Assembly (NCBI RefSeq): GCF_000280925.3
Contig: NZ_CP012109.1
Span: 1,736,001 to 1,800,000 of the forward strand
DNA from: Myxococcus hansupus
GTDB lineage: Bacteria; Myxococcota; Myxococcia; Myxococcales; Myxococcaceae
Direction of reading: 5' to 3'
DNA: 64,000 nucleotides
Position numbers and translations under genes: made by a program. Within the stretch, counting starts at the first letter, position 1. Each line of letters begins with the position of its first letter. Of the stretch, positions 1-64,000 are shown one piece after another. Below the pieces are notes generated by a model that worked only from the letters and a program-made list of their open reading frames with translations, did not search any database and was not told the DNA's origin.

Positions 1-107
1 ACCTCCTGGCCGAATCCGAGTCGTCGAATCCGAGCGAATGCTCGCATTCTGGCAGCTCATCGGCCCGGGCGCACGGTTCGCGCGGGCGCGGACGCACAGG
101 TGCCTGC

Positions 108-851
108 TTGAACACGGTTTCGTTGCTCTTGGCCTACACGTCGCGACTGCTTCCAGGAGGCGTCCTGGGCGCGGTCCTCCTGTGGCTGCTTCCCCGCTCG
201 CGCATCGAGTTGCGGCTCGCCGTGTGGGTGATGCTCTTCATCCTCATGCGGGACTTGATGACGCCGCTGGGGCTCTGGCAGTTCGGCGTGGAGGGCGGTT
301 TCTGGCTGCGCATGTCGTCGGACGCGGGCTTCCTGCTCCTGATGGGCCTGTCCTCGGCCGCCATGGTCTGGGTGATGAACGCGAGCGACCCGGCCCTCGC
401 GCGCGAGGTGGTCTGGCTGCGCGGCGGCTGGGGCGAGGCCCTGGCGTGGGGCGGCCTGGGGGCCGGGGTCGTGGTGCTCCCCGTGTGGTTCTTCTCGGGG
501 GGTGGCTCATCCGCGGGTGAGCCGGGCGCCGTCGCTCCGGCCCTGCTCCCAGTGCTGGCGGTGTTCTGCCTGCTCGGCAACTTCTACGAGGAGGTGCTCT
601 TCCGGGGCTACTTCCAGGGGCTGCTGGAGCCCTCGCTGGGGCTGTGGCGCTCCGCGGTGCTGTCCGGAGTGCTGTTCGCCTTCTGTCACGCGTTCCTCGC
701 GCTCACGGTGACGGGGGCGGGGGTGCCCCTGTTGCTCTTCACGCTCTGGGAGGGCCTCCTCGCGGGGGCGGCCCGGGCGCGCTCCGGCGTGCTCGCTTCC
801 ACGCTGCTGCACGGTGGCGCCATCTTTCTCCTGGCCTCAGGGCTCATTTGA
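108..851 (+). CDS. CPBP-family intramembrane glutamic protease
   Basis: A 247-residue multi-pass membrane protein that starts at a TTG codon. Hydrophobic segments run through its whole length. The CPBP (CAAX protease / bacteriocin-processing) motif EEVLFR lies at residues 161-166 and a conserved histidine (FCHAF) at about residue 194, so the glutamate-histidine centre of this family is present. Members cleave or process prenylated or peptide substrates inside the membrane, and many in bacteria have unknown substrates. The length is normal for the family. No neighbour points to a substrate. The TTG start is chosen because the reading is hydrophobic from there on; no strong ribosome site is visible, so the N-terminus is uncertain. 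Confidence 0.85.
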   Translation: MNTVSLLLAYTSRLLPGGVLGAVLLWLLPRSRIELRLAVWVMLFILMRDLMTPLGLWQFGVEGGFWLRMSSDAGFLLLMGLSSAAMVWVMNASDPALAREVVWLRGGWGEALAWGGLGAGVVVLPVWFFSGGGSSAGEPGAVAPALLPVLAVFCLLGNFYEEVLFRGYFQGLLEPSLGLWRSAVLSGVLFAFCHAFLALTVTGAGVPLLLFTLWEGLLAGAARARSGVLASTLLHGGAIFLLASGLI

Positions 852-948
852 GCGGGGCGTCGGCGGCTCGGAAGAAACCTGACATACACCTGTCACGGCC
901 CGGGGCCATAACTCCCTCATCCGACGCACTCACCCGGAGCACACCGTC

Positions 949-1385
949 ATGAGCGAGACCCCTTCCAACAATTCCGGCAACTTGGAGCGCCTCAAGGGAA
1001 GCTGCCACTGTGGCACGGTCCAGTTCGAGGCCGACCTGGACCTGTCGGCGCCGATGAGCCGCTGCAACTGCTCCGTCTGCATGAAGATGGGCGGGACGAC
1101 GACGCAGGTGCCCCGAAGTCCCTCCAGCTCCTCGCTGGTGAAGAGCACCTGGGCGACTACCGGGTGGGGGACAGCCCCAACTTCCGGAAGTTCTGCAAGC
1201 GCTGCGGGGTGCAGTGCTTCGGCGGCGGCTTCGTGCAGGCGCTGGGCGGCGAGTTCGCCACCGTCAACGTCGGCTGCATGGAGGGCGTGGACGTCGCGCT
1301 GCACAGCATCCAGTACTGGGACGGCTACAACAACAACTGGGCGGCGGGCACTCGCCCCCAGCCCTGGCCTCGCCAGCACGCCTGA
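949..1385 (+). pseudogene. GFA/CENP-V-type zinc protein, frameshifted
   Basis: Two overlapping frames together make one GFA-family protein of about 145 residues. The first frame begins at ATG 949 and gives the zinc-ligand motifs CHCGTVQF and CNCSVC. Near 1105-1113 the homology moves to the frame that carries [13 protein letters not shown] and then [13 protein letters not shown], ending at the stop at 1385. One missing base (for example a G before the C run at 1111) explains the shift. GFA proteins are small zinc-binding proteins named for glutathione-dependent formaldehyde activation, though most have no proven reaction. A GGAG lies 9 bases before the start. It could be a real pseudogene or a sequencing error; the intact remainder and high GC3 on both sides favour a recent event or an error. 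Confidence 0.8.
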
Positions 1386-1714
1386 CAGGGCGCCACGTAC
1401 GTGCGGCACCCCGCCAACGTGGCCGCGGTGTCGCCGTTGCTCGCGGTCCCGTATAGGAAAAGTTGTCACCCTCGGGGCTCCGCGAACAATCCCTGTCAGC
1501 CCGGTGGTCCTTCGCTCGCACGCCTTCACGACAGGGGACGTGCTTCTGTCTGCGCAAAGGCGTACGGCCCATCTGCTCTCCGGACTGATGACGTCGCGGG
1601 GCCTCGATTCGACATCCGCGCTCCCCGGTTTGTTTCTTCCGCTCGAATCCTCCCGGTGACACCCACGCGGCCCGTCGGTGTTCTTTCGCTGCATCCTGGT
1701 GAGAGGACACTGAC
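1386..1714. other. intergenic stretch, no gene recognised
   Basis: About 330 bases between the GFA gene and the di-heme peroxidase. The possible reading frames here have poor codon use and no recognisable motifs. It presumably holds the promoter of the peroxidase gene. I see no convincing promoter, but a ribosome-site-like GAGAGG precedes ATG 1715. Confidence 0.5.
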
Positions 1715-3160
1715 ATGCTTCACATGCGCATCATCGCGGGTCTGACCGGTGTCATCGCGCTGGGCGGACTCGCGGGTTGTTTGGACGGGTCGCCGGGAGG
1801 GGATGACTCCTCCGAGGAGACGACGGAGTCCCAGGCCGCGCACCTGCGGCGGGTCGCGGAGGGCAAGCGGCTCTTCAGCGAGGCGTTGCCGCACACCAAC
1901 GGACGCACCTGCGCCACCTGCCATGTCTTGGATGACGCGCTGGCGCTGTCTCCGGCGAACGTCGCCGCGCGACTCGCCACGCAGCCGGACGACCCGCTCT
2001 TCCACCGGCTCGACGCGGACGCCCCCGACGCGGAGGTCCTCACCTTCGAGAACCTGAAGCGAGGCCTTGTCCGTGTCACCCTGCCGCTGCCGGCCAACAT
2101 GGATGTCATTGATGCGGAGGGCAACGTCGTCACGCCAGCGGATCGGAACATCTCCGTCTGGCGGGCGGTGCCCAGCATCGCGGACACGGCCATCTCCGGG
2201 CCATTCCAGTTCGACGGCCGCGCGGCCACGCTGGAGGAACAGGCGCAGGTGGCCATCACCAGCCACAGTGAAGGTGGGACCGTGGAGCCCTCCGTCCTGC
2301 GGCGCATCGCCGACTTCCAGCGGAGTGAGTTCACCTCGGGCCGGGCCTTCTTCGTCGCGGGCTTGCTCGACCTGGGCGTGCCCCTGGACCGGATTCCGAC
2401 GCCGGAGGACTTCATGTGGCTCAGTCCCCAGGAGCAGCGCGGCCGTGATGTCTACAAGCGCGCCTGCGAGGGCTGTCACGGTGGCGCCGCCACGAACAAG
2501 ATGGTCCACCCGGTGCTCCACCAGCAGCTCGCCGCCACGGGGCCCGTGCTGAAGCCAGACGGCAACCTCGTTTTCAGGAGGGACCCCGTCGCGGGGCCCG
2601 TTCCGCTCCAGGCACCACGCGCGAACAGCCAGTTCGTCAACGTGGGCTTCAGCCTCTTCACGTACCTGGGACAATTGGGGCAGTTCCCCGCGTACAACGC
2701 TTCCGCGCTCTTGCCCCGCTACCGCTTCCGTTTCTACACGGACGCAACGCGCCAGCAGGCCGTGACGGAGCTGCCGCCTGTTCCCGTGACGGCCAGCGGC
2801 GACCCCATGGACCCGACGCCCGCGTTGGACGCCAACGGTCTGCCCATCGTTGGTCCCACCTTCTTTCCCCAGTGGTTCTCCACCGACCCCGGCCGCGCGC
2901 TCATCACCGGCAACCCCGAGGACTTCGAGGCCTTCGACATGCCGGCACTCCGCGGCATCGCGAAGACGGCGCCGTACTTCCACGACAATGCCTTTGAAAC
3001 GCTGGAGGAGGTCGTGGACGCCTACAGCCAGCTCGTCCTGCCCGCGCTGCCCGCGTTGGGGCTGCCGCCCGTCCAGCCTTCAGAGACGCCGGGTGGAGAC
3101 CTCGAGTCGCTTTCCCCAGCGGAAAAGAAGAACCTGCTGCGCTTTCTCCAGCGGCTCTGA
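1715..3160 (+). CDS. di-heme cytochrome c peroxidase/MauG-family lipoprotein
   Basis: A 481-residue exported protein. The N-terminus is a lipoprotein signal with lipobox LAGC (Cys22), so it should be anchored in the envelope. Two c-type heme sites are visible: CATCH at residues 66-70 and CEGCH at about 251-255. Two widely spaced CxxCH motifs in a protein of this size are typical of the bacterial di-heme peroxidase/MauG family, which reduces peroxide with electrons from small cytochromes or oxidises protein substrates. The C-terminal third contains the PALRGIAKTAPYFHD-type segment common in this family. A GAGAGG precedes the ATG; a second ATG three codons in is also possible. The gene stands alone and converges on leuS. 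The physiological substrate cannot be told. Confidence 0.85.
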   Translation: MLHMRIIAGLTGVIALGGLAGCLDGSPGGDDSSEETTESQAAHLRRVAEGKRLFSEALPHTNGRTCATCHVLDDALALSPANVAARLATQPDDPLFHRLDADAPDAEVLTFENLKRGLVRVTLPLPANMDVIDAEGNVVTPADRNISVWRAVPSIADTAISGPFQFDGRAATLEEQAQVAITSHSEGGTVEPSVLRRIADFQRSEFTSGRAFFVAGLLDLGVPLDRIPTPEDFMWLSPQEQRGRDVYKRACEGCHGGAATNKMVHPVLHQQLAATGPVLKPDGNLVFRRDPVAGPVPLQAPRANSQFVNVGFSLFTYLGQLGQFPAYNASALLPRYRFRFYTDATRQQAVTELPPVPVTASGDPMDPTPALDANGLPIVGPTFFPQWFSTDPGRALITGNPEDFEAFDMPALRGIAKTAPYFHDNAFETLEEVVDAYSQLVLPALPALGLPPVQPSETPGGDLESLSPAEKKNLLRFLQRL

Positions 3161-3204
3161 CCCGGCCCATGTCTCCACCCAGGGGGCTTCGACAAGGACG
3201 AAGC

Positions 3205-3235
3205 AAGGCGCGGCCAGGGTCCAGTGCCGCGCCTT
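3205..3235. terminator. hairpin between convergent genes
   Basis: A perfect 10-bp inverted repeat (AAGGCGCGGC at 3205-3214 and GCCGCGCCTT at 3226-3235, 11-base loop) sits between the peroxidase stop at 3160 and the leftward reading that stops at 3251. It has no long T run, so it is a plausible but weak bidirectional terminator. It lies 16 bases after the stop of the coding-like fragment described next. Confidence 0.5.
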
Positions 3236-3250
3236 CCCCGTCAGCAGTCG

Positions 3251-3425
3251 CTACAGATTGTCGATGGCCTTCACCGGCACGTCGGTGACCTCGTGCCACG
3301 TGTTTCCGGCCGGGTACTTGTCGTTGGCGGTGCCGCTCTTCCAGTCGTCGTCGAGCACCCTGCGCAGGGAGAGGTTCGGCGGCAGCACGGGCCCGGCGTC
3401 GGGCCCGAGTCCCCACGTCGGTTCA
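3251..3425 (-). pseudogene. coding-like C-terminal fragment downstream of leuS
   Basis: Just past the leuS stop, on the same strand, one frame reads about 55 residues with strongly GC-ending codons before a TAG at 3251. It includes stretches such as DDDWKSGTANDKYPAGNTWH and ends in VPVKAIDNL. There is no start codon of its own between the leuS end and this stretch, and further upstream the frame only runs out of frame through leuS. It therefore looks like the tail of a gene whose front has been lost, ending 16 bases before a hairpin. I do not recognise the family. It could also be a chance open frame in GC-rich DNA. Confidence 0.35.
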
Positions 3426-5909
3426 GCCGACGACCAGGTTGATGATGCGGCCCGGGACGTAGACGAACTTCTTCTCCGTCTTGCCCTGGGTATGCGCCAG
3501 GACGTTGGGGTCCTCCGCGATGGCGGCGCGGACATCGGCCTCGGTGGCGTCGCGGCGCAGCTTCACCTTGCTCCGCAGCTTCCCGTTCACCTGGACGCCC
3601 ATCTCGACGACATCGTCCACGGTGAGGGCGGGGTCGTAGGAAGGCCAGGGCTCGTAGGCCAGCGTCTGCGTGCCACCCAGCCGCTGCCACAGCTCCTCGG
3701 CCAGGTGGGGCGCGAAGGGCGACAGCAGCAGCGCGAAGGTCCGGGCCGCCTCCAGCGAGACGCGAGGAATCTCCGCGAGCCGGTTGGTGAGAATCATCAG
3801 CGCGCTGACGGCGGTGTTGAGCCGCAGCGAGTCGATGTCCTCGCCCACCTTCTTGATGGTCTTGTGCAGCAGGCGGAGCGTCTCCTCGTCGAGCGTGAGC
3901 CCGTCGGAGCCGGGCTCCTCCTTCACGAACGCCAGCGTGTTCCACGCGCGGTCGAGGAAGCGGCGGACGCCGGTGACGCCCTGGGTCTGCCAGGGCTTCA
4001 CGGCCTCGAGCGGGCCCATGAACATCTCATAGACACGCAGCGCGTCGGCGCCGTGGCGTTGGACGACCTCGTCGGGGTTGACGACGTTGCCGCGCGACTT
4101 GGACATCTTCTCGTTGTTCTCGCCGAGAATCATCCCCTGGTGGACCAGCTTGCCGAAGGGCTCGGGATGCGAGACGACGCCGCAGTCGAAGAGGACCTTG
4201 TGCCAGAAGCGGGCGTAGAGCAGGTGGAGCACCGCGTGCTCGGAGCCGCCGACGTACAGGTCCACGGGCATCCAGGCGTCGTACGCCTCCTTCGAGAAGG
4301 CGGCCTGGGTGTTGTGCGGGTCGATGAAGCGCAGGTAGTACCAGCACGAGCCCGCCCACTGCGGCATGGTGTTGGTCTCACGCGCGAACCACTGGCCGTC
4401 CTTCTGGAAGAAGCGCCAGTCGAGCGCACGGGACAGCGGCCCCGCCGGGTCGTCCGAGGGCTTGAAGTCCTCGAGCTCGGGCAGCCGCACGGGCAGCTCG
4501 CTCTCCGGCACGGCGATGGGCCGGTCATAGCGCACCGTGTGCGGGTGTTGGCGCGGGTCCGTGGAGCCGGCGTGCAACTCGACGGGGAAGTACACGGGGA
4601 TGGGCTCGCCCCAGTAGCGCTGGCGGGAGAAGACCCAGTCGCGCAGCCGGTACTGCACCCGGCGCGTGCCCAGCGTCTTCGCCTCCAGGTGGGCAATCAT
4701 CGCGGCCTTGGCTTCGGGCGTGCGCTGGCCGTCGAGGAACCCCGAGCGGACCGCGACGCCGTCCGCGGTGACGGCCTCGGTCCAGGCGGCGGTGTCGTGG
4801 AGCTGGCCGTCGGGTGAGACGACCTCGACCACGGGCAGCCCGAAGGCGCGGGCGAATTCGAAGTCGCGCTCGTCGTGCGCGGGCACGCTCATGATGGCGC
4901 CGGTGCCGTAGGAGCCCAGCACGAAGTCCGCCACCCAGATGGGCAGCCGCGCCCCGGTGAGGGGATGAAGCGCGTGGGCGCCCGTGAACTCACCTGTCTT
5001 CGTCTTGGTGAGGGCCGTGCGGTCCATGTCGCTCTTGCTGACCACCGCGTCCCGGTAGGCGAGCACCTTCTGCCGGTGCTCCGGGGTGGTGAGCGACTCG
5101 AGCAGCGGGTGCTCGGGCGCGATGACCATGTACGTGGCGCCGAAGAGGGTGTCCGGGCGCGTGGTGAAGATGCGGAGCTTCTCGTCGCGGCCCTCCAGCG
5201 CGAAGTCCACCTCGGCGCCTTCGCTGCGGCCAATCCAGTGGACCTGCTTCTCCTTCGTCTCCGGCCAGTCGAGCCCCTGGAGCTCCTGCGCCAGGCGGTC
5301 CGCGTAGGCGGTGATGCGCAGCGTCCACTGACGCAGCGGGAGGCGAATCACGGGGTGTCCACCGCGCTCGCTCTTTCCGTCGATGACCTCTTCGTTGGCG
5401 AGCACGGTGCCGAGGACAGGGCACCAGTTCACCGGCAGCTCGGCCTGGTAGGCGAGGCCGCGGTCGAAGAGCTTGAGGAAGATCCACTGCGTCCAGCGGA
5501 CGTAGTCCTCGTCGGTGGTGGCCAGCTCGCGCGACCAGTCATACGAGAAGCCGAGCGACTTGAGCTGCCGCTTGAAGGTGGCGATGTTCTTCGCGGTCGT
5601 CTGGGCGGGGTGGGTGCCCGTCTCGATGGCGTGCTGTTCGGCGGGGAGCCCGAACGAGTCCCAGCCCATGGGGTGGAGCACATCCACGCCGCGCATGCGC
5701 TGGTAGCGGGCGACGATGTCGGTGGCGGTGTAGCCCTCCGGGTGGCCCACGTGGAGCCCCGAGCCGGACGGGTAGGGGAACATGTCGAGGATGTAGGCCT
5801 TGGGCCGGCCCGGGTGACGGCGGGCCTCGAAGGTCTTCTCCTGCTCCCATCGGGCCTGCCATTTGGGCTCGATGGACGATGGGTCGTACTTGGGACGCTC
5901 GGTGGACAT
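3423..5909 (-). CDS. leuS: leucyl-tRNA synthetase
   Basis: An 828-residue class I aminoacyl-tRNA synthetase that charges tRNA-Leu in the cytoplasm. The HIGH-type motif reads HVGH at residues 53-56, inside [18 protein letters not shown], and the KMSKS motif lies at residues 601-605 ([12 protein letters not shown]). The editing (CP1) domain lies between them, with the T-rich and GTGAIM-type segments expected of bacterial LeuRS. The C-terminus ends in [10 protein letters not shown], the usual LeuRS ending, so the protein is complete. The start at 5909 ([10 protein letters not shown]) is chosen over an upstream in-frame start at 5978 because homology begins there. Housekeeping gene; nothing unusual in it. 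Confidence 0.97.
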
Positions 5910-6000
5910 TGCGGCGGTATGTAGCACAACGCCAGGAGAGTCCCTCGGCCTCCGGGGCAGGCCGGTGCGCACGCCCACCCAGGGGCCGCACCGTCATGAT

Positions 6001-6629
6001 TCACTCCGGTATCAGTGTCCGTGCCACGTGTTGCACGTACTCGGCCCGGGCGCGGCTCGTGCCCAGCGTCTCCGGACTGGCGAGGGAGAGGTGCAGGAGG
6101 CCCACGTAGGTGGAATACGCCTGGAGCGCCCATTTGCGAGCCTCGCTCACCGGCAACCCCAGCGCCTTGTACAGCTTCGTGACGTAATCGATGCGTCGCC
6201 GCGACACCCGCGCGAGGACGGGTTGGATGCGAGGGTCCGATGAAGCCCCGCGACGAGGGCGACCTCAATCTTGCCGTGCGCGCCCTGTTCGAAGGTCATC
6301 GACAGCAGTTGGCGGAGCTGTTCCCGGGGCTCCGATAGCGCCTCCAGCCGTTGGATGACCCGCGTGGTCGCCAGCTCTTCCCACCGTGAGAGCGCGGCCT
6401 GGAGGACGTCCGCCCGGTCCTTGTAGTGCCAGTAGAAGCCGCCCTTCGTCACCCCCAGGCTTCGTGCCAGCCGCTCCACGGACAGCGTCTCCACGCCGTT
6501 CGCCAGGCTCCACAGCGCGGCATCCGCCCAGTCCTCCGCCGACAACCCGGGCCCCCGATGGGACTGGCGGATGTCATCGATACTCCTCAGGGGAGAAGGG
6601 GCCGGGGCTCGGGAAGTAGCGCGTCTCAT
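6001..6629 (-). pseudogene. TetR/AcrR-family regulator, frameshifted
   Basis: The N-terminal frame from ATG 6629 gives a TetR-type DNA-binding domain: LSVERLARSLGVTKGGFYWHYKDR is the classic helix-turn-helix at about residues 49-72. After VALVAG the homology moves to another frame (SSDPRIQPVLARVSRRR and on to the stop at 6001). The shift lies at about 6241-6246 and fits the loss of one base (for example CTTTCA read as CTTCA). Joined, the protein would be about 208 residues, normal for the family. It is divergent from the DUF2867 gene, and a palindrome lies between them, so it is probably that gene's repressor. Either a true pseudogene or a sequencing error. Confidence 0.8.
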
Positions 6630-6694
6630 CGTCCTCTCCAGTCTGGCGGACCTCGTTCACGGTGTCGAGGCTGCGTGCTTGCCAGGCCTGGGGC

Positions 6695-6730
6695 TATACG
6701 GTTCCGTATCGCGATACGGGAGCGTATCGG
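6695..6730. promoter_or_regulatory. probable TetR operator
   Basis: A perfect 16-bp palindrome, CCGTATCGCGATACGG, at 6704-6719 lies between the divergent TetR and DUF2867 genes. Related half-sites flank it: TATACGG at 6695-6701 and CGTATCGG at 6723-6730. Two overlapping dyads of this kind are typical of TetR operators that bind two dimers. Assignment to the neighbouring TetR protein is inferred from position. Confidence 0.7.
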
Positions 6731-6751
6731 ATGGCTGGAATGGAGGCGGAG

Positions 6752-7348
6752 ATGCGAGTGACGAAGGGGGCGCTGCCGAGGGTCATCGCGGCACTTCGCG
6801 AAGTCGTGGGTGTCGTGCTCTTCAAGACGCGTGTCTTCGTCCAGTCGCGGCAGCCCCGCGTGCTACCGGCCGTGCTGCGTCCCTTCGCGCAGGGCGCGGA
6901 CCACGTGGACGTGAAGACCGTGGAGTCCCGGGCCACGCTGCGCGAGTTCCTCGCGGGCCTCATGTCGTACCAGCCCGCGTGGGTGACGGCGCTGTACGGG
7001 GTCAGGGCCGTGTTCGTGCGGTTGCTCGGCATGCGGCAGCAGGGCGTGCCTCGGCAGGTGCTGTTTCGGCCAGAAGACATCCCGATGACGCCGGGCCGCG
7101 AGGCCGGTTTCTTCACCGTGCGCCATGCCGAGGAGGAACACGTGTGGGTTGTCGCCGCCGCGGACACGCACCTGGAGGCCACGCTGGCGGTGGTGATGGA
7201 GCCCACGAGCGGCCCCTTCCGACGCTTCCACGTGGTGACGTTGGTGCACTATCGGAACTGGGCGGGGCCGGTGTACTTCAATGTCATCCGGCCCTTTCAC
7301 CACCTCGTCGTCGAGCGCATGGCCCGCAGCGGGGCGCGCGTCGCGTGA
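6752..7348 (+). CDS. DUF2867-family protein
   Basis: A 198-residue protein of the DUF2867 type, with the family-like core LFRPEDIP, GFFTVRHAEEEHVWVVAAAD and a C-terminal FHHLVVERMA segment. DUF2867 domains occur alone or fused to NAD-binding oxidoreductases; no reaction is established. The start at 6752 is chosen because GGAGG (6742-6746) lies 5 bases before it; in-frame ATGs at 6731 and 6740 are possible but sit within or next to the operator. Divergent from the TetR gene and probably under its control. Confidence 0.7.
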   Translation: MRVTKGALPRVIAALREVVGVVLFKTRVFVQSRQPRVLPAVLRPFAQGADHVDVKTVESRATLREFLAGLMSYQPAWVTALYGVRAVFVRLLGMRQQGVPRQVLFRPEDIPMTPGREAGFFTVRHAEEEHVWVVAAADTHLEATLAVVMEPTSGPFRRFHVVTLVHYRNWAGPVYFNVIRPFHHLVVERMARSGARVA

Positions 7349-7360
7349 CGGGTGGGCCGC

Positions 7361-8071
7361 TCAGGGCCTCCGTCGGCCACGGGCACGAAAGAGGTCATCG
7401 TAGAGGCTCAGGAAGAGGTGTCCGCCCAGCGCGAGCCCCTGCTCAATCACGTGCGCCGCCGCGGTGTCTGCTTCATGGGGGGCGTCGAGTTGCTGGATGA
7501 AGCCCTCGGCGTGCAGTTCGTCGAGGTCCGCGTGCGTGGGGTAGTGGACCACCTGCGCCGCGTTCAGCCATCCGCGCTCGACGATGCTCCGCCCCAGCGC
7601 CAGGGAGATGCCGCTGAACAGGTCCTCGATGATGCCGAACACGGCCAGGCCAGTGCGCGTGTCCTCGAAGGCGGCGATGCCCGTCAGCGCGAGGTTGAAG
7701 GCTCGCACTTCGGGCCAGGACACCAGCGCGTCGACCTGCGTGGCCGGGACGCCCAGTCGCTCCAGGAGCGTCCGGAACGTGTGCTCGTGGCCATGCGCCA
7801 AGGTGCCACGTCCATGCTCATCGAAGACATTCTCCACCAGGGGAAGGCGCTGGCTGGCGTGTGGCAGGCGGCTGGCGAGCACCGCCATGGGCCGGGAGAA
7901 GTGCGCGACCGCGGCGAAGAACTGGAGCTGCGTTTCGACGAAGTCCTCCCTCGCGAAGGTGCCCTCGCGCAGCGCGCGGAAGTAGGGCGTGTCCGGAACA
8001 TTCCACGCCGTCTTGAGTCCGGCGATGTGCTGACGGAGCCTCAGATTTCGGACGAGGGAAGGTGAATCCAT
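7361..8071 (-). CDS. heme-oxygenase-fold (iron-containing redox) enzyme
   Basis: A 236-residue all-helical protein of the iron-containing redox enzyme / TenA-PqqC-like superfamily. Candidate metal-ligand segments are FVETQLQFFAAV, ENVFDEHGRG followed by HGHEHTF, and IEDLF. Known relatives (for example the UndA type) are non-heme diiron oxidases that act on fatty acids or amino acids, but this member's substrate is unknown. It is the last gene of a three-gene leftward operon: its start (ATG 8071, MDSPSLVRNL) overlaps the end of the GNAT gene by 31 bases. An upstream in-frame start at 8119 is less likely. Context with a BtaA-like enzyme suggests a lipid or amino-acid headgroup substrate (inference). 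Confidence 0.7.
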   Translation of the reverse strand: MDSPSLVRNLRLRQHIAGLKTAWNVPDTPYFRALREGTFAREDFVETQLQFFAAVAHFSRPMAVLASRLPHASQRLPLVENVFDEHGRGTLAHGHEHTFRTLLERLGVPATQVDALVSWPEVRAFNLALTGIAAFEDTRTGLAVFGIIEDLFSGISLALGRSIVERGWLNAAQVVHYPTHADLDELHAEGFIQQLDAPHEADTAAAHVIEQGLALGGHLFLSLYDDLFRARGRRRP

Positions 8072-8961
8072 GCGGGCGCTAGTACCGGAAAGGACAGGTC
8101 CAGGGAATAGACGGTGCACACGGAGTCGGGCGAGATGCCCTCACCGCGAAGCCAGGTGACGTGGTCCTCCAGCTTCTCGTCAATGCTGACGCACGCGAGC
8201 GCTTCATCGTTCCATCCCGCGAGCTCCGCGCCACAGTTTCGCAGGTATTCACCCCAGCCCTGCGTCCAGTGCTCCGGCGGCGCCGGGAGGTGAATCAGTG
8301 GCCACGGGCGTCCTGTCGAATGTCGCTGGAGGTCCTTGCTGCCCGCGGTGGAGCACCATCCCGCCCCCTCCATGTGGCGGCCCGGCGAGGGCCCCAGGCA
8401 GAGGCCTTCGCCCGTGGGTGGGGGCGGGGCTGCTCGCGTGTCCAAGGCCGCCAGCCGCGCCGGCGGCACGAAGTAGAGCGCGAGCCGGCTCGCCGGACGC
8501 CCCATCCGCAGGGGATTCCAACCGCGCGCCGCGCGCATCACGTCGCCCCTCGCGCCTCGCATCGCCGCGCCATACAGGAAACGCGTTCGCCGCAGGGGCG
8601 GGAGGAGGAAGAGGTGCTTGAGCCCTTCCAGCAGCAGCCGCGTCGACAGGCCCGCGCCCCGTGCCTCCTTCGCCAGCTTGAGGTCACAGATGTAGAGCGC
8701 GTCCGCCCTCCGCGCACCCCGTGCCACGGTCCGGGCCACACCCGTCACCGAGCCGAGCAGCGTGTCTCCTCGCAGGGCGAGCAGGAAGTACGCCTCGCCC
8801 ATCGAGGAGAAGAACGGGTGGTAGGTGGGGCCGTGGTCGATGAAGAAGTGGTCGGCTCCATCCGCCAACGGGTAGTGGATGCCCTGCTCCAGCAGGCGCA
8901 GGCGTTCGACATAGGGCCCGAGCGTGTCGGGCCGCGCCACGACGAAGCGGACGTCTTTCAT
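8041..8961 (-). CDS. GNAT-type N-acyltransferase domain protein
   Basis: A 306-residue protein whose first half reads as a GNAT acyl-CoA-dependent transferase. The core runs through AYFLLALRGDTLLGSVTGVARTV, ADALYICDLKLAKEARGAGL (the acetyl-CoA-binding R/Q-x-x-G-x-G/A region, here KEARGAGLS) and LLLEGLKHLFL. The second half (about residues 180-306) has no family I recognise. It sits in the middle of an operon: ATGA overlap (8958-8961) with the BtaA-like gene upstream, and a 31-base overlap with the heme-oxygenase-fold gene downstream. Such tight coupling suggests the three proteins act in one pathway. Confidence 0.7.
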   Translation of the reverse strand: MKDVRFVVARPDTLGPYVERLRLLEQGIHYPLADGADHFFIDHGPTYHPFFSSMGEAYFLLALRGDTLLGSVTGVARTVARGARRADALYICDLKLAKEARGAGLSTRLLLEGLKHLFLLPPLRRTRFLYGAAMRGARGDVMRAARGWNPLRMGRPASRLALYFVPPARLAALDTRAAPPPPTGEGLCLGPSPGRHMEGAGWCSTAGSKDLQRHSTGRPWPLIHLPAPPEHWTQGWGEYLRNCGAELAGWNDEALACVSIDEKLEDHVTWLRGEGISPDSVCTVYSLDLSFPVLAPAWIHLPSSEI

Positions 8962-9920
8962 GGGCGGAGGGGCTGGCGGAAGCCGACTTCGATGCGCTCG
9001 TAGAACAGGCTCCTGTCCTGGGCCAGCAACGAAGCCCCCAGCGCATCATCGAACTCGAAGGCTGGCGCGAAGAAGCGGCGAAGGTCCCTGCGGTTGTTGA
9101 GCTGCCGAAGCAGGATGGCGCAGCCGGGCCGCGTCTCGCGCGAGAGCAACCCAGCCCACTCCGCGACGAGGGCGTCGTCCGACCAGTCGAAGATGTTGGA
9201 CAAGGAGATGACCTGGAAGCGTCCCAGCCCGGGGACGTCGGGCAAGGCGCCCTGGACGAGCGTCAGTGCCACGGGGCCTGTCGCCCGCAGGTACTCGGGG
9301 GCGTCCGTGGCCAGATACCGGCCGAGCAGGACGTGCTGGAGAAACGGGTTGCGAGGCGCGTCCTCGCGCAGGAGGCCGCGCTCGAAGACGCGCTGGAAGT
9401 AGCCCGGATAGGAGCCGGGCTCCGCGTGCTGCGTCGCCGCGGGTCCGAACATCGCGTGCAGCAGCGGCGTGGCCAGCGCCAGCTCGAACGCCACCGGCCA
9501 GTAGGGCGAGTCGAACCAGCGCGTGCGCAGCGTGTCACGGTGTGACGCCGGGGTCTCCGGTGCGAAGAACGCGGCCACGTCGTGCGCGGGGGCGACGAAC
9601 TCCTCGATGAAGCGGCGCAAGGTGCGAAAGAGCCCTTCGAACGAACCCCGCTGGTTCAGCGCGCCGGGCGTTTCCGACTCCACGTTGAAGTCGGCCAGGG
9701 GGCGCTGGCCCAATCCCTCTGCTTTCTCGCGGACATGCGCGAGTTGACGCGGATTGAAGTCGAAGCCCACCAGCTCCATCGCCGGGTGTCTCCGCGCCAG
9801 CGTCAGCAGGGTGCAACCTCCCGAGGCCACCGTCAGCACGGCCTTCGCGTTCGTGTGCTCCACGAGCGCCAGCTCCACTGCCGCGTCCTCCCGGACGACT
9901 GCGAACTTCAGCGATTCCAT
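8958..9920 (-). CDS. DUF3419 / BtaA-like 3-amino-3-carboxypropyl transferase
   Basis: A 320-residue protein of the DUF3419 family, whose characterised members (BtaA) move the 3-amino-3-carboxypropyl group of S-adenosylmethionine onto diacylglycerol in betaine-lipid synthesis. Visible features are the methyltransferase-like nucleotide-binding segment LTVASGGCTLLTLARRHP with GFDFNPRQLAHVREKAEG, the central FARTL-like FEGLFRTLRRFIEEF, and the late ISLSNIFDWS motif. It is the first gene of the leftward operon and lies head to head with the desaturase gene, with at most about 25 bases between the starts. No BtaB methyltransferase is seen next to it, so the product may not be a betaine lipid. Confidence 0.75.
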   Translation of the reverse strand: MESLKFAVVREDAAVELALVEHTNAKAVLTVASGGCTLLTLARRHPAMELVGFDFNPRQLAHVREKAEGLGQRPLADFNVESETPGALNQRGSFEGLFRTLRRFIEEFVAPAHDVAAFFAPETPASHRDTLRTRWFDSPYWPVAFELALATPLLHAMFGPAATQHAEPGSYPGYFQRVFERGLLREDAPRNPFLQHVLLGRYLATDAPEYLRATGPVALTLVQGALPDVPGLGRFQVISLSNIFDWSDDALVAEWAGLLSRETRPGCAILLRQLNNRRDLRRFFAPAFEFDDALGASLLAQDRSLFYERIEVGFRQPLRP

Positions 9921-9945
9921 GCCATGGTTCTACCCCGGAACCCGC

Positions 9946-10878
9946 ATGCCGCTCATGACAGTCACCCTGGCCCCTTCACGGCTTCGCGAACTGGAGCAGG
10001 TCGATGCCCGGCACGTCCCGCGGCTGTTCGGCTTCCTGCTGCTCTACCTGGGCGCCGCCGCGCTGGCTGTCACGCTCGCGGGCCGAGACAGTCCACTCAT
10101 CGGGTGGCTCGCGCGCGCCGCGCTCTATCTGCTCGCCGCGGCTTCACTCCATGGCATCAGCCTCTTCACCCACGAGGCGGTTCACGGGGGCCTGGCCCGG
10201 CGGCCCTGGCTGAACCGCCTGGGCGGGATGGTCTGCGCGCTGCCGGTGCTCCAGAACTACGCCGCCTACAAAGTCCTTCATCTGCGTCACCACGCGGACC
10301 TGGGAGGAGGGAAGGACCCGGACCACTACGCCAACTACACGGGGCGTCGCTGGCTGGAGTTGCTCATGCACGTGGGCCGGTTGCTGCTGGGCTATCCGGC
10401 CTACATCACCCTGATTCCCATCCTGGGGTGGCGGCAAGGCACCGCCGCCGAGCGACGGTGGATTGAAGCCGAGGTCGGCCTGGCCGCGGTGGCCGTGGCG
10501 CTCGCCGTGGCCTTCATTCCAGGACAGGTGTTGCTGCATGCGTGGGCGATTCCGATGCTCCTCCTCAACACGATGGTGAATGTCCGAGGCATGAGCCAGC
10601 ACACGTTCCTGCCGGAGAGCGACCACCCCGTCCGGGGCACGCGCACCATCCTGTCCAACCCGGTGACGCGTTTCTTCATGTGCAACGAGAACTACCACCT
10701 GGAGCACCACCTGTATCCCCGCGTGCCCTGGTACAACCTGCCCGAGTTGCACCGGACGCTGCGCGCCGAACTCGTCGCCCAGGGGGCGCCCTTCATCCCG
10801 TCGTACGTCTCGTTCGTGCGTGGCGTCATCTCCGGCTCACTCCTCCGCGCGGCGAGGCCCGTGGCACCGGATGCGTAG
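9946..10878 (+). CDS. membrane fatty-acid desaturase / hydroxylase
   Basis: A di-iron membrane desaturase-hydroxylase of about 310 residues. All three histidine boxes are visible: HEAVHGG, HLRHHAD and NYHLEHHLYP. Hydrophobic segments flank them (LFGFLLLYLGAAALAV near the N-terminus and a pair before the third box). The family inserts double bonds or hydroxyl groups into acyl chains, carotenoids or sphingolipids at the cytoplasmic membrane; the substrate cannot be told. Start choice is uncertain: ATG 9946 has CGGAA five bases before it, while in-frame ATGs at 9919 and 9955 are alternatives. Its stop overlaps the start of the PAP2 gene by 8 bases, so the two are coupled. Confidence 0.85.
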   Translation: MPLMTVTLAPSRLRELEQVDARHVPRLFGFLLLYLGAAALAVTLAGRDSPLIGWLARAALYLLAAASLHGISLFTHEAVHGGLARRPWLNRLGGMVCALPVLQNYAAYKVLHLRHHADLGGGKDPDHYANYTGRRWLELLMHVGRLLLGYPAYITLIPILGWRQGTAAERRWIEAEVGLAAVAVALAVAFIPGQVLLHAWAIPMLLLNTMVNVRGMSQHTFLPESDHPVRGTRTILSNPVTRFFMCNENYHLEHHLYPRVPWYNLPELHRTLRAELVAQGAPFIPSYVSFVRGVISGSLLRAARPVAPDA

Positions 10879-11764
10879 CGGGCCGTATCTTCACGAGCTG
10901 CTGCTGGGCACCTTCGGCGTCATCCTGACGCTCGCGCTGCTGTTCATCGCGGGGCCCGCCGCGCCCGAGAGCCTGCAGTCCCTGCTGGCCCTCACGGCGT
11001 TCGCGGCGGGCGTGGGGTGGCTGGCGCGCAAGGATGGCGAGGCGCACGCCTTCCGCTTCCGGCTGATGTTCGCCTACGTGGCGACCTTCTTCTTGTATGC
11101 CTTCGTGGCGAAGTCCGTGCCGGCGCTCGGGCTGACGCCTCGGGACGATTTGCTGCTCGCGGCCGACTTGCGGCTCGTCGGGACCACGCCCGCCGCATGG
11201 CTCCAGCGCTGGAGCACGCCCTGGGTGAATGAGGTGTTCAGCGCGAGCTATCTCGCGTTCCACGGCTACCTCCACCTGGCCATGGCCTGGGCCGTGCTGG
11301 GGCCACGTGCGCGGGCGGAGCCATTCTTCGTCCAGGTCTTCTCGGCCTATGCCTTCGGCCTCGTGGGCTACTACGTGATGCCCGCGGTGGGGCCCTCCCT
11401 CGCCGCGCCGGAGCTGTTCACCATGCCCATCGAGGGTGGCCCCATCACCCGGCTGAACGCGGCGGTCGTGGCCCAGGGCTCGTCCACCTACGACCTCTTC
11501 CCCAGCCTGCACACGTACATCACGCTGGTCCTGCTACGTCATGACCGGGTCCATCATCCTTGGCGGTTCCGGCTGATGGTTCCCGTCGCCGTGGCCATCA
11601 TCGCGTCCACCTTGATGCTGCGTTACCACTATGCCGTGGACCTGCTCGCGGCCCTCGTGTGGTTCGCGCTCTTCAGCGCGCTCATGCCCTGGGCGATGCG
11701 CATCGAGCGCGAGGCGCGTGACGACCGCGCAGCCCGAGCAACGAAGACTCCACCCGCGAGGTGA
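10871..11764 (+). CDS. PAP2-superfamily phosphatase / phosphotransferase (Aur1/Ipt1 type)
   Basis: A 297-residue polytopic membrane protein. Motifs of the PAP2_3 group are present: GYYVMPAVGPS, FPSLHT (the PSLH block) and MLRYHYAVD (the C3 block with catalytic His and Asp). Members either remove lipid phosphates or transfer a phospho-headgroup between lipids, as in fungal Aur1 (inositol phosphorylceramide synthase). It starts at ATG 10871, inside the end of the desaturase gene, which supports a shared role in remodelling a membrane lipid. Together with the divergent BtaA-like operon it makes a five-gene lipid-type locus. Confidence 0.85.
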   Translation: MRSGPYLHELLLGTFGVILTLALLFIAGPAAPESLQSLLALTAFAAGVGWLARKDGEAHAFRFRLMFAYVATFFLYAFVAKSVPALGLTPRDDLLLAADLRLVGTTPAAWLQRWSTPWVNEVFSASYLAFHGYLHLAMAWAVLGPRARAEPFFVQVFSAYAFGLVGYYVMPAVGPSLAAPELFTMPIEGGPITRLNAAVVAQGSSTYDLFPSLHTYITLVLLRHDRVHHPWRFRLMVPVAVAIIASTLMLRYHYAVDLLAALVWFALFSALMPWAMRIEREARDDRAARATKTPPAR

Positions 11765-12006
11765 CGCCCGTCCCCTCGGGCGCCTCTCCCGAGGGTCTTG
11801 CTCTCTCTTCGAGGGCTCGCTTGCCGCGGCCATGTCGTTCGCAGTGACGGGCGGGACGGGGGCTGCTCCACCGCCGCGCTCACGTGCGTCCTGTCAGGCG
11901 CCCTCTGGTTGCGATGCGGCCCACCGGGAAGCAAAACCTGAGGGGCGGGGCGGAGGAGGGCCCATCGCGTAGGTCAGCGTCGTGGCCTGGAACATGGGGA
12001 GGGGAC

Positions 12007-13803
12007 ATGCGAACAAGGCTCAACGCGCGGGCGGGCAACTGCCTCCTCGCAATGGTGCTGGGAATGTGGAGCGGAGGGTCGTGGGCCGCCGAGGCGCCAA
12101 GGGCGCGAACGGTCGTCACACTGGCCTTCGATGACGGCCTCGAAGAGCAGCGACAAGTATTGGACATGCTCTCGGCCACGGGGCTGAAGGCGACCTTCTT
12201 CATCATCAGCGGGCGGGTAGGCCAGTCGAGCTACATGACTGTCGACGATTTGCGCCGCCTGGCCGCGGCCGGGCACGACGTCGCGGGACATTCACTGAAC
12301 CATGCGGAGCTGGCGCCCATGGCCCCCGAGGGCCAGCGGCAGGAGATTTGCGAGGACCGCCTGCGGCTGCTCAGTTGGGGCATGTCGCCGACCTCCTTCG
12401 CGTTTCCCTTTGGTTCGAACGACCTGGCGGTGAACCAGATGGCCGCGGCGTGCGGCTACAACGCCGCGCGTGACGTACGAGGCCTGGTGGACACCTGTGG
12501 CTCCTGCCCGGTGGCCGAAACGATTCCACCCTTCGACCCCTACGAAATCCGCACGCCCGCCACGGTGACGCGCGACGACGGATTGGAGCAGATGAAGGCC
12601 TGGGTGACCTCGGCGGAGGAGGCGGGGGGCGGCTGGGTGAATGTCGTCTTCCACTTCGTGGAGGCGGACTGCTCGAAGCGCACGTACTGCGTGCAGGCCG
12701 ACGTCCTCCGGGAGTTCATGGGCTGGCTCGCCCAACGCGCACCGATGGGGACCGAGGTGCGCACGGTGCGGGACATCATGGGGGGCGAGGTGCGGCCCGC
12801 CGTACACCCCGTGCCAAAGGAGCCCACGGACGCGTTGAAGAATCCTTCGCTCGAGGACGACGCGAATGGCGACGGCGTGCCCGACTGCTGGCAATTGGGC
12901 CCCGCCGAGACAGGCGCGGTGCGCGCCGAACGCTCGGCCGAGGCGCACACGGGGACCTGGTCCTACAGGCTCGAGCGCGCGGACGCGTCCGCGGGTGTCG
13001 CCTCGCTCCAGGTGCTGCGCGATGACGGCACCTGCGCGCCGGCCGTCATGCCGGGGCAGGGGAAGCGGGTGAGCGTCTGGTACCGCTCCAACACGGCGCT
13101 GTATCTGGAGGCGGCCGTGAAGGGCGCGGATGGGATGTGGAAGGCGTGGGAGCGTGGACCGAGCCTCCCGGCCGCGGAGGCCTGGACGGAGGCGACCTGG
13201 GAGCTGCCAATGGGGCTGCCCGCGGGCGTTCAAGGGCTGAGCGTGGGCGTCGCCTTGGACGGGGTGGGGTGGGCGCTGGTGGATGACTTCGCGCTGGCGG
13301 ACGCGGTCGCACCCTCGGCGCGTCTGGTGTTGGAGGCTCCCAAGGGTGGAGAGACCTTCGTCGTGGGCCAGGAGGTGGACGTGAAGTGGTCCACGTTGGG
13401 CGAGGTGGGGACGCTCGACCTGGCGTACTCCACGGACGCGAGCGCCCACTGGGTGTCGGTGGCCACCGCGGTGAACAACACGGGGCACTTCGTCTGGCGT
13501 GTGCCCGACGTGCCGAGCCATGAGGCGATGTTGCGCATCGCCAGCACCACGGACGGGGCGGTGTCGGACATGAGCGACGCGCCCTTCCGCATCCAGGCCG
13601 CGAACTCGCCGCCGGGGACCGATGAGCCGCCACCCGTGGAGGAGCCTCCGGGGAAGCCGCCTCACGATGAGGTCCTCGGTGAGGGGCAAGCGGTTGGTGA
13701 GAGCGGTGGGTGCCGGGGGGATGCCACGGGGACGGGACATCTGGCGCTCGCGGTGGCCGGAGGACTCTTCGCCCTGACGCGCTCACGAGGCCGGCGGAAA
13801 TGA
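12007..13803 (+). CDS. secreted NodB-type polysaccharide deacetylase with MYXO-CTERM-like tail
   Basis: A 598-residue exported protein. A signal peptide (cleavage likely after GSWA) is followed by a NodB deacetylase domain: TLAFDDG (Asp42, Asp43), ATFFII, HSLNH (His95 and His99) and FPFGSND. These are the metal-binding and catalytic positions of carbohydrate esterase family 4, so it should deacetylate an N-acetylated glycan outside the cytoplasm. The middle (about 275-440) resembles a carbohydrate-binding module introduced by a thrombospondin-type calcium loop (NPSLEDDANGDGVPDCW). An Ig-like repeat (PKGGETFVVGQEVDVKW) comes next, then a proline-rich linker. The end has Gly-Cys, a hydrophobic helix and RSRGRRK, the pattern of MYXO-CTERM sorting tails. 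Start ATG 12007 follows GAGGGGAC. Confidence 0.88.
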   Translation: MRTRLNARAGNCLLAMVLGMWSGGSWAAEAPRARTVVTLAFDDGLEEQRQVLDMLSATGLKATFFIISGRVGQSSYMTVDDLRRLAAAGHDVAGHSLNHAELAPMAPEGQRQEICEDRLRLLSWGMSPTSFAFPFGSNDLAVNQMAAACGYNAARDVRGLVDTCGSCPVAETIPPFDPYEIRTPATVTRDDGLEQMKAWVTSAEEAGGGWVNVVFHFVEADCSKRTYCVQADVLREFMGWLAQRAPMGTEVRTVRDIMGGEVRPAVHPVPKEPTDALKNPSLEDDANGDGVPDCWQLGPAETGAVRAERSAEAHTGTWSYRLERADASAGVASLQVLRDDGTCAPAVMPGQGKRVSVWYRSNTALYLEAAVKGADGMWKAWERGPSLPAAEAWTEATWELPMGLPAGVQGLSVGVALDGVGWALVDDFALADAVAPSARLVLEAPKGGETFVVGQEVDVKWSTLGEVGTLDLAYSTDASAHWVSVATAVNNTGHFVWRVPDVPSHEAMLRIASTTDGAVSDMSDAPFRIQAANSPPGTDEPPPVEEPPGKPPHDEVLGEGQAVGESGGCRGDATGTGHLALAVAGGLFALTRSRGRRK

Positions 13804-13891
13804 GCGCGAGGGCGTGGGGCGCTGACCCATGCGACAGGGTCAGTGCCCCCGCGCTCATCGCGGTCGCGCTCCCAGGCTGTCCTGGGGGGCC

Positions 13892-14482
13892 TCACATCCC
13901 GAGCCGGCGGACGAGCTCCGCCGGCACGGGGTAGACGGTTTCGGGGGGCAGGAGCCGTGAGGCTTGCTCCGCGCGGCCGGTGTCCAGGTGCTTGCGCAGC
14001 TTCTGCACGAGCGGCGTCAAGTCCGTGATGGAGACAATCCAGTCCTCCACGAAGCGTTCGATGATGGCGCGGCCCAGCCCCACCTGGATGCTGTCATGGG
14101 GCAGGCCCGCGCCACGCAGGGTGCGCTCGGGGTCCCACTGGACATGGACGGGCGCGGTGTCGAAGGCCGCGCGCCACGCTGCCGGGGAGCCGTGGGCCTT
14201 CGGCTCATAGGCGGTGAGGACTCCGTGCCCCAAGGCGGTTTCCCAGCCACTGCGCTGGATGCGCACCGCCAGCGTGCGCTCCTGTCCGCTTTTGCGGCCC
14301 CAGTTGGAGCGGTGCATGAGCCACAGGAAGCTGGGTTTTATCCAGGTCATGCGACCGGTGGAGAAGGGCGGACCGAACTTCTGCCGCGCCACGGCCACAT
14401 CCGCGATGGCGTCCGGATACGCCTGATACATCACGATGGAGGTCCGGTCGAAGTGGGCACGGACCTCCCGCTGCGCGCTCAT
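13892..14482 (-). CDS. DUF4291-family protein
   Basis: A 196-residue protein matching the DUF4291 family, recognised from [17 protein letters not shown] near the N-terminus, the [16 protein letters not shown] segment and [11 protein letters not shown]. No reaction is known for the family. The start at 14482 is chosen because GGGAGG precedes it at normal spacing. Nothing nearby indicates its role: the genes on both sides are on the other strand. Confidence 0.85.
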
Positions 14483-14700
14483 GTCCGCGTCTCCCTCCCA
14501 CCCTGCTGGCGCGAGTCCCGCATCATGGCGAGCATGGTAGCAGGCCCGCTCTGCCGCGCTGGACACGCATTCCGGTCGACACGTCGAACTCGCGGAGTGG
14601 GTTGCGCTCGAAGGCCGCGGCCAGCGCGAAGCAGGCCTCCGCATTGGGGGATGTCTGGGGGCGTGACACGCACAGGCGCTGTCGCCGTAGACTTCAGGAC

Positions 14701-15051
14701 ATGCTGGCGGACGGACTCATTGAGTTGATGCGGGGCGTTCTGGAGACCTACTCGGACAGGAGCCGTTTTGGCGCCGCCGGACTGGTGGTGTTGCTGGGCC
14801 TGGGCGTGTTGCTGGGGGCGGGCAGCCTTGCCATCTCCTCCGAGCCGCTCATCGAGGACGTCGGGCTGGCATGGACCGTGGGATTGCTGTCCCCCTTCGT
14901 CGTGGCCGCCATCGTGGCGGGCTTCCGCAAGGTGAAGCTGTGGGATTGGCAGCTCCGGTTCGACCTGGAGCGCTTCGGAGCGGCCTTCTGCGTCACGACG
15001 GGCTTCGTGCTGGCCCGCTTCGTCGGGGTCCTGCTGCTCGCCGGGGGCTGA
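14701..15051 (+). CDS. small integral membrane protein, unknown
   Basis: A 116-residue protein with three hydrophobic segments: [37 protein letters not shown] and [15 protein letters not shown]. Between the last two lies an amphipathic cytoplasmic-type stretch ([17 protein letters not shown]). I do not recognise the family. The ATG at 14701 is chosen because CAGGAC precedes it and the upstream frame has no conserved character. It ends 44 bases before the convergent phosphoesterase gene. Confidence 0.6.
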
Positions 15052-15094
15052 GGCAAGAATCCTTCGTTTCGGCCCCCGGCCTGGGGTCAAGTGG

Positions 15095-16605
15095 CTACGG
15101 TTTCGTCGCGCTTCCCGCGCGGAAGGCGTCGAGCCGCTGACTGACGTCCCGCATGTATTGCTCCGCCTCCGCGCGCGTTTGAATCGCCTTCACTCGTGCG
15201 AGGATCGCCTGTCGCTCCGTGGGTTGCGACAGCTCCAGGTCGGTGCGCATCGCGAGGTGCAGGAAGGAAGGCAGGTGGCCTTCGCTCACTGAATCGGTCG
15301 GTGCGGGGCGCTTCAGGGGCTGCTGTTCGGGGGCCGGCGCACCGGCGAAATCCGCCGGCACTTGGAGGCGTTCGGGGCAATCCGTCCTTGGACTGGCCAA
15401 GGTCGCGAGCGGCGCCACACTGTTCGCGTTCGCGTCGCGCTGGGTCATCGGCGCGAGGCCGAAGAGGGACTCGACCGTCGCGGGGACCGAGGCGTGGTCG
15501 TACAGCCGATGGTCAATGACATTCCTGGCGATCCACGGCGAGACGACGACCGCGGGGACCCGGACGCCGTACTGCTGGAAGGTGAACCCATACTTGTTGA
15601 CGGCCGCGGGCATCACCCGCGCGTCGCCAGGGGACGGGGCAGGGGGCGGCGTCACGTGGTCGTAGAAGCCGCCGTGCTCGTCCCAGGTGACGATGAGCAG
15701 GCTTTCGTTCCAGACGGGCGAGTTGCGGATGGCCTCATAGGTGGCCTTGATGAGCAGCTCGCCCTTGCGGACATCGTCCCGTGGATGCTGCGAATTGCCA
15801 CCGGCGTATGAGTCATTCACCACGTCGCCGTAGTTCGGCTCGATGAAGGTGTACTGGGCGACGGGGCGCTCCTGGAGATCACTCGCGAAGCGGTCGAACG
15901 GGCGGATGTCGTGCGAGCGGACACCCTGCATGGCCTGGGTGATGCAGAGTCCTCCCGCCGAGTAGACCGCCCACGACAACTGGGGTTGGGTGAAGAGCGT
16001 GCCGCCCTCGAATCTGAAGCCTCCTTCCAGGTTCGCCTCCCATTCGACGATCTCCGTCATGCTGGGGCTGTGGTCGAGGCCGCCGGCCGATGCGGCGTTC
16101 ACGAAGAACCGGTTGGGCCAGGTGGGGCCCGGAAGAGATGAGAACCACTGGTCACACACGGCGAACTCCCGCGCGAGCGCCGTGAGTACCGGGAGCTGCT
16201 CGGGGGCGTAGCACTTCATCAGTTCGCCAGGGTCGATATCGCCAACCTGGGCCTCCTTCGCGGCGGCGACATAGCTGTCGACGAAGCCTGACTGGGTGAT
16301 GGGGGATAGTTGGAATCAGGGAGTGGTTTGTGGCCACCCGGTGCGGTCACATCAATCCCCGTGAGCTGCAAGAGCACATCCGCGAAGTCGTGATGGGGGC
16401 CCACGGGCATCGTGTTGTGTGCCGGGCTCGTCACCGGGTACGGGACGCCGCTGTAGGTATTGAACTCGTCACCCCTCAGTCCGGCGAGCCGCGTCTGCTG
16501 GCCGGTCACCGCGTCAGTACCCGTGATGCCAGAGAAGCCGAGCATGTGGTCGAAGGAACGGTTCTCCATCATCAAGACGAAGACGTGTCGAATGGGAGCG
16601 GCCAT
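15095..16605 (-). pseudogene. phospholipase C-type phosphoesterase, frameshifted
   Basis: Two frames add up to an alkaline-phosphatase-superfamily phosphoesterase of the non-hemolytic phospholipase C / acid phosphatase kind, about 500 residues in all. The front frame gives HVFVLMMENRSFDHMLGF, the N-terminal metal-binding block with ENRSFD. The second gives GPTWPNRFF and TWDEHGGFYDHVTPP, the C-terminal metal block. The join is at a run of five G on the plus strand (16301-16305): one extra base would continue NYPP into ITQSGFVDSY without a break. ATG 16605 is preferred over ATG 16647, which has no ribosome site. No clear signal peptide is visible. One lost homopolymer base could be a sequencing error. 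Confidence 0.85.
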
Positions 16606-16707
16606 GAGAAGCCTGCCTTGTTGTTGGGTGTTTGTTTTGATTGCCATTTTCGCGAACGCACGTCAATGCCGCTCGGTTCGTGGTTCGCGTGTGTCAATAG
16701 ACGCGTT

Positions 16708-16738
16708 TGACGTGTCAGCGAACGTGGCTGACGCGTCA
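16708..16738. promoter_or_regulatory. inverted repeat, possible operator
   Basis: TGACGTGTCAGC (16708-16719) and GCTGACGCGTCA (16727-16738) form a 12-bp dyad with one G-T mismatch and a 7-base centre. The right arm contains the perfect palindrome TGACGCGTCA. The site lies about 100 bases upstream of the leftward phosphoesterase start and just before the decayed relative on the other strand. It may be a regulator site for the phosphoesterase gene. Confidence 0.4.
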
Positions 16739-16743
16739 CATCC

Positions 16744-17005
16744 GTGGGGCTGGACTCGTACCGCGGTGACGTGATGCAGAGTCCTTGCTTCAAACGGTTG
16801 GCACAGCAGGGCATCTCCCTGCGCAATTCCTTTGGCGTGATGCATCCCTTGCAAACCAACTGCATTGCGTCGATTGCTGGGGCGCTTTGCAATGTCACAC
16901 TCGACTCAGCGGCCCCTCGTCGACCTCGTCGAAGAGTCACCGGGGGCTGACGTGGAAGGCGTACATGCAGAGCTACATCCCGCGGAACGCGCCCGGGTCG
17001 CCCAG
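16744..17005 (+). pseudogene. decayed phosphoesterase fragment
   Basis: Three consecutive frames on the plus strand carry pieces of a second alkaline-phosphatase-superfamily phosphoesterase. These are SPCFKRLAQQGISLRNSFGV followed by MHPLQTNCIASIAGALCNVT (16770s to 16900s), then LVDLVEES, then RGLTWKAYMQSYIPRNAP. In intact relatives these blocks follow each other in that order. At least one frame change is needed (around 16935), and both the catalytic front and the whole C-terminal half are missing, so this is a genuine remnant rather than one reading error. It faces the full-length phosphoesterase gene. The sequence after 17005 up to the S9 peptidase stop shows no clear gene, though a leftward frame ending at about 16975 has coding-like codon use. 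Confidence 0.6.
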
Positions 17006-17141
17006 CCCGAGGCGGGTGGGAAGATTCACCTCCGCGAGGGCCGGTACGTGTCGCTTCCGGATGGAGAGGCCGGGTGCCGCGGTCTCCCCGTCGACAGAGC
17101 GCCAGTCCGAGAGGATGCGTTGAGCCGCGGCGGCGCGGGGC

Positions 17142-19058
17142 TTACTGCCGCCGTCGCAGGTGCTGGTCCAGGAAGGAGAGGATTTTCAAGGTGGTCTCCG
17201 CCTCGCTCTTCGTGCTGCTGAAGCCATGCCCATCATTGGGGAGGACGAAGTAGTCGATGGGCACGCCGTTCTTTCTGATGGTCTCGACGAGCGCGTCGGT
17301 GCTGGCCTTGGGAACGCGTGGATCATTGGCGCCTTGGATGACGAGCAGGGGCTTGCGAATCTTCTCCGCGTGGAACAGCGGGGAGATGTCTCGAAGCATC
17401 GCCTCCTGCGTCTGGGGGTTGCCCAGTTCCTGGTAGAGCGCCTCGCGCAGGGCCTCCTTGTGGGGCGGCAGCGCTTTCAGGGCGCTCAGCCAGTCGGAGA
17501 TGCCGAACGCATCCACGCCCACGGCGAAGACGTCGGGGTGGAACGCCAGCGCGGCGAGCACCATGTAGCCGCCGTAGCTGGGGCCCAGGATGCCCACGCG
17601 AGCGCCGTCCACGTAGGGCAGGCCGGTCAGGTACTTCTTCGCCTCGACGCAGTCCTGGAGCGGCGCCTTGCCATGTTGCTGGTCATCCGCCGCGAAGAAC
17701 GACTTGCCGTAGCCCTCGCTGCCCCGGTTGTTGACGGCGAGCACCACGTAGCCGTGGTGGACGAGGGTCTGGAAGAAGCTGCTGTAGCCCTTGGAGGACT
17801 GTCCTCCCGGTCCACCATGGACGAAGACGATGGCGGGGGCGCGCTGCTTCGCGGTGGCCTGATGGGGCTTGTAGAGGAGCGCTGGAATCTCCAGCCCGTC
17901 GAAGGACTTGAAGCGCACCCGCTCCGACTCCACCAGGACCTGGGGATTCAGCGTCCGCCCCAGTGTGTTCGTCAGCCGGGTGGCCTTCTTCGTCTCGAGG
18001 TCATAGACGTACAGACTGCCGGGAGCGCGGTCCCCGTCAACGTGGAAGGCCATCCGCTTCTCGTCGCGGGACAGCGTCACGTCGGAGAGGGCTCCTTCCG
18101 GAATCCCTGGCAGGGACACGCGTTTGCCCGTCTTGACGTCGTGGACCCGGAGCGTGGTGCGGCCGTCTTCGTTGACGCGGGTGACGCGCCACGTGCCACG
18201 CCGCGAGAACGCTGTGGACAGCACATCCCAGTTCAGTGCCTCCACCTGCTCGCGCTTCCCGGTGGCGAGCACGTGGCGCTCCACGCGGATGAACTCGGAG
18301 CCTTCGTTGGTGAGCAGGTACAGCGAGGAGGACGACGGGTCGAAGGTCGCCGCCTTCCAATGGGCCGAGCCCGTATGCGCGGTGAGCTGCTGTCGCTGCT
18401 GGGTGGCGAGCTCCAGGAGGAACACGTCGCTGTCGGACAGCGTCCGTGACTTCTCCAGTGCCAACCACTTCTCATCGGGAGAGATGGCGCTGAGTACGTG
18501 CTCGCCATCGCCTGCGTAGATCAGTGAGCGGGCATAGGTCTTCGCATCGTAGCGGTAGAGGTCCTGGACGCGTGCGTCGCGCTCATTGGAGAGGACGTAG
18601 AAGGCGCCGCCGTCCTGGCTCCAGCCGAAGAAGGACGCGTGATGTTTGTCGCCCGGGGTGAGGTCCTGCTCCTGTCCGGCTGACGTGCGCACGTAGAGGT
18701 GGGGGAGCTCGTTGCCTCCCGAATCGCGTGTGAAGAGGACGCGGTCATCGGTGGGGAAATAGCCGACGGCGAAGGTCGCGTCCTGGAGGGAGCGGGTGAG
18801 CTGCACGGGTTTGCCACCCGCGACCGGCACGGAGAAGACGTTGAAGACGCCGGTCTCGTTCGATGAGTACAGCACCCGCTGCTCGTCCGAGGAGAAGGAC
18901 GCGCCACGCACGGCGGTCGTCTCCATGAACTGCTCGACGGTGTAGCGCGGCGATGGCCCGGGTGGCCGGGGCGTTCCGGTGCGCGGGACGGCCAGCGCCA
19001 GTGCGGGAAGGATCACGATGGCGACGAGGGCGCGCGCGAGTGTGGACCCAGCAGTCAT
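17142..19058 (-). CDS. S9-family prolyl oligopeptidase / dipeptidyl-peptidase-like
   Basis: A 638-residue exported serine peptidase. The N-terminus is a signal peptide (hydrophobic ALVAIVILPALALA). Residues about 40-380 form the beta-propeller typical of S9 enzymes, with repeated strand patterns such as RVLYSSNETGVFNVFSVPV. The C-terminal alpha/beta-hydrolase domain has the catalytic triad visible: GPSYGG (Ser494), NDPRVP (Asp579) and DGHGFSS (His611). It should cut short peptides in the periplasm or outside. The start at 19058 is chosen for the signal peptide and a GGA 8 bases upstream; an earlier in-frame start at 19370 adds sequence that does not look coding. It stands alone. Confidence 0.92.
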   Translation of the reverse strand: MTAGSTLARALVAIVILPALALAVPRTGTPRPPGPSPRYTVEQFMETTAVRGASFSSDEQRVLYSSNETGVFNVFSVPVAGGKPVQLTRSLQDATFAVGYFPTDDRVLFTRDSGGNELPHLYVRTSAGQEQDLTPGDKHHASFFGWSQDGGAFYVLSNERDARVQDLYRYDAKTYARSLIYAGDGEHVLSAISPDEKWLALEKSRTLSDSDVFLLELATQQRQQLTAHTGSAHWKAATFDPSSSSLYLLTNEGSEFIRVERHVLATGKREQVEALNWDVLSTAFSRRGTWRVTRVNEDGRTTLRVHDVKTGKRVSLPGIPEGALSDVTLSRDEKRMAFHVDGDRAPGSLYVYDLETKKATRLTNTLGRTLNPQVLVESERVRFKSFDGLEIPALLYKPHQATAKQRAPAIVFVHGGPGGQSSKGYSSFFQTLVHHGYVVLAVNNRGSEGYGKSFFAADDQQHGKAPLQDCVEAKKYLTGLPYVDGARVGILGPSYGGYMVLAALAFHPDVFAVGVDAFGISDWLSALKALPPHKEALREALYQELGNPQTQEAMLRDISPLFHAEKIRKPLLVIQGANDPRVPKASTDALVETIRKNGVPIDYFVLPNDGHGFSSTKSEAETTLKILSFLDQHLRRRQ

Positions 19059-19400
19059 GAGGTTTTCCGAGGGACAAGGGGGCGAAGGCTTGCTCAGGCC
19101 CAGTGTAGAGGCCGCGCACTGGTGATGGCTCCCGGCATCGCCGCTGAGAGTCCCGGCCCGGGCTGTCGTCCTGCCCGGGCTTCGCGGACCTCCCGCCGGA
19201 TGATGCCGGGCCGCGTGCGTCATGCCGTGGCGAGTGGCTTCCCTGTCTGCCTTCTCGAGGCAGTGTGGGTGGCGCTCCTGTGCAATCCCTACATGTGAGC
19301 CCTTGGGGCCTCCGGGGTCGGTGCGAAGATTTGATTGCGCAAGGGCAGTGCCGTGTCCCCCTTTCGACATGGTAGGGTGGCCTCCGACCCGGGGGGGCTC
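19059..19400. other. intergenic region between divergent genes
   Basis: About 340 bases between the divergently transcribed S9 peptidase and the small FVIRQ-type protein gene. It must contain both promoters, but I could not identify convincing promoter boxes, hairpins or repeats. Possible reading frames have coding-unlike composition. Confidence 0.5.
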
Positions 19401-19784
19401 ATGTTTGTCATTCGTCAGTCACAAATCCTTGCCCTGGAGGAAGAGCGTCGCCGGCAATTGGTGGACGCCCTCCTGGAGCACGTGTCCGACTGCTTCGACC
19501 GCGTGGTGGCGCAATTGGGTGTGGTGCGAACGCGTGGCGTCATTGAACGGGCGCTGGTGCGTGCCGAGCGCTACGGAATCGAGACAGACGCGGACTGCTG
19601 CGAGTTCGTGAACCTGGTGTTCGTGTTGGGGGATGACTTCCCCGGCGGGGCAGACCATGCCTGGGCGCGTGAGCTCCTGGGGCCCGCCGGAGGACCGGGG
19701 CCCGAGCAGCGGTTGGCGAGACTGCGAGAGGAGACCGAGATTCTCCTGTCTGCGCGAGCGGACCGCTGGTCCGAGAGGGGCTGA
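19401..19784 (+). CDS. small protein resembling type VI secretion effector-locus proteins
   Basis: A 127-residue protein beginning MFVIRQSQILALEEERR and containing GVIERALVRAERYGIETDAD followed by FVNLVFVLGDDF and a WARELL segment. This order (an R-x-Q-I/M-x-A-L start, an I-E-R-A-x-x-G-I block, an L-x-F-V-L-G-x-D-F block, then W-A-x-x-L) is what I remember from small cytoplasmic proteins encoded beside VgrG, PAAR and toxin genes of type VI secretion loci, where their role is unclear. No VgrG or PAAR gene lies here. It ends 3 bases before the IPT repeat protein, so the two are probably translated together. The start follows a G-rich run (GGGGGGG). Confidence 0.6.
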   Translation: MFVIRQSQILALEEERRRQLVDALLEHVSDCFDRVVAQLGVVRTRGVIERALVRAERYGIETDADCCEFVNLVFVLGDDFPGGADHAWARELLGPAGGPGPEQRLARLREETEILLSARADRWSERG

Positions 19785-19787
19785 GCC

Positions 19788-22783
19788 ATGGAGAACAACG
19801 ATCCTTCGGGCGCGGGCTACGATTCGTTTGTCATCGGCGCGGTGACGGTCACCCTGGCCTCGGCGGTTTTCGTGGTGATGTTCGGTAAGTCGTGCACCCA
19901 GCGGTTTCGGCGCACCTCATCGACTGCCGTGGTGAAGTGCCCCGCGAAGAGCGTCGTGCGGATCGACAGGGTCGATCCGCCGAATCGACAGGAGAGCGAG
20001 CAGGAAGTGGAAGTCTGGCTCCACGGGAGTGGATTCCAGCCGGGGATGAGCGTGAGCTTTGGTGTGAATCCGGGCCGGGTCCTCAGGGGGCTGACCGAGA
20101 CGACCGCCCGGGTGATGACTCCCGGAGGGCGCCAGGGGCCGGTCACCGTGGTTGCCCGGAACACGGACGGGGGGCAGGATTCCCGGGACGGGTTGTTCGA
20201 CTACGTGGGGCCGCCCACCCTCACTGGCGTCGTTCCTCCACGGGGGCCCCTGGGGGGCTGCGAAGTCACCCTGTCGGGCACGAACTTCCATGCCGGCGTG
20301 GAGGTCCTGAGAAGTGGCACGGTGCTCGATGGGGTTCAACGTCGAGATGCCCAGACCTTGGTGCTGACGTTGCCCGCGGTTCCGAGGGCCGTGTCACACC
20401 GGCTGACGGTCCGCAATCCCGCGAGACAGAGTGCCGCGGGCGAAGTGACGTTTGACTATCTCGCCCCGCCCCGGGTCGACAGCATTCGGCTCGAGCAGGG
20501 GAGCAGCGCCCCTGGAGCCGCCATCGGAGCGACTTCTGGGACGGAGACCGCCGTCATTCGGGGCGCCCACTTCGATGCGCAGGCGACCGTCGCGTTCGGT
20601 CAGGTGGCGCTGCGAGGAGCAGACTGCGTGGTGCGCTCGCCTGACGAAATCCAGGTTCGCACCCCGCAGCATGTCGCCGCCAACCTCCAGGTCCGGGTCA
20701 CCAACCCCGATGGCCAACATGGCGAGGTGGCTTTCAGCTACGTGGACCCGCCCCAAATCCAGACGGTCCAGGTGTCCGACGGGACGGAGGCCAGTGCCAG
20801 GGGCACGGCGAGCGCGGACACCGCTGGAAATGAGACCGTTCAGATTGACGGCGCGCATTTTCATGCGAATGCCCAGGTCTTTGTGGGGGGCCAGCAGGTC
20901 CAGGTCGTGGACAACGCCCAGGTTCCACAGCGCTTGAGTATCAAGACGTCCGGACTCGCCGCCGGCCCTCAGGCGCTGCAGGTGCGCAATCCCAACCAGC
21001 AGGCCAGCAATACCGTCAACCTCGACTACGCCACGCCGCCGGTCCTCGCGTCCGTTTCCGTGACAGCGGGCACCGTGGCCAGTGTGCTCAACACCGCGAT
21101 CGCCGACGTGGGCGGCGGAGAGACGGTGTTGCTCACGGGAGACCACTTCGACGCGGGCGCCACGGTCTTGATTGGCGGCGTCAACGTGCGTGTGACCGAC
21201 AACAGCCGGGTTCCTCGGCAGCTCAGCGTCGAGTCGCCCCGCCTCCCGGTGGGAAACACCGCGGTCATCGTGAGGAACCCGAACCAACAGCGGAGCGTGC
21301 AGAACGTCGCGCTGGCGTACTCGATGCCTCCGGCGATCACCAGCATCTCCAAATCGGTGGGCACGAAGGACGGTGGCACCACGCTGGTCATCCTGGGCTC
21401 CGGCTTCGTCGGGACGCCCGCGGTCACCTTCGGTGCCACGGCGGCCCAGATGGTGCGCTGGGTCGATGCGACGCGGCTGGAGGTGACCACGCCGGCACAC
21501 GTCGTCCAGACGGTGGACATCACCGTCACCAACCCCAACCAGCAGCGCGCGGTGCTGGCGTCGCAATACACCTTCATGGAGCCGCCGGGGGTTGCTGCCC
21601 TGATACCAGACGTCGGGCCCCTGGAGGGCGACCTTGATTTCGTGATTCATGGTCGTGCGCTCGAGGGGTGCAGTGTGCGCTTTGGCGGCGTGGAGGCCAC
21701 TCAGGTCGTGGCCTCCGAAATGGAGATCCGTGGGCGAATTCCCCTGCGGAACAATCCCGCCAATGCTGACACCGCCGTGAACGTGCTGGTCACCGGGAAC
21801 GGGTGCGAGACCACGCTGGTCAACGGCTTCACCTATCGCCAACGCCCCCCAAGCGCACCGTCATCTATCCCGCCGGGCAAACCCGCGACTCCATTCCCAG
21901 TCACGTCCTTCATGTCCCGCAGCACGTGCAGGTGGTGGCCGGCAACCTGCAGTCCCTCCATGAGGAAGGTGAGCTGGCGGGTGAGGACGTGGGGCTCAAC
22001 CAGAACCTCAACGCGCTCTACCACCGCCACATCCCCAACATGGGCGGACTGCTCTGGGTACGCCTGCGCAACGACCCGCGAGTTCACCAGGTGCTGGACA
22101 TCACCTCTCAGCGCGGTCCGCAGTCGGACCCGAACAACTACATCTGCGATCTGCTGCAGGGGATTCCAGGGGGGCGTTGGTTCCATTACACGGGCAACCA
22201 AGTCGCCCACGCCGCGGCCATCACGAACAGCTTCGCCCAGGGGCCTGCCATCGACGCCGCCGTGGCGGCGACCCCTCAACTGCAGGCTGTCTACCCCGCG
22301 AGAGGCTCCACGACAGGTGGGACGTCACTCACGCTCTACGGTAATGACCTGGGGCAGGTGGAGACCGTGCTGCTGGGGGGGCAGGTGGTGGCCCCGAGCG
22401 CCGTCACCGCCCGATGGGTGACCGTGGACACGCCCCCCCATGCCATGGGCGCGGTGGATGTCGAGGTGCGCACCGCGGATGGGAACAGTTCGCGGATGCC
22501 CGATGCATTCGTCTTCGAGGCCCTGGCGCTCCACCGTGTCTGGCCCGTGCAAGCTGGCGTGGATGGCTTGGATCGAATCTACCTGCACGGCACGGGCTTC
22601 CGGGATGGGCATGTCTCGGTTCACATCGACAATGTCTCGATGGCTCAGTTCGAGGTCCTCAGCCCGAGCCTCATCGCGGTCTTCACCCAGGCGCACGCCC
22701 AGGGGCAGGTGGCGGTGAGCGTCACCGACACCGGAACCCTCGGCGTGGTGCGCCTCCCGAATGCGCTCCAGTTCGTGCCCTGA
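19788..22783 (+). pseudogene. nine-repeat IPT/TIG surface protein, frameshifted
   Basis: The two frames join into a protein of about 998 residues. An N-terminal hydrophobic segment (FVIGAVTVTLASAVFVVMFG) anchors or exports it. Then come nine IPT/TIG immunoglobulin-like repeats of about 85-95 residues, each opening with a P-P-x-hydrophobic start (GPPTLTGVVP, APPRVDSIRL, DPPQIQTVQV and so on) and ending in a V-x-N-P-x-x-Q type strand. Between repeats 7 and 8 lies a different module of about 130 residues (IYPAGQTRDSIPSHVLHVPQ to FAQGPAIDAAVAATPQ). The frame breaks in a six-C run at 21845-21850; a seventh C restores RQRPPKRTVIYPA. Probable cell-surface or secretion-linked adhesive protein coupled to the preceding small gene. 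The break may be a sequencing error. Confidence 0.8.
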
Positions 22784-22843
22784 GTTGCGCGCCGTCGCGG
22801 CAGCCCCAGTGCCCCCCTGACCTAGTGACGCTGTTCCTCCGGG

Positions 22844-23197
22844 TCAGCGTCTCGGGCGGACGGCCTTGCTCGGCGCGGCGGGGGGCGGAGCCTCCACGCA
22901 GCCCACGAGCGCGATGAGCGACGCCACGCTCCTGTGACATTCCACCGGGTGGCGCAGGGGTTGGTCGCCGCGCACCGTGTAATGGTTGCGTCGCCCCTCG
23001 CGCTCCCGCTGGAGATAACCGCCTTCTTCCAGGTCGCTAACGATGCGCTGCACCGCGCGCTCCGTTATTCCCACGCGCATCGCCACGTCCCGCAGGCGCA
23101 CCTCGGGGTCGGCCGCGATGCACAGCAGGACGTGTGCGTGGTTGGTGAGGAACGTCCACGCGGGAAATTCCAGATGAGTCGCTTTCAAGGGATCCAT
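22844..23197 (-). CDS. winged-helix MarR/ArsR-type transcriptional regulator
   Basis: A 117-residue winged-helix protein. The helix-turn-helix reads VRLRDVAMRVGITERAVQRI followed by VSDLEEGGYLQREREGRRNH, where the last part is the wing. There is no visible ligand domain, and the C-terminus ends in a short basic, proline-rich tail. Start ATG 23197 has AGGAG five bases upstream; an upstream in-frame ATG at 23254 lies inside the promoter. It is divergent from the type I export operon, with overlapping promoters and a palindrome between, so it probably represses itself and that operon. Confidence 0.8.
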   Translation of the reverse strand: MDPLKATHLEFPAWTFLTNHAHVLLCIAADPEVRLRDVAMRVGITERAVQRIVSDLEEGGYLQREREGRRNHYTVRGDQPLRHPVECHRSVASLIALVGCVEAPPPAAPSKAVRPRR

Positions 23198-23218
23198 GGG
23201 GCTCCTGCCACGCCTCGA

Positions 23219-23258
23219 ATATACGACGATTGACACGCGACATGCAATTCGCATATAG
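23219..23258. promoter_or_regulatory. overlapping divergent promoters with palindrome
   Basis: Rightward promoter: TTGACA at 23230-23235, then 17 bases, then ATATAG at 23253-23258 (towards the ABC exporter). Leftward promoter: TTGCAT (plus-strand 23242-23247), 17 bases, GTATAT (plus-strand 23219-23224) (towards the regulator). The near-palindrome ATGCAATTCGCAT at 23242-23254 overlaps the left -35 and the right -10, so one bound regulator could shut both. All from inspection of the sequence. Confidence 0.65.
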
Positions 23259-23372
23259 CCGGTCGCTCATCAAGCATAGCGAGTTTGCATTCCAGAAAGG
23301 CGGGCCTGGGGGGCGGGCCCCAGGTCTGTGGGGTTCCCCGGCTGGAATCCTTTCGAGGGAGAGGAACGGTTC

Positions 23373-25604
23373 ATGTCGCATTCGATGACGGAGCCCCAGG
23401 GGGCAGGTGCCCTGCTGGAGCGCGATGGGAACGAGGCGGCGACGCCCCGGGACCCGGAACCGAACCCGACGCGGGCTGAAGGCTTCTCTTTGGAGGCGCT
23501 GCTGCCGGTGTTGGAGGCGCTGGGCGCGCCCGTGGGCGTCGCCGTGGACGCGCAGTCCGTGCAGCGGTGGACGCGCGGCGAGTGCGCGGCGGCCGAACGG
23601 GTCTGGTCCAAGCGCATGGCGTCCGCCTGCGACGCGGTGGGCCTGCGCGCGGTGATTCAGCGCTCGTCCGTGCGCGAGATGATGACCGGGGAGGTGCCCC
23701 TGCCGGCGGCGGTGCTCGGGGCGGAGGGCTGGTGCCTCGTCACCGCGCGGCGGCCCGGACAGGTGCAGGTCCAGGCGCAGGGCATGTCGCACCCGGACTG
23801 GGTGGGAGGGCCCGCGCTGATGGCCATGACGGGCGCGTCGACCCAGGCCCAGCCGCTGGACTGGACGTTGGCGGTGCCCGCGGCGCCGTTGGATGGGATT
23901 GGTGGCGGCGGCCACGGCGGCGGCGGCCACGGGGACCACCCCACGCCCATGCAGCGGCTGCGTTCGCTGCTCTGGCTGGAGCGGGACGACTTGAAGGTGG
24001 TGCTCGTCTACGCGGTGGCCGCGGGCCTGTTGTCGCTCGCCACGCCCGTCGCCGTGCAGGCGCTGGTGAGCACGGTGACGTTCGGCACCCTGCTGCAGCC
24101 CCTGGTGGTGTTGTCCATCCTCGTCATGGCGGCGCTGGCCTTCGCCGCGACGTTGCGGGCGCTCAACACCCATGTCGTGGAGGTCATCCAACAGCGCATG
24201 TTCGTGCGCGCCGCGCTGGATGCCTCGCACCGCATCCCCCGGGTGCAGCAGGAGATGTTTGACCGCAACTATGGCCCGGAGCTGGTCAACCGTTTCTTCG
24301 ACGTGCTCACCCTCCAGAAGACGCTGTCGGTGTTCCTCCTGGAGGGCATCAGCCTCGTGCTCCAGGCGCTCATCGGGATGGTGGTGCTGGCCTTCTACCA
24401 CCCGGTGCTGCTGGCCTTCGACGTGCTGCTGATCGCGGCCACCGCCTTCATCATCCTCGTGCTCGGCCAGCGCGGCACGGAGACGGCCATCGACGAGTCG
24501 AAGGCGAAGTACGAGGTTGCCGCCTGGCTGGAGGAGCTGGCGCGGCACCCGCTCGCCTTCCGCTCACGCGACGGAGCGGCGCACGCGGAGGAGCAGGCGG
24601 ACATGTTGGCGCGCCGCTATCTGGGCGCGCGGCGGCGGCACTTCAGCGTCGTCTTCCGGCAGGTGGTGGGCTCGTTGGGGCTGCAGGTCGTGGCCAGCGC
24701 GCTGTTGCTGGGTTTGGGCGGCTGGCTCGTCATCCAGCGGCAGCTCACCCTGGGCCAGCTCGTCGCGGCCGAGCTCATCGTCACCGCGGTGCTGGCTTCA
24801 TTCGTCAAGTTCGGCAAGCACGTGGAGGCCTTCTATGACCTGCAGGCCGCCCTGGACAAGCTGGGCTACCTGGTCGACTTGCCGTTGGAAGAGGAGGGGC
24901 CCCACCGGGAGCCGTTGCCGGAGGGCCGGGACGGGCTGCCGGTGCGCATCGACGGCATGGCCTTCTCGCACGGCGAGGGGCGGGCGGCGCTGACGGGCTT
25001 GAACCTGGAGCTGGCGCCTGGGGAGAAGGTGGCGCTCCTCGCGCCCAGCGGAGGTGGCAAGAGCGCCTTGGCGGACCTGTTGTTCGGCCTTCGCGAGCCC
25101 TCCGAGGGGCGGCTGGCGGTGGGTGGGGTGGACACGCGACGCGTCTCGCTGGGCGCGCTGCGCTCGCAGGTGGCGTTGGTGCGGGGCGTGGAGGTGTTGG
25201 AGGGCTCGGTGCTGGACAACGTGCGCTCCGGGCGCTCCGCGGTGAGCCCGAGCGAGGCGCGGCAGGCGCTGGAGGCGGTGGGGTTGCTGGAGGCCGTGTT
25301 GTCGCTGCCGCGCGGGCTGGACACGCCGCTGGGCCCCAGCGGGTCGCCGCTGTCGAGCGGCCAGGTGCGGCGGCTGATGGTGGCGCGCGCGCTGGCGGGC
25401 GCTCCCCGGCTCATCATCCTGGATGAGGTGTTGGAAGGCCTGAGCGAGCTCGGGCGCCAGGAGGTCATGGACGCGCTGCTGGCGCCGGGCGCGAAGTGGA
25501 CGCTGGTGGTGCTGGCCAGTGAAGAAGACGCGGCCGTGCGGCGCATCGGTCGGCGCCACACGCTGGCGGAGTTGATGGCGGGCCCGAGCCCGGAGGAGGG
25601 CTGA
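23373..25604 (+). CDS. type I secretion ABC exporter (membrane + ATPase) with degenerate C39-like N-domain
   Basis: A 743-residue half-transporter. The N-terminal region up to about residue 165 (VLEALGAPVG to PLPAAVLGAEGWCLVTARRPGQ) resembles a C39 peptidase-like domain but shows no catalytic Cys-His pair, as in HlyB-type exporters. A Gly-His linker follows, then about six membrane helices, then the ATPase. The ATPase has Walker A APSGGGKSAL (first Gly replaced by Ala), signature LSSGQ and Walker B RLIILDEVLEG. The switch-histidine position after strand VVLASEED carries no histidine, which is unusual. Start ATG 23373 follows GAGGAA. It ends 2 bases before the HlyD gene. No secreted substrate gene is visible nearby. 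Confidence 0.88.
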   Translation: MSHSMTEPQGAGALLERDGNEAATPRDPEPNPTRAEGFSLEALLPVLEALGAPVGVAVDAQSVQRWTRGECAAAERVWSKRMASACDAVGLRAVIQRSSVREMMTGEVPLPAAVLGAEGWCLVTARRPGQVQVQAQGMSHPDWVGGPALMAMTGASTQAQPLDWTLAVPAAPLDGIGGGGHGGGGHGDHPTPMQRLRSLLWLERDDLKVVLVYAVAAGLLSLATPVAVQALVSTVTFGTLLQPLVVLSILVMAALAFAATLRALNTHVVEVIQQRMFVRAALDASHRIPRVQQEMFDRNYGPELVNRFFDVLTLQKTLSVFLLEGISLVLQALIGMVVLAFYHPVLLAFDVLLIAATAFIILVLGQRGTETAIDESKAKYEVAAWLEELARHPLAFRSRDGAAHAEEQADMLARRYLGARRRHFSVVFRQVVGSLGLQVVASALLLGLGGWLVIQRQLTLGQLVAAELIVTAVLASFVKFGKHVEAFYDLQAALDKLGYLVDLPLEEEGPHREPLPEGRDGLPVRIDGMAFSHGEGRAALTGLNLELAPGEKVALLAPSGGGKSALADLLFGLREPSEGRLAVGGVDTRRVSLGALRSQVALVRGVEVLEGSVLDNVRSGRSAVSPSEARQALEAVGLLEAVLSLPRGLDTPLGPSGSPLSSGQVRRLMVARALAGAPRLIILDEVLEGLSELGRQEVMDALLAPGAKWTLVVLASEEDAAVRRIGRRHTLAELMAGPSPEEG

Positions 25605-25606
25605 AC

Positions 25607-26938
25607 ATGTCCGCGACATCCTTGAAGCCCTCGATGGTGAGCGAGCGCGCCGAGCGCGCCGCGCTCTCCCTGGTGCGTCCCCCTCGGGCTGCCCATGTGC
25701 TCGCGCGCGTGCTGGTGGCCATGGTGGGCGCGCTGGTGCTGCTCGCCTTCGCGCCCTGGCAGCAGACCTCGGTTGGCTACGGCCGCGTGGTGGCCTTCAC
25801 CCCGGTGGAGCGGCAGCAGTTCGTGCATGCCCCCATCGAGGGTCGCGTGATTCGCTGGGAGGTGCGCGAGGGCAGCCGCGTGAAGAAGGGCGACCTGCTG
25901 GCGGAGCTGTCCGACAACGATCCACAGCTCATGTCGCGGCTGGAGTTGGAGCGCGATGCGCTGTTGCAGCGGCTGGAGGCGGCGCGCGCGCGCGCGGAGG
26001 CGCTGGAGTCGCGCGCGGAGCAGCTCTCCGGTTCGCGCACCCTGGCCACGTCCGCGGCGGAGGCACGGGTCGCCATGGCGAGGGACCGCAGGTTGGCCGC
26101 GGAGCGCGCGCTGGAGGCGACGGAGGCGGCGCACCGCACCGCGACGCTCAACCTGGGGCGCCAGAAGCGGCTGGCGGAAGGCGGCCTCACCGCCACGCGT
26201 GCCCTGGAGCTGGCGGAGCTGGAGGAGGTGCGCGCGGGCACCGAGGTGGCACGGGCTCAGGTGGCGCTGAGCGCCGCTCGCAGCGAGGAGGCCGCGCTGC
26301 GCGCCGACCAGGGCCGGGTGGGCAACGACGTGGGCGCCTCCGTGGCGGACGCTCGTGCCTCGCGCTCCTCGGCGCTCGCCGAGATTGCGTCCGTGCAGGC
26401 GGAGCTGGCCCGCATGGAGGTGCGTCTGGCGCGCCAGCGCACCCAGGAGGTGCGGGCCCCCATGGATGCCACCGTCTTGCGGCTGGTGGGCGGCCTGACC
26501 GGGATGATGCTCAAGGCGGGAGACCCGCTGGTGGTGCTCGTCCCGGACACTGAGTCGCGCGCGGTGGAGCTGTGGATGGAGGGCAACGACGTGCCGCTGC
26601 TGGCGGAGGACCGGACCGTGCGGCTCCAGTTCGAGGGGTGGCCCGCGGTGCAGTTCAGCGGCTGGCCGTCCGTCGCGGTGGGCACCTTCGGCGGCAAGGT
26701 GGCGCTCATCGACTCCACCGATGACGGCAAGGGGAAGTTCCGCATCCTGGTGGTCCCGGAAGAGGGGAGCGACCCGTGGCCCTCCGGGACGTATCTGCGC
26801 CAGGGCGTCCGCGTCAACGGCTGGGTGTTCCTCAACCAGGTGACGGTGGGCTTCGAGCTGTGGCGCCGCTTCAACGGCTTCCCGCCGGTGGTGGGGACCT
26901 CGGAGCCGACACAAGGGGAGAAGGAGGACAAGGGATGA
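25607..26938 (+). CDS. HlyD-family membrane fusion protein
   Basis: A 443-residue periplasmic adaptor. One transmembrane helix near the N-terminus (VLARVLVAMVGALVLLAF) is followed by a lipoyl-type strand block (FVHAPIEGRVIRWEVREGSRV), then a long coiled coil rich in Ala, Arg and Glu (about residues 105-275), then the returning lipoyl half (VRAPMDATVLRLVGGLTGMM) and a beta-barrel. This is the standard order for HlyD/EmrA adaptors that join an inner-membrane ABC exporter to TolC. It starts 3 bases after the ABC gene and its stop overlaps the TolC start by 4 bases (ATGA). Confidence 0.92.
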   Translation: MSATSLKPSMVSERAERAALSLVRPPRAAHVLARVLVAMVGALVLLAFAPWQQTSVGYGRVVAFTPVERQQFVHAPIEGRVIRWEVREGSRVKKGDLLAELSDNDPQLMSRLELERDALLQRLEAARARAEALESRAEQLSGSRTLATSAAEARVAMARDRRLAAERALEATEAAHRTATLNLGRQKRLAEGGLTATRALELAELEEVRAGTEVARAQVALSAARSEEAALRADQGRVGNDVGASVADARASRSSALAEIASVQAELARMEVRLARQRTQEVRAPMDATVLRLVGGLTGMMLKAGDPLVVLVPDTESRAVELWMEGNDVPLLAEDRTVRLQFEGWPAVQFSGWPSVAVGTFGGKVALIDSTDDGKGKFRILVVPEEGSDPWPSGTYLRQGVRVNGWVFLNQVTVGFELWRRFNGFPPVVGTSEPTQGEKEDKG

Positions 26939-28347
26939 CGCGGGCGAGTCTGCGCGCCGTGCTGCTGGCCAGCCTGGTGGCTGCGCCGGCACAGGCGCGC
27001 GAGGAGGGCGAAGCGCCGCTGTCCCTGGAGGAGGTCCTGGATTCGGTGGAGCGTCACTACCCCGTCATCGAGGCGGCACGACGGGACGTGGAGGCGGCGG
27101 GCGCGGAGCTGCTGGCGGCGCAGGGCGGGTTCGATCCGGCGTTGCGAGGCCGGGTGGTGAGCACGCCGATTGGCGGCTACCCGTACACCCGCGTCGAAAG
27201 CGTGGTGGAGCAGCCCACGTCCTTGTGGGGTGCCAACCTCTTCGCCGGTTGGCGCCTGGGCACCGGCGACTTCCCCGTCTACGCGGAGGGGTATGAGACG
27301 AATGCGTTGGGCGAGGTGCGCGCGGGCGTCAGCGTGCCGCTGTTGCGCAACGGACCCATCGACCGGCGCCGGGCCGCCATGGCACGCGCGGAGCTGGGCA
27401 CCGACGCCGCCGCGTTCGGCGTGGAGCAAGCGCGGCTGGAGTCGTCGCGCACGGCGACGTGGCGCTACTGGGAGTGGGTGGCCGCCGGCCGCCGGTACGC
27501 CGTCGCCCAGGATTTGCTGCGCATGGCGCAGGCCCGGAATGCGCAGCTCATCGAGCGTGTGGAGAGCGGCGACCTGGCCAACTTCGAGCACGTGGACAAC
27601 CAGCGGGCCGTGGTTCAGCGCGAGGGTCAGGTGGTGGCCGCCGATCGGCTGCTCCAGCAGAGCGCCATGGAGCTGTCCCTCTTCGTTCGCGACGCGGAGG
27701 GCGCGCCCGTGCTGCCACAGCCGGCGTGGCTGCCGGAGGGCTTCCCCATCCCCGTGGCCGCGGAGGAGGCGGTGGGGCCGCTGGCCATCGAGGACGTGCT
27801 GGATCGCCGGCCGGACGTGCAGCGCTTGGAGCTCACGCGTCAGCAGCAGCGCGTGGAGCACCGGCTGGCTCGCAACCAGCGCGCCCCCGCCGTGGATGTG
27901 AGCGTGGCGGCCGCGAAGGACTTTGGCGAGGGCAGCCCGAAGAAGGGCAAGCCGGAGCTGGAGGTGGGGCTCTTGCTGGACATCCCCACCTTCAACCGGG
28001 CCGCCACGGGCCGCGAGCGGCAGGTGGCGGCGGGCCTGGCCCGGTTGGAGGCCCAGCTTCGCTTGCAGAAGGACCGGGCCCGGGTGGAGGTCCGCGATGC
28101 GCTGTCCGCGCTGGAGGCGTCGCGGGAGCGCGTCGCGGTGGCGCGCCGTGAGCTGACGCTCGCGCGCGAAATCGAGCGGTCCGAGCGCACCCGTTTCGAG
28201 CTGGGTGAGAGCACGCTCCTCTTCGTCAACCTGCGCGAGCAGACCGCCGCCGAGGCCGCCGTGCGCGAGGTGGATGCACTCACGGACTACCACAAGGCCG
28301 TGGCCAGCCTGCGGGCCGCGGCGGTTCTCCCGGTGGCGGTGCGCTGA
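26935..28347 (+). CDS. TolC-family outer-membrane efflux protein
   Basis: A 470-residue outer-membrane channel protein. A signal peptide (LLASLVAAPAQA) is followed by two similar long-helix halves; the LSLEEVLDSVERHYPVIEAAR opening and the ALEASRERVAVARRELTLAR helix are typical of TolC-family repeats. The LDRRPDVQRLEL-type hinge is also present (DVLDRRPDVQRLE). It completes the ABC-HlyD-TolC tripartite type I export machine. ATG 26935 is fixed by the ATGA overlap with the HlyD stop. A weak inverted repeat (28356-28363 with 28390-28397) follows the stop. Confidence 0.92.
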   Translation: MTRASLRAVLLASLVAAPAQAREEGEAPLSLEEVLDSVERHYPVIEAARRDVEAAGAELLAAQGGFDPALRGRVVSTPIGGYPYTRVESVVEQPTSLWGANLFAGWRLGTGDFPVYAEGYETNALGEVRAGVSVPLLRNGPIDRRRAAMARAELGTDAAAFGVEQARLESSRTATWRYWEWVAAGRRYAVAQDLLRMAQARNAQLIERVESGDLANFEHVDNQRAVVQREGQVVAADRLLQQSAMELSLFVRDAEGAPVLPQPAWLPEGFPIPVAAEEAVGPLAIEDVLDRRPDVQRLELTRQQQRVEHRLARNQRAPAVDVSVAAAKDFGEGSPKKGKPELEVGLLLDIPTFNRAATGRERQVAAGLARLEAQLRLQKDRARVEVRDALSALEASRERVAVARRELTLAREIERSERTRFELGESTLLFVNLREQTAAEAAVREVDALTDYHKAVASLRAAAVLPVAVR

Positions 28348-28517
28348 GCCCACGCGTCGCGAGTGATGCCACTTCACCGCGTGTCTCCTCTCGCGACAAC
28401 GATGGGGCGTGTCTGAACGGCAGGCGTGACGGCGTCAGCGGGCTTGCATCTGCCGTGGTCGCGCACCTCCGGTCTTGAGTCACTGGGGGCGGAGTTTGCG
28501 ATGCGTCTGGCCCTGGA

Positions 28518-29825
28518 GTGGGGCCGAGGACGTGCCCTGGGGATTCCGTTAAAAGAACGGTGTCCGGTTTATCCAGCGCGTCAGACGGTCAGGCGTTGGG
28601 AGATGGGCTGCCGGACTTCTTGCGACGGCCCTTTGGGCCCGTAGCATCCAGCGCATCCCTGCCGCTGAAAGCCGCCCCCCTGAACTCCTCCGAATCGCGT
28701 CACCTCGCTGGCCTTGACCTGCTCCGGTGCATCGCCATCCTCATCGTCGTCCTCTTCCACTACCCGCGCCCCGAAGGACTCGAGACCTACGGGATGCTCG
28801 CCAACTTCGGTTGGACGGGCGTGGAGCTGTTCTTCGTGCTGAGCGGCTTCCTCATCGGCTCGCAGCTTCTGGAGCCGGTGTCCCGGGACGAGGCTCCGGA
28901 CATGAAGCGCTTCTACCTGCGGCGCTCGCTGCGCATCCTCCCGCCCTATCTCATCGTCGTGGCGATGTATCTCTTCATTCCCGCCTGGAGTGAACGCCCC
29001 GTGGAGACGCCCGCGTGGCGCTTTCTCACCTTCACGCAGAATTTCGGACTGCGCCTGAACGGCTTCTCCCACGCCTGGTCGCTGTGCGTGGAGGAACACT
29101 TCTACCTGGTGCTGCCCATCGCCGTGCTCGCGCTGCGCCGACGTGTCCGTGCACCGCATCTCCTCGCGGGCGCGGTGGCGTTGATGGTGGGGGGCATGCT
29201 CCTGCGGGGCATCCTGTGGCAGCGCCACTTCTCCATGCTGGGGCCGACGGACGTCGAGTGGCGCGGCTACGACACGCTCCTGTACTACCCGACGTACGCG
29301 CGGCTCGATGGACTGCTCTGCGGCGTGTTGCTCGCGGCGCTGCGGGTTTTCCGACCCGCCGCATGGGAGCGTTGGACACGAGGCGTCCGCGCCGGAGGTC
29401 TGGCGCTGGTGGGGCTCGTGTGCCTGTCCGTGGTGCTCTGGCTGAACGAGGAACACTTCCGGTACCTGGCCCATACGATGCTCGCATTCCCGCTGACGGC
29501 CGTGGGCTACGCGGCGCTGCTCGTCGCCATGTCGAGCCCCGCCGCCTCGCGCCTGTGCGCCCGCATCCCTGGCGCGAGGACCTTCGCGCTCCTCAGCTTC
29601 ACCGTCTACCTCACCCACAAGGCCGTGCAGCACGGAGTCCGCGTCGCCCTGGCGCCCTATGGCATGGACGCATTCCACCCGGTCACGTTGCTGGGCGGCG
29701 TCGTGGCCGTGCTGCTCGCATCGCTCGCGCTGCACCACGGCGTGGAAAGACCCGCCTTGAAGTGGCGCTCGTGGTTGGAGTCGCGGCGCGTCCGCGAGCC
29801 TTCGCCGCGGCCCGCCGTTGGCTAG
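28518..29825 (+). CDS. acyltransferase family 3 (OafA-like) membrane protein
   Basis: A polytopic membrane acyltransferase, up to 435 residues. The diagnostic N-terminal block is HLAGLDLLRCIAILIVVLFHY, and FFVLSGFLIGSQLL and RFYLRRSLRILPPYL follow in the usual order, with HAWSLCVEEHFYL later. About ten hydrophobic segments are visible. Such enzymes O-acylate sugars of lipopolysaccharide, exopolysaccharide or antibiotics across the inner membrane. The start is uncertain: GTG 28518 gives a long non-conserved leader, and TTG 28596 would be closer to the first conserved residue. The gene stands alone between the export operon and the retron. Confidence 0.85.
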   Translation: MGPRTCPGDSVKRTVSGLSSASDGQALGDGLPDFLRRPFGPVASSASLPLKAAPLNSSESRHLAGLDLLRCIAILIVVLFHYPRPEGLETYGMLANFGWTGVELFFVLSGFLIGSQLLEPVSRDEAPDMKRFYLRRSLRILPPYLIVVAMYLFIPAWSERPVETPAWRFLTFTQNFGLRLNGFSHAWSLCVEEHFYLVLPIAVLALRRRVRAPHLLAGAVALMVGGMLLRGILWQRHFSMLGPTDVEWRGYDTLLYYPTYARLDGLLCGVLLAALRVFRPAAWERWTRGVRAGGLALVGLVCLSVVLWLNEEHFRYLAHTMLAFPLTAVGYAALLVAMSSPAASRLCARIPGARTFALLSFTVYLTHKAVQHGVRVALAPYGMDAFHPVTLLGGVVAVLLASLALHHGVERPALKWRSWLESRRVREPSPRPAVG

Positions 29826-29988
29826 TCCATCAGGAACGGCCGCCCGAGCCTCAGCGCGGCGGCTGTGCGTCAGCGCCAAAGGGCATGGCGGCCTTTCCCA
29901 CGCGCACTCCGTTCTCCCGCATGGGCCTGGGGCCCGGGAACGTCCTCGGGCTGGGCGGTTCCTCCGACGCCTCCCGGCGGTGTAAACG

Positions 29989-31905
29989 GTGGGGGTGAGC
30001 GAGCGATGGGAAGAACGCCTCCGCCGTGAAGCGAAGGAAATGGACGCCGCCATCCGTGGCGCCCTGGCGCGGCGACAGTCCGACGAGGAGCTCCTGACCG
30101 CGCTCGAGGCGCTCTCACGGCGCCCCCTCTTCCGCGCCTTCACCTGGTTGTGGGGCCCCGCGCTGAACGCGAAGGACCGCGTCCGCTTTCGCCCCTTCAT
30201 CCTGTCCTGCTTCTCCCCGAGCGGCATCAACGCTCAGGGGACGTGGATGCATGGCTGGGGCGGGGAAAATCTGGCCGCCCTGGAGCAATGGCTCTGGGAT
30301 GCCGATCGCGCCGATGACGTCGAGGTGTTCCGCCGTCTCTTCGCGTGGCGGTTGTCGACGCTGCGAGGCAAGCACCTCGACGCCACCTGGCGGGCCGAGG
30401 TGCTGATGCGTGCCCAGGCTGCTCGGACGCGCGCGGCGCGCCACATCGCCCTGGCCAAGGTCGACGTGGGCCTGGGCCGGATGGACGAGCCCACCGCACT
30501 GGCGCTGGATGCGTTGGACCCGGAGGTGGCCCGGTCCTTCATCCTGGAGCACCTGCCGTGGCGTTGGCAGAACACGCGCGAGCCCATGTGGGACACGCTG
30601 CGTGAGCGCGCCCAGGCCCGGGGAGACGCGGCGCTGGCTTCGGCTGTCTACCGGCGGCTGGTGGACGAAGACACCTGGCGGCAGGATGTCCTGGCGCTCG
30701 CGAGCACCCTCCGGGACCCCGCCACGCTGGTGCGCGAGTTGGAAGCACACCACCCTGAAAGCCTCGTGCCCAACGCCGCGCAGGTCTTCGTGGAGCTGGC
30801 GGAGGCCCGTGGACGCGACGTGGTGCCCTACCTGCTTGGCCATCTGCGCGCGGTGTTCCCTCGGCAGGGGATGGTGCGCCGCAAGAACGCGAAGGGCTTT
30901 CCGGAGCTGCTGGCGCTCGCGCGGGTCCGCGGCTGGGAGGATGTCTGGAGCGCGCTCCTGCGCACCTCCGCCACGGCGGAGACCTATGACGCCGAGGTGC
31001 GGCGGCTGTTGAACGACACCGACGCGGAGGAGGGCGTCACGCGTCGCCACCTGTTGCAGCTCGCGGGCGCGGGCGGCGAGGCGAACTTCCTCAGTTGGGG
31101 TGTGACGTGGGTCCAACCGCTGACGGATGCCACCGCCGTGGCGCTCTATGCGCACTTCCCGGAGCTGCTGCGAGGGCCCTTCCGCATGCACGTGGCCTCG
31201 GGCTGGCACTCCGCCTATCCCAAGCTGGTGACGCGCGCGCTGGAGGCGAACGACGAGGACCTGTTGGACTTCATCGCCAGCCGCGCCGCCATGCACGTGC
31301 CCTCGTTCGGCACGGCTCGGGAATGGGCGAGGGTGCTCGACGCGCTGTCCACCCACTACGAAGCCTTGCCGAAGGAAGGGGGCGCCTTCGCCCGTCGCGC
31401 CGCCAATGCCCTGGGGGCCCTTCCCGCGTATGCCATTGGCGCCATGCCCGTCCTGTTGGAGAAGAACCGGCTGGCACGGCTGTTCTTCCTGCGCTCGGAT
31501 GACTTCTACCTCGCGGAGCCCCGGGCGGTGCGCGACCTGCTGGAGGCGCCGCAGATTCACGTCCAGGCGCTCGCCTTCCGGCTGCTCGGCCGGAACTCCG
31601 CGCGGGCCCGCGAGCTGGCCGCGAGGAACAGGGACTTGCTCCAGGCCACCTTGCTGCGTCCGCTGCACCGTCGCACGCGGCACGCCGCCTTCGGCGCGCT
31701 GGCCAACGCCGCCGCCCATGACGTGGAGACCGCGCGGGCGCTGCTGCCTCGCGTGAGGGATGCCTTCGCGCTGCCGGACACGCGCTACCCCAAGGAGTCC
31801 CTGGTGGACCTGCTGGCCCAGATGCTGGCGCGCTGGCCCGAGCTGCGGATGCCCACCGAAATCCCCACCGTCTTCGGACCTTCGGCGGAAGGAGACCGCA
31901 CGTGA
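29989..31905 (+). CDS. ARM/HEAT-like helical-repeat protein of the retron
   Basis: A 638-residue soluble protein built of helix pairs, for example VRGWEDVWSALLRTSATAE and AQVFVELAEARGRDVVPYLLGHLRAVF. These read as ARM/HEAT-type repeats across most of its length. No enzyme motif is visible. It starts at GTG 29989 (or GTG 29995) without a strong ribosome site, and its TGA overlaps the GTG of the SWIM gene by 4 bases. The order ARM-like protein, SWIM protein, msr-msd, reverse transcriptase matches the partner set I remember for retron type XIII, in which one or both partners are thought to be the toxic effector held in check by the RT-msDNA complex. Function is inferred from context. Confidence 0.7.
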   Translation: MGVSERWEERLRREAKEMDAAIRGALARRQSDEELLTALEALSRRPLFRAFTWLWGPALNAKDRVRFRPFILSCFSPSGINAQGTWMHGWGGENLAALEQWLWDADRADDVEVFRRLFAWRLSTLRGKHLDATWRAEVLMRAQAARTRAARHIALAKVDVGLGRMDEPTALALDALDPEVARSFILEHLPWRWQNTREPMWDTLRERAQARGDAALASAVYRRLVDEDTWRQDVLALASTLRDPATLVRELEAHHPESLVPNAAQVFVELAEARGRDVVPYLLGHLRAVFPRQGMVRRKNAKGFPELLALARVRGWEDVWSALLRTSATAETYDAEVRRLLNDTDAEEGVTRRHLLQLAGAGGEANFLSWGVTWVQPLTDATAVALYAHFPELLRGPFRMHVASGWHSAYPKLVTRALEANDEDLLDFIASRAAMHVPSFGTAREWARVLDALSTHYEALPKEGGAFARRAANALGALPAYAIGAMPVLLEKNRLARLFFLRSDDFYLAEPRAVRDLLEAPQIHVQALAFRLLGRNSARARELAARNRDLLQATLLRPLHRRTRHAAFGALANAAAHDVETARALLPRVRDAFALPDTRYPKESLVDLLAQMLARWPELRMPTEIPTVFGPSAEGDRT

Positions 31906-33494
31906 CGGCTCTGGGCTTCCTGTACGCCACGCCCTCGGTGTTCGAGTCCACCCGCGAGCGCGCTCGGCTGGACTTGTCCGCGGACCAGCACCGGCCCGTG
32001 CGCTTCCACGCGCGGGTCGCCCGGGACGTGCTCTCGCTCCGGCTCGCGCTCCAGGCCCTGGGCGGCCTCATCTGGCATTCGGATGAGTGGAACCTGGGAA
32101 GCAGCGCAGGACTGCTGGACCCACTCATCACCGTCCATCCCGACCGCGTCTTCTTCGAGGCCTTCAGCCAGGACCAGAGCAGCTACGGGCTCGTCATCGT
32201 GGACCGGGACATCTTCGTTCCGGAAGGCGACGTGCGCTGCGGCACCACCAACGTGGACTTCACGGCGTGGTTGTGGGCGGCGCTGGGGGAGATGCGCTCC
32301 AGCCGGGAAACCCATCTGCGCATCGGTCCGGAAGGCTTCGACGTGCGCACCGGCGGCGCGGGCGGCCGTTTCGAGCAGAAGGTGGAGGTCCCCGAAGCCT
32401 GGGTGCGAGGCCTGCTCCAGTTGCAGGGGGCCATGGCGATGCCCGGCACGCGGTTGTCGGTGCGCCCCGTGGACCTGCTCGCGGCGGTGCGTTTCCTCAG
32501 CCACACCAAGGCCCGCATGTCGCCTCGCGCTCTGCGCTATGAGTTCGAGCCAGGGCAGGACGCGCGGCTGATGCTGGAGCCGTGGGAGCACCCCATCCCC
32601 TTGCGAGGCGCGGCCCATGGCTACACGGAGCCGCGCACCATCCGCACCTGGGGCCGGCGCCGGTTGCGCCTGCTGGAGCCGCTGCTGCCTTATGCGGAGC
32701 GGGTGGACATCTATCTGAAAGGCCGCGCGCTTCCGCACTTCTACGTGGCGCACCTGCCCGGCGGTGTGCGCTTCCTGCTGGGCCTGTCCGGATGGACGGA
32801 GAACCGCTGGACCCACACCTCGGGGCTGGACCTGCTCCTGGAGCCCACGCGCGATGCGGCACTCGCCGAGCGCGTGCTCGCCGTCCTGCGCGAGCGCTTC
32901 CACGCGTCGACGGAGGACGTGGCCACGGCCCTGGGGGTGGACGTGGCCCAGGCCGCTGGGGCTCTGGCTGCGCAATGCGCGGCCGGGCGCGTGCTCTTCG
33001 ACGTGGAGGCCCGGCGCTGGCGCCACCGTGAACTCTTCGCCACGCCCGTGGACCTGGACCGGATGTATCCGCCCGACCCGCGCCGCGAGGACGCGGAGCG
33101 CTTGGAGGCCGCGGGCGCGGTGGAAATCACCTCCGCGGCGCCGCGCGAGACACGCAAGGTGCGCAGGCTGCCCACGCCGGAGGGCTCCATCACCCGTGAA
33201 ATCGTTCTGCGGGACTGGGTGGTTCACGGCCGCGCGGGCGACCAGTCCGATATCGAGCTGGTGCTGAACGACGAGGACCGGCTCCTCTTTGGCCGTTGCG
33301 GTTGTGAGGCCTTCCGCGAGCACCTGCTCAACCGGGGGCCCTGTACCCACATGCTGGCGCTGCTCCGGCGCGCGCGGGTGCAACGTCGCGAGCTGGCCAG
33401 CTCCCAACCCGCCCCGGAGGACGCGCGCGCCGCACCTCGCGCGTCGCGGGAGGCCGCGCTTGACCCGGAGGGCGCCGATGACGATAACGGTTGA
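31902..33494 (+). CDS. winged-helix SWIM zinc-finger protein of the retron
   Basis: A 530-residue protein with a C-terminal SWIM zinc finger: the CxC...CxH ligands are Cys466, Cys468, Cys481 and His483 (GRCGCEAFREHL to GPCTHML). A helix-turn-helix-like segment lies at about residues 320-367 (AERVLAVLRERFHASTEDVA then TALGVDVAQAAGALAAQ), consistent with a winged helix. The N-terminal 300 residues are of mixed alpha/beta type without a known domain. SWIM fingers bind nucleic acid or protein. Its GTG start overlaps the stop of the ARM-like gene, and its stop lies 6 bases before the retron RNA element. It is probably a retron partner or effector; the mechanism is unknown. Confidence 0.78.
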   Translation: MTALGFLYATPSVFESTRERARLDLSADQHRPVRFHARVARDVLSLRLALQALGGLIWHSDEWNLGSSAGLLDPLITVHPDRVFFEAFSQDQSSYGLVIVDRDIFVPEGDVRCGTTNVDFTAWLWAALGEMRSSRETHLRIGPEGFDVRTGGAGGRFEQKVEVPEAWVRGLLQLQGAMAMPGTRLSVRPVDLLAAVRFLSHTKARMSPRALRYEFEPGQDARLMLEPWEHPIPLRGAAHGYTEPRTIRTWGRRRLRLLEPLLPYAERVDIYLKGRALPHFYVAHLPGGVRFLLGLSGWTENRWTHTSGLDLLLEPTRDAALAERVLAVLRERFHASTEDVATALGVDVAQAAGALAAQCAAGRVLFDVEARRWRHRELFATPVDLDRMYPPDPRREDAERLEAAGAVEITSAAPRETRKVRRLPTPEGSITREIVLRDWVVHGRAGDQSDIELVLNDEDRLLFGRCGCEAFREHLLNRGPCTHMLALLRRARVQRRELASSQPAPEDARAAPRASREAALDPEGADDDNG

Positions 33495-33499
33495 CGCTC

Positions 33500-33653
33500 T
33501 CGGGAGAGGCCAGGGCTCGCAGATGAGCCATTCGTCCCGCGGTGTTTCGCCGCGGGGGAGTTCTGTTCCCTTCTCTTCGCCAGGGTCCCAGCGTACGCAA
33601 CGCTGGGAGCCCCGGGTCCAGCGCCTCGCAAGTCATCCCCTGGCCTCTTCCGG
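33500..33653 (+). ncRNA. retron msr-msd RNA (predicted)
   Basis: The gap between the SWIM and RT genes has the architecture of a retron primary transcript. The ends pair: 33501-33515 (CGGGAGAGGCCAGGG) with 33638-33652 (CCCTGGCCTCTTCCG) gives 15 pairs including one G-U, which are the a1/a2 arms. Inside, an msr stem-loop pairs CCCGCGG (33536-33542) with CCGCGGG (33550-33556) around the loop TGTTTCG. An msd hairpin pairs TCCCAGCG (33586-33593) with CGCTGGGA (33601-33608) around TACGCAA, extended by GGG/CCC with one bulge. If reverse transcription starts next to a2 at about 33636 and stops near 33570, the msDNA is about 65 nt, close to the known Mx65. The branching G is not certain (candidates 33522 or 33526). 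Confidence 0.78.
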
Positions 33654-33659
33654 AGCACC

Positions 33660-34946
33660 ATGAGCTGGCTCGACTCCACCCTGTCCTGGCTCAAGGCGCG
33701 GTTCACCCGCCCCGTGACTCGCAGCACCACCGGACTGGACGCTCCGGTGGACGCGCAGGGGCGGCGCGTGGACGTGGTGAGCGAAACCGTCGTCATGTCG
33801 GGGCCGCTGAAGCCGGGCCACCTGCGGCAGATTCACCGGGACGCGCGGCTGCTGCCCAAGCCGCAGCGCCGCTACACGCCGGGCCGCGCGAAGTGGATGC
33901 CCGCGGCGGAGGCCCGTCGGCTCTTCTCCGGCACGCTGCGCACGCGCAATCGGAACCTGAGGGACCTGCTGCCCGACGAGGCGCAGCTCGCGCGCTACGG
34001 GCTGCCGGTGTGGCGCACGGAGGAGGACGTGGCCGCGGCCCTGGGCATCTCCGTGGGCATGCTCCGCCACTACAGCATCCACCGCTCCCGTGAGCGGGTG
34101 CGGCACTATGTGACGTTCGCCGTCCCCAAGCGCACCGGGGGCGTCCGTCTGCTGCATGCACCCAAGCGTCGCTTGAAGGCCTTGCAGCGGAAGTTGCTCG
34201 AAGTGCTGGTGTCGAAGCTGCCCGTGAGCCAGCAGGCGCATGGCTTCGTCTCGGGACGCTCCATCAAGACGGGCGCGCAGCCCCACGTGGGCCGGCGGGT
34301 GGTGTTGAAGCTGGACCTGAAGGACTTCTTTCCGTCCGTCACCTCGGCGCGGGTCCGCGGTCTGTTCATCGCCCTGGGCTATGGCTACGCCGTCGCGGCG
34401 ACGCTCGCGGTGCTGCTGACGGAGTCCGAGCGCCAGCCCGTGGACATCGAGGGCACCGTCTTCCACGTTCCTGTGGGCCCACGCGTCTGTGTCCAGGGCG
34501 CGCCCACCAGCCCGGCGCTGTGCAACGCGGTGCTAATGCGCCTGGACCGGCGGCTGGCCGGACTGGCTCGACGCTATGGCTACACCTATACGCGCTACGC
34601 GGACGACCTGACCTTCTCCGGTGATGACCTTTCCGCGCTGGAGCGGGTGCGCGCGCTGGCCGCGCGGTATGTGCAGGAAGAGGGCTTCACCGTGAACCGG
34701 GACAAGACACGGGTGCGGCGCCGGGGCGGCGCCCAACGTGTCACGGGCGTCACCGTGAACGCGACGCTGGGCCTGTCTCGCGAGGAGCGCCGCCGCCTGC
34801 GCGCGATGCTCCACCAGGAAGGGCGGGACGGCGAGGACTCGACACGGCGCGCGTACCTCGATGGCATGCTCGCGTACGTGAAGATGCTCAACCCGGAGCA
34901 GGCCGCGCGGCTCGTTCGCAAGCGCAAGCCCCGTGCGGGTGGGTGA
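33660..34946 (+). CDS. retron reverse transcriptase
   Basis: A 428-residue reverse transcriptase. The catalytic motif YADD is at residues 313-316, the motif A aspartate is in KLDLKDFF (Asp219), QGAPTSP is at 279-285, and the retron-type VTG block (VTGVTVN) begins at 361. An N-terminal extension of about 150 residues precedes the polymerase domain, as in myxobacterial retron RTs. Its length matches what I recall for the Mx65 enzyme (427 residues) rather than Mx162 (485). It makes the branched RNA-DNA msDNA from the adjoining RNA. ATG 33660 is 6 bases after the a2 arm and follows CGGAG. No protease or other fusion is present. Confidence 0.93.
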   Translation: MSWLDSTLSWLKARFTRPVTRSTTGLDAPVDAQGRRVDVVSETVVMSGPLKPGHLRQIHRDARLLPKPQRRYTPGRAKWMPAAEARRLFSGTLRTRNRNLRDLLPDEAQLARYGLPVWRTEEDVAAALGISVGMLRHYSIHRSRERVRHYVTFAVPKRTGGVRLLHAPKRRLKALQRKLLEVLVSKLPVSQQAHGFVSGRSIKTGAQPHVGRRVVLKLDLKDFFPSVTSARVRGLFIALGYGYAVAATLAVLLTESERQPVDIEGTVFHVPVGPRVCVQGAPTSPALCNAVLMRLDRRLAGLARRYGYTYTRYADDLTFSGDDLSALERVRALAARYVQEEGFTVNRDKTRVRRRGGAQRVTGVTVNATLGLSREERRRLRAMLHQEGRDGEDSTRRAYLDGMLAYVKMLNPEQAARLVRKRKPRAGG

Positions 34947-35150
34947 AGGCAGGCCGCGCGACGCTGCCATCCGGGTTGGAGCCTCCGCTGCGCCAAATAC
35001 CCTGAAACAGATGACACATGCGTGCCCTCGCGGTCCCCGAGTCATCGGGTAACTCATGGCTCACGCGTTTCAACGCGGGGGCAGGAGCGAAAGTGGTGCA
35101 ATGGGCCGCCTCGTGCGCCGTAGGGCGACCACACGCCGCCGAGGTCCCCC

Positions 35151-37625
35151 GTGTCCGCCCTTATCGAGGATGTCCGCTTCTCCCTCCGGCTCTTGCTGAA
35201 GAACCGAGGGTTCACGCTGGTCTGTCTCCTGACGCTGGCCCTGGCCATCGGGGCGAACACGGCCATCTTCAGCGTGGTGAACGGGGTGCTGCTGCGGCCG
35301 CTGCCGTACCCGGAGCCTGACCGGCTGATGCAGGTGGTGCGTGCCACCAAGGACCACGGGCGGTCGGCGACGCACTCCATCGCCGCCTATGTGTGGATGT
35401 CCGCGGAGGGCTCGCCCTTCTCGGGCGTCACGGCGTACGAGGTGCTTCCTTCAGGCTTCAGCGTCGTGGGCGACGGCATGCCTGAGCGATTGCCGGGCAT
35501 GCGCGTGGCAGGGGGCTTCTTCGAGACCTTCGGTGTGAGGCCCGCGCTGGGGCGTGGCTTCCTTCCAGAAGAGGACGTGGTGGGCGGGCCCCGCGTGGTC
35601 GTCCTCAGCGAGAGTCTGTGGCAGCGGCGATTCGGTGGTGCGCCGGACGTGGTGGGCCGCTCCATCGTGCTCAACGACGAGCCCTACACGGTGGTGGGCG
35701 TGGCGCCCGCCTCGTTTGCGTACCCCAGGGGCGTGAACCTGTGGACGCCGCTCCAGCTCGACCTCACGAACCGGACGAACGCCAACTTCCTCTACGTCAC
35801 CGGAAGGCTGCGCCCGGGCATCACAACCAGCGGCGCGGTGACGGCGCTGGAGACGTTGAGCGGACGCGTGCGCGCGGACAACCCAGGGCTGCTCGATGTG
35901 GGGCAGGAGTACGTCCCGGTGGAACTGCGGACGTTCCTCGCGGGCAGCATGCGGTTGGCGCTCTGGGTGCTGTTGGGCGCGGTGGGCCTGGTGTTGCTCA
36001 TCGCGTGCGTCAACCTGGCCAACCTTCAGCTCGCGCGGGCGGCGGCGCGCAACCGCGAGCTGGTGGTGCGCGCGGCGTTGGGGGCGGCGCCGGGGCGGCT
36101 CGTGCGGCAGATGCTCACCGAGAGCCTGTTGCTCTCCGTCGCGGGCGGCGGGCTCGGGGTCCTGTTGGCGGAGGCAGTGTTGCCCGCGTTGTTGGCCCTG
36201 GCGCCGGACAGCGCAGTGCTGCTGTCCGGGGACGGAGGGGGCGCGCAGGTGGGCATCGATGGCACGGTGTTGGGCTTCACACTGGCCGCGTCGCTCCTCA
36301 CGGGCTTGTTGTTCGGGCTGTTGCCCGCGTGGCAGGCGTCGCGCACGGACCTCCAGATGGCGCTCCGCGAGGGTGCCCAGCGGACGACCACGGGCCCGGG
36401 CGGCGGGCGCACACGCACGTTCCTGGTGGTGGGTCAGGTGGCCTTGGCGGTGATGTTGCTCGTGGGTGCGGCGCTGCTCATCCGTGGGTTCTCCGCGCTC
36501 CAGAGCGTGCAGCCGGGGTTCGACCCGCAGGGCGTCCACGTGCTGCGACTGTCGCTCCCGGAGGGACGCTACGGAACGTTGCAGGCGCTGGAGCGCTTCG
36601 AGACGCAGGTGGAGGAGCGCGTGCGGGCGTTGCCGGGCGTGGAGGTGGCCGGGTTCACCACCTCGCTGCCCATGGACAGCGGGCCCAGCATGTCGTTCTC
36701 CATCGAAGGCAAGTACACGGGGGACGACAACGGCCCTGGTTCAGGCTGGGGGCAGTACCGCCCGGTGACGCCGGGCTACTTCGGCGCGATGCGCATCGGC
36801 CTCGTCCGTGGGAGGCTGCTGGCGGAGACGGACGTGGCGGGCTCGGAGCCGGTGGTGGTCATCAACGAGACGGCGGCGCGCAGGTTCTGGCAGGGCGAGG
36901 ACCCGCTCGGCCAGCGCATCCGGGTGGCGCATACCGTGCCGTCCCTCCGGGATGAGGTGCCGCGCGTCGTGGTGGGCGTGGTGCGCGACGTGCGCGAGGA
37001 CGGCCTGAATGACGAATCGCCCCCGGTGATGTACCTGGCGCCGGGGCAGATGTCGCAGGGCATCGCGTCGATGATCGTCCGGATGATTCCGCAGAACCTG
37101 CTGGTGCGCGCCAGGGGCGGTCACGCGGATGTCGTCGCGGCCGTTCAGCGAGAGGTGTGGGCGGTGGACGCGCAGCAGCCAGTGATGGAGACATTGAAGT
37201 TGGAGGACCACGTCGCGCGCTCGCTGGGTTCCGAGCGCTTCAACATGGTGTTGCTGGGGATGATGGCGGCGCTGGCGCTCGTGTTGGCCGCGGTGGGCAT
37301 CTACGGCGTGTTGTCCTATCTGGTGAGCCAGCGGACGCGGGAGATGGGCGTGCGGTTGGCGCTCGGCGCCACGCGGGGTGAGGTGGTGAAGCTGGTGCTT
37401 CGGCAGGGACTGGGCGCGGTGGCGGGCGGGGTGGTGCTGGGCTGCGCGGGTGCGTTGGCGCTGACGCGGGTGGTGTCCGGCTTCGTCCACGGCGTCAGCG
37501 CCCTGGACCCGCTGTCCTTCATCGCCGCGCCGCTGGTGTTGCTGGGCGTGGGGCTGGTGGCCATCTGGGTGCCCGCGCTGCGCGCCTCGCGCGTGGACCC
37601 CATCATCGCGCTCAAGTACGACTGA
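35151..37625 (+). CDS. MacB/FtsX-type ABC permease (orphan ADOP type)
   Basis: An 824-residue permease made of two MacB-periplasmic-core plus FtsX units, the layout of the acidobacterial duplicated orphan permease (ADOP) family. It opens DVRFSLRLLLKNRGFTLVCL and GANTAIFSVVNGVLLRPLPY, then has a periplasmic domain. A block of three helices follows (LALWVLLGAVGLVLLIACVNLANLQLA onward), then a second periplasmic domain and a second helix block ending RASRVDPIIALKYD. No ATPase gene adjoins it, as is common for this family. Transport substrate unknown. GTG start at 35151 with GAGG six bases upstream. Confidence 0.88.
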   Translation: MSALIEDVRFSLRLLLKNRGFTLVCLLTLALAIGANTAIFSVVNGVLLRPLPYPEPDRLMQVVRATKDHGRSATHSIAAYVWMSAEGSPFSGVTAYEVLPSGFSVVGDGMPERLPGMRVAGGFFETFGVRPALGRGFLPEEDVVGGPRVVVLSESLWQRRFGGAPDVVGRSIVLNDEPYTVVGVAPASFAYPRGVNLWTPLQLDLTNRTNANFLYVTGRLRPGITTSGAVTALETLSGRVRADNPGLLDVGQEYVPVELRTFLAGSMRLALWVLLGAVGLVLLIACVNLANLQLARAAARNRELVVRAALGAAPGRLVRQMLTESLLLSVAGGGLGVLLAEAVLPALLALAPDSAVLLSGDGGGAQVGIDGTVLGFTLAASLLTGLLFGLLPAWQASRTDLQMALREGAQRTTTGPGGGRTRTFLVVGQVALAVMLLVGAALLIRGFSALQSVQPGFDPQGVHVLRLSLPEGRYGTLQALERFETQVEERVRALPGVEVAGFTTSLPMDSGPSMSFSIEGKYTGDDNGPGSGWGQYRPVTPGYFGAMRIGLVRGRLLAETDVAGSEPVVVINETAARRFWQGEDPLGQRIRVAHTVPSLRDEVPRVVVGVVRDVREDGLNDESPPVMYLAPGQMSQGIASMIVRMIPQNLLVRARGGHADVVAAVQREVWAVDAQQPVMETLKLEDHVARSLGSERFNMVLLGMMAALALVLAAVGIYGVLSYLVSQRTREMGVRLALGATRGEVVKLVLRQGLGAVAGGVVLGCAGALALTRVVSGFVHGVSALDPLSFIAAPLVLLGVGLVAIWVPALRASRVDPIIALKYD

Positions 37626-37677
37626 GGCAGGCGGGGCCGTGGGGTGTGTCGCACGGGCCCGTCGCGTCGGGGGAGCG

Positions 37678-37797
37678 TCAGCGGATGGCGAAGCCCCAAT
37701 CGTACGGCGTGCCCCGGTAGCGGCAGGTGACGCCGTCGCTCCAGGCCCACGTCCTGTCGAGCCGGCCGCCCGGGCAGTACCTCCAGTATCTTCGCAT
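37678..37797 (-). CDS. possible 39-residue small protein
   Basis: A short leftward frame of 39 residues, beginning MRRYWRYCPGGRLDRTWAWS and ending PYDWGFAIR. It has two cysteines and is rich in Trp, Tyr and Arg, unlike a random GC-rich frame. AGGAG lies five bases before its ATG (37797), which is a strong ribosome site. It sits in an otherwise empty 330-base gap between the permease and the flavin oxidoreductase. I do not recognise it. It may be a real small protein or a remnant. Confidence 0.4.
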   Translation of the reverse strand: MRRYWRYCPGGRLDRTWAWSDGVTCRYRGTPYDWGFAIR

Positions 37798-37957
37798 TGG
37801 ACTCCTGCAGGGGGGCGGTGGAGCTTTCGAGCCCCGGGCCCGAGAGGGCATGTCAGACCGGTGATGTGCAATCTCTTCGGCGGGCGCGCGCGGCGCTGGG
37901 GAAGGCGGACCCCGCTGAGCAGCAGCGCCACGACATGAATCCTTGGAGGCTTGGGAC

Positions 37958-39406
37958 TTGGAAACCTCTGGACGCAGATTCGGAAGCGCCGTGGTCATCG
38001 GTGGCAGCATGGCGGGGCTCCTGAGTGCGCGGGTGCTCGCGGACCACTTCGACAAGGTGACACTGGTGGAGCGGGATGTCCGGGGGGAGGGGCCCGCCGC
38101 GCGCAAAGGTGTTCCGCAAGGGCCGCACATCCACGTGCTGTTGGACACAGGCCGGCGCATCCTCGACAAGTACTTCCCGGACCTGTTCGAGCAGCTCCAG
38201 GTCCAGGGCGCCGAGTTCATCGACTCGAGTGGAGACCTCGCCTGGCACCACTTCGGGGTGTGGAAGCTGCGCCGCGCCAGCGGCATCCCCGGGATGCTGT
38301 GCACCCGGCCCCTGCTCGAGTGGAACGTCCTGCGCCGGGTGAAGGCGCGGCCCAACGTAGCGGTGCGCGAGGGCTGCTCCATCGAAGGGCTCATCTACGA
38401 CGAGAAGGGCACGGGGCGCATCACGGGCGTCCGGGTCAAGACACCCCAGGGCGAGGCGTCGTGGGAGGCGGACCTCGTCGTGGATGCCAGCGGCCGGGGC
38501 TCGCGGATGCCTCAGTGGTTGGAGGCCATCGGCTACGCACGCCCGGAGGAAGAGCAGGTCATCGTGGACCTTTCCTACACGACGTGCCTGCACGAGCCGC
38601 CGCCTCACTTCCAGAAGGAATGGAAGGCGCTCTTCCTCTATCCAAGTCCTCCCAAGGCCTGGCGCGCGGGTTTCATCTCACACGTCGAGGGAGGCCGGTG
38701 GCTCGTCACCCTCAATGGCTACTTCGGGGAGCACGCGCCCACCGAGTACGCGGGGTTCCTCGAGTACGCGCGCTCACTGACGCGTTCGGACCTGTACAAC
38801 TCCCTGAAAGAGGCCACGCCGATAGGGCCCATCTCCCAGCACAAGGTGAAGGACTGCCGGTGGCGGCACTACGAGAAGTTGACCCGCTTTCCCGAGGGGC
38901 TGGTCATCCTGGGAGACGCCGCGTGTGCCTTCAACCCCCTCTACGGGCAAGGCATGTCGGTGGCGGGGCTTGGCGCCGAGTTGCTGGACACCTGCCTTCG
39001 CGAGCAGACCGAACGAGGCGTGCTATCGGGCCTGGCGCAGCGCTTCCGCGAGCGGCTGCCTGAGTTCATCCGGCTCCCGTGGCTGTTAGGCACGGGCATG
39101 GACCTGCTGTATCCGCAGGCCGTCGGGAAGCGACCCTTCGGCTTGGGCTTGCTGCACTGGTACATCCTGCGGCTGATGGAGCGCACGTCGACCGACGCAC
39201 ACGTCCATCACCAGTTCTACCGGATACTGCACCTGCACGCGGGGCTGGAGGCGGTTCTCCAGCCCTCCGTGGCCTTGCCCGTGTTGGGCCACGGCGTCAT
39301 GTCGCTCCTCCGCCCTCTTGAGCGGCTGGCGAATACCGAGACACGACCTCCCCCTGTCACGCCCCCGCCTCCAATCCCTGTCCCGGTCCAGAAGTCCACG
39401 GGGTAG
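37958..39406 (+). CDS. FAD-dependent oxidoreductase (geranylgeranyl reductase/halogenase-like)
   Basis: A 482-residue flavoprotein monooxygenase-type protein. The N-terminal dinucleotide fold reads SAVVIGGSMAGLLSARVL with the acidic strand end VTLVERD. The second FAD motif, GLVILGDAACAFNPLYGQGM (GD...P), is at about residue 315. It resembles the family of squalene epoxidase-like, tryptophan halogenase-like and geranylgeranyl reductase-like enzymes; the halogenase motif WxWxIP is not seen. A proline-rich tail ends the protein. Start is TTG 37958, with GGAGG eight bases upstream; TTG 37943 is the alternative. No neighbour suggests the substrate. Confidence 0.8.
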   Translation: METSGRRFGSAVVIGGSMAGLLSARVLADHFDKVTLVERDVRGEGPAARKGVPQGPHIHVLLDTGRRILDKYFPDLFEQLQVQGAEFIDSSGDLAWHHFGVWKLRRASGIPGMLCTRPLLEWNVLRRVKARPNVAVREGCSIEGLIYDEKGTGRITGVRVKTPQGEASWEADLVVDASGRGSRMPQWLEAIGYARPEEEQVIVDLSYTTCLHEPPPHFQKEWKALFLYPSPPKAWRAGFISHVEGGRWLVTLNGYFGEHAPTEYAGFLEYARSLTRSDLYNSLKEATPIGPISQHKVKDCRWRHYEKLTRFPEGLVILGDAACAFNPLYGQGMSVAGLGAELLDTCLREQTERGVLSGLAQRFRERLPEFIRLPWLLGTGMDLLYPQAVGKRPFGLGLLHWYILRLMERTSTDAHVHHQFYRILHLHAGLEAVLQPSVALPVLGHGVMSLLRPLERLANTETRPPPVTPPPPIPVPVQKSTG

Positions 39407-39426
39407 CCGCCGCGGCCCGGGCCCTG

Positions 39427-39465
39427 AAAAACAAAAAGCCCAGCAACCCCGAAGGATTGCTGGGC
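39427..39465 (-). terminator. rho-independent terminator of the tRNA operon
   Basis: Read leftward: the 9-bp stem GCCCAGCAA / TTGCTGGGC (39438-39446 with 39457-39465) around a 10-base loop, followed on that strand by TTTTTGTTTTT. It begins 7 bases after the last tRNA-Asp. A textbook terminator; it also ends between the convergent flavin oxidoreductase and tRNA transcripts. Confidence 0.9.
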
Positions 39466-39471
39466 TTCTTT

Positions 39472-39548
<77 letters not shown>

Positions 39549-39600
39549 ACATCGGTACGACACGCGGCAGGGTGAAACTTCTGCCCTCACCCTAAAGGCG

Positions 39601-39632
39601 AAGGGCCCGGAACCTTGCGGATCCGGGCCCTT
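39601..39632. terminator. strong hairpin between the two tRNA-Asp genes
   Basis: AAGGGCCCGGA (39601-39611) pairs with TCCGGGCCCTT (39622-39632), 11 bp and a 10-base loop. Read leftward there is no strong U run after it, so it may be a processing or partial termination signal. It looks like a former terminator left behind when the tRNA-Asp unit was duplicated. Confidence 0.5.
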
Positions 39633-39637
39633 CTATT

Positions 39638-39714
<77 letters not shown>

Positions 39715-39728
39715 ACATCGGTACGACT

Positions 39729-39800
39729 TGGGCGGAACAGGGATTGAACCTGTGACCATCGCCTTGTAAGGGCGCCGCTCTACCGCTGAGCTATCCGCCC
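39729..39800 (-). tRNA. tRNA-Val(TAC)
   Basis: A 72-base leftward tRNA. The acceptor GGGCGG pairs with CCGCCC, the D arm is GCTCAGCGGTAGAGC, the anticodon loop is CTTACAA (anticodon TAC) and the T arm is CAGGTTCAATCCCTG. CCA is not encoded (the next bases are AGT), unlike the tRNA-Asp genes. First gene of the operon. Confidence 0.93.
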
Positions 39801-39832
39801 GTCAGGCGTCCGCCGCGCATCGGTGAGGCGGG

Positions 39833-39861
39833 CTTGTACCGACCCCATCCGACACTGTCAA
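39833..39861 (-). promoter_or_regulatory. promoter of the tRNA-Val/Asp/Asp operon
   Basis: Read leftward: TTGACA (plus-strand 39856-39861), 17 bases, TACAAG (plus-strand 39833-39838). The -35 box is perfect and the spacing ideal. Transcription would start near 39826, about 26 bases before tRNA-Val. Confidence 0.8.
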
Positions 39862-39947
39862 GCATACGTTTCAGCGCCTCGGATCATTCCACGAGGCCGC
39901 CCGGACGCTGATGGGCATCCGAGCGGCCAGCGGAAGGCCGTGCCTGC

Positions 39948-42900
39948 TTACGGGACGACCGTGCCGATGTCGCCGCCCGAGAAGCCGTTGGTGCTGCCTC
40001 CCCGGTCATTCCGGTCGCCGTAGCAGAAGGCCCCGCCGTTCACCGAGTAGCGGTACGCGTAGGACGTCCCAGCGGGCACGCCCGCCGGCAGGTCCACGGA
40101 GTACTGGTCGTTGTCGCCCTCATCGCTGAGGTACGTCGCGGCCACCCAGGTCCAACCCGAGACGCCCGGGTCGCTGCTCGCGGGGCCATAGCCGAGCTGC
40201 GCGACGACGCCCGCGCCCTGGCCACCGCCCGGGGTGACACCCGCCGCGTAGAGCTGGCCGTACACGGTCCGCGCGCCGCCCTCGGCGCCCACCGCCATGT
40301 CGAACGGCCACTGGAGGTTGCAGTAGCCAATCACCGTGTGGTTGCCCACGGTGAGGGCGTGCTGCTGCCCCAGGGTGTAGCCGCCCACGTCGCTGCCGTC
40401 CTTGTCGCAGTACGTCCACGTGGTGCCGTCCGTGGTGTAGCGCATGCTGACGGCGCGGTTGCCGGTGTAGGCCGGCGCCAGCGTGGCGGTGAACTCATCC
40501 GTGTCCGCCTCGCCGTCCGCCTCGTTCGCGTACGCCGCCGCCGTCCACGTGAAGGTCGCGGCCTGGGTGGACGCATTGGCGTCCGCGGCGCCGATGCCGA
40601 CCTGCACCTGGACGCCCGCGCCCGGGCCCTCGCCCGCGGTGACGCCCGGGACGTGCACCCGGCCCACCACGTTGACGGCGTCGCCGCTGCCCACCGTGGT
40701 GCCGCTCACGCTCTGCAGGCGGCAGTAGGCGGCCGTGGGCTCGGGGGCCGGGCTCACGGCCAGGGTGCCCGTCAGCGCCGGGTCGAAGCCCTCCGGGCCC
40801 GTGCTGTTGCCGTCCGCGTCGCAATAGAGGAACGCGCCGCCGTTCACCTGGAAGCGGTAGGCGAAGCGGTAGTTGCCCACGGTGCCCGGGTTGGGCAGCG
40901 TGGCCTGGTACCGGTCGTTGGCGAAGAAGTCCTCGGCGAACTGCGCGGACGTGCTCCAGTCCCATTCATCGGACGTGGCCGGGTTCTCGCCCGCGGGCCC
41001 CCAGCCGAGCTGGCCCACGATGTCCGCGACCTCGCCCGTGGTGGTGTCGGTGATGCCCGCCACGTTCACGAACGCGACGATGACGTGGCTTGCCGGCTCG
41101 GTCGCCAGGTACGTCAGGGACTGCGGCGTGTTGTTCCCGTCCGGCCCGAGCTTGCAGTAGTCGACCGCGTTGATGCTCTGGGCCTCCGTCACGGTGAGCG
41201 TGCCCGTCAGCGCCGCGTCGAAGCCGTTGGCGCCGCCGCTGTTGCCGTCCGCGTCGCACAGCAGGAAGGCGCCGTCGTTCACCTGGAAGCGGTAGGCGAA
41301 GCGGTACGTCCCCACGGCGCCCGGGTTGGGCAGCGTGGCCTCGTACACGTCATTGGCGCCCAGGTCCGTCCGGTACGTGGCGTTCGTCGTCCAGTTCCAC
41401 TGCGACGAGGTGGCCGGGTTTTCACCGGCGGGACCCCAGCCGAGCTGGCCCACGACGCCCGTGCCCTGGCCCGCCGAGTTCGTCACGCCCTGCACCCACA
41501 CCTGCGCCTCGATGACGCGGCTGGGCGTGGTGGCCGTGGTGTACGTCACCGACTCCGGCGTGCTGTTCCCATCCGGCCCCAGCTTGCAGTAGCCGATGAC
41601 GCGCGGCACGACGGGCTGGCCCGTCACGGTGAGCACGCCGAGCTGGTCCATCTCGAACTCCTGGCCGCCGTCGTCCACGCCGTTGCCGTCGCACACGCGG
41701 ATGGGGCCGCCGTCGTGGCTGAAGCGCACCGCGTAGCGGTAGTCACCGTTGGCCGCCGGGTTGGGCAGGGTGCCCTTCCACTGGTCGTTCACCTCGAAGT
41801 TGTCCTGGTCGAAGGTGAGCTGCGTGGACCAGTTCCACAGCGGCGAGGTGCGCGGGTCCTCACCCACGGGGCCCCAGCCGAGCTGTCCCGACAGGCCCGG
41901 CCCCGCGCCCTGGCGGTCCGTCACGCCGGGGAGGTTGACCTGCGCGTACACCGTGTTGAGGCCGGTCGTCTGCGTGGTCGTGTAGTTGATGACCGCGGGA
42001 GGCGTCTGGTCGAGGCCAATCTTGCACCAGGCGACGGGCGCCTTCGGGGCCTCGTCACCCACGGTGAGCGTGCCCAGCCGGGCCAGGCTGAAGGTCAGGT
42101 TGCCCTCGTTGCTGTCGTTGACGCCGTCGGTGTCGCAGTAGCGCCACGCGTTCTCGCTGATGCTGAAGCGGAAGGCGACCCGCCAGGTGCCCACGGTGCC
42201 CGGGTTGGGCAGCTCCGCTTCCCACTCGTCGTTGTTGCCGTGGTCCGTCTTGTACGTGGCGCCAATCCACGTCCACGCGTTGGAGTTACGCGGGTCGGAG
42301 TCCGAGGGGCCATAGCCCAACTGCGCGACCAGTCCCGAGCCCGCGCCGCCACCCTGGGTGACGCCGGCCGCGTACACCTGGCCCGGCACCTTCACGCGCG
42401 TCGTGTCGCCAGGGCGGTAGAAGATGTTGAGCGGCCCGTTGTTCCCGTCCGGCCCCAGCTTGCAGTAGTCCACGCGCGGCCGGGAGATGAACACCCGGCG
42501 CAGCATCGTCTCGGAGATGCCGTTGGCGCTGCCGTCGCCGTCCGCCATCACCCACGTGGCGCCACCGTCGACGGAGAAGCGCATGGTGACGACCCACTCG
42601 CGGCTCTCGCCGCCGATGGCCGGCTGGAGCAGCACGGTGCCCTGGTAGATGTCCGCCTCGCGGCTGTCCGTGTCGCCCTCGTAGCTGGCGCTCTCCCAGG
42701 TGTAGCTCTCCTGGTTGAGCAGGTCGGCGGTCGCGGGAGCGAAGCCCACCTGCGCGGTGATGCCGCCGCCCTGGCCGGTGCCGCGGGTGATGCCCGTCAC
42801 GGTGACGGCGCCGCGCACGGTGACGCCCACCGGCTGGCCGCTGCTGACGGCGTCCACGTTGCCGTTGAGGATTTCGGCCTGGTCGATATGGGCGACCGGC

Positions 42901-43259
42901 GCGCCCTCGAAGGTGAAGCCGCCCACCAGCGTGCCGTGGGCGTTGTCCGGATTCACGACGCGCACGTCCACCGCGCCCGAGGTGGCGGTGGGGGTGTAGC
43001 CGTAGATGCGGTGGGAGTTGACCACCACGACCCGCAGCGCTTCCTGCTGGCCGAAGAAGAGCTTCGCGCCCTCCTGGAAGCCGGAGCCGTAGACGTTGAT
43101 GAGGGTGTTACCCGCGGAGGGGCCGCCCGACGGCTGCACTTCCCGCACGGTGGGCGCGTTGCCGGTGGGTTGGGTTCCGTCGGAATCGCCGTCACAGGCG
43201 ACAGCCAGGAGCGGCAGGACGAGGAGAAGGGCACGGAGACAGCGAGACGACATCGACAT
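39948..43259 (-). CDS. seven-repeat lipoprotein with IPT domain, coupled to the maltodextrin transporter
   Basis: A 1103-residue lipoprotein: signal with lipobox LAVAC (Cys22), then an IPT/TIG domain (about 33-115), then seven repeats of about 130-150 residues. Repeats 2-7 start with a Y/W-C-K/R/N-L/I segment (such as YCKLGPDGNN). They carry VYAAGVT...GxGxGVVAQLGYGP, a WTW...A-x-Y...ND block, LPNPGTVGTYRFAYRF and a VNGGAFxYCDxDG end. The two conserved Cys in each repeat (YCK and YCD) could pair. The last segment of each repeat is reminiscent of carbohydrate-binding or starch-binding modules (inference). ATG 43259 shares one base with the malG-like stop, and AAGGGG precedes it, so it belongs to the transporter operon. 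A surface glycan-binding role is likely. Confidence 0.75.
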   Translation of the reverse strand: MSMSSRCLRALLLVLPLLAVACDGDSDGTQPTGNAPTVREVQPSGGPSAGNTLINVYGSGFQEGAKLFFGQQEALRVVVVNSHRIYGYTPTATSGAVDVRVVNPDNAHGTLVGGFTFEGAPVAHIDQAEILNGNVDAVSSGQPVGVTVRGAVTVTGITRGTGQGGGITAQVGFAPATADLLNQESYTWESASYEGDTDSREADIYQGTVLLQPAIGGESREWVVTMRFSVDGGATWVMADGDGSANGISETMLRRVFISRPRVDYCKLGPDGNNGPLNIFYRPGDTTRVKVPGQVYAAGVTQGGGAGSGLVAQLGYGPSDSDPRNSNAWTWIGATYKTDHGNNDEWEAELPNPGTVGTWRVAFRFSISENAWRYCDTDGVNDSNEGNLTFSLARLGTLTVGDEAPKAPVAWCKIGLDQTPPAVINYTTTQTTGLNTVYAQVNLPGVTDRQGAGPGLSGQLGWGPVGEDPRTSPLWNWSTQLTFDQDNFEVNDQWKGTLPNPAANGDYRYAVRFSHDGGPIRVCDGNGVDDGGQEFEMDQLGVLTVTGQPVVPRVIGYCKLGPDGNSTPESVTYTTATTPSRVIEAQVWVQGVTNSAGQGTGVVGQLGWGPAGENPATSSQWNWTTNATYRTDLGANDVYEATLPNPGAVGTYRFAYRFQVNDGAFLLCDADGNSGGANGFDAALTGTLTVTEAQSINAVDYCKLGPDGNNTPQSLTYLATEPASHVIVAFVNVAGITDTTTGEVADIVGQLGWGPAGENPATSDEWDWSTSAQFAEDFFANDRYQATLPNPGTVGNYRFAYRFQVNGGAFLYCDADGNSTGPEGFDPALTGTLAVSPAPEPTAAYCRLQSVSGTTVGSGDAVNVVGRVHVPGVTAGEGPGAGVQVQVGIGAADANASTQAATFTWTAAAYANEADGEADTDEFTATLAPAYTGNRAVSMRYTTDGTTWTYCDKDGSDVGGYTLGQQHALTVGNHTVIGYCNLQWPFDMAVGAEGGARTVYGQLYAAGVTPGGGQGAGVVAQLGYGPASSDPGVSGWTWVAATYLSDEGDNDQYSVDLPAGVPAGTSYAYRYSVNGGAFCYGDRNDRGGSTNGFSGGDIGTVVP

Positions 43260-44107
43260 CACCCCTTGACGCCGCCAGCGGTCAAACCGCCGACGAGGTG
43301 TTTCTGAAGCGCGAAGAACAGGGCCATGACCGGCGCGGAGACAATCAGCGCGCCGGCCGCGAACTTGCCCCACTCCACCTTGTGTTCGCCCACGTACCGC
43401 TGGAGCGCGACGGGCAAGGTGAAGCGGGACGGGTCGTTGAGCAGCGTGGCGGCGAGGATGAACTCGTTCCACGCCGTCATGAAGGAGAACAGCGCCGTGA
43501 CGGCCAGCGCGGGCCGGGCCAGCGGGAGCACCACGCGGATGAAGACCTGGAAGGTGGAGGCCCCGTCCATCACCGCCGCTTCCTCCAGCTCACGCGGCAG
43601 CGTGTCGAAGTAGCCCTTCAGGTTCCAGATGCAGAAGGGCAGGGCGGTGGTGGCGTAGACGAGGACGAGCCCGGACAGGCTGTCGAGCAGGTGCAGCTTC
43701 TGGAGGATGCTGTAGATGGGCACCATCATCAGCGTCGCCGGGAACATCTGGGTGATGAGCAGCGCCTGCATCCCGCCGTCCTTGCCGGGGAAGCGGAAGC
43801 GCGACAGCGCGTAGGCCGCCGACACCGCCAGCGTCAGGCCCACCATCGTGGTGGCGCCGGAGACGACGATGCTCGCCAGGAGCTGCCGGCCGAACACCCA
43901 TCGCCCCGCCGCGTCCGTGCCGGAGAGCACCTGACGGAAGTGCTCGAACGTGACGGTCTCCGGGAACGGGTTGGCGGTGAGCGCCAGGCCGTCCGTGGGC
44001 GACAGCGCCATCTTCACCACCCAGAGCACCGGGTAGAGCGTCGCCATGCACAGGAGCGTCAGCCCGGCGTGGATGAGGGCCATCTTCAAGCGCGAGGGGT
44101 GGTTCAT
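43259..44107 (-). CDS. malG: MalG-type maltodextrin ABC permease
   Basis: A 282-residue inner-membrane permease with six hydrophobic segments and the cytoplasmic EAA loop EEAAVMDGASTFQVFIRVVL that docks the ATPase. The order and length match MalG-family subunits of carbohydrate ABC importers. It overlaps the MalE-MalF fusion gene by 4 bases and its stop overlaps the start of the repeat lipoprotein. The substrate is inferred to be maltodextrins from the neighbouring amylase and debranching enzyme. Confidence 0.9.
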   Translation of the reverse strand: MNHPSRLKMALIHAGLTLLCMATLYPVLWVVKMALSPTDGLALTANPFPETVTFEHFRQVLSGTDAAGRWVFGRQLLASIVVSGATTMVGLTLAVSAAYALSRFRFPGKDGGMQALLITQMFPATLMMVPIYSILQKLHLLDSLSGLVLVYATTALPFCIWNLKGYFDTLPRELEEAAVMDGASTFQVFIRVVLPLARPALAVTALFSFMTAWNEFILAATLLNDPSRFTLPVALQRYVGEHKVEWGKFAAGALIVSAPVMALFFALQKHLVGGLTAGGVKG

Positions 44108-46284
44108 CCCACCACCTCCGACGACGACCGCGTCAGGCGCTTGGTGAAGGTGGACCAGCCCAGCAGCACCACGAAGATGAGCACCGAGTACGCCGCGGCG
44201 AAGCCGTACTGCTCGTTGCGCTGGAAGGCCCAGCGGAAGGCCTCGGACACCAGGATGTCGGTGCCGCCGCCCGGCTCACCGCCGGACACCAGGTAGATGA
44301 TGTTGAACATGTTGAAGGTCCACACGCTGCCCAGGATGACGGCGGGCAGCATGGCGGGCTTCAGGAGCGGCAGGGTGATGTGGCGGAACTGCGTCCACTT
44401 GCTGGCGCCATCCACCTCCGCGGCCTCGTAGAGCTCCTGGGGGATGGACTGGAGCGCGCCCAGCGCCACCACCATCATGAACGGGAAGCCCAGCCAGGTG
44501 TTGGTGGCCACGTTGGCCGCGAAGGCCGTGGAGAACTGCGTGAACCAGCTCACCGGCTCCAGCCCCAGCGCCACCAGCAGGCCGTTGATGGCCCCGAACT
44601 GGCGGTGGAACATGCCCTTCCACATGAGCGCGGTGATGTAGTTGGGAACGGCCCAGGGGATGATGAGCAGCACCCGGTAGACACCCCGCAGCTTGAGCAG
44701 CGGATCCTTCAGCAGCATCGCCAGGAACAGGCCGATGCTGACGTGGAGCACCACGTTGACCAGCGCCCACAGCAGCGTCACGGCCAGCGTGAAGTAGAAG
44801 GACAGCGGCTCGGTGATGCTGTAGCCGCGGCTGGCCAGGATGTCCACGAAGTTGGCCAGGCCCACGAACGAGTACTCGCCGGCCTCGTGGTGGAAGAGGG
44901 ACAGGCTCAGGCCCACCACGAAGGGGACGAACACCAGCACCGCGATGCCGGCCGCCGCGGGCGCGATGTACGCCGCCGCTTGTGCAACGTCTGGGTAACG
45001 GCGCTTGAAGGGCAGCGTCGCCGCGGGCCGCCGCAGCACCCAGACGGAGCCGCCCAGGGCCATGGCGCCCAGCAGGCCCAGCCACGGCAACGGGCTCGCC
45101 TCGGGGGGGCGCTCGCGGTGCAGCGCGCGGTAGCGCCGGTCCGCCAGCGCGCCCGCGTCCTGGGGCAGGGTGCCGCCTTGCAGCACCGCGCGCAGCGCCA
45201 GCTTCATGGGCTCCCACACGCGCGCCATCTCCAGCGTGTTGGGCATGGGCGTGGCGTGGCGGGCCGCCTCGCGGAAGGAGGAGATGAGCGTGTCCTCCTG
45301 GACCTCGCGCAGCGTGTACGCGGCCACGTCCGCCGGAATCTGCCGGCCCACCGTGGCGCGCACGCGCGAGGCCTCGCCCAGGGAGATGAAGCGCGCCAGC
45401 TTCTGGGCCTGCTCGGCCTTGGCGGTGCGCGACGACACATAGGCCGTCTCCACGCCCAGGAAGGGGCGGATGGGGATGCCCGTCTCGCTCACCTGGGGCA
45501 GGCCCACCACGCGGTAGTCGACCTCTGGCGCGATTTCGCCGGCGAACCAGGGGCCGCTGATGACCATGGCGGCGCGGCCGTCGTTGAAGAGGCTCTTCAC
45601 CAGCGCGCCCGAGGCCTCCTGCGGGATGAAGCGCGCGTCTTGCAGCCCCTTCACGAAGGCCAGCGAGCGGGCCATGCCCTGCGTGTCGAAGCTGGCGCGG
45701 CCCGAGGCGTCGAACAGCTCGCCGCCGAAGCCGAAGAGGAAGCCCGCGTGGAAGTAGAAGTCGCCGCTCTCGTAGGCCATCCCGAAGCGGCCCTCGCCCG
45801 AGTTCGACAGGGCGGGCAGCATCTTCAGCAGTGCCTCCGTCGTCGTGGGCGGCTGGGGCACGTGCTTCGTGTTGACGTAGAGCGCCAGCGACTTGAGCGA
45901 CATCGGATAGCCGTACACCTGGCCATCCACCTCCAGCGCCTCCACGGCGTTGGGGAAGTAGTCCTCGCGCGCCAGGCCGCTGGCGGGCGCCACCAGGTTC
46001 TGTGCGTGGAAGTTGCGCAGCCGCTCGTGGTTGAAGATGAAGACGTCCGGGCCCACGCCGTGGGGAATGGCGTTGGTCAGCTTGGCGGCGTACGCGTCAT
46101 AGGGCAGCGCGAGCAGCTCCACCTGCACGCCCGTCTTCGCGGTGAACAGCTCCGTGGCCTGGACCAGCGCCGTCTCCTCGCCGCCGCGGTACGCGTGCCA
46201 CAGCTTGAGGGGGCGGGCATCCTCCGGGGCCGCCCGCGCGCCGAACGCCGTGGCGAGCAGCGCGAGCACGAGCCAGTGCTTCAA
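44104..46284 (-). CDS. MalE-MalF fusion: maltodextrin-binding domain joined to permease
   Basis: A 726-residue protein that unites two normally separate subunits. Residues 1-19 are a signal peptide (LVLALLATAFGARA). Residues about 20-385 form an extracellular solute-binding domain (LKLWHAYRGGEETALVQATE, GVGPDVFIFNHERL, FMWPLTS-like AMVISGPWFAGEI). After a linker and a hydrophobic segment (LPWLGLLGAMALGGSVWVL), residues about 430-726 form a MalF-like permease with EAA loop YEAAEVDGASKWTQFRHITL near residue 617. The binding domain is thus tethered at the periplasmic face instead of being free. It overlaps malK by 4 bases and malG by 4 bases. Confidence 0.92.
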   Translation of the reverse strand: MKHWLVLALLATAFGARAAPEDARPLKLWHAYRGGEETALVQATELFTAKTGVQVELLALPYDAYAAKLTNAIPHGVGPDVFIFNHERLRNFHAQNLVAPASGLAREDYFPNAVEALEVDGQVYGYPMSLKSLALYVNTKHVPQPPTTTEALLKMLPALSNSGEGRFGMAYESGDFYFHAGFLFGFGGELFDASGRASFDTQGMARSLAFVKGLQDARFIPQEASGALVKSLFNDGRAAMVISGPWFAGEIAPEVDYRVVGLPQVSETGIPIRPFLGVETAYVSSRTAKAEQAQKLARFISLGEASRVRATVGRQIPADVAAYTLREVQEDTLISSFREAARHATPMPNTLEMARVWEPMKLALRAVLQGGTLPQDAGALADRRYRALHRERPPEASPLPWLGLLGAMALGGSVWVLRRPAATLPFKRRYPDVAQAAAYIAPAAAGIAVLVFVPFVVGLSLSLFHHEAGEYSFVGLANFVDILASRGYSITEPLSFYFTLAVTLLWALVNVVLHVSIGLFLAMLLKDPLLKLRGVYRVLLIIPWAVPNYITALMWKGMFHRQFGAINGLLVALGLEPVSWFTQFSTAFAANVATNTWLGFPFMMVVALGALQSIPQELYEAAEVDGASKWTQFRHITLPLLKPAMLPAVILGSVWTFNMFNIIYLVSGGEPGGGTDILVSEAFRWAFQRNEQYGFAAAYSVLIFVVLLGWSTFTKRLTRSSSEVVG

Positions 46285-47378
46285 GACGCCACCCCCGCCG
46301 CGACATCCAACGAAGCGCGCTGCTCCGGGTGGCGCAGCGCCGCCGAGCCGTCCTCGGTGAAGACGTGGAGCGCGTCCGACACGGGGGCCAGGAACACCTT
46401 GTCACCCACCGAGACGTTCACGCCCTTGTCGAAGCGCGCCGCCACCGGGCCGGTCTCCGTGGTGACGAAGGCGTAACCGTCGAAGCCCAGGCGCTCCACC
46501 GCGTCCACCGTGCCCGCCAGCGGGCCCTGCGTCGCCACGCGCAGGTCCTGGGGGCGCAGGCCCAGCAGCACCCGCTGCCCGGCGGGAACGTCCGTGGGGC
46601 AGGGGAGGGTGAAGCCCTTGCCGGTGAACCGGGCGCCGTCTCGCGTCGCCTCCAGGAAGTTCATGGCGGGCGAGCCGAGGAAGCCCGCCACGAACCGGTT
46701 GGCGGGGCGGTTGTAGAGGTCCAGCGGCGGGCCCACCTGCTGGAGGATTCCCCCGTTGAAGACGGCCACGCGGGTGGCCAGCGTCATGGCCTCCACCTGA
46801 TCATGCGTGACGTAGATCATCGTCGCGCCCAGGCGGCGGTGCAGCCGCGCCAGCTCGCCGCGCATCTGGACGCGCAGCGCGGTGTCCAGGTTGGAGAGGG
46901 GCTCGTCGAAGAGGAAGACCTTGGGCCTCCGGACGATGGCGCGCCCCATGGCCACGCGCTGACGTTGCCCGCCCGACAGGGCCTTGGGCTTGCGCTCCAG
47001 CAGGTGGCTCAACTCCAACATCCCCGCGACTTCCTGCACGCGCGAGGCAATCTCCGAGGCGGGGAACTTCCGGAGCGTCAGGCCGAAGGCCAGGTTCTCC
47101 CGCACCGTCATATGGGGGTAGAGCGCGTAGGACTGGAACACCATCGCCACGTCGCGATCACGCGGCGCGACATCGTTCACCCGCGCGCCCCCGATGCGCA
47201 CCTCGCCCGCGTCCACCTGCTCCAGCCCCGCGATGAGCCGAAGCAGCGTCGTCTTCCCGCATCCGGACGGGCCCACCATCACCAGGAATTCGCCTTCCCC
47301 CACCTGAAGGTCCACGCCCTTCACGATGAGGTTCTGGCCAAACGACTTCTTGATCCCACTCAGGGTGACTTCGGACAA
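46281..47378 (-). CDS. malK: MalK-type ABC ATPase
   Basis: A 365-residue sugar-importer ATPase. Walker A is GPSGCGKTT (residues 36-44), the Q-loop reads VFQSYALYPHMTV, the signature is LSGGQRQRVAMGRA, Walker B is VFLFDEPLSNLD, and the switch His is in YVTHDQVEAMT. A C-terminal TOBE/OB domain follows (LLGLRPQDLRV), as in MalK/UgpC. The start is TTG 47378 without a strong ribosome site, but TATAAAAT lies just upstream on this strand, so the leader may be very short. First gene of the leftward transporter operon. Confidence 0.92.
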   Translation of the reverse strand: MSEVTLSGIKKSFGQNLIVKGVDLQVGEGEFLVMVGPSGCGKTTLLRLIAGLEQVDAGEVRIGGARVNDVAPRDRDVAMVFQSYALYPHMTVRENLAFGLTLRKFPASEIASRVQEVAGMLELSHLLERKPKALSGGQRQRVAMGRAIVRRPKVFLFDEPLSNLDTALRVQMRGELARLHRRLGATMIYVTHDQVEAMTLATRVAVFNGGILQQVGPPLDLYNRPANRFVAGFLGSPAMNFLEATRDGARFTGKGFTLPCPTDVPAGQRVLLGLRPQDLRVATQGPLAGTVDAVERLGFDGYAFVTTETGPVAARFDKGVNVSVGDKVFLAPVSDALHVFTEDGSAALRHPEQRASLDVAAGVAS

Positions 47379-47616
47379 GTCGTGCTCGGAATTTTATAGG
47401 GGAGACGGCCGCGCACCTTACCCGGACGCCCTCGGTTTCCTCAAACCTCCGTGGTAGTACGCAGTGCGTCATCCGCGTGTGTGCGGGACTGGACGAAGCG
47501 CCGCCAGAGGGCTGAAACCCGGGCCCTGCCTTGTCAGGGGCGGAAGGCGCTTGTTATGGAAGCGGAGTTTTATTGCCGGGCCGAGTCATGTCCGGACCTC
47601 GAGGTCAGCCTACCTG
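47379..47616. promoter_or_regulatory. divergent control region of the alpha-glucan island
   Basis: The 238-base gap between malK (leftward) and the debranching enzyme (rightward). On the malK side, TATAAAAT (plus-strand 47391-47398) is a good -10 candidate only about 13 bases before the TTG start. Two similar boxes in direct orientation, GGAATTTTAT (47388-47397) and GGAGTTTTAT (near 47563), and a palindrome ACGCAGTGCGT (47459-47469) are possible regulator sites. No regulator gene adjoins. Confidence 0.4.
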
Positions 47617-50055
47617 ATGCGCACTCCCAGAATGTCCCGCTTCGTGGGCGCGGCGCTGTCCACCGCCCTGCTCGTCACTGGCTGTAGCGAGAGCGATTAC
47701 GTCCGGCTGTACCACGGTGAAGCCCGGGCCCCGAGCTACTCCGTCGATGACATCGAGTCCATGCGCTACATCGGGCCGACGTTCGTGGACAAGGGGGTCA
47801 ATTTCGCCCTGTACTCGGAGAACGCCACCCGGCTGGAGCTGCTCCTCTTCGAGGATCCGGAGAGCAACCGCCCGGCGCGCGTCTACCAGATGACGCGCTA
47901 CGGCGACGTGTGGAGCGTCTACGTGGAGGGCGTGGGCCTGGGCCAGCACTACGGCTTCCGCGCCTGGGGTCCCAACTGGGAATATGATCCGAACTGGTTC
48001 CCGGGCTCCATCCACGGCTTCAAGGCGGACGCGGACGCCTACGGCAACCGCTTCAACCCGAACAAGCTGCTGACGGATCCGTACTCCAAGGCGCTGCACC
48101 GCGACCACGACTGGAGCAAGGGCAGCACGGCCAGTGGCCCGGCGCGCAACGAGGTGACGTACGCGGCCTCGTCCAAGAGCGTGCTCGTCCAGAGCACCTA
48201 CCAGTGGAGCGACGTCGAGCGTCAGTGGCGCGCCAACCGGCAGGACGAGAACTGGGAAGGCCACGGCTGGCAGGACCTCATCGTCTACGAGGTCCACGCC
48301 AAGGGCTTCACCGCCGACCCCGCCAGCGGCGTGCGCTTCCCGGGCACCTACCGCGGCTTCGGTGAGAAGGCCGCGTACCTGGCCGAGCTGGGCATCACCG
48401 CGGTGGAGCTGCTGCCCATCCACGAGAAGCCGCTGGACGGTGGCTACTGGGGCTACCAGACCATCAACTTCTTCGCGCCCGAGCTGTCCTACGCGGCCCT
48501 CCGTGAGCCGCACCAGGTCATCGACGAGTTCAAGTGGATGGTGGAGCAGCTCCACCAGCACGGCATCGAGGTGATTGTCGACGTCGTCTACAACCACACC
48601 GGCGAGGGTGGCCTGTGGCGCGAGAAGCTGGAGACGGATGACGTCATGCCCGGCGAGCCGCTCGAGTCCCTGGACCCGGCGGAGACCGCGGGTCTGTACT
48701 CGTTCCGCGGCATCGACAACCAAGCGTACTACGCGCTCAACCCCGACCGGCGCACTTACTGGAACAACACGGGCGTGGGCAACCAGACGCGGCCCAACCA
48801 CCGGCCCACGCGCAAGCTCATCATCGACAGCCTCCGCTTCTACGTGGAAGAGCTGCACGTGGACGGCTTCCGCTTCGACCTGGCGCCCATCCTGGGTGAG
48901 CGCGACGGCGACTACAACCGCTGGGATGATCCGCGCAACACGGTGCTCCAGGACGTCATCGACGACCCCGTGATGCAGAAGTACAACACCCGCATCATGG
49001 CCGAGCCGTGGAGCGCGGGCGGCTGGTACTGCATGCCGCTGGGCGAGTTCCCCAACTCCCAGACGCAGCCGGGCAACGGCTGGTACGAGTGGAACGGCCG
49101 CTTCCGTGACTGGTGGCGCGCGTTCATCAACCAGGACAACTGGAAGCTCAACTCCCACGAGGGCTCGCTGTGCGGCCGGCCCGGCACGGTGGACGGCGGC
49201 TTCCTGATGTACGGCAGCCAGGAGTGGTTCGAGCGCAACGGGCGCCGTCCGTACCACTCCATGAACTTCCTCACGGTGCACGACGGCTTCACGCTGTACG
49301 ACCTGTTCGCCTACGACGAGAAGCAGAACCGCTGCGGTCCGTTGAACCCGGTGTGCTGCGACAATCCCAACAGCCCCTTCTGCGACAAGGTCAGCGGCGA
49401 GAACCACAACCGTTCGCGCAACTGGGGCCCCATTGGCGACGAGCGCGGCGAGAGCATGCGCCGGCAGATGATGCGCAACTCCTTCATGGCCATGCTCATC
49501 AGCCACGGCACGCCGATGTTGCTGGGCGGTGACGAGTGGATGCGCACGCAGTTGGGCAACAACAACGCCTACTCCACGCTCTCCGACAACCCGTTCAACT
49601 GGTACCAGTGGGGCGCGTATCTGGCGCGTGACGAGCGTCACCGCATGTTCGAGTTCGTGAAGGCCGCCATCCGCATGCGCAAGGAGCACGCGTACGCCTT
49701 CGCGCCGAAGGACTACGGCAAGGGCGCGCCGCTGGCCTGGAAGAGCGCCCAGAACACCGAGGCGGCGTGGGACAGCAAGCAGATGATGATTCACTACCAC
49801 GACGCGTCCTACGGGCCGGAGCTGCTGGTGCTCATCAACATGGAGCCGCGCGCGGTGGAGTTCACGCTGCCGGAGGGCCGCAAGTGGACGCGGCTCATCG
49901 ACACGCAGGCCTACTTCGACAGCCCCGCGTATTTGACGACGGCGGGCCTGGACAGCCGTGCCACCGGAAACTCGTGGCTCGACAATCCGTCGCCGGTGAA
50001 CGGCGCGACGTACGGCATGCCTGAAAGAACCATCGTCGTCCTGCGTGCGGAGTAG
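47617..50055 (+). CDS. GH13 debranching enzyme (isoamylase/pullulanase type) lipoprotein
   Basis: An 812-residue lipoprotein with lipobox LVTGC (Cys23). A CBM48-like N-terminal domain (GVNFALYSENATRLELLLFE) is followed by the GH13 barrel. Catalytic blocks visible are VYNHTGEGG, the nucleophile GFRFDLA, the acid IMAEPW and the LTVHDGF transition-state block. WDNPYGR-like entry sequences and FRGIDNQAYY are typical of GlgX/isoamylase. It should cut alpha-1,6 branches of glycogen, amylopectin or pullulan outside the inner membrane. The start 47617 is preferred for the signal peptide (MRTPRMSRFV); ATG 47632 is possible. Confidence 0.9.
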   Translation: MRTPRMSRFVGAALSTALLVTGCSESDYVRLYHGEARAPSYSVDDIESMRYIGPTFVDKGVNFALYSENATRLELLLFEDPESNRPARVYQMTRYGDVWSVYVEGVGLGQHYGFRAWGPNWEYDPNWFPGSIHGFKADADAYGNRFNPNKLLTDPYSKALHRDHDWSKGSTASGPARNEVTYAASSKSVLVQSTYQWSDVERQWRANRQDENWEGHGWQDLIVYEVHAKGFTADPASGVRFPGTYRGFGEKAAYLAELGITAVELLPIHEKPLDGGYWGYQTINFFAPELSYAALREPHQVIDEFKWMVEQLHQHGIEVIVDVVYNHTGEGGLWREKLETDDVMPGEPLESLDPAETAGLYSFRGIDNQAYYALNPDRRTYWNNTGVGNQTRPNHRPTRKLIIDSLRFYVEELHVDGFRFDLAPILGERDGDYNRWDDPRNTVLQDVIDDPVMQKYNTRIMAEPWSAGGWYCMPLGEFPNSQTQPGNGWYEWNGRFRDWWRAFINQDNWKLNSHEGSLCGRPGTVDGGFLMYGSQEWFERNGRRPYHSMNFLTVHDGFTLYDLFAYDEKQNRCGPLNPVCCDNPNSPFCDKVSGENHNRSRNWGPIGDERGESMRRQMMRNSFMAMLISHGTPMLLGGDEWMRTQLGNNNAYSTLSDNPFNWYQWGAYLARDERHRMFEFVKAAIRMRKEHAYAFAPKDYGKGAPLAWKSAQNTEAAWDSKQMMIHYHDASYGPELLVLINMEPRAVEFTLPEGRKWTRLIDTQAYFDSPAYLTTAGLDSRATGNSWLDNPSPVNGATYGMPERTIVVLRAE

Positions 50056-50094
50056 GGCAGGCAGGCAAGGTTGCGCTATAAGCAGGGCCCGCTC

Positions 50095-51591
50095 ATGCGA
50101 GTCCTGCCATCGCGCCTCGGCGCCATCCTGTTGACGCTCCTCCCGCTTGTTGCCCTGGCCGACGCTCCAAGAGATCGTTTCGGGGCCGCGGGTTACTTCC
50201 GAATCATGACCCGCCCGGACTTCTCGGGCGGTTCGGGTCAGCTCGGTTACTACTGGCTCTACGGCCGTCTCCTCAACGAGAGCCCCTACGGCGAGCTCAA
50301 CCTCCGGCTGGATGCGCTCCAGGCCACGCCGGGGACCGACGAGGTGTGGGCCGAGGTCCACTCGCGTATCTCCGGCACGTCGTTCCGCTCCGCGGATCCG
50401 GGCAACGGTTCGCTGATCAACTTCGCCGCGGACTACCTCTTCGTCCGCGCCGGCAACATCCTGCTGGACCGCGTGACGTGGCAGTTGGGCACGCTCGAGG
50501 ACCGCTGGAACGACCTGCACATCTACGACCAGCGTCCCGGCACGGTGCTCTGGGACACGGTGGGCCTGTCCGGCACGTACCAAGGTGACCGCTACGACGT
50601 CCTGCTGGCGGTGGGTGACAGCGGCTACACGCTGCGGCCTCGGAACTACAACACGGTGCTCACCGGCGCCGCGTCGTTCCGTTACCGGCTGATTCCCGGC
50701 CACCTCGAGGTGGGTCTCCGCGGTCAGGTCGGCTACGAGCCCGCGGTGCGCGGCAACCGGAACGCGCTCTATGCGTCTCCGAACCTGAACTACGAGGACT
50801 TCGCGCGGCGCGAGGTGGTGCAGCGCTACTTCGAGGCCAACCCCGGGCAGGAGGACCTGGTGCCGAACCTCCAGGCGCGCAGTGCCCTGTCCTATCGGGC
50901 CATGGGCTACGTGGGCTTTGGCGGGGTGGGGCCGCTGGTGTGGAGCAACCTGTACCTCACCTTCGAGAAGCGCCACCCGATGCTCTTTTACACGGAGAAC
51001 TTCCGGGGCCGGGACTGGGTCGTGTACATCGCGGACCAGACCGACGAGCGCTACGACGCCAACATCGGCAACGAGGCGTATCTGCGCCTCATCCCGGACA
51101 AGCTCGAGGCGCTGTGGGGCGTGTGGGCCGGCACCTCGTTCAACCGGGACAACAAGATCATGGCGGGCGAGGACAACCGCGTCATCGCCTCCACGGTGCT
51201 CCGTCTCCAGTACTTCCTCACCGACAAGGTCCACCTGCTCGTGGAGAGCAGCATCGCGCGCGAGAAGAGCCTGAACGGCAACCTCTACCGCAACCACGTG
51301 GACTCGGTGTTCACCAGCACGGGCGGCATGGCGGACTCGCGCGGCCTGGAGTTTGGTGACAGCGACACGCGCGACACCTGGCAGTTCAAGGCGGGTGTGG
51401 TGCTCAACCCCACGGGCCGCAGCATCTACGCGCGCCCCAGCCTGCGGTTGCTGTACGGCATCCAGCGTTCCTCCCAGCATGCCGCGTTCGGGAACTCCTT
51501 CGTGGACAGCCTGGACCAGTACAACCTTTACGTTGGTCCCGAGCGCCACTGGCACTCGGTGGTCGCCATTGAGGCCGAAGGATGGTTCTGA
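50095..51591 (+). CDS. outer-membrane beta-barrel protein of the alpha-glucan cluster
   Basis: A 498-residue exported protein: a signal peptide (LLTLLPLVALA then DAPRD), then alternating hydrophobic-polar strands rich in Tyr, Trp and Arg (GYYWLYGRLLNESPYGELNLRL for one pair), ending in EAEGWF. A terminal aromatic residue is the usual barrel-assembly signal. No TonB box or plug is visible, so it is porin-like rather than SusC-like. Its position between the debranching enzyme and the amylase, and a 10-base overlap with the amylase start, suggest it admits maltodextrins or anchors the enzymes. ATG 50071 is an alternative start. Confidence 0.75.
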   Translation: MRVLPSRLGAILLTLLPLVALADAPRDRFGAAGYFRIMTRPDFSGGSGQLGYYWLYGRLLNESPYGELNLRLDALQATPGTDEVWAEVHSRISGTSFRSADPGNGSLINFAADYLFVRAGNILLDRVTWQLGTLEDRWNDLHIYDQRPGTVLWDTVGLSGTYQGDRYDVLLAVGDSGYTLRPRNYNTVLTGAASFRYRLIPGHLEVGLRGQVGYEPAVRGNRNALYASPNLNYEDFARREVVQRYFEANPGQEDLVPNLQARSALSYRAMGYVGFGGVGPLVWSNLYLTFEKRHPMLFYTENFRGRDWVVYIADQTDERYDANIGNEAYLRLIPDKLEALWGVWAGTSFNRDNKIMAGEDNRVIASTVLRLQYFLTDKVHLLVESSIAREKSLNGNLYRNHVDSVFTSTGGMADSRGLEFGDSDTRDTWQFKAGVVLNPTGRSIYARPSLRLLYGIQRSSQHAAFGNSFVDSLDQYNLYVGPERHWHSVVAIEAEGWF

Positions 51592-53948
51592 AAAAGCGAT
51601 GGGGCGTGGTGGTGTCCTTCTCCGTGGCTGTGGCCGCGGTGGCGCTCGCGGCGTGTCTGCCGCGCGCGGTGCCTCCCCCGCTGGCGCCCAGCGGCACCGT
51701 GGTGGCGGTGGCCTATATTCGGGATGACGCGCGCCGGGCCGGCGTGGTGGCGGATGTGCCTGAAGGCTTGAAGAAGCGCATCGCCGAGGCCCTGGCCAAG
51801 CGCAACCTGCGGGCGGAGGTGATTCCCTACGCGGACTACGCCGCCTACTACGCGAAGGTGCGTGACTCGCAGCGCCGCTTCGAGATGGCGAAGGCGCTGA
51901 CCCCGGAGGCGCCGCTGCACCTGCTGGTGGAGACGCGCGTGTCGTTCTTCAGCCAGGTGGGCGGCCGCTTCTCCTGGGACATCTCGGTGCGGACCACGGG
52001 CGCGCGCGCGGACTCCCCGATGGCGCCCACCGTCGTCACGAAGGACTACGGCGCGGCGCTCCAGTTCGACCAGCAGCGCGAGGACGATGCGCAGTTGGAG
52101 GTCGCCCAGCAGATTTCCGGACAGGTGGCCGGGCTGTTCGACTCCTTCCTGGCCTCGCCCTTCCTCGTGCCGGAGACGGACGGTGGGCCGGGCACGGTGC
52201 CGGGGCTCAACGCGCCGGCCGGGCCGGGCATCGAGCCGGGCAAGAGCACGCCGGCGCCGCAGCCCTACCGCGGCTCGTGGGAGCCGCCCGAGGGAGACGC
52301 GGTCTACTTCGTGATGGTGGACCGCTTCTCCAACGGAGACGCGAAGAACGACGGTGTGGTGGACACGCAGGACGCGCAGGCCTTTCACGGCGGAGACCTG
52401 CAGGGAGTCATCGACCGACTGGACGGGCTGCAGCAGCTCGGTGTCCGCACGGTGTGGCTTTCACCCGTCTTCCAGATGCGAACCGACAAGTTCTACGAGT
52501 ACGGCGCGTTCCACGGCTACTGGGTCGAGGACTTCGGCAAGGTCGAGCCTCGCTTCGGCGACGAGGCCTTGCTGAAGACGCTGTCCGCGGAGCTGCGCCG
52601 CCGGGACATGCGGCTGGTGCTGGACGTGGTGCTCAACCACGTGGGGCCGGAGACGCGCCTGGCGCGTGAGCGGCCCGACTGGTTCCATGGACTGGGGCCC
52701 ATCAAGGACTGGAATGACCCGCGAGAGCTGGTGATGGGCGACGTGCATGGCCTGCCCGACCTCGCGGTGGAGAAGGAAGAAGTGTACGCGCACCTGCTGG
52801 CGCACTCGCGCCGGTGGGTGGACGTGCTGAAGCCCGCGGGCTTCCGGCTGGACGCGGTGAAGCACATGCCCACGAGCTTCTGGGCCCGCTACAACGACGA
52901 CCTTCGCCAGCACGCGGGGAAGGACTTCCTGCTGCTGGGCGAGATGCTGGACGGCGACCCGGTGCTGCTGGCCACCACGATGAAGGAGGGCCGCTTCGGG
53001 ACGATGTTCGACTTCCCGCTCGCCTTCGGCCTGGTGGAGGTCTTCTGCAAGGGCCGGTCGCCGGCGCACCTGGGCGCCATCCTCTCCAATGACCGGCTGT
53101 ACCCGGCGCCCGGCGCGCTGGTGACGATGCTGGACAACCACGACCTGCCCCGGGTGATGAGCGAGTGCGGCGGGGACGTGGAGAAGGTGAAGCGGGCGCT
53201 GGCGGTGCAGCTCACCGCGCGAGGCGTCCCGGCGCTCACCTACGGCACCGAGGAGGGGCTGACGGGCGCGAAGGAGCCGGAGAACCGAGGCGACATGCGC
53301 TTCACCCAGCACCCGTTGCGGACGTGGATTGGTGGATTGCTGGCGCTGCGCCGTGGCAGTGAGGCCCTCCAGCGTGGCGAGACGATGGTGCTCGCCGCTC
53401 GGGAAGACCTCTTTGCCTACGCGCGCGTCACCGCCCAGGAGGCCGTGGTCATCGCGGTGAACGGTGGCGACAGCGCCGCCGATGTCGCGCTGCCCGCCGA
53501 GTTCTCCGGTTCACGGCTGGAGCCGCTGGCCGTGGCGCCGCCGGTGCCGGGCTCTTCCGAGGGCGCGGTGCGGGTGGGGCCGGGGCAGGTGGCACTGGTG
53601 AAGGTGACGCCCGGTGCGCCCGGCGGTTTCGCCGCGGCGGCGAAGCTCGCGGGCTTGCGTTGGCGGGGCGGGGGCGTGCGGCGCAACGTGGAACTGTCCG
53701 TGGCCGACCCGAGCATCCGCCTGGTGGGCAGCGGGCCTGAGCTTGGAGGCTGGAAGGCCGAGCGCTCGCTTCGTTCGGGGCCGGACGGCTTCTCGCTGTC
53801 GCTGCCCGTGGGCGCCGTCTTCGAGTACAAGCTCTTGCGCGACAACGCCTCCGGGAAGGTCGACTGGGAGGACGGTAACAACCGCCTGCTCGTCGTTTCC
53901 GAGGGCACCGAGCCGCTGCGCCAGACGCTGGCGTGGAGCCAGCGCTGA
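51582..53948 (+). CDS. alpha-amylase lipoprotein with C-terminal CBM20
   Basis: A 788-residue lipoprotein (lipobox ALAAC, Cys25). Residues about 30-210 are an unfamiliar N-domain (VVAVAYIRDDARRAGVVADV onward). The GH13 barrel follows: LDVVLNHVG, nucleophile block GFRLDAVKH, acid LLLGEMLDGD, and MLDNHDLPR. The C-terminus (about 690-788, VRLVGSGPELGGWK-type and FEYKLLRDNASGKVDWEDG) is a CBM20 starch-binding module. It would degrade starch at the cell surface. It starts within the last 10 bases of the barrel gene. Confidence 0.9.
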   Translation: MVLKKRWGVVVSFSVAVAAVALAACLPRAVPPPLAPSGTVVAVAYIRDDARRAGVVADVPEGLKKRIAEALAKRNLRAEVIPYADYAAYYAKVRDSQRRFEMAKALTPEAPLHLLVETRVSFFSQVGGRFSWDISVRTTGARADSPMAPTVVTKDYGAALQFDQQREDDAQLEVAQQISGQVAGLFDSFLASPFLVPETDGGPGTVPGLNAPAGPGIEPGKSTPAPQPYRGSWEPPEGDAVYFVMVDRFSNGDAKNDGVVDTQDAQAFHGGDLQGVIDRLDGLQQLGVRTVWLSPVFQMRTDKFYEYGAFHGYWVEDFGKVEPRFGDEALLKTLSAELRRRDMRLVLDVVLNHVGPETRLARERPDWFHGLGPIKDWNDPRELVMGDVHGLPDLAVEKEEVYAHLLAHSRRWVDVLKPAGFRLDAVKHMPTSFWARYNDDLRQHAGKDFLLLGEMLDGDPVLLATTMKEGRFGTMFDFPLAFGLVEVFCKGRSPAHLGAILSNDRLYPAPGALVTMLDNHDLPRVMSECGGDVEKVKRALAVQLTARGVPALTYGTEEGLTGAKEPENRGDMRFTQHPLRTWIGGLLALRRGSEALQRGETMVLAAREDLFAYARVTAQEAVVIAVNGGDSAADVALPAEFSGSRLEPLAVAPPVPGSSEGAVRVGPGQVALVKVTPGAPGGFAAAAKLAGLRWRGGGVRRNVELSVADPSIRLVGSGPELGGWKAERSLRSGPDGFSLSLPVGAVFEYKLLRDNASGKVDWEDGNNRLLVVSEGTEPLRQTLAWSQR

Positions 53949-53997
53949 CCTGTTTCCTTTCGCCTCGCCTGGAGCGGGGCCCACTCCGAGGTCCGAA

Positions 53998-55044
53998 GTG
54001 AACGACCGACTCCTCCGCGCGGCGCGCCGCCAGCCCACCGATACGACGCCCGTGTGGCTGATGCGCCAGGCGGGCCGCTACCTGCCCGAGTACCGCGCCA
54101 TCCGCGGCAACATCGCGTTTCTCGACCTGTGCAAGAACCCGGACCTGGCCGCCGAAGTCACGGTGCAGCCGGTGACGCGCCTGGGCGTGGACGCGGCCAT
54201 CATCTTCTCGGACATCCTCATCCCCGTGGAGGCGATGGGCATCACGCTGGAGCTCGGGGACAAGGGGCCGCACTTCCCCAACCCCGTGCGCAGCGCCGCG
54301 GACATCGACAAGCTGGGCGTGCCCGACCCCGTGGAGGGCACCGGCTTCGTGGCCGAGGCCATCCGCCGCACGCGCAAGGCGCTGAACGACTCGGTGCCCG
54401 TCATCGGCTTCGCGGGCGCGCCCTTCACCCTGGCCGCGTACATGGTCGAGGGCGGCGGCTCCAAGAGCTACATCCTCATCAAGCGGCTGATGTTCGAGCA
54501 GCCCGAGCTGGCGCACCGCCTCTTCGGAAAGCTCACCGACACGCTCATCCCCTACCTGAAGATGCAGGTGGAGGCGGGCGCGAGCATCGTCCAGATTTTC
54601 GACTCGTGGGGCGGTGAGCTGTCGCCGTGGGACTACGAGCGCTTCTGCATCCCCTACCTCAAGCGCATGGTGTCCGAGCTGAAGGCCACCGGCGTGCCCG
54701 TCATCGTGTTCGGCGTGGGCATGTCCACGCACCTGCAGCTCCTCAAGAGCACCGGCGCGGACGTGGTGGGCCTGGACTGGACGCTGCCCGCGGACGAGGG
54801 CCGGAAGGTGCTGGGCCCGGACGTGGCGATTCAGGGCAACCTGGACCCGCTGCACCTGTTCCTCCCCCGCGAGGAGCTGGACGGCCGCGTGAAGGACATC
54901 CTCCGCCGCGCGGGCCCCGTGGGGCACATCTTCAACCTGGGCCACGGCATCCTCCCGCCCACGGACCCCGACGCCGCGAAGTTCCTGGTGGAGGCCGTCC
55001 ACCGCCACGGCGTGGCGCTGCGCCAGGGCACGCTGGGGGGGTAG
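53998..55044 (+). CDS. hemE: uroporphyrinogen decarboxylase
   Basis: A 348-residue enzyme of heme synthesis that turns uroporphyrinogen III into coproporphyrinogen III in the cytoplasm. The diagnostic N-terminal motif PVWLMRQAGRYLPEY, the second signature GFAGAPFTLAAYM and the end motif GHGILPPTDP are all present. GTG 53998 has GAGG seven bases upstream and starts right at the conserved N-terminus. It follows the amylase gene by 49 bases but is unrelated to it. A hairpin follows the stop. Confidence 0.97.
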   Translation: MNDRLLRAARRQPTDTTPVWLMRQAGRYLPEYRAIRGNIAFLDLCKNPDLAAEVTVQPVTRLGVDAAIIFSDILIPVEAMGITLELGDKGPHFPNPVRSAADIDKLGVPDPVEGTGFVAEAIRRTRKALNDSVPVIGFAGAPFTLAAYMVEGGGSKSYILIKRLMFEQPELAHRLFGKLTDTLIPYLKMQVEAGASIVQIFDSWGGELSPWDYERFCIPYLKRMVSELKATGVPVIVFGVGMSTHLQLLKSTGADVVGLDWTLPADEGRKVLGPDVAIQGNLDPLHLFLPREELDGRVKDILRRAGPVGHIFNLGHGILPPTDPDAAKFLVEAVHRHGVALRQGTLGG

Positions 55045-55057
55045 GGTCGCTTTCACC

Positions 55058-55081
55058 CCCCACGGGCAGCCTCCCGTGGGG
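55058..55081 (+). terminator. hairpin after hemE
   Basis: CCCCACGGG (55058-55066) pairs perfectly with CCCGTGGGG (55073-55081), loop CAGCCT, 13 bases after the hemE stop. No immediate T run, so termination may be partial. Confidence 0.6.
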
Positions 55082-55093
55082 AGTGTCCACCGA

Positions 55094-55109
55094 TTGATTT
55101 TTGAATCAA
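55094..55109. promoter_or_regulatory. inverted repeat upstream of fadI, possible operator
   Basis: TTGATT (55094-55099), four bases, AATCAA (55104-55109): an AT-rich 16-base dyad in a GC-rich gap, 72 bases before the fadI start. Its position fits a fatty-acid-responsive repressor site. The regulator is not in this window. Confidence 0.45.
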
Positions 55110-55180
55110 CGGACGATTGACGCGACGCATTGTCGCTCGTTAGATGCCCGCCTCCCGACTTCGCTGGAGGTGAGGCACAC

Positions 55181-56482
55181 ATGGCAAGCGAGAAGCGCAA
55201 CGGCCCCCGAAGGGTGGCCATCGTCCGTGGCCTGCGGACCCCGTTCGTGAAGGCGGGCTCCGTCTTCTCCGGGCTGACGGCGTTGGACCTGGGCCGCATG
55301 GTGGTCCAGGAGCTGGTGCAGAAGACGGACCTGGACCCGAACCTCATCGACCAGGTGGTGTTCGGCCAGGTCATCCCTACGCTGACGGCGCCGTCCATTG
55401 CCCGCGAGGTCGTCATCGCGGCGGGGCTGCCCAAGAAGATTGACGCCTTCACGGTGTCGCGCGCGTGCGCCACGTCCATCCAGGCGATGACGACGGCGGC
55501 CAACGCGATTGCCACGGGCGAGGCGGACGTCATCATCGCCGGCGGCACCGAGTCCATGTCGGACGCGCCCATCTTCACCAGCCGGCCGCTGGCCCACGCG
55601 CTGGTGGCGGCGTCCAAGGGGCGCTCGCTGCCGGACAAGCTCAAGCCCTTCCAGCGCCTCAAGGCGAAGGACCTGCTGCCGGTGCCCCCGGCCATCGCCG
55701 AGTACTCCACCGGCATGACGATGGGCGAGAGCGCGGAGAAGATGGCCAAGGAGAACGGCATCTCCCGCGAGGAGCAGGACCGCATCGCGTACAACTCGCA
55801 CCGCAACGCGGCCAAGGCGTGGAAGGACGGCCTGTTCGACAACGAGGTGATGCGTGTCGTGGTGCCGCCGAAGTTCGACAAGACGGCCGAGCGCGACAAC
55901 ATCGTCCGTGAGGACTCCAGCATGGAGGCCCTGGGCCAGCTCAAGCCGGCCTTCGACCGCAAGTACGGCACGATTACGGCGGGCAACGCGTCGCCGCTGA
56001 CGGACGGCGCGGCGGCGCTGCTGCTGATGAGCGAGGAGAAGGCGCGCGCGCTGGGCTACGAGCCGCTGGGCTTCTTGCGCAGCCACGCCTACGCGGCCAC
56101 GGACCCGGGCGACCAGTTGCTCCAGGGGCCGGCCTACGCGGTGCCCACGGCGCTCAAGCGCGCGGGCATGAAGCTGGCGGACATCGACCTGGTGGAGATG
56201 CACGAGGCCTTCGCCGCGCAGGTGGCCAGCAACATCCAGGCGCTGGCGTCGCCGGCCTTCGCGAAGAAGGCGGGCTGGAGCGCGCCGGTGGGGGAAATCG
56301 ACCGCGAGCGGCTGAACGTCACGGGCGGCTCCATCGCCATTGGCCATCCCTTCGGGGCCACGGGGGCGCGCATCGTCACCCAGGCCCTCAACGAGCTGAA
56401 GCGTCGGAACAAGAACACGGTGATGTGCACCGTCTGCGCGGCGGGCGGCCTGGGCGCCGTCGTCATCCTGGAGCGTGCGTGA
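55181..56482 (+). CDS. fadI: acetyl-CoA acyltransferase (3-ketoacyl-CoA thiolase)
   Basis: A 433-residue thiolase, the last step of beta-oxidation. The active-site Cys96 lies in VSRACATSIQAM, and the C-terminal blocks NVTGGSIAIGHPFGATGARI and CTVCAAGGLGA carry the second catalytic Cys and His. The length and sequence fit the FadI branch. ATG 55181 follows GGAGG and GAGGC. Its TGA shares one base with the ATG of fadJ, so the two subunits are coupled. Confidence 0.93.
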   Translation: MASEKRNGPRRVAIVRGLRTPFVKAGSVFSGLTALDLGRMVVQELVQKTDLDPNLIDQVVFGQVIPTLTAPSIAREVVIAAGLPKKIDAFTVSRACATSIQAMTTAANAIATGEADVIIAGGTESMSDAPIFTSRPLAHALVAASKGRSLPDKLKPFQRLKAKDLLPVPPAIAEYSTGMTMGESAEKMAKENGISREEQDRIAYNSHRNAAKAWKDGLFDNEVMRVVVPPKFDKTAERDNIVREDSSMEALGQLKPAFDRKYGTITAGNASPLTDGAAALLLMSEEKARALGYEPLGFLRSHAYAATDPGDQLLQGPAYAVPTALKRAGMKLADIDLVEMHEAFAAQVASNIQALASPAFAKKAGWSAPVGEIDRERLNVTGGSIAIGHPFGATGARIVTQALNELKRRNKNTVMCTVCAAGGLGAVVILERA

Positions 56483-58722
56483 TGGCCACCAAGGTGGAAG
56501 AGCTCGAGGCGAAGCAGGGCTTCTCGTACCAGGTGGAGGGCGGCGTCGCCGTCATCACCTTCGATTTGCCGGACTCCCCGGTGAACACGCTGTCGCCGGA
56601 GACGGGCGAGGCCTTCCTGCGCGTCATGTCGCGCGCGGAGCGGGAGCCCGAGGTGAAGGCCGTCGTCTTCACGTCCGGCAAGAAGGACTCGTTCGTCGCC
56701 GGGGCGAAGATCGACTTCCTGCAGACCATCAAGACGGCGGAGGAGGCCACCGCCATCAGCCGCAACGGGCAGGAGGGCTTCGACAAGCTGGACGCCTTCC
56801 CCAAGCCCGTCGTCGCGGCCATCCACGGCGCATGTCTGGGCGGCGGCCTGGAGTGGGCGCTGGCGTGTGACTACCGCATCGCCACCGACAGCCCGAAGAC
56901 GTCGCTGGGCTTGCCGGAGGTGCAGCTCGGCCTGATTCCGGGCGCGGGTGGCACGCAGCGACTGCCGGCGCTGATTGGCGTGCAGGCGGCGTTGGACCTC
57001 ATCCTCACCGGCAAGAGCCTCAAGCCCGCGAAGGCGAAGAAGCTGGGCGTCGTGGATGAAGTGGTGCCGGTGCCCATCCTCCGCGACATCGCGGTGCGGC
57101 GCGCGAAGGAGCTGGCCGAGGGCAAGCTGAAGGTGGAGCGCCGCCACGGTCAGGGCTTCAAGGGCGTGGCCCGGGGTGGCAAGGCCAAGGGGCTGGCGGG
57201 CTTCCTCCAGGGGCTGGCCAACAAGGAGCTGTGGGCGGAGGTGGCGCTGGAGGACAACCCGCTGGGCCGCAAGGTCCTCTTCGACCAGGCGCGCAAGCAG
57301 CTCCTGAAGAAGACGCGCGGCAAGTTCCCCGCGCCGGAGAAGGCGCTCCAGGTCATCCGCGTGGGGCTGGAGTCCGGCCACAAGGCGGGCCAGGAGGCCG
57401 AGGCCAAGGCCTTTGGCGAGCTGGTGGTGTCGGACGTCTCCAAGCGGCTGGTCGAAATCTTCTTCGCCACCACGGCGCTGAAGAAGGAGAACGGAACGTC
57501 CAACCCCGACGCGAAGCCGCGCGAGGTGAAGAAGGTGGCGGTGCTGGGCGGCGGGTTGATGGGCGGCGGCATCGCCTATGTCGCCAGCGTGCTCCAGGGC
57601 GTGCCCGTGCGCGTGAAGGACAAGGACGACGCGGGCGTGGGCCGGGCCATGAAGCAGGTGCAGACCATCCTGGACGAGCGCGTGAAGCGGCGCTCGCTCA
57701 CGCGCCGCGAGGCCACGGCGAAGTCGGCGGTGGTGACGGCGGGCACGGACTACAGCGGCTTCAAGTCGGCGGACCTCGTCATCGAGGCGGTGTTCGAGGA
57801 CCTCAAGCTCAAGCACCGCGTCATCGCGGAGGTGGAGGCCGTCACGGGCGAGCAGACCATCTTCGCGTCCAACACCTCGAGCCTGCCGATTACGGACCTG
57901 GCGAAGGGCAGCCGGCGGCCGGGGCAGGTCATCGGGATGCATTACTTCAGCCCCGTCCACAAGATGCCGCTCTTGGAGATCATCACCCACGCGGGCACCG
58001 AGGACTGGGTGACGGCCACCTGTGTCGAGGTGGGGCGCAAGCAGGGCAAGACGGTCATCGTCGTCAACGACGGCCCGGGCTTCTACACCTCGCGCATCCT
58101 CGCTCCGTACATGAACGAGGCCGCGTACCTGCTGGGCGAGGGCGCGGACATCGCGGAGCTGGACAAGGCCCTGGTCGAGTTCGGCTTCCCGGTGGGCCCG
58201 ATTACCCTCCTGGACGAGGTGGGCATCGACGTGGCGCAGAAGGTGGGCCCCATCATGGAGGCCGCCTTCGGCAAGCGCATGGCGGCGCCCAAGGCCTTGG
58301 AGAAGGTGGTGGCCGACGGCCGCCTGGGGCGCAAGTCGGAGAAGGGCTTCTACCTGTACGAGGACGGGAAGAAGCAGGACGTGGACCCCTCTATCTACGC
58401 GCTGCTCCCGCACGGCACGGAGCGCCGCTCCTTCGATCGCGCGGAGATGGCGGAGCGCGTGGTGCTGCAGATGGTCAACGAGGCCATCCGCTGCCTGGGC
58501 GAGGGCATCCTCCGCAGCGCGCGGGACGGTGACGTGGGCGCCATCTTCGGCCTGGGCTTCCCGCCGTTCCTGGGTGGCCCCTTCCACTACGTGGACAGCC
58601 GCGGCCCCGCCGAGGTGCTGCGCAAGCTGGAGCACTTCCACGACAAGCTCGGGGAGCGGTTCATCCCCGCGCCACTCCTGGTGGAGATGGTGAAGGCGGG
58701 CAAGACGTTCTACCCGCGCTGA
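56482..58722 (+). CDS. fadJ: fatty-acid oxidation complex alpha subunit (enoyl-CoA hydratase/3-hydroxyacyl-CoA dehydrogenase)
   Basis: A 746-residue bifunctional enzyme. The N-terminal crotonase domain (about 1-200) has AGAKIDFLQ (oxyanion hole region), GACLGGGLEWALACDYRIA and the LPEVQLGLIPGAGGTQRLP block. The NAD-binding dehydrogenase domain begins at about residue 350 with VAVLGGGLMGGGIAYVAS, followed by the HYFSPVHKMPLLEI catalytic histidine region and a repeated C-terminal domain. It hydrates and then oxidises acyl-CoA chains. Overlap TGATG with fadI. Confidence 0.95.
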   Translation: MATKVEELEAKQGFSYQVEGGVAVITFDLPDSPVNTLSPETGEAFLRVMSRAEREPEVKAVVFTSGKKDSFVAGAKIDFLQTIKTAEEATAISRNGQEGFDKLDAFPKPVVAAIHGACLGGGLEWALACDYRIATDSPKTSLGLPEVQLGLIPGAGGTQRLPALIGVQAALDLILTGKSLKPAKAKKLGVVDEVVPVPILRDIAVRRAKELAEGKLKVERRHGQGFKGVARGGKAKGLAGFLQGLANKELWAEVALEDNPLGRKVLFDQARKQLLKKTRGKFPAPEKALQVIRVGLESGHKAGQEAEAKAFGELVVSDVSKRLVEIFFATTALKKENGTSNPDAKPREVKKVAVLGGGLMGGGIAYVASVLQGVPVRVKDKDDAGVGRAMKQVQTILDERVKRRSLTRREATAKSAVVTAGTDYSGFKSADLVIEAVFEDLKLKHRVIAEVEAVTGEQTIFASNTSSLPITDLAKGSRRPGQVIGMHYFSPVHKMPLLEIITHAGTEDWVTATCVEVGRKQGKTVIVVNDGPGFYTSRILAPYMNEAAYLLGEGADIAELDKALVEFGFPVGPITLLDEVGIDVAQKVGPIMEAAFGKRMAAPKALEKVVADGRLGRKSEKGFYLYEDGKKQDVDPSIYALLPHGTERRSFDRAEMAERVVLQMVNEAIRCLGEGILRSARDGDVGAIFGLGFPPFLGGPFHYVDSRGPAEVLRKLEHFHDKLGERFIPAPLLVEMVKAGKTFYPR

Positions 58723-58738
58723 GCCGTCCGGTGTCGCT

Positions 58739-58770
58739 CCCGGGAGTCCGGCGTATCAAGGACTCCCGGG
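58739..58770 (+). terminator. hairpin after fadJ
   Basis: CCCGGGAGTCC (58739-58749) pairs perfectly with GGACTCCCGGG (58760-58770), 11 bp and a 10-base loop, 16 bases after the fadJ stop. Followed only by TTG, so a moderate terminator. Confidence 0.65.
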
Positions 58771-58810
58771 TTGACTGGAGCCCGCCATTGGCCCGAGCCT
58801 CCCGGCCCGA

Positions 58811-59944
58811 ATGGCACGCTCCGCGTCCCGCAGCATCGCCCAGTTCGTCCTCGCGGCCGTGGTGGCCTGTGGCGCCGCCGCCACCGCGGGGGCCTGGCGC
58901 TTCTTCCACAAGGACCCCAGCAACCCCGTGGTCCGGCTCGACGAGTACTTCACCATGGGCTGGGTGGCCTGGGACTCGAGCTGGTACATGCGGATTGCCC
59001 AGGAGGGCTACCAGTTCGCGCCGGGGCAGCAGAGCTCGGTGGCGTTCTTCCCGCTCTATCCGCTGCTCATCCGCGCGGTGGAGACGCTGGGGCTCAACGT
59101 CTACCAGTCCGGTGTGTTCATCACGCTGTTGTGCGGCCCGCTGGCGCTGATTCTCTTCACGCGCTGGGCGCGCACGCTCACGGACGAGGACACCGCGCTG
59201 AAGGCCGGCCTGCTGATGGCCTGCTACCCCTTCACGTTCTACTTCTACGGCGCCATGTACTCGGACGCGCTGTTCGTCCTGTTGGTGGTGGCGGCGTTCC
59301 TCCTGCTGGAGAAGGGGCACTTGATGCCCGCGGTACTGGTGGCTGCGGTGGCCACGGCGGCCCGGCCCGTGGCGCCCGCGGTGGTGCTGGGGCTGCTCGT
59401 GCGTCGCCTGGAGTGGAAGCACGCGCGCGGGGAGAAGTGGAGCGCGGTGGATTTCCTGCCGGTGCTGTCGGGCCTGGGCTTTGGCGCGTACATGCTCTTC
59501 CTGTGGCACCAGTTCGGTGACCCGGTGGCCTTCGTGAAGGTGCAGGGCGCGCCGGGCTGGGAGCAGGTTCCGGGCTGGCACACGTGGTTGAAGGTGCGCT
59601 GGTTCGAGCGCGTGGTGCTCGCGCCGCAGGACAAGCGCGAGGCGTTCCGGCTGGCGGTGCACGCCTTCTTCACGGTGTTGGCGCTGGCGCTGGTGTGGCC
59701 CACGCGCAAGCTGCTCGGCTGGGGGTATGCCGTGTACGTGCTGGCCATCGTCGGCCTGCCGGCGTGGTCCACGAAGGACTTCATGGGCATGGGGCGCTAT
59801 CTGCTGTCCGCGTTTCCCGTCTTCCTCACCGCGGCGCTGCTGCTGCGCGAGCGGCCGATGCTCCTGCGTGGGGCGCTGGCGGTGGGCGCGGCGTCGCTGC
59901 TCGTTCTCTCCTGGGCCTTTGGCGCGGACTACTACGTTTCATGA
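58811..59944 (+). CDS. polytopic mannosyltransferase-like membrane protein
   Basis: A 377-residue membrane protein with about nine hydrophobic segments. After the first helix it has WDSSWYMRIAQEGYQ, the W-D-x-x-x-Y motif of lipid-sugar-dependent GT-C glycosyltransferases, then FFPLYPLLIR, as in the PIG-V/mannosyltransferase family. It probably moves a sugar from a polyprenyl-phosphate donor to an acceptor on the outer face of the inner membrane. Its stop overlaps the methyltransferase start by 4 bases. Confidence 0.75.
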   Translation: MARSASRSIAQFVLAAVVACGAAATAGAWRFFHKDPSNPVVRLDEYFTMGWVAWDSSWYMRIAQEGYQFAPGQQSSVAFFPLYPLLIRAVETLGLNVYQSGVFITLLCGPLALILFTRWARTLTDEDTALKAGLLMACYPFTFYFYGAMYSDALFVLLVVAAFLLLEKGHLMPAVLVAAVATAARPVAPAVVLGLLVRRLEWKHARGEKWSAVDFLPVLSGLGFGAYMLFLWHQFGDPVAFVKVQGAPGWEQVPGWHTWLKVRWFERVVLAPQDKREAFRLAVHAFFTVLALALVWPTRKLLGWGYAVYVLAIVGLPAWSTKDFMGMGRYLLSAFPVFLTAALLLRERPMLLRGALAVGAASLLVLSWAFGADYYVS

Positions 59945-60609
59945 GCACACTCCTCGAACAGGCCCTCCTTCGTTACGACGGGCTTCCCGTCGGCGAGCGG
60001 TTTCACGTTCACGCGCGCGCCTTCTCCGCGCCCTTGTTGGCCATGGCCTCGCGGACTCCCAGCGGCTTGGTGGCGGACATTGGCTGTGGGCACGGGCTCT
60101 TGTCCGCGCTGCTGGCGTTGGGCGACCCGAGTCGCACCGTGCACGGCGTGGACCCGGACCCGCGCAAGGTGGCCTGGGCCCGGCGGGCGCTCGCGGGGCA
60201 GCCCAACGTGCGCATCGAGGAAGGCACGGTGGAGGAGACGCTGGCGCGCGGGGCCGCTGCTCGCTTCGACGCCGTGGTGGTGTGTGACGTGCTGTACCTC
60301 CTGCCCGAGGAGAAGTGGGCGGGGTTCCTCTCCACCGTGCGGGGCCTGCTGAAGCCCGGCGGGCGGCTCTTGCTCAAGGAGGTGGAAGGGGACGGCTCCT
60401 GGAAGCACCGTAAGGCGCTGGCGCAGGAGTGGGTGATGGTGTCGCTGCTGGGGCGCACGAAGGCCAGCGGCGGCATGGCGCTCAAGCCGCGAGCGGAGAT
60501 GACGCGCTACCTGGAGGACGCGGGCTTCGCCGTGCGCGAGGTGGCGGACCTGGGCCAGGGCTACACCACGCCCCATGTCCTCTACGTGGCGGAGACCAGC
60601 GTGCCGTAG
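59941..60609 (+). CDS. SAM-dependent methyltransferase
   Basis: A 222-residue class I methyltransferase. The SAM-binding motif I reads VADIGCGHGLLSALLAL, the acidic residue follows in VHGVDPDPRKV, and motif IV is FDAVVVCDVLYLLP. The substrate is unknown. ATG 59941 overlaps the preceding stop (ATGA), and its end overlaps the convergent ChbG-type gene by 28 bases. Confidence 0.85.
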   Translation: MSTLLEQALLRYDGLPVGERFHVHARAFSAPLLAMASRTPSGLVADIGCGHGLLSALLALGDPSRTVHGVDPDPRKVAWARRALAGQPNVRIEEGTVEETLARGAAARFDAVVVCDVLYLLPEEKWAGFLSTVRGLLKPGGRLLLKEVEGDGSWKHRKALAQEWVMVSLLGRTKASGGMALKPRAEMTRYLEDAGFAVREVADLGQGYTTPHVLYVAETSVP

Positions 60610-61430
60610 CTGTGGAGCTGGACACCGCGCGCGTGCAGCCGCGCCTTCACGCGGGCGCTGGTCAGCGCTTCCAACTCCGCCTGCCACCCGTAGGTCCAGA
60701 CAGGGTCCTCCGGAACATGCGGCGCGCCTTCGCCTGGATGACACCCCAGCTCGAAGTCGCCCGCCGGCAGCGCGTCCACCACAGCGAGCAGCGCGGCTTC
60801 ATCCAAGCGCCCCGCCTCGAAGACGCCACCCGCGCTCACGCGTCGGACCCCCAAGCCCGCCCGGGGCGCCGTGCGCGCGAGCACCGTCAGCACCGTCGCC
60901 TTCAACGCGGGCCCCGGCGTCCGCAGCCAACCGGGGCGGGGGAGGGCATCCGGCCAGCGTAGGGGAAGCCGTTCCCGCGCGGCCATCGCCTCCACCAACG
61001 GGCGCACGCCCGGCAGCAGGTGCAGGTGCTGATGCCCATCCAGGTGGTCCACCGCCACACCCAGCGCCCGCGCCCGGTCGAGCTGCGCCTCCAGCTCACG
61101 CGCCAGCTCATCACGGCGCACCTGTCCCGTCAGCCACGCTCGGGCGAAGTCCGCCCAGCTCCCACGCATCCGCCCGCCCGGGGCCACCGTCGGAACTTCC
61201 CGCACGGGCGCAGCCGGAGGAAGCCGCGTGGAGAGTGCGAGGTGCAAGCCCACCGCGAGCCCGGCCTCCCTCGCACGCGCCGCCGCCTCGGGCGCCGTCG
61301 GCCCCGTGGCCAGCAGCGTCGCGCTGGTGACGATGCCGTCGCGATGTGCGCGCAGGATGCCCGCGTCCAGGGAGGCATGGAGCCCCAGGTCGTCCGCGTT
61401 CACCACCAGCCGTGTGATCTTGCGCGCCAT
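60582..61430 (-). CDS. ChbG/YdjC (HpnK-like) carbohydrate deacetylase
   Basis: A 282-residue protein of the YdjC/ChbG family. Metal-ligand motifs are visible: VVNADDLGLH (Asp13, Asp14) near the N-terminus, GLHLAL, and DHLDGHQHLHLLP in the middle. Family members deacetylate N-acetylated sugars such as chitooligosaccharides, or act in hopanoid synthesis (HpnK). It lies 7 bases after the GT2 gene, so both are likely one operon. Confidence 0.85.
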   Translation of the reverse strand: MARKITRLVVNADDLGLHASLDAGILRAHRDGIVTSATLLATGPTAPEAAARAREAGLAVGLHLALSTRLPPAAPVREVPTVAPGGRMRGSWADFARAWLTGQVRRDELARELEAQLDRARALGVAVDHLDGHQHLHLLPGVRPLVEAMAARERLPLRWPDALPRPGWLRTPGPALKATVLTVLARTAPRAGLGVRRVSAGGVFEAGRLDEAALLAVVDALPAGDFELGCHPGEGAPHVPEDPVWTYGWQAELEALTSARVKARLHARGVQLHSYGTLVSAT

Positions 61431-61437
61431 CCGGGGC

Positions 61438-62229
61438 TCAACCTCGCGCCGTGCGGCCCGGAGGCACCGCGTGGAGCTGCTGCACGGAAGGCGGCAGTCG
61501 CACGGGATGCACCGGCGGCTCCGGCGAGCGCAGCTTCGGGTAGAGCGACATCAGCTCCCGCACCATCTTCACGATGACGGACGGCGAGGCCAGCGTGGAC
61601 ACGCCGCGCGTGCGCGGGAAGTAGTCCACGCCCATCTGGAACACGCGGAAGCCCTGCCGGATGGCCTTCACCACGAGCTCCGCGTCGATGAACGAGCCCT
61701 GGCTGTGCAGTTCCATGGCCTCCAGCACGCGGCGGTGCATCACCTTGAAGCTGAAGTTGACGTCCTTGATCTGGATGTCGAACAGCGACCGGATGAGCAG
61801 GTTGTAGACGTACGAGTAGACGATGCGCTTGGGGCCCTCGCTGGTGCGGTCGAACCGGAAGGCGCAAATCATGTCCGCCTCCAGGTACGTCATCAGGTGC
61901 AGCGCGCGCTCCAGCTCCCGCATGTCCCAGGGCAGGTCCACATCCGAATACACGACGATGTCCTTCGTCGACGCCGCCAGCCCCGTGCGCATCGCGCCGC
62001 CCAGCTTCAGGTTCACCGGGTGGTGGATGACTCTCAGTTGGGGGACCTTCTGGGCCAGCGCCTCGCAGACCTCTCGGGTGCGGTCCGTGGATGCGTCGTT
62101 GACGACGATGATTTCGAAGTCGTCCGTGAGGGCCGGCAGGACCTCCAGGGCCCGGCTCACTGCGCGCTCGACGTAGTCCTCTTCATTCCACGCGGGGAAG
62201 AACAGGCTGATGCTGGGGTATTGGGCCAC
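61438..62229 (-). CDS. GT2-family glycosyltransferase (dolichol-phosphate-mannose-synthase-like)
   Basis: A 263-residue cytoplasmic glycosyltransferase of the GT-A fold. SLFFPAWNEEDYVERAV opens it, EIIVVNDASTDRT and VVYSDVDLPWD carry the nucleotide-sugar and DxD-type metal sites, and HRRVLEAMELHSQGSFIDAE follows. It should make a polyprenyl-phosphate sugar. GTG 62229 is chosen because AGAGG precedes it by six bases and homology starts at once; the frame upstream overlaps the GGDEF gene. A polyprenyl-phosphate product would suit the GT-C enzyme encoded nearby (inference). Confidence 0.88.
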   Translation of the reverse strand: MAQYPSISLFFPAWNEEDYVERAVSRALEVLPALTDDFEIIVVNDASTDRTREVCEALAQKVPQLRVIHHPVNLKLGGAMRTGLAASTKDIVVYSDVDLPWDMRELERALHLMTYLEADMICAFRFDRTSEGPKRIVYSYVYNLLIRSLFDIQIKDVNFSFKVMHRRVLEAMELHSQGSFIDAELVVKAIRQGFRVFQMGVDYFPRTRGVSTLASPSVIVKMVRELMSLYPKLRSPEPPVHPVRLPPSVQQLHAVPPGRTARG

Positions 62230-62359
62230 GGGCGACCTCTGAAGGCGGACCTGCGGGGTTGGCGGCTCGCTAGCAGAGAATCCGGCTTTTTTCCAATGAA
62301 GGGGTCGCACTCCGTCATACGTCTGTGGTACCGTGAAAGCACCATTTTGCGGGGACACT

Positions 62360-63295
62360 GTGAACTCCAGGCCCTTCACCCTGCTGGTAGTGGATGACTC
62401 GCAGTCGACGTTGCCACGCTTGGCCCGAGCCCTGGGCCCGGAGGACTTTGCCCTCCGAATCGCTGCCCACGGCCCGGAGGTGCCGAGACTGGCGCAGGAG
62501 GTTTCCTTGGTCGTCCTGTGTCCGGGCGAGGATGCGGCCGGCACCTTGGCGCTGCTGGAGCGGCTGACCCCGGGGGACGGTGCGTTGGGCCCACCGGTGG
62601 TGCTCCTCACGCCCCCCGAGCACCGGCCACTTTGGGTGGAGGCACTTCGGCGTGGTGCTGAGGTCGTCTTTGACCCATGGGCGCCGGATGAACTGCTCTC
62701 CCGGGTGCATCGCGCCCTGGCTGTCCATGCCCGAATGGAGGCCCTCGCCACCCAGGTGGGCGAGCTCCAGCGGCTGTCCGCCACGGACGGCCTCACCGGG
62801 GTGCACAACCACCGGCACTTCCAGGAGCGGCTGCGGGAGGAGTTCCGCCGCGCCCAGCGGTATGACGACGCCCTGTCGCTCATCCTGCTGGACTTGGATT
62901 TCTTCAAGGAAATCAACGACAAGTACGGCCACTCCGCCGGCGACGGGGTGCTGCGCGCGGTAGCGGGCGCCCTGACGCGCGGCGTGCGCGAGACGGACCT
63001 GGTGGCCCGTTATGGCGGGGAGGAGTTCGCGTTGCTGCTGCCCCGCACGCACTTCACCGGGGCCCTCACCGTGGCCGAGCGCGTCCGCCGGGAGCTGCGC
63101 GCCCTCACGTTGGACGTGGACGCGGGCCTGCAAGTCACCGCATCTCTTGGGGTTTCCAGCTTCCCCCACCGCACGGTGCTCAGCCCGGAGCAACTGCTCC
63201 TGACGGCGGACGAGGCCCTCTATCAGGCCAAACGGGACGGCAGGGACCGCATCTGCCTACATCCCCAGCTCCCCATGGGCCCGTCGGGCACCTAG
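62360..63295 (+). CDS. diguanylate cyclase with degenerate receiver domain
   Basis: A 311-residue GGDEF protein. The N-terminal 125 residues have the receiver fold (TLLVVDDSQSTLPRLARAL), but the strand that should hold the phospho-acceptor Asp reads SLVVLCPGED, with no Asp in that place. The C-terminal GGDEF domain is intact: active site GGEEF, inhibitory site RETD five residues before it, and DLDFFKEINDKYGH. It should make cyclic di-GMP with product inhibition. GTG 62360 follows GGGGAC; GTG 62333 is an alternative. Divergent from the GT2 gene. Confidence 0.88.
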   Translation: MNSRPFTLLVVDDSQSTLPRLARALGPEDFALRIAAHGPEVPRLAQEVSLVVLCPGEDAAGTLALLERLTPGDGALGPPVVLLTPPEHRPLWVEALRRGAEVVFDPWAPDELLSRVHRALAVHARMEALATQVGELQRLSATDGLTGVHNHRHFQERLREEFRRAQRYDDALSLILLDLDFFKEINDKYGHSAGDGVLRAVAGALTRGVRETDLVARYGGEEFALLLPRTHFTGALTVAERVRRELRALTLDVDAGLQVTASLGVSSFPHRTVLSPEQLLLTADEALYQAKRDGRDRICLHPQLPMGPSGT

Positions 63296-63296
63296 G

Positions 63297-63324
63297 CCCG
63301 GGTCAAAGACCCGGGGTCTGTTTT
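63297..63324 (+). terminator. terminator after the GGDEF gene
   Basis: CCCGGGTC (63297-63304), loop AAA, GACCCGGG (63308-63315), then GTCTGTTTT. A competing stem, GGGTCAAA with the later TTTTGACCC, overlaps it, so two alternative hairpins are possible. Confidence 0.75.
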
Positions 63325-63425
63325 GACCCGTTTGGTGGGGATGGGTCTGGATGGACCCTGTGTTGTTTCGTACCGTATAAATGTCAAGGCCCGTGATTCC
63401 AGACTGTTGGGCAGGGTGTTTCTGC

Positions 63426-63441
63426 TGGCAGGGCCATTGCA
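63426..63441 (+). promoter_or_regulatory. sigma-54 promoter
   Basis: TGGCAGGGCCATTGCA: GG at 63427-63428 and GC at 63439-63440, with exactly 10 bases between, matching the -24/-12 consensus TGGCAC-N5-TTGC. Transcription should start near 63452, 14 bases before the ATG of the response-regulator gene, leaving a leader with the ribosome site GGGCGGAAAC. Confidence 0.8.
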
Positions 63442-63465
63442 TTTGTCTAGGGGCGGAAACAATCC

Positions 63466-64000
63466 ATGGGTTCTCAAGCCGCACATGTCCACGGTCAACA
63501 GGCCGTTTCGCCGCGCGGGCGGCTGCTCCTGGTGGATGACGAGGAGAACATCCTCAAGTCCATCCGCCGGGTGCTCCGCCGCGGGGACTGGGACATCGAG
63601 ACGGCGACGGACGCCGAGCAGGGCCTGCAGGCGGTGGAGGCGTTCCACCCCGAGGTCGTCATCTCCGATTTCCGCATGCCGGGGATGAATGGCGTCGACT
63701 TCCTTACCCGGGTGAAGCAGCAGGCGCCGCGGGCCCAGCGCATCATGCTGACGGGGCAGGCGGACCAGCAGGCCATCGAAGAGGCCATCAACCGGTCCGA
63801 AATCTTCCGGTTCATCTCCAAGCCCTGGAACGACAGCCACCTGGTGCTGACGGTGAAGAGCGCGTTCGAGCAGTACGCGCTCCAGGCGGAGAACGAGCGG
63901 CTCTACACGGTGACGCAGGCGCAGAACGCGGAGCTGAAGCTGCTCAACGCGGACCTGGAGGAGCGCGTCGCCCAGCGCACGCGCATGCTGAGCCAGGCCA
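63466..64000 (+). CDS. response regulator with receiver and coiled coil (runs off the window)
   Basis: The first 178 residues of a longer protein. After a 20-residue leader comes a complete receiver domain: LLLVDDEENILKS, phospho-acceptor Asp in VVISDFRMPGMNG, the Thr in MLTGQAD and the Lys in FISKPWND. A coiled coil follows (LYTVTQAQNAELKLLNADLE and on) that usually links to an output or histidine-kinase domain beyond the window. The frame with ATG 63466 is fixed by the domain. It is driven by the sigma-54 promoter described above. Confidence 0.85.
   Translation, partial: MGSQAAHVHGQQAVSPRGRLLLVDDEENILKSIRRVLRRGDWDIETATDAEQGLQAVEAFHPEVVISDFRMPGMNGVDFLTRVKQQAPRAQRIMLTGQADQQAIEEAINRSEIFRFISKPWNDSHLVLTVKSAFEQYALQAENERLYTVTQAQNAELKLLNADLEERVAQRTRMLSQA

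What the first reader, a model, noticed from the sequence alone, without database searches (positions are those of the whole stretch)
7361..11764. Head-to-head lipid-type locus with a BtaA-like enzyme but no BtaB
A BtaA-like transferase, a GNAT protein and a heme-oxygenase-fold enzyme overlap each other in one operon. A desaturase and an Aur1-like PAP2 protein overlap in the other, and the two operons start at most about 25 bases apart. Together they could build or modify an unusual lipid carrying a 3-amino-3-carboxypropyl headgroup, which is acylated by the GNAT protein instead of trimethylated. No such pathway is known to me.
Basis: inference. Interest (0 to 1): 0.6.

Follow-up and report, generated by a model that had tools for sequence, protein, structure and literature searches.

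The report
Conserved three-enzyme aminolipid-type gene cassette
Myxobacteria and several unrelated bacteria carry the same trio of enzymes, which probably attaches an amino-acid piece to an acceptor, adds an acyl group to it and oxidises it; the product is unknown, and in Myxococcus two lipid-modifying genes have joined the set.

Summary
Five genes lie at 7361-11764 in two tightly overlapping, divergent operons with 25 bases between start codons, and all five are linked in 27 of 27 genomes of the genus. No BtaB ortholog was found.

The real unit is smaller and wider than described. BtaA-like + GNAT + 'heme-oxygenase' genes occur together in 52 of 56 named loci from Myxococcota, Poribacteria, Planctomycetota, Pseudomonadota and Vogelbacteria, in several gene orders. 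Desaturase + PAP2 join in 13 of 56. [quoted passage not shown] The GNAT is a tandem-GNAT protein folded like N-myristoyltransferase; it ends in isoleucine in 53 of 53 loci, at the place of the NMT terminus whose carboxylate is the catalytic base. A second, non-orthologous cluster again couples DUF3419, an HDO and an N-acyltransferase.

Most likely mechanism (inferred): 3-amino-3-carboxypropyl transfer from SAM, N-acylation, diiron oxidation. A glycerolipid acceptor is plausible, not shown.

The parts
7361..8071 (-). [quoted passage not shown] the ORF can also be read from GTG 8119
   Evidence: PF14518; profile matches to CADD, HrmI and BesC; model pLDDT 91, CADD Z 25.8; ligand positions E101 H111 E165 H196 D200 in 53/53, H203 in 52/53
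8041..8961 (-). Tandem-GNAT N-acyltransferase with N-myristoyltransferase-like fold and a fixed C-terminal isoleucine (P0002)
   Evidence: PF00583 in 19 of 25 members; model pLDDT 90.5; NMT1 Z 17.7, 256 residues, 3.4 A; ends in Ile in 53 of 53 loci
8958..9920 (-). BtaA-like (DUF3419) enzyme of the SAM 3-amino-3-carboxypropyl transferase type (P0003)
   Evidence: PF11899 68.6 bits, 15 of 15 family members match; hhalign to alphaproteobacterial BtaA E 3.7e-18
9921..9945 (.). 25-base region between the two divergent start codons
   Evidence: Start codons read directly; the desaturase may instead start at ATG 9955
9946..10878 (+). Membrane fatty-acid desaturase family protein with three histidine boxes (HEAVH, HLRHH, HLEHH)
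   Evidence: PF00487 167.4 bits; boxes found
10871..11764 (+). PAP2_3 / Aur1-like membrane phosphotransferase or phosphatase (SLHT and HYAVD motifs), from ATG 10871
   Evidence: PF14378 48 bits; motifs; 30 of 30 strong homologs (194 bits or more) lie at the cassette

Best explanation
A three-enzyme SAM-consuming pathway. (1) The BtaA-like enzyme moves the 3-amino-3-carboxypropyl (ACP) group of SAM onto an acceptor, leaving a free alpha-amine and carboxylate. (2) Instead of trimethylation by BtaB, the tandem-GNAT enzyme N-acylates that amine from an acyl thioester, using its own C-terminal carboxylate as general base as NMT does. (3) The HDO uses two irons and O2 to oxidise the carboxylate-bearing product or an intermediate (hydroxylation, desaturation/decarboxylation or N-oxygenation; order and reaction unknown). 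In Myxococcus and a few other lineages a desaturase and an Aur1-like PAP2 protein tailor the product, which points to a membrane lipid there. Shown: the genes, their linkage, families, conserved residues and predicted folds. Inferred: every reaction, their order, the acyl chain and the lipid acceptor.
For: Trio together in 52 of 56 named loci with varied order and no further constant neighbour, in line with a self-sufficient three-gene pathway. Pairwise distances co-vary (r 0.91 BtaA-GNAT, 0.78 GNAT-HO, 0.70 BtaA-HO). BtaA motifs kept. HDO ligands kept; several HDO substrates bind iron through a carboxylate (PMC13185094, passages). GNAT ends in Ile in 53 of 53 while HO and BtaA ends vary; the model's last residue aligns with NMT1 residue 496, whose carboxylate is the catalytic base (PMC7048800, passages). 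A second, non-orthologous cluster has DUF3419 + HDO + FeeM-like N-acyl amino acid synthase; its DUF3419 does not form one clade with the trio's (p-AU 0.013). Lipid hints: desaturase + PAP2 partners in 27 of 27 genus genomes, also co-linear downstream in L094; a related lone DUF3419 gene sits next to a PF01553 acyltransferase gene.
Against: No product, mutant or assay was found. P0003 lacks about 90 residues present in betaine-lipid BtaA, so the acceptor may differ. Pfam gives no NMT match for the GNAT, and by sequence its profile finds only aminoglycoside acetyltransferases at E about 0.003; NMT and the model share about 10% identity, and other tandem GNATs such as a histidine acetyltransferase are in the fold list, so the acyl chain is unknown. 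The trio is found without desaturase/PAP2 in 39 of 52 loci. HO distances track less well (r 0.70), and two loci (L086, L093) have a divergent HO in another position.
Confidence: 0.45

Rival explanations
1. The trio makes a small soluble molecule (an N-acylated non-protein amino acid, signal or metallophore), not a membrane lipid; the short BtaA-like enzyme uses a small acceptor or cyclises the SAM side chain, and the desaturase/PAP2 pair is a late addition.
For: P0003 is 320 aa against 404-429 aa for BtaA; 39 of 52 trio loci show no desaturase/PAP2; the second cluster carries a FeeM-like N-acyl amino acid synthase and an Asp/Arg hydroxylase; [quoted passage not shown]
Against: No transporter, regulator or peptide synthetase family recurs beside the trio. 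In Myxococcus both joined genes are membrane lipid-type enzymes, in 27 of 27 genomes.
Confidence: 0.3
2. A hydroxamate pathway: the HDO N-hydroxylates the amine of the ACP group and the GNAT acylates the hydroxylamine, giving a lipid-anchored or soluble iron ligand.
For: HrmI, an HDO N-oxygenase, is among the closest solved relatives by profile (8.4e-9) and fold (Z 22.9); N-hydroxylation followed by GNAT acylation is the usual hydroxamate logic (recalled).
Against: CADD and BesC, which do other chemistry, match about as well or better; no siderophore uptake family recurs beside the trio.
Confidence: 0.15
3. An ordinary betaine-lipid (DGTS) locus whose methyltransferase lies elsewhere in the genome.
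For: DUF3419 membership and conserved motifs.
Against: The best BtaB match in the genome is a 31.7-bit hit to the generic methyltransferase core, while BtaB matches lie beside 34 of 36 canonical BtaA loci (L167-L202); the trio loci included (L163-L166, L210) show none; P0003 relatives form a separate branch from BtaA.
Confidence: 0.03
4. Two unrelated operons that merely sit back to back.
For: In most of the named loci the trio occurs without desaturase and PAP2.
Against: Linked in 27 of 27 genus genomes although flanks differ among the loci examined; all 30 strong PAP2 homologs in 193 phylum genomes lie at the trio; L094 has the same five genes in one direction.
Confidence: 0.07

Closest known systems
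BtaA/BtaB betaine-lipid (DGTS) pathway
   Same: Same DUF3419 family and SAM-side motifs as BtaA
   Different: No BtaB; about 90 residues shorter; a separate branch of the tree; partnered by an acyltransferase and a diiron oxidase
Heme-oxygenase-like diiron oxidases (CADD, HrmI, BesC, FlcD, UndA)
   Same: Fold and the 3-His/3-carboxylate ligand set
   Different: About 12-20% identity in the structural alignments; substrate and reaction unknown; tied to DUF3419 and a tandem GNAT
Eukaryotic N-myristoyltransferase (NMT)
   Same: Tandem GNAT fold over the full length; last residue aligns with the NMT C-terminus, whose carboxylate is the base
   Different: About 10% identity, no Pfam NMT match, about 250-310 aa, bacterial, probably a small-molecule or lipid amine as substrate
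FeeM-like N-acyl amino acid synthase cluster (L133-L141)
   Same: Also DUF3419 + HDO + N-acyltransferase in one operon
   Different: Non-orthologous acyltransferase, different DUF3419 branch, an extra Asp/Arg hydroxylase in most

Membership tests
BtaA/BtaB betaine-lipid pathway | DUF3419 family with SAM-site motifs | tested here: met
   PF11899 68.6 bits; hhalign E 3.7e-18 over 305 columns; R10 E11 D12, G35 C36, D54, D245 W246, R272, Y307 in 56/56 (loci were picked by two BtaA motifs, so the N-terminal and GSYP columns are biased)
BtaA/BtaB betaine-lipid pathway | BtaB N-methyltransferase partner | tested here: not met
   Best hit in the own genome 31.7 bits, generic methyltransferase core; none in the five-gene cassette
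BtaA/BtaB betaine-lipid pathway | Full-length BtaA of about 400 aa with its middle region | tested here: not met
   320 aa against 404-429 aa
BtaA/BtaB betaine-lipid pathway | Diacylglycerol as acceptor, DGTS as product | not testable with these tools
   No chemistry available
[quoted passage not shown]
   Model pLDDT 91; CADD Z 25.8, 213 residues, 2.1 A
[quoted passage not shown]
   E101 H111 E165 H196 D200 53/53, H203 52/53, aligned with CADD, HrmI and BesC; the set as stated in PMC13185094; which CADD residues bind metal is recalled
[quoted passage not shown]
   Needs protein
N-myristoyltransferase | Two GNAT domains over the whole chain | tested here: met
   NMT1 Z 17.7, model 1-306 on 153-496
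N-myristoyltransferase | Catalytic C-terminal carboxylate | tested here: inconclusive
   Terminus aligned and fixed as Ile in 53/53; catalysis not tested
N-myristoyltransferase | Match to the NMT sequence profiles | tested here: not met
   Only GNAT profiles match in Pfam; so filed as GNAT, not as NMT
Membrane fatty-acid desaturase | Three histidine boxes | tested here: met
   HEAVH, HLRHH, HLEHH; PF00487 167.4 bits
PAP2_3 / Aur1-like | PAP2 catalytic histidine motifs | tested here: met
   SLHT and HYAVD (motif definition recalled); PF14378 48 bits

The most novel reading that the evidence does not exclude
Bacteria hold an uncharacterised class of N-acylated aminolipids built from SAM by a three-enzyme cassette shared across phyla, in which a bacterial tandem-GNAT uses the NMT device of a catalytic C-terminal carboxylate and a diiron oxidase remodels the homoserine-derived head.
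Probability: 0.28. Interest if true: 0.8.

Novelty: new variant of a known kind. Interest (0 to 1): 0.6.

Why it matters
If true, ACP transfer from SAM, so far tied to betaine lipids and a handful of natural products, has a second bacterial branch in which acylation and diiron oxidation replace methylation. It would add a substrate class to the HDO family and a bacterial case of carboxyl-terminal catalysis in a GNAT, a feature that a 2016 review calls unique to NMT within the superfamily (PMC4964394, passage). It also gives a clean knock-out target present in all 27 genomes of the genus examined.

Tried and rejected
Plasmid tblastn with P0003 and P0002 gave no match. Sequence search of solved structures gave nothing for the BtaA-like profile, for P0001 alone or for canonical BtaA, and only a weak hit for P0002 (E 0.8), so the BtaA-like active site could be judged by alignment only. 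Flanking genes were clustered to look for a fourth constant partner; none was found outside close relatives (the gene caller uses base composition and misses genes in AT-rich loci). FAD amine-oxidase-like genes next to two trio BtaA genes (L106, L110) and next to a lone HO (L273) are not general. HO relatives away from BtaA (L272, L273, L275) gave no clue to function; L274 is the HO of G159, on another contig than its BtaA-GNAT. Literature: searches turned up no description of the trio or of an N-acylated homoserine lipid made by a BtaA-like enzyme plus a GNAT; this covers only the held open-access library. PMC7048800, PMC4964394, PMC13185094 and PMC10491745 were seen as passages; all other papers as search listings. 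P0001 was first aligned from its GTG start; relatives begin near residue 28, so the ATG at 8071 is preferred. Eis-type GNATs were recalled as another possible case of C-terminal carboxylate catalysis; not checked.
Full report
What is in the window. Five genes lie at 7361-11764: on the minus strand BtaA-like (8958-9920), GNAT (8041-8961) and heme-oxygenase-like (7361-8071 or 8119), on the plus strand desaturase (9946 or 9955-10878) and PAP2_3 (10871 or 10820-11764). Overlaps are 4, 31 and 8 bases with the ATG starts, and 25 bases separate the divergent ATGs at 9920 and 9946. In two relatives the PAP2 gene likewise overlaps the desaturase gene by 8 bases (L061, L063). Pfam assigns PF14518, PF11899/DUF3419, PF00487 and PF14378 above cut-off; P0002 falls 0.3 bits short of PF00583, but 19 of 25 members of its family match PF00583 at E <= 0.01.

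Conservation in the genus. The window lies in a 9.49-Mb genome at C1:1736001-1800000. P0003 finds a match in 30 of 61 genomes searched; 27 of these are the genus itself, and in 27 of 27 all five genes lie in the same arrangement (loci L003-L029). Of the 16 larger regions then read, the flanks differ between genera and, largely, among the four further genus loci.

The core is a trio. A profile of 15 diverse BtaA-like proteins found 56 loci in named genomes: Myxococcota mostly, ten Candidatus Poribacteria, two Planctomycetota, Pseudomonadota including Betaproteobacteria bacterium UKL13-2, and a Vogelbacteria genome. GNAT and HO genes were both found in 52 of 56; the exceptions are L119 (contig ends), L102 (the HO of the corresponding genome G159 lies on another contig), L131 (GNAT missed at this threshold; a weak GNAT match appears for the same genome, L164) and L132 (a longer, lone DUF3419). 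The order varies: BtaA-GNAT-HO, BtaA-HO-GNAT, HO-BtaA-GNAT, or HO divergent. Desaturase and PAP2 accompany it in 13 of 56: eleven Myxococcus-group loci, L087 (divergent) and L094, where all five genes run in one direction. No further constant neighbour was seen. Pairwise distances co-vary: r 0.91 (BtaA-GNAT), 0.78 (GNAT-HO), 0.70 (BtaA-HO); without L086 and L093, 0.91, 0.84 and 0.78. Such correlation also reflects shared species history. The strong PAP2 homologs (194 bits or more) in 193 phylum genomes are 30, all at the cassette; the next, in G042, has 133 bits and no trio beside it; the window genome has a second PAP2_3-like protein at 27% identity elsewhere.

The BtaA-like enzyme. Nine alphaproteobacterial BtaA proteins with BtaB beside them served as reference. 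Profile comparison gives 99% probability and E 3.7e-18 over 305 columns, with the ED motif, the GGC loop, the acidic D-x-N, the DW motif, R272 and Y307 in common. In the 56 loci R10, E11, D12, G35, C36, D54, D245, W246, R272 and Y307 are invariant, N56 is kept in 53 and R303 in 50, with the caution that the loci were selected by two BtaA motifs. The protein is shorter (320 against 404-429 aa). In a 31-protein tree the trio, canonical BtaA and the second cluster form separate groups. BtaB: the best match in the window genome has 31.7 bits, over the generic methyltransferase core.

The heme-oxygenase-like protein. A 25-row profile matches CADD (2.5e-13), HrmI (8.4e-9) and BesC (2.3e-8); the model (pLDDT 91) aligns with CADD at Z 25.8, 213 residues, 2.1 A. 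E101, H111, E165, H196 and D200 are invariant in 53 of 53 and H203 in 52, which fits the 3-His/3-carboxylate set described for HDOs (PMC13185094, passages). Which CADD residues bind metal is recalled. So this is very probably a diiron oxidase, not a heme oxygenase.

The GNAT. The model (pLDDT 90.5) spans two GNAT domains by comparison; Foldseek and VIA-align put N-myristoyltransferases first (Z 17.7, 256 residues, 3.4 A, 10% identity), with a Kribbella GNAT and a histidine acetyltransferase also on the list. The last residue of the model aligns with residue 496 of human NMT1, whose C-terminal carboxylate is the catalytic base (PMC7048800, passages). The reading frames of 53 of 53 GNAT genes end in isoleucine, 32 as SEI and 15 as SDI, while the commonest three-residue end of HO covers 10 of 53 and of BtaA 8 of 56. 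Because gene order differs between groups, overlap with a following gene is unlikely to explain this. Carboxyl-terminal catalysis is therefore a good, untested inference; the acyl donor is open.

A second cluster with the same logic. In nine loci (L133-L141; genus g31 and one genome of the window's genus) another DUF3419 protein stands with another HDO; in most of them a FeeM-like N-acyl amino acid synthase and an Asp/Arg hydroxylase lie beside it (the stretches are about 4 kb, and L135 shows no hydroxylase match). Holding its DUF3419 and the trio's as one clade is disfavoured (p-AU 0.013). An ACP-transferase type enzyme, a diiron oxidase and an N-acyltransferase have thus probably been combined more than once.

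Interpretation. The simplest reading is ACP transfer from SAM, N-acylation and diiron oxidation. The review of SAM chemistry lists few ACP transferases of small molecules, BtaA among them (PMC10491745, passages). A lipid product is favoured in Myxococcus by the two membrane lipid-type partners, and by a related lone DUF3419 gene next to a PF01553 acyltransferase gene; trio-only genomes leave a soluble product open. Searches of the held library showed no description of this trio.

Noticed in passing
L133-L141 (for example L134:477-3942): Second biosynthetic cluster with DUF3419 + HDO + FeeM-like acyltransferase + Asp/Arg hydroxylase in related myxobacteria, product unknown.
   Followed up: partly
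   Followed up: partly
L031 / L076 / L132: A longer, lone DUF3419 protein next to a PF01553 (PlsC-type) acyltransferase gene in a Deltaproteobacteria MAG.
   Followed up: partly
L272:6098-6961: Second HO copy in one genus genome (G013) away from any BtaA or GNAT gene.
   Followed up: partly
L032:1364-2280: Very divergent DUF3419-like protein beside a phytoene/squalene-synthase-like ORF (recognised by eye) in a family member.
   Followed up: no
window 6662-7348: DUF2867 gene between a TetR-type gene and the cassette; no match to it was seen beside the cassette in the other loci examined.
   Followed up: no

Follow-up and report, generated by a model that had tools for sequence, protein, structure and literature searches.

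The Mx65 retron of myxobacteria has been known since the 1980s, and type XIII retrons include the first msDNAs ever found. To our knowledge, what the msDNAs of myxobacteria do has been an open question ever since they were discovered. The branching G of Mx65 (Retron-Mxa2) lies in the motif GAGC, and the Asn of the NAXXH motif in its reverse transcriptase (RT) is substituted (PMC6868368). The Mx65 RT is listed as M. xanthus DSM 16526 FNOH01000027.1_37959_39242 (PMC8934634, Table 2), and the locus compared here (G007:C27:37959) was taken as Mx65 by inference from its contig number, start and length (a 427-aa frame).

We have analysed a stretch of 64,000 nucleotides from Myxococcus hansupus (NZ_CP012109.1, positions 1,736,001 to 1,800,000; referred to as the window), in which an original prediction had placed a compact msr-msd of the Mx65 class, yielding an msDNA of about 65 nt, within a 165-base gap between a SWIM gene and an RT gene. 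The ends of the open reading frames bear out this gap, with the SWIM stop at 33494 and the RT start at 33660, leaving 165 nt of intergenic DNA (33495-33659). Judged from sequence, the gap very probably holds the msr-msd belonging to a type XIII retron orthologous to Retron-Mxa2 (Mx65), in a cassette with four parts: a helical-repeat protein, a SWIM protein, the RNA and the RT (Table 1).

Table 1. Features of the retron cassette, in positions of the window.
Feature	Position	Strand	Evidence or remark
Helical-repeat (HEAT/ARM-like) protein, 638 aa, first cassette gene	29989..31905	+	4-base overlap with SWIM start
Type XIII SWIM protein, 530 aa	31902..33494	+	PADLOC SWIM_XIII, E 6.3e-144
Promoter-like TTGACC-N17-GATAAC at SWIM gene end	33460..33488	+	Conserved spacing; expected start about 33494-33496
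a1	33496..33515	+	4 + 15 pairs with a2; fold and compensatory changes
Bulge CTCGCA, 6 nt, between outer and inner a1/a2 helices	33516..33521	+	Fold
Inner a1 helix, GATGA	33522..33526	+	Partner 33633-33637; 94% of cells paired in 21 sequences; GC/UA/CG at pair 33525-33634
Predicted branching G, third base of GAGC (33525-33528)	33527..33527	+	Published Mx65 context; conservation
msr hairpin with UUU loop	33536..33556	+	100% of cells paired in 21 sequences; compensatory changes
Putative msd template for 65-nt msDNA (DNA is the complement)	33568..33632	+	Placed by inference
msd hairpin	33580..33616	+	Paired in 89.5% of cells (21 sequences); changes on both sides at 3 pairs
a2: inner TCATC, then outer strand	33633..33656	+	Fold and covariation; 3' end spans the RT ribosome-binding site (GGAG)
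Retron reverse transcriptase, 428 aa	33660..34946	+	PADLOC RT_XIII, E 3.9e-135

Both the RT and the SWIM protein matched the PADLOC models for type XIII (Table 1), and alignment of the RT revealed the YADD (TRYADDL) and VTG (RVTGV) motifs. In region X the RT has GAQPH rather than NAXXH, but the missing Asn does not exclude membership among the retrons, since Mx65 itself is without it (PMC6868368). Complementary a1/a2 ends, with the predicted branching G just inside them, were found upstream of the RT gene. Alignment with the published Mx65, which had been proposed as a check, was run against the M. xanthus DSM 16526 locus and showed 154 of the 165 gap bases to be identical (93%) with no indel. 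The predicted assignment to the Mx65 class is borne out by the 86% identity of the RTs, the ungapped 93% identity of the gap, the GAGC context and the substituted Asn. As the alignment is free of indels, the figure of 65 nt was carried over from M. xanthus, and the msDNA would likewise be about 65 nt long here. Most of the Mx65-type relatives have a short segment resembling W-[LFI]-K-x-[LVI]-[FL] near the N-terminus of the RT (33660-33720, residues 1-20), which could be a binding peptide, e.g. for the clamp-like SWIM protein of the cassette.

Folding of the gap RNA gave -92.5 kcal/mol (z -5.54), and none of 200 dinucleotide shuffles folded as well. The original prediction had described a 15-bp a1/a2 pairing (33501-33515 with 33638-33652), an msr hairpin with a UUU loop and an msd hairpin with GGG/CCC flanks. 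In the fold all 15 pairs are formed, one of them as G-U, the msr hairpin is present, and the msd hairpin (33586-33594 with 33600-33608) is extended by the pairing of GGG 33583-33585 with CCC 33610-33612. Two further helices had been overlooked: an inner a1/a2 helix of 5 bp, which adjoins G33527, and an outer extension of 4 bp (33496-33499 with 33653-33656). The msd template was placed by counting 65 nt back from the base beyond the inner helix, and the RNA of Mx65, which we take to be 49 nt long, would fit positions 33524-33572. A second msr stem (33556-33570) was dropped as a conserved element, being just 58% paired in the alignment of 21 sequences. The Rfam scan at gathering threshold reported no retron RNA at the locus; it matched only three tRNAs. 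Three tRNA genes lie in a row on the minus strand of the window (39475-39800), two of them with equal model score.

The RNA and the RT occur together in 15 of the 25 genomes of the genus Myxococcus that were searched, and also in other Myxococcaceae, an Archangium assembly, three Verrucomicrobia assemblies and Steroidobacter agaridevorans; distant members retain the four-part order. In the 21-sequence alignment, 88.0% of the cells of the core structure were paired, compared with 43-48% when the partners were slid. Changes on both sides were seen in 8 pairs (28 cells) of the core, against shuffled means of 4.6 and 8.6; the aligned sequences are kin and the shuffles are therefore not read as probabilities, while the slid controls retain this relatedness. 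Within Myxococcus the full structure was paired to 94.4% (45-52% with slid partners), with compensatory changes at 33498-33654 (U-A/A-U), 33507-33646 (A-U/G-C) and 33590-33604. The branch site AGCC did not vary among the 21 sequences, and TAGC or CAGC contexts were found in distant ones. Pair 33590-33604 of the msd hairpin cannot form in 5 of the 11 Myxococcus sequences, and some a1/a2 positions are mismatched among relatives (33506-33647, for example, in 6/11 Myxococcus sequences). Cognate a1/a2 duplexes were stronger than the mean non-cognate ones, and the best non-cognate duplex often tied, owing to arms shared among close relatives and to the high G+C content of the strands, which makes the duplex comparison a weaker test than the pair counts.

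A covariance model built from the core RNA structure gave 22 strong matches across the class (E 1e-28 or better) and four further weak ones (E about 1e-4 to 1e-5). The genomes with a strong match are precisely the 22 that have a close SWIM homologue. The original prediction had named two outcomes that would speak against it, an Mx65 msr-msd lying elsewhere and a lack of compensatory a1/a2 changes in related strains. The changes are seen in the relatives, and the RNA model finds a single copy in the 9.49-Mb genome, which is the one described here.

The conserved structure might instead act in cis to control translation of the RT only, without serving as an msDNA template. The ribosome-binding site of the RT (GGAG, 33653-33656) is indeed paired in the outer a1/a2 helix, so that folding of the RNA may limit RT translation, and the pairs spanning this site covary within Myxococcus. 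However, the invariant part of the RNA consists of the branch site, the msr hairpin and the msd hairpin and not of the ribosome-binding site, the structure persists in distant members, where a greater distance separates a2 from the RT start, and the equivalent in M. xanthus is the known Mx65. Control of translation as the sole function is hence very unlikely, albeit an msDNA template and an element controlling RT translation could be one and the same RNA. Even less probable is that the locus is a degenerate relic no longer making msDNA. The three reading frames and the YADD motif are intact, and the RNA is better conserved than the genes (93% identity with M. xanthus DSM 16526, whereas the whole cassette has about 82% nucleotide identity with other Myxococcus).

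A promoter-like element is located at the end of the SWIM gene (Table 1). TTGAC-N17/18-GATAA is present in the sequences from Myxococcus and in L093 and L096-L098, with its end 37-39 bases ahead of the A of the branch site, and the element keeps this distance although the SWIM reading frame ends at shifting positions. A generic sigma-70 scan reported no promoter at the locus; the scan accepts only -10 elements that end in T and therefore missed GATAAC. The conserved spacing argues for a promoter despite this result, an argument from consensus and conservation, and transcription would then begin at a1, from a promoter inside the SWIM gene.

The protein encoded by the first gene of the cassette has homologues (39-75% identity) immediately preceding SWIM in those Mx65-type relatives that were tested, among them Verrucomicrobia and Steroidobacter. 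Its AF2 model (pLDDT 87.7) is almost entirely helical and built of repeats, and the best Foldseek matches were HEAT/ARM repeat proteins, weak and naming no family. The protein had no match in PADLOC or Pfam. The PADLOC model HEAT-ARM_XIII misses it and matches its counterpart in the same position at the Mx162-like locus of the same genome. The composition of type XIII has been catalogued before, and the Mx65 branch represents a divergent version. At the DNA level, similarity to other species starts and stops at the cassette (29976-34946). In a related Myxococcus that is without the cassette (G024), the flanks (to 29828 and from 35053) lie 59 bases apart (G024:C1:158014-158074), and elsewhere in Myxococcus the cassette occupies other sites, which are common to groups of species. 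The empty site and the varied locations mean that the cassette has been gained, lost or moved.

The SWIM protein comprises a predicted sliding-clamp fold (residues ~34-297), a winged helix (~312-375) and a SWIM zinc finger (C466, C468, C481 and H483), whose CxC...CxH motif is invariant. The AF2 model, made with 13 homologues, had a pLDDT of 73.7 and a pTM of 0.74, with patches of low confidence. When this model was searched against the PDB with Foldseek, sliding clamps came out on top (PCNA, E 3.8e-9), with 461 chains at E 1e-3 or better. VIA-align gave Z 18.0 with PCNA (rmsd 3.0, 230 residues aligned) and Z 17.9 with a 9-1-1 subunit, the matched range being residues 34-297, and 544 chains reached a Z of at least 8; unrelated models commonly score under 8, a level that 18 clearly exceeds. 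The winged helix had a weak match to 3tgn (E 0.017) in a profile search against PDB sequences. Conserved basic residues in or near predicted helices (R41, R47, R132, R135, R197 and R252-R254) would suit contact with DNA.

At the level of sequence, a profile search of Pfam and the PDB returned no match between the SWIM protein and clamps, the alignments being shallow. Nor did hhalign match the clamp region with the host DnaN, at a Neff of about 2 and with an automatically assembled DnaN set in which some rows are perhaps in wrong frames. A profile search of the source genome found no PCNA_N. The N-terminal half of the SWIM protein is predicted, from one structure prediction, to be built like the sliding clamps. 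In our literature search no paper linking retrons with a sliding-clamp fold was found, which does not show that the link is unreported. Distant relatives of the SWIM protein, with 32-33% identity, were detected at G003:C2:1168513, G004:C8:110022, G005:C14:194604 and G125:C371:56094; in all four genomes the C-terminal match runs past an in-frame TGA.

From these data the following mechanism can be proposed. The RNA would start near 33495, from the promoter inside the SWIM gene, and the a1/a2 pairing would present G33527 as the branch point. The RT would then prime from the 2'-OH of G33527 and copy from about 33632 down to 33568, giving a branched msDNA of about 65 nt. Less confidently, the RT, the msDNA, the SWIM protein and the helical-repeat protein may form a complex that keeps a toxic activity in check and gives way when disturbed by a phage, as suggested by analogy with other retrons. 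On the same analogy we lean towards a role of the cassette in defence; no paper testing a type XIII retron for phage defence was found in our literature search. The clamp-like fold would suggest that the toxic activity, or the process sensed, concerns DNA replication, a step based on the structural model and put forward here only tentatively. In the same speculative vein, the SWIM clamp might pose as the host sliding clamp and halt replication once the retron is triggered, or it might clamp the msDNA or its RT.

The value of the RNA part lies in a clean model of covariation for RNAs of the Mx65 type, drawn from several phyla, with a predicted branch point and promoter. The retron itself has a known element as its ortholog, and the clamp-like partner is the surprise; a clamp-like fold in a conserved partner protein would, if true, tie type XIII retrons to DNA replication.

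The genome contains a second type XIII retron, which is Mx162-like (G000:C1:8460500-8468500) and consists of HEAT-ARM, SWIM, a 400-nt gap and an RT of 484 aa. The original prediction had set the present locus apart from the larger Mx162 (Retron-Mxa1) class and had taken the RT length to agree, and with such dimensions at the second locus, size does separate the two classes. An Mx162-class retron at 33495-33659 would have the same type XIII protein set, and the order HEAT-ARM, SWIM, RNA gap and RT is shared. In contrast to the locus studied here, the one resembling Mx162 (about 8463-8467 kb of G000:C1) has the longer gap and RT, a 617-aa SWIM protein and a canonical NAXXH motif (NALAH); the RTs of the two loci are 46% identical, and the Mx65-type RNA model has no match there. 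We therefore give almost no credence to an assignment of 33495-33659 to the Mx162 class. A third RT in the genome (466 aa; G000:C1, about 1388.4-1389.8 kb; L108:3928-5328) has RT_other as its best PADLOC match and sits between sigma-factor-like and DnaK-like genes, which were named by eye from their translations; none of the SWIM-family matches of the genome falls near it.

With the PCNA, 9-1-1 and DnaN clamps the likeness is in the predicted fold alone, within SWIM residues 34-297; the identity is 8-13%, and the SWIM protein has the winged helix and the SWIM finger in addition. Retron-Mxa2 (Mx65), on the other hand, shares with the M. hansupus locus the gene order, the length of the gap, the GAGC motif, the substituted Asn of NAXXH and nearly the length of the RT (427 aa, compared with 428 aa here). 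The two differ at 11 of the 165 gap bases, with the msd hairpin pair 33590/33604 being A-U in the window copy and A-A in M. xanthus, and the window cassette is located at a different chromosomal site from the Mx65 of M. xanthus.
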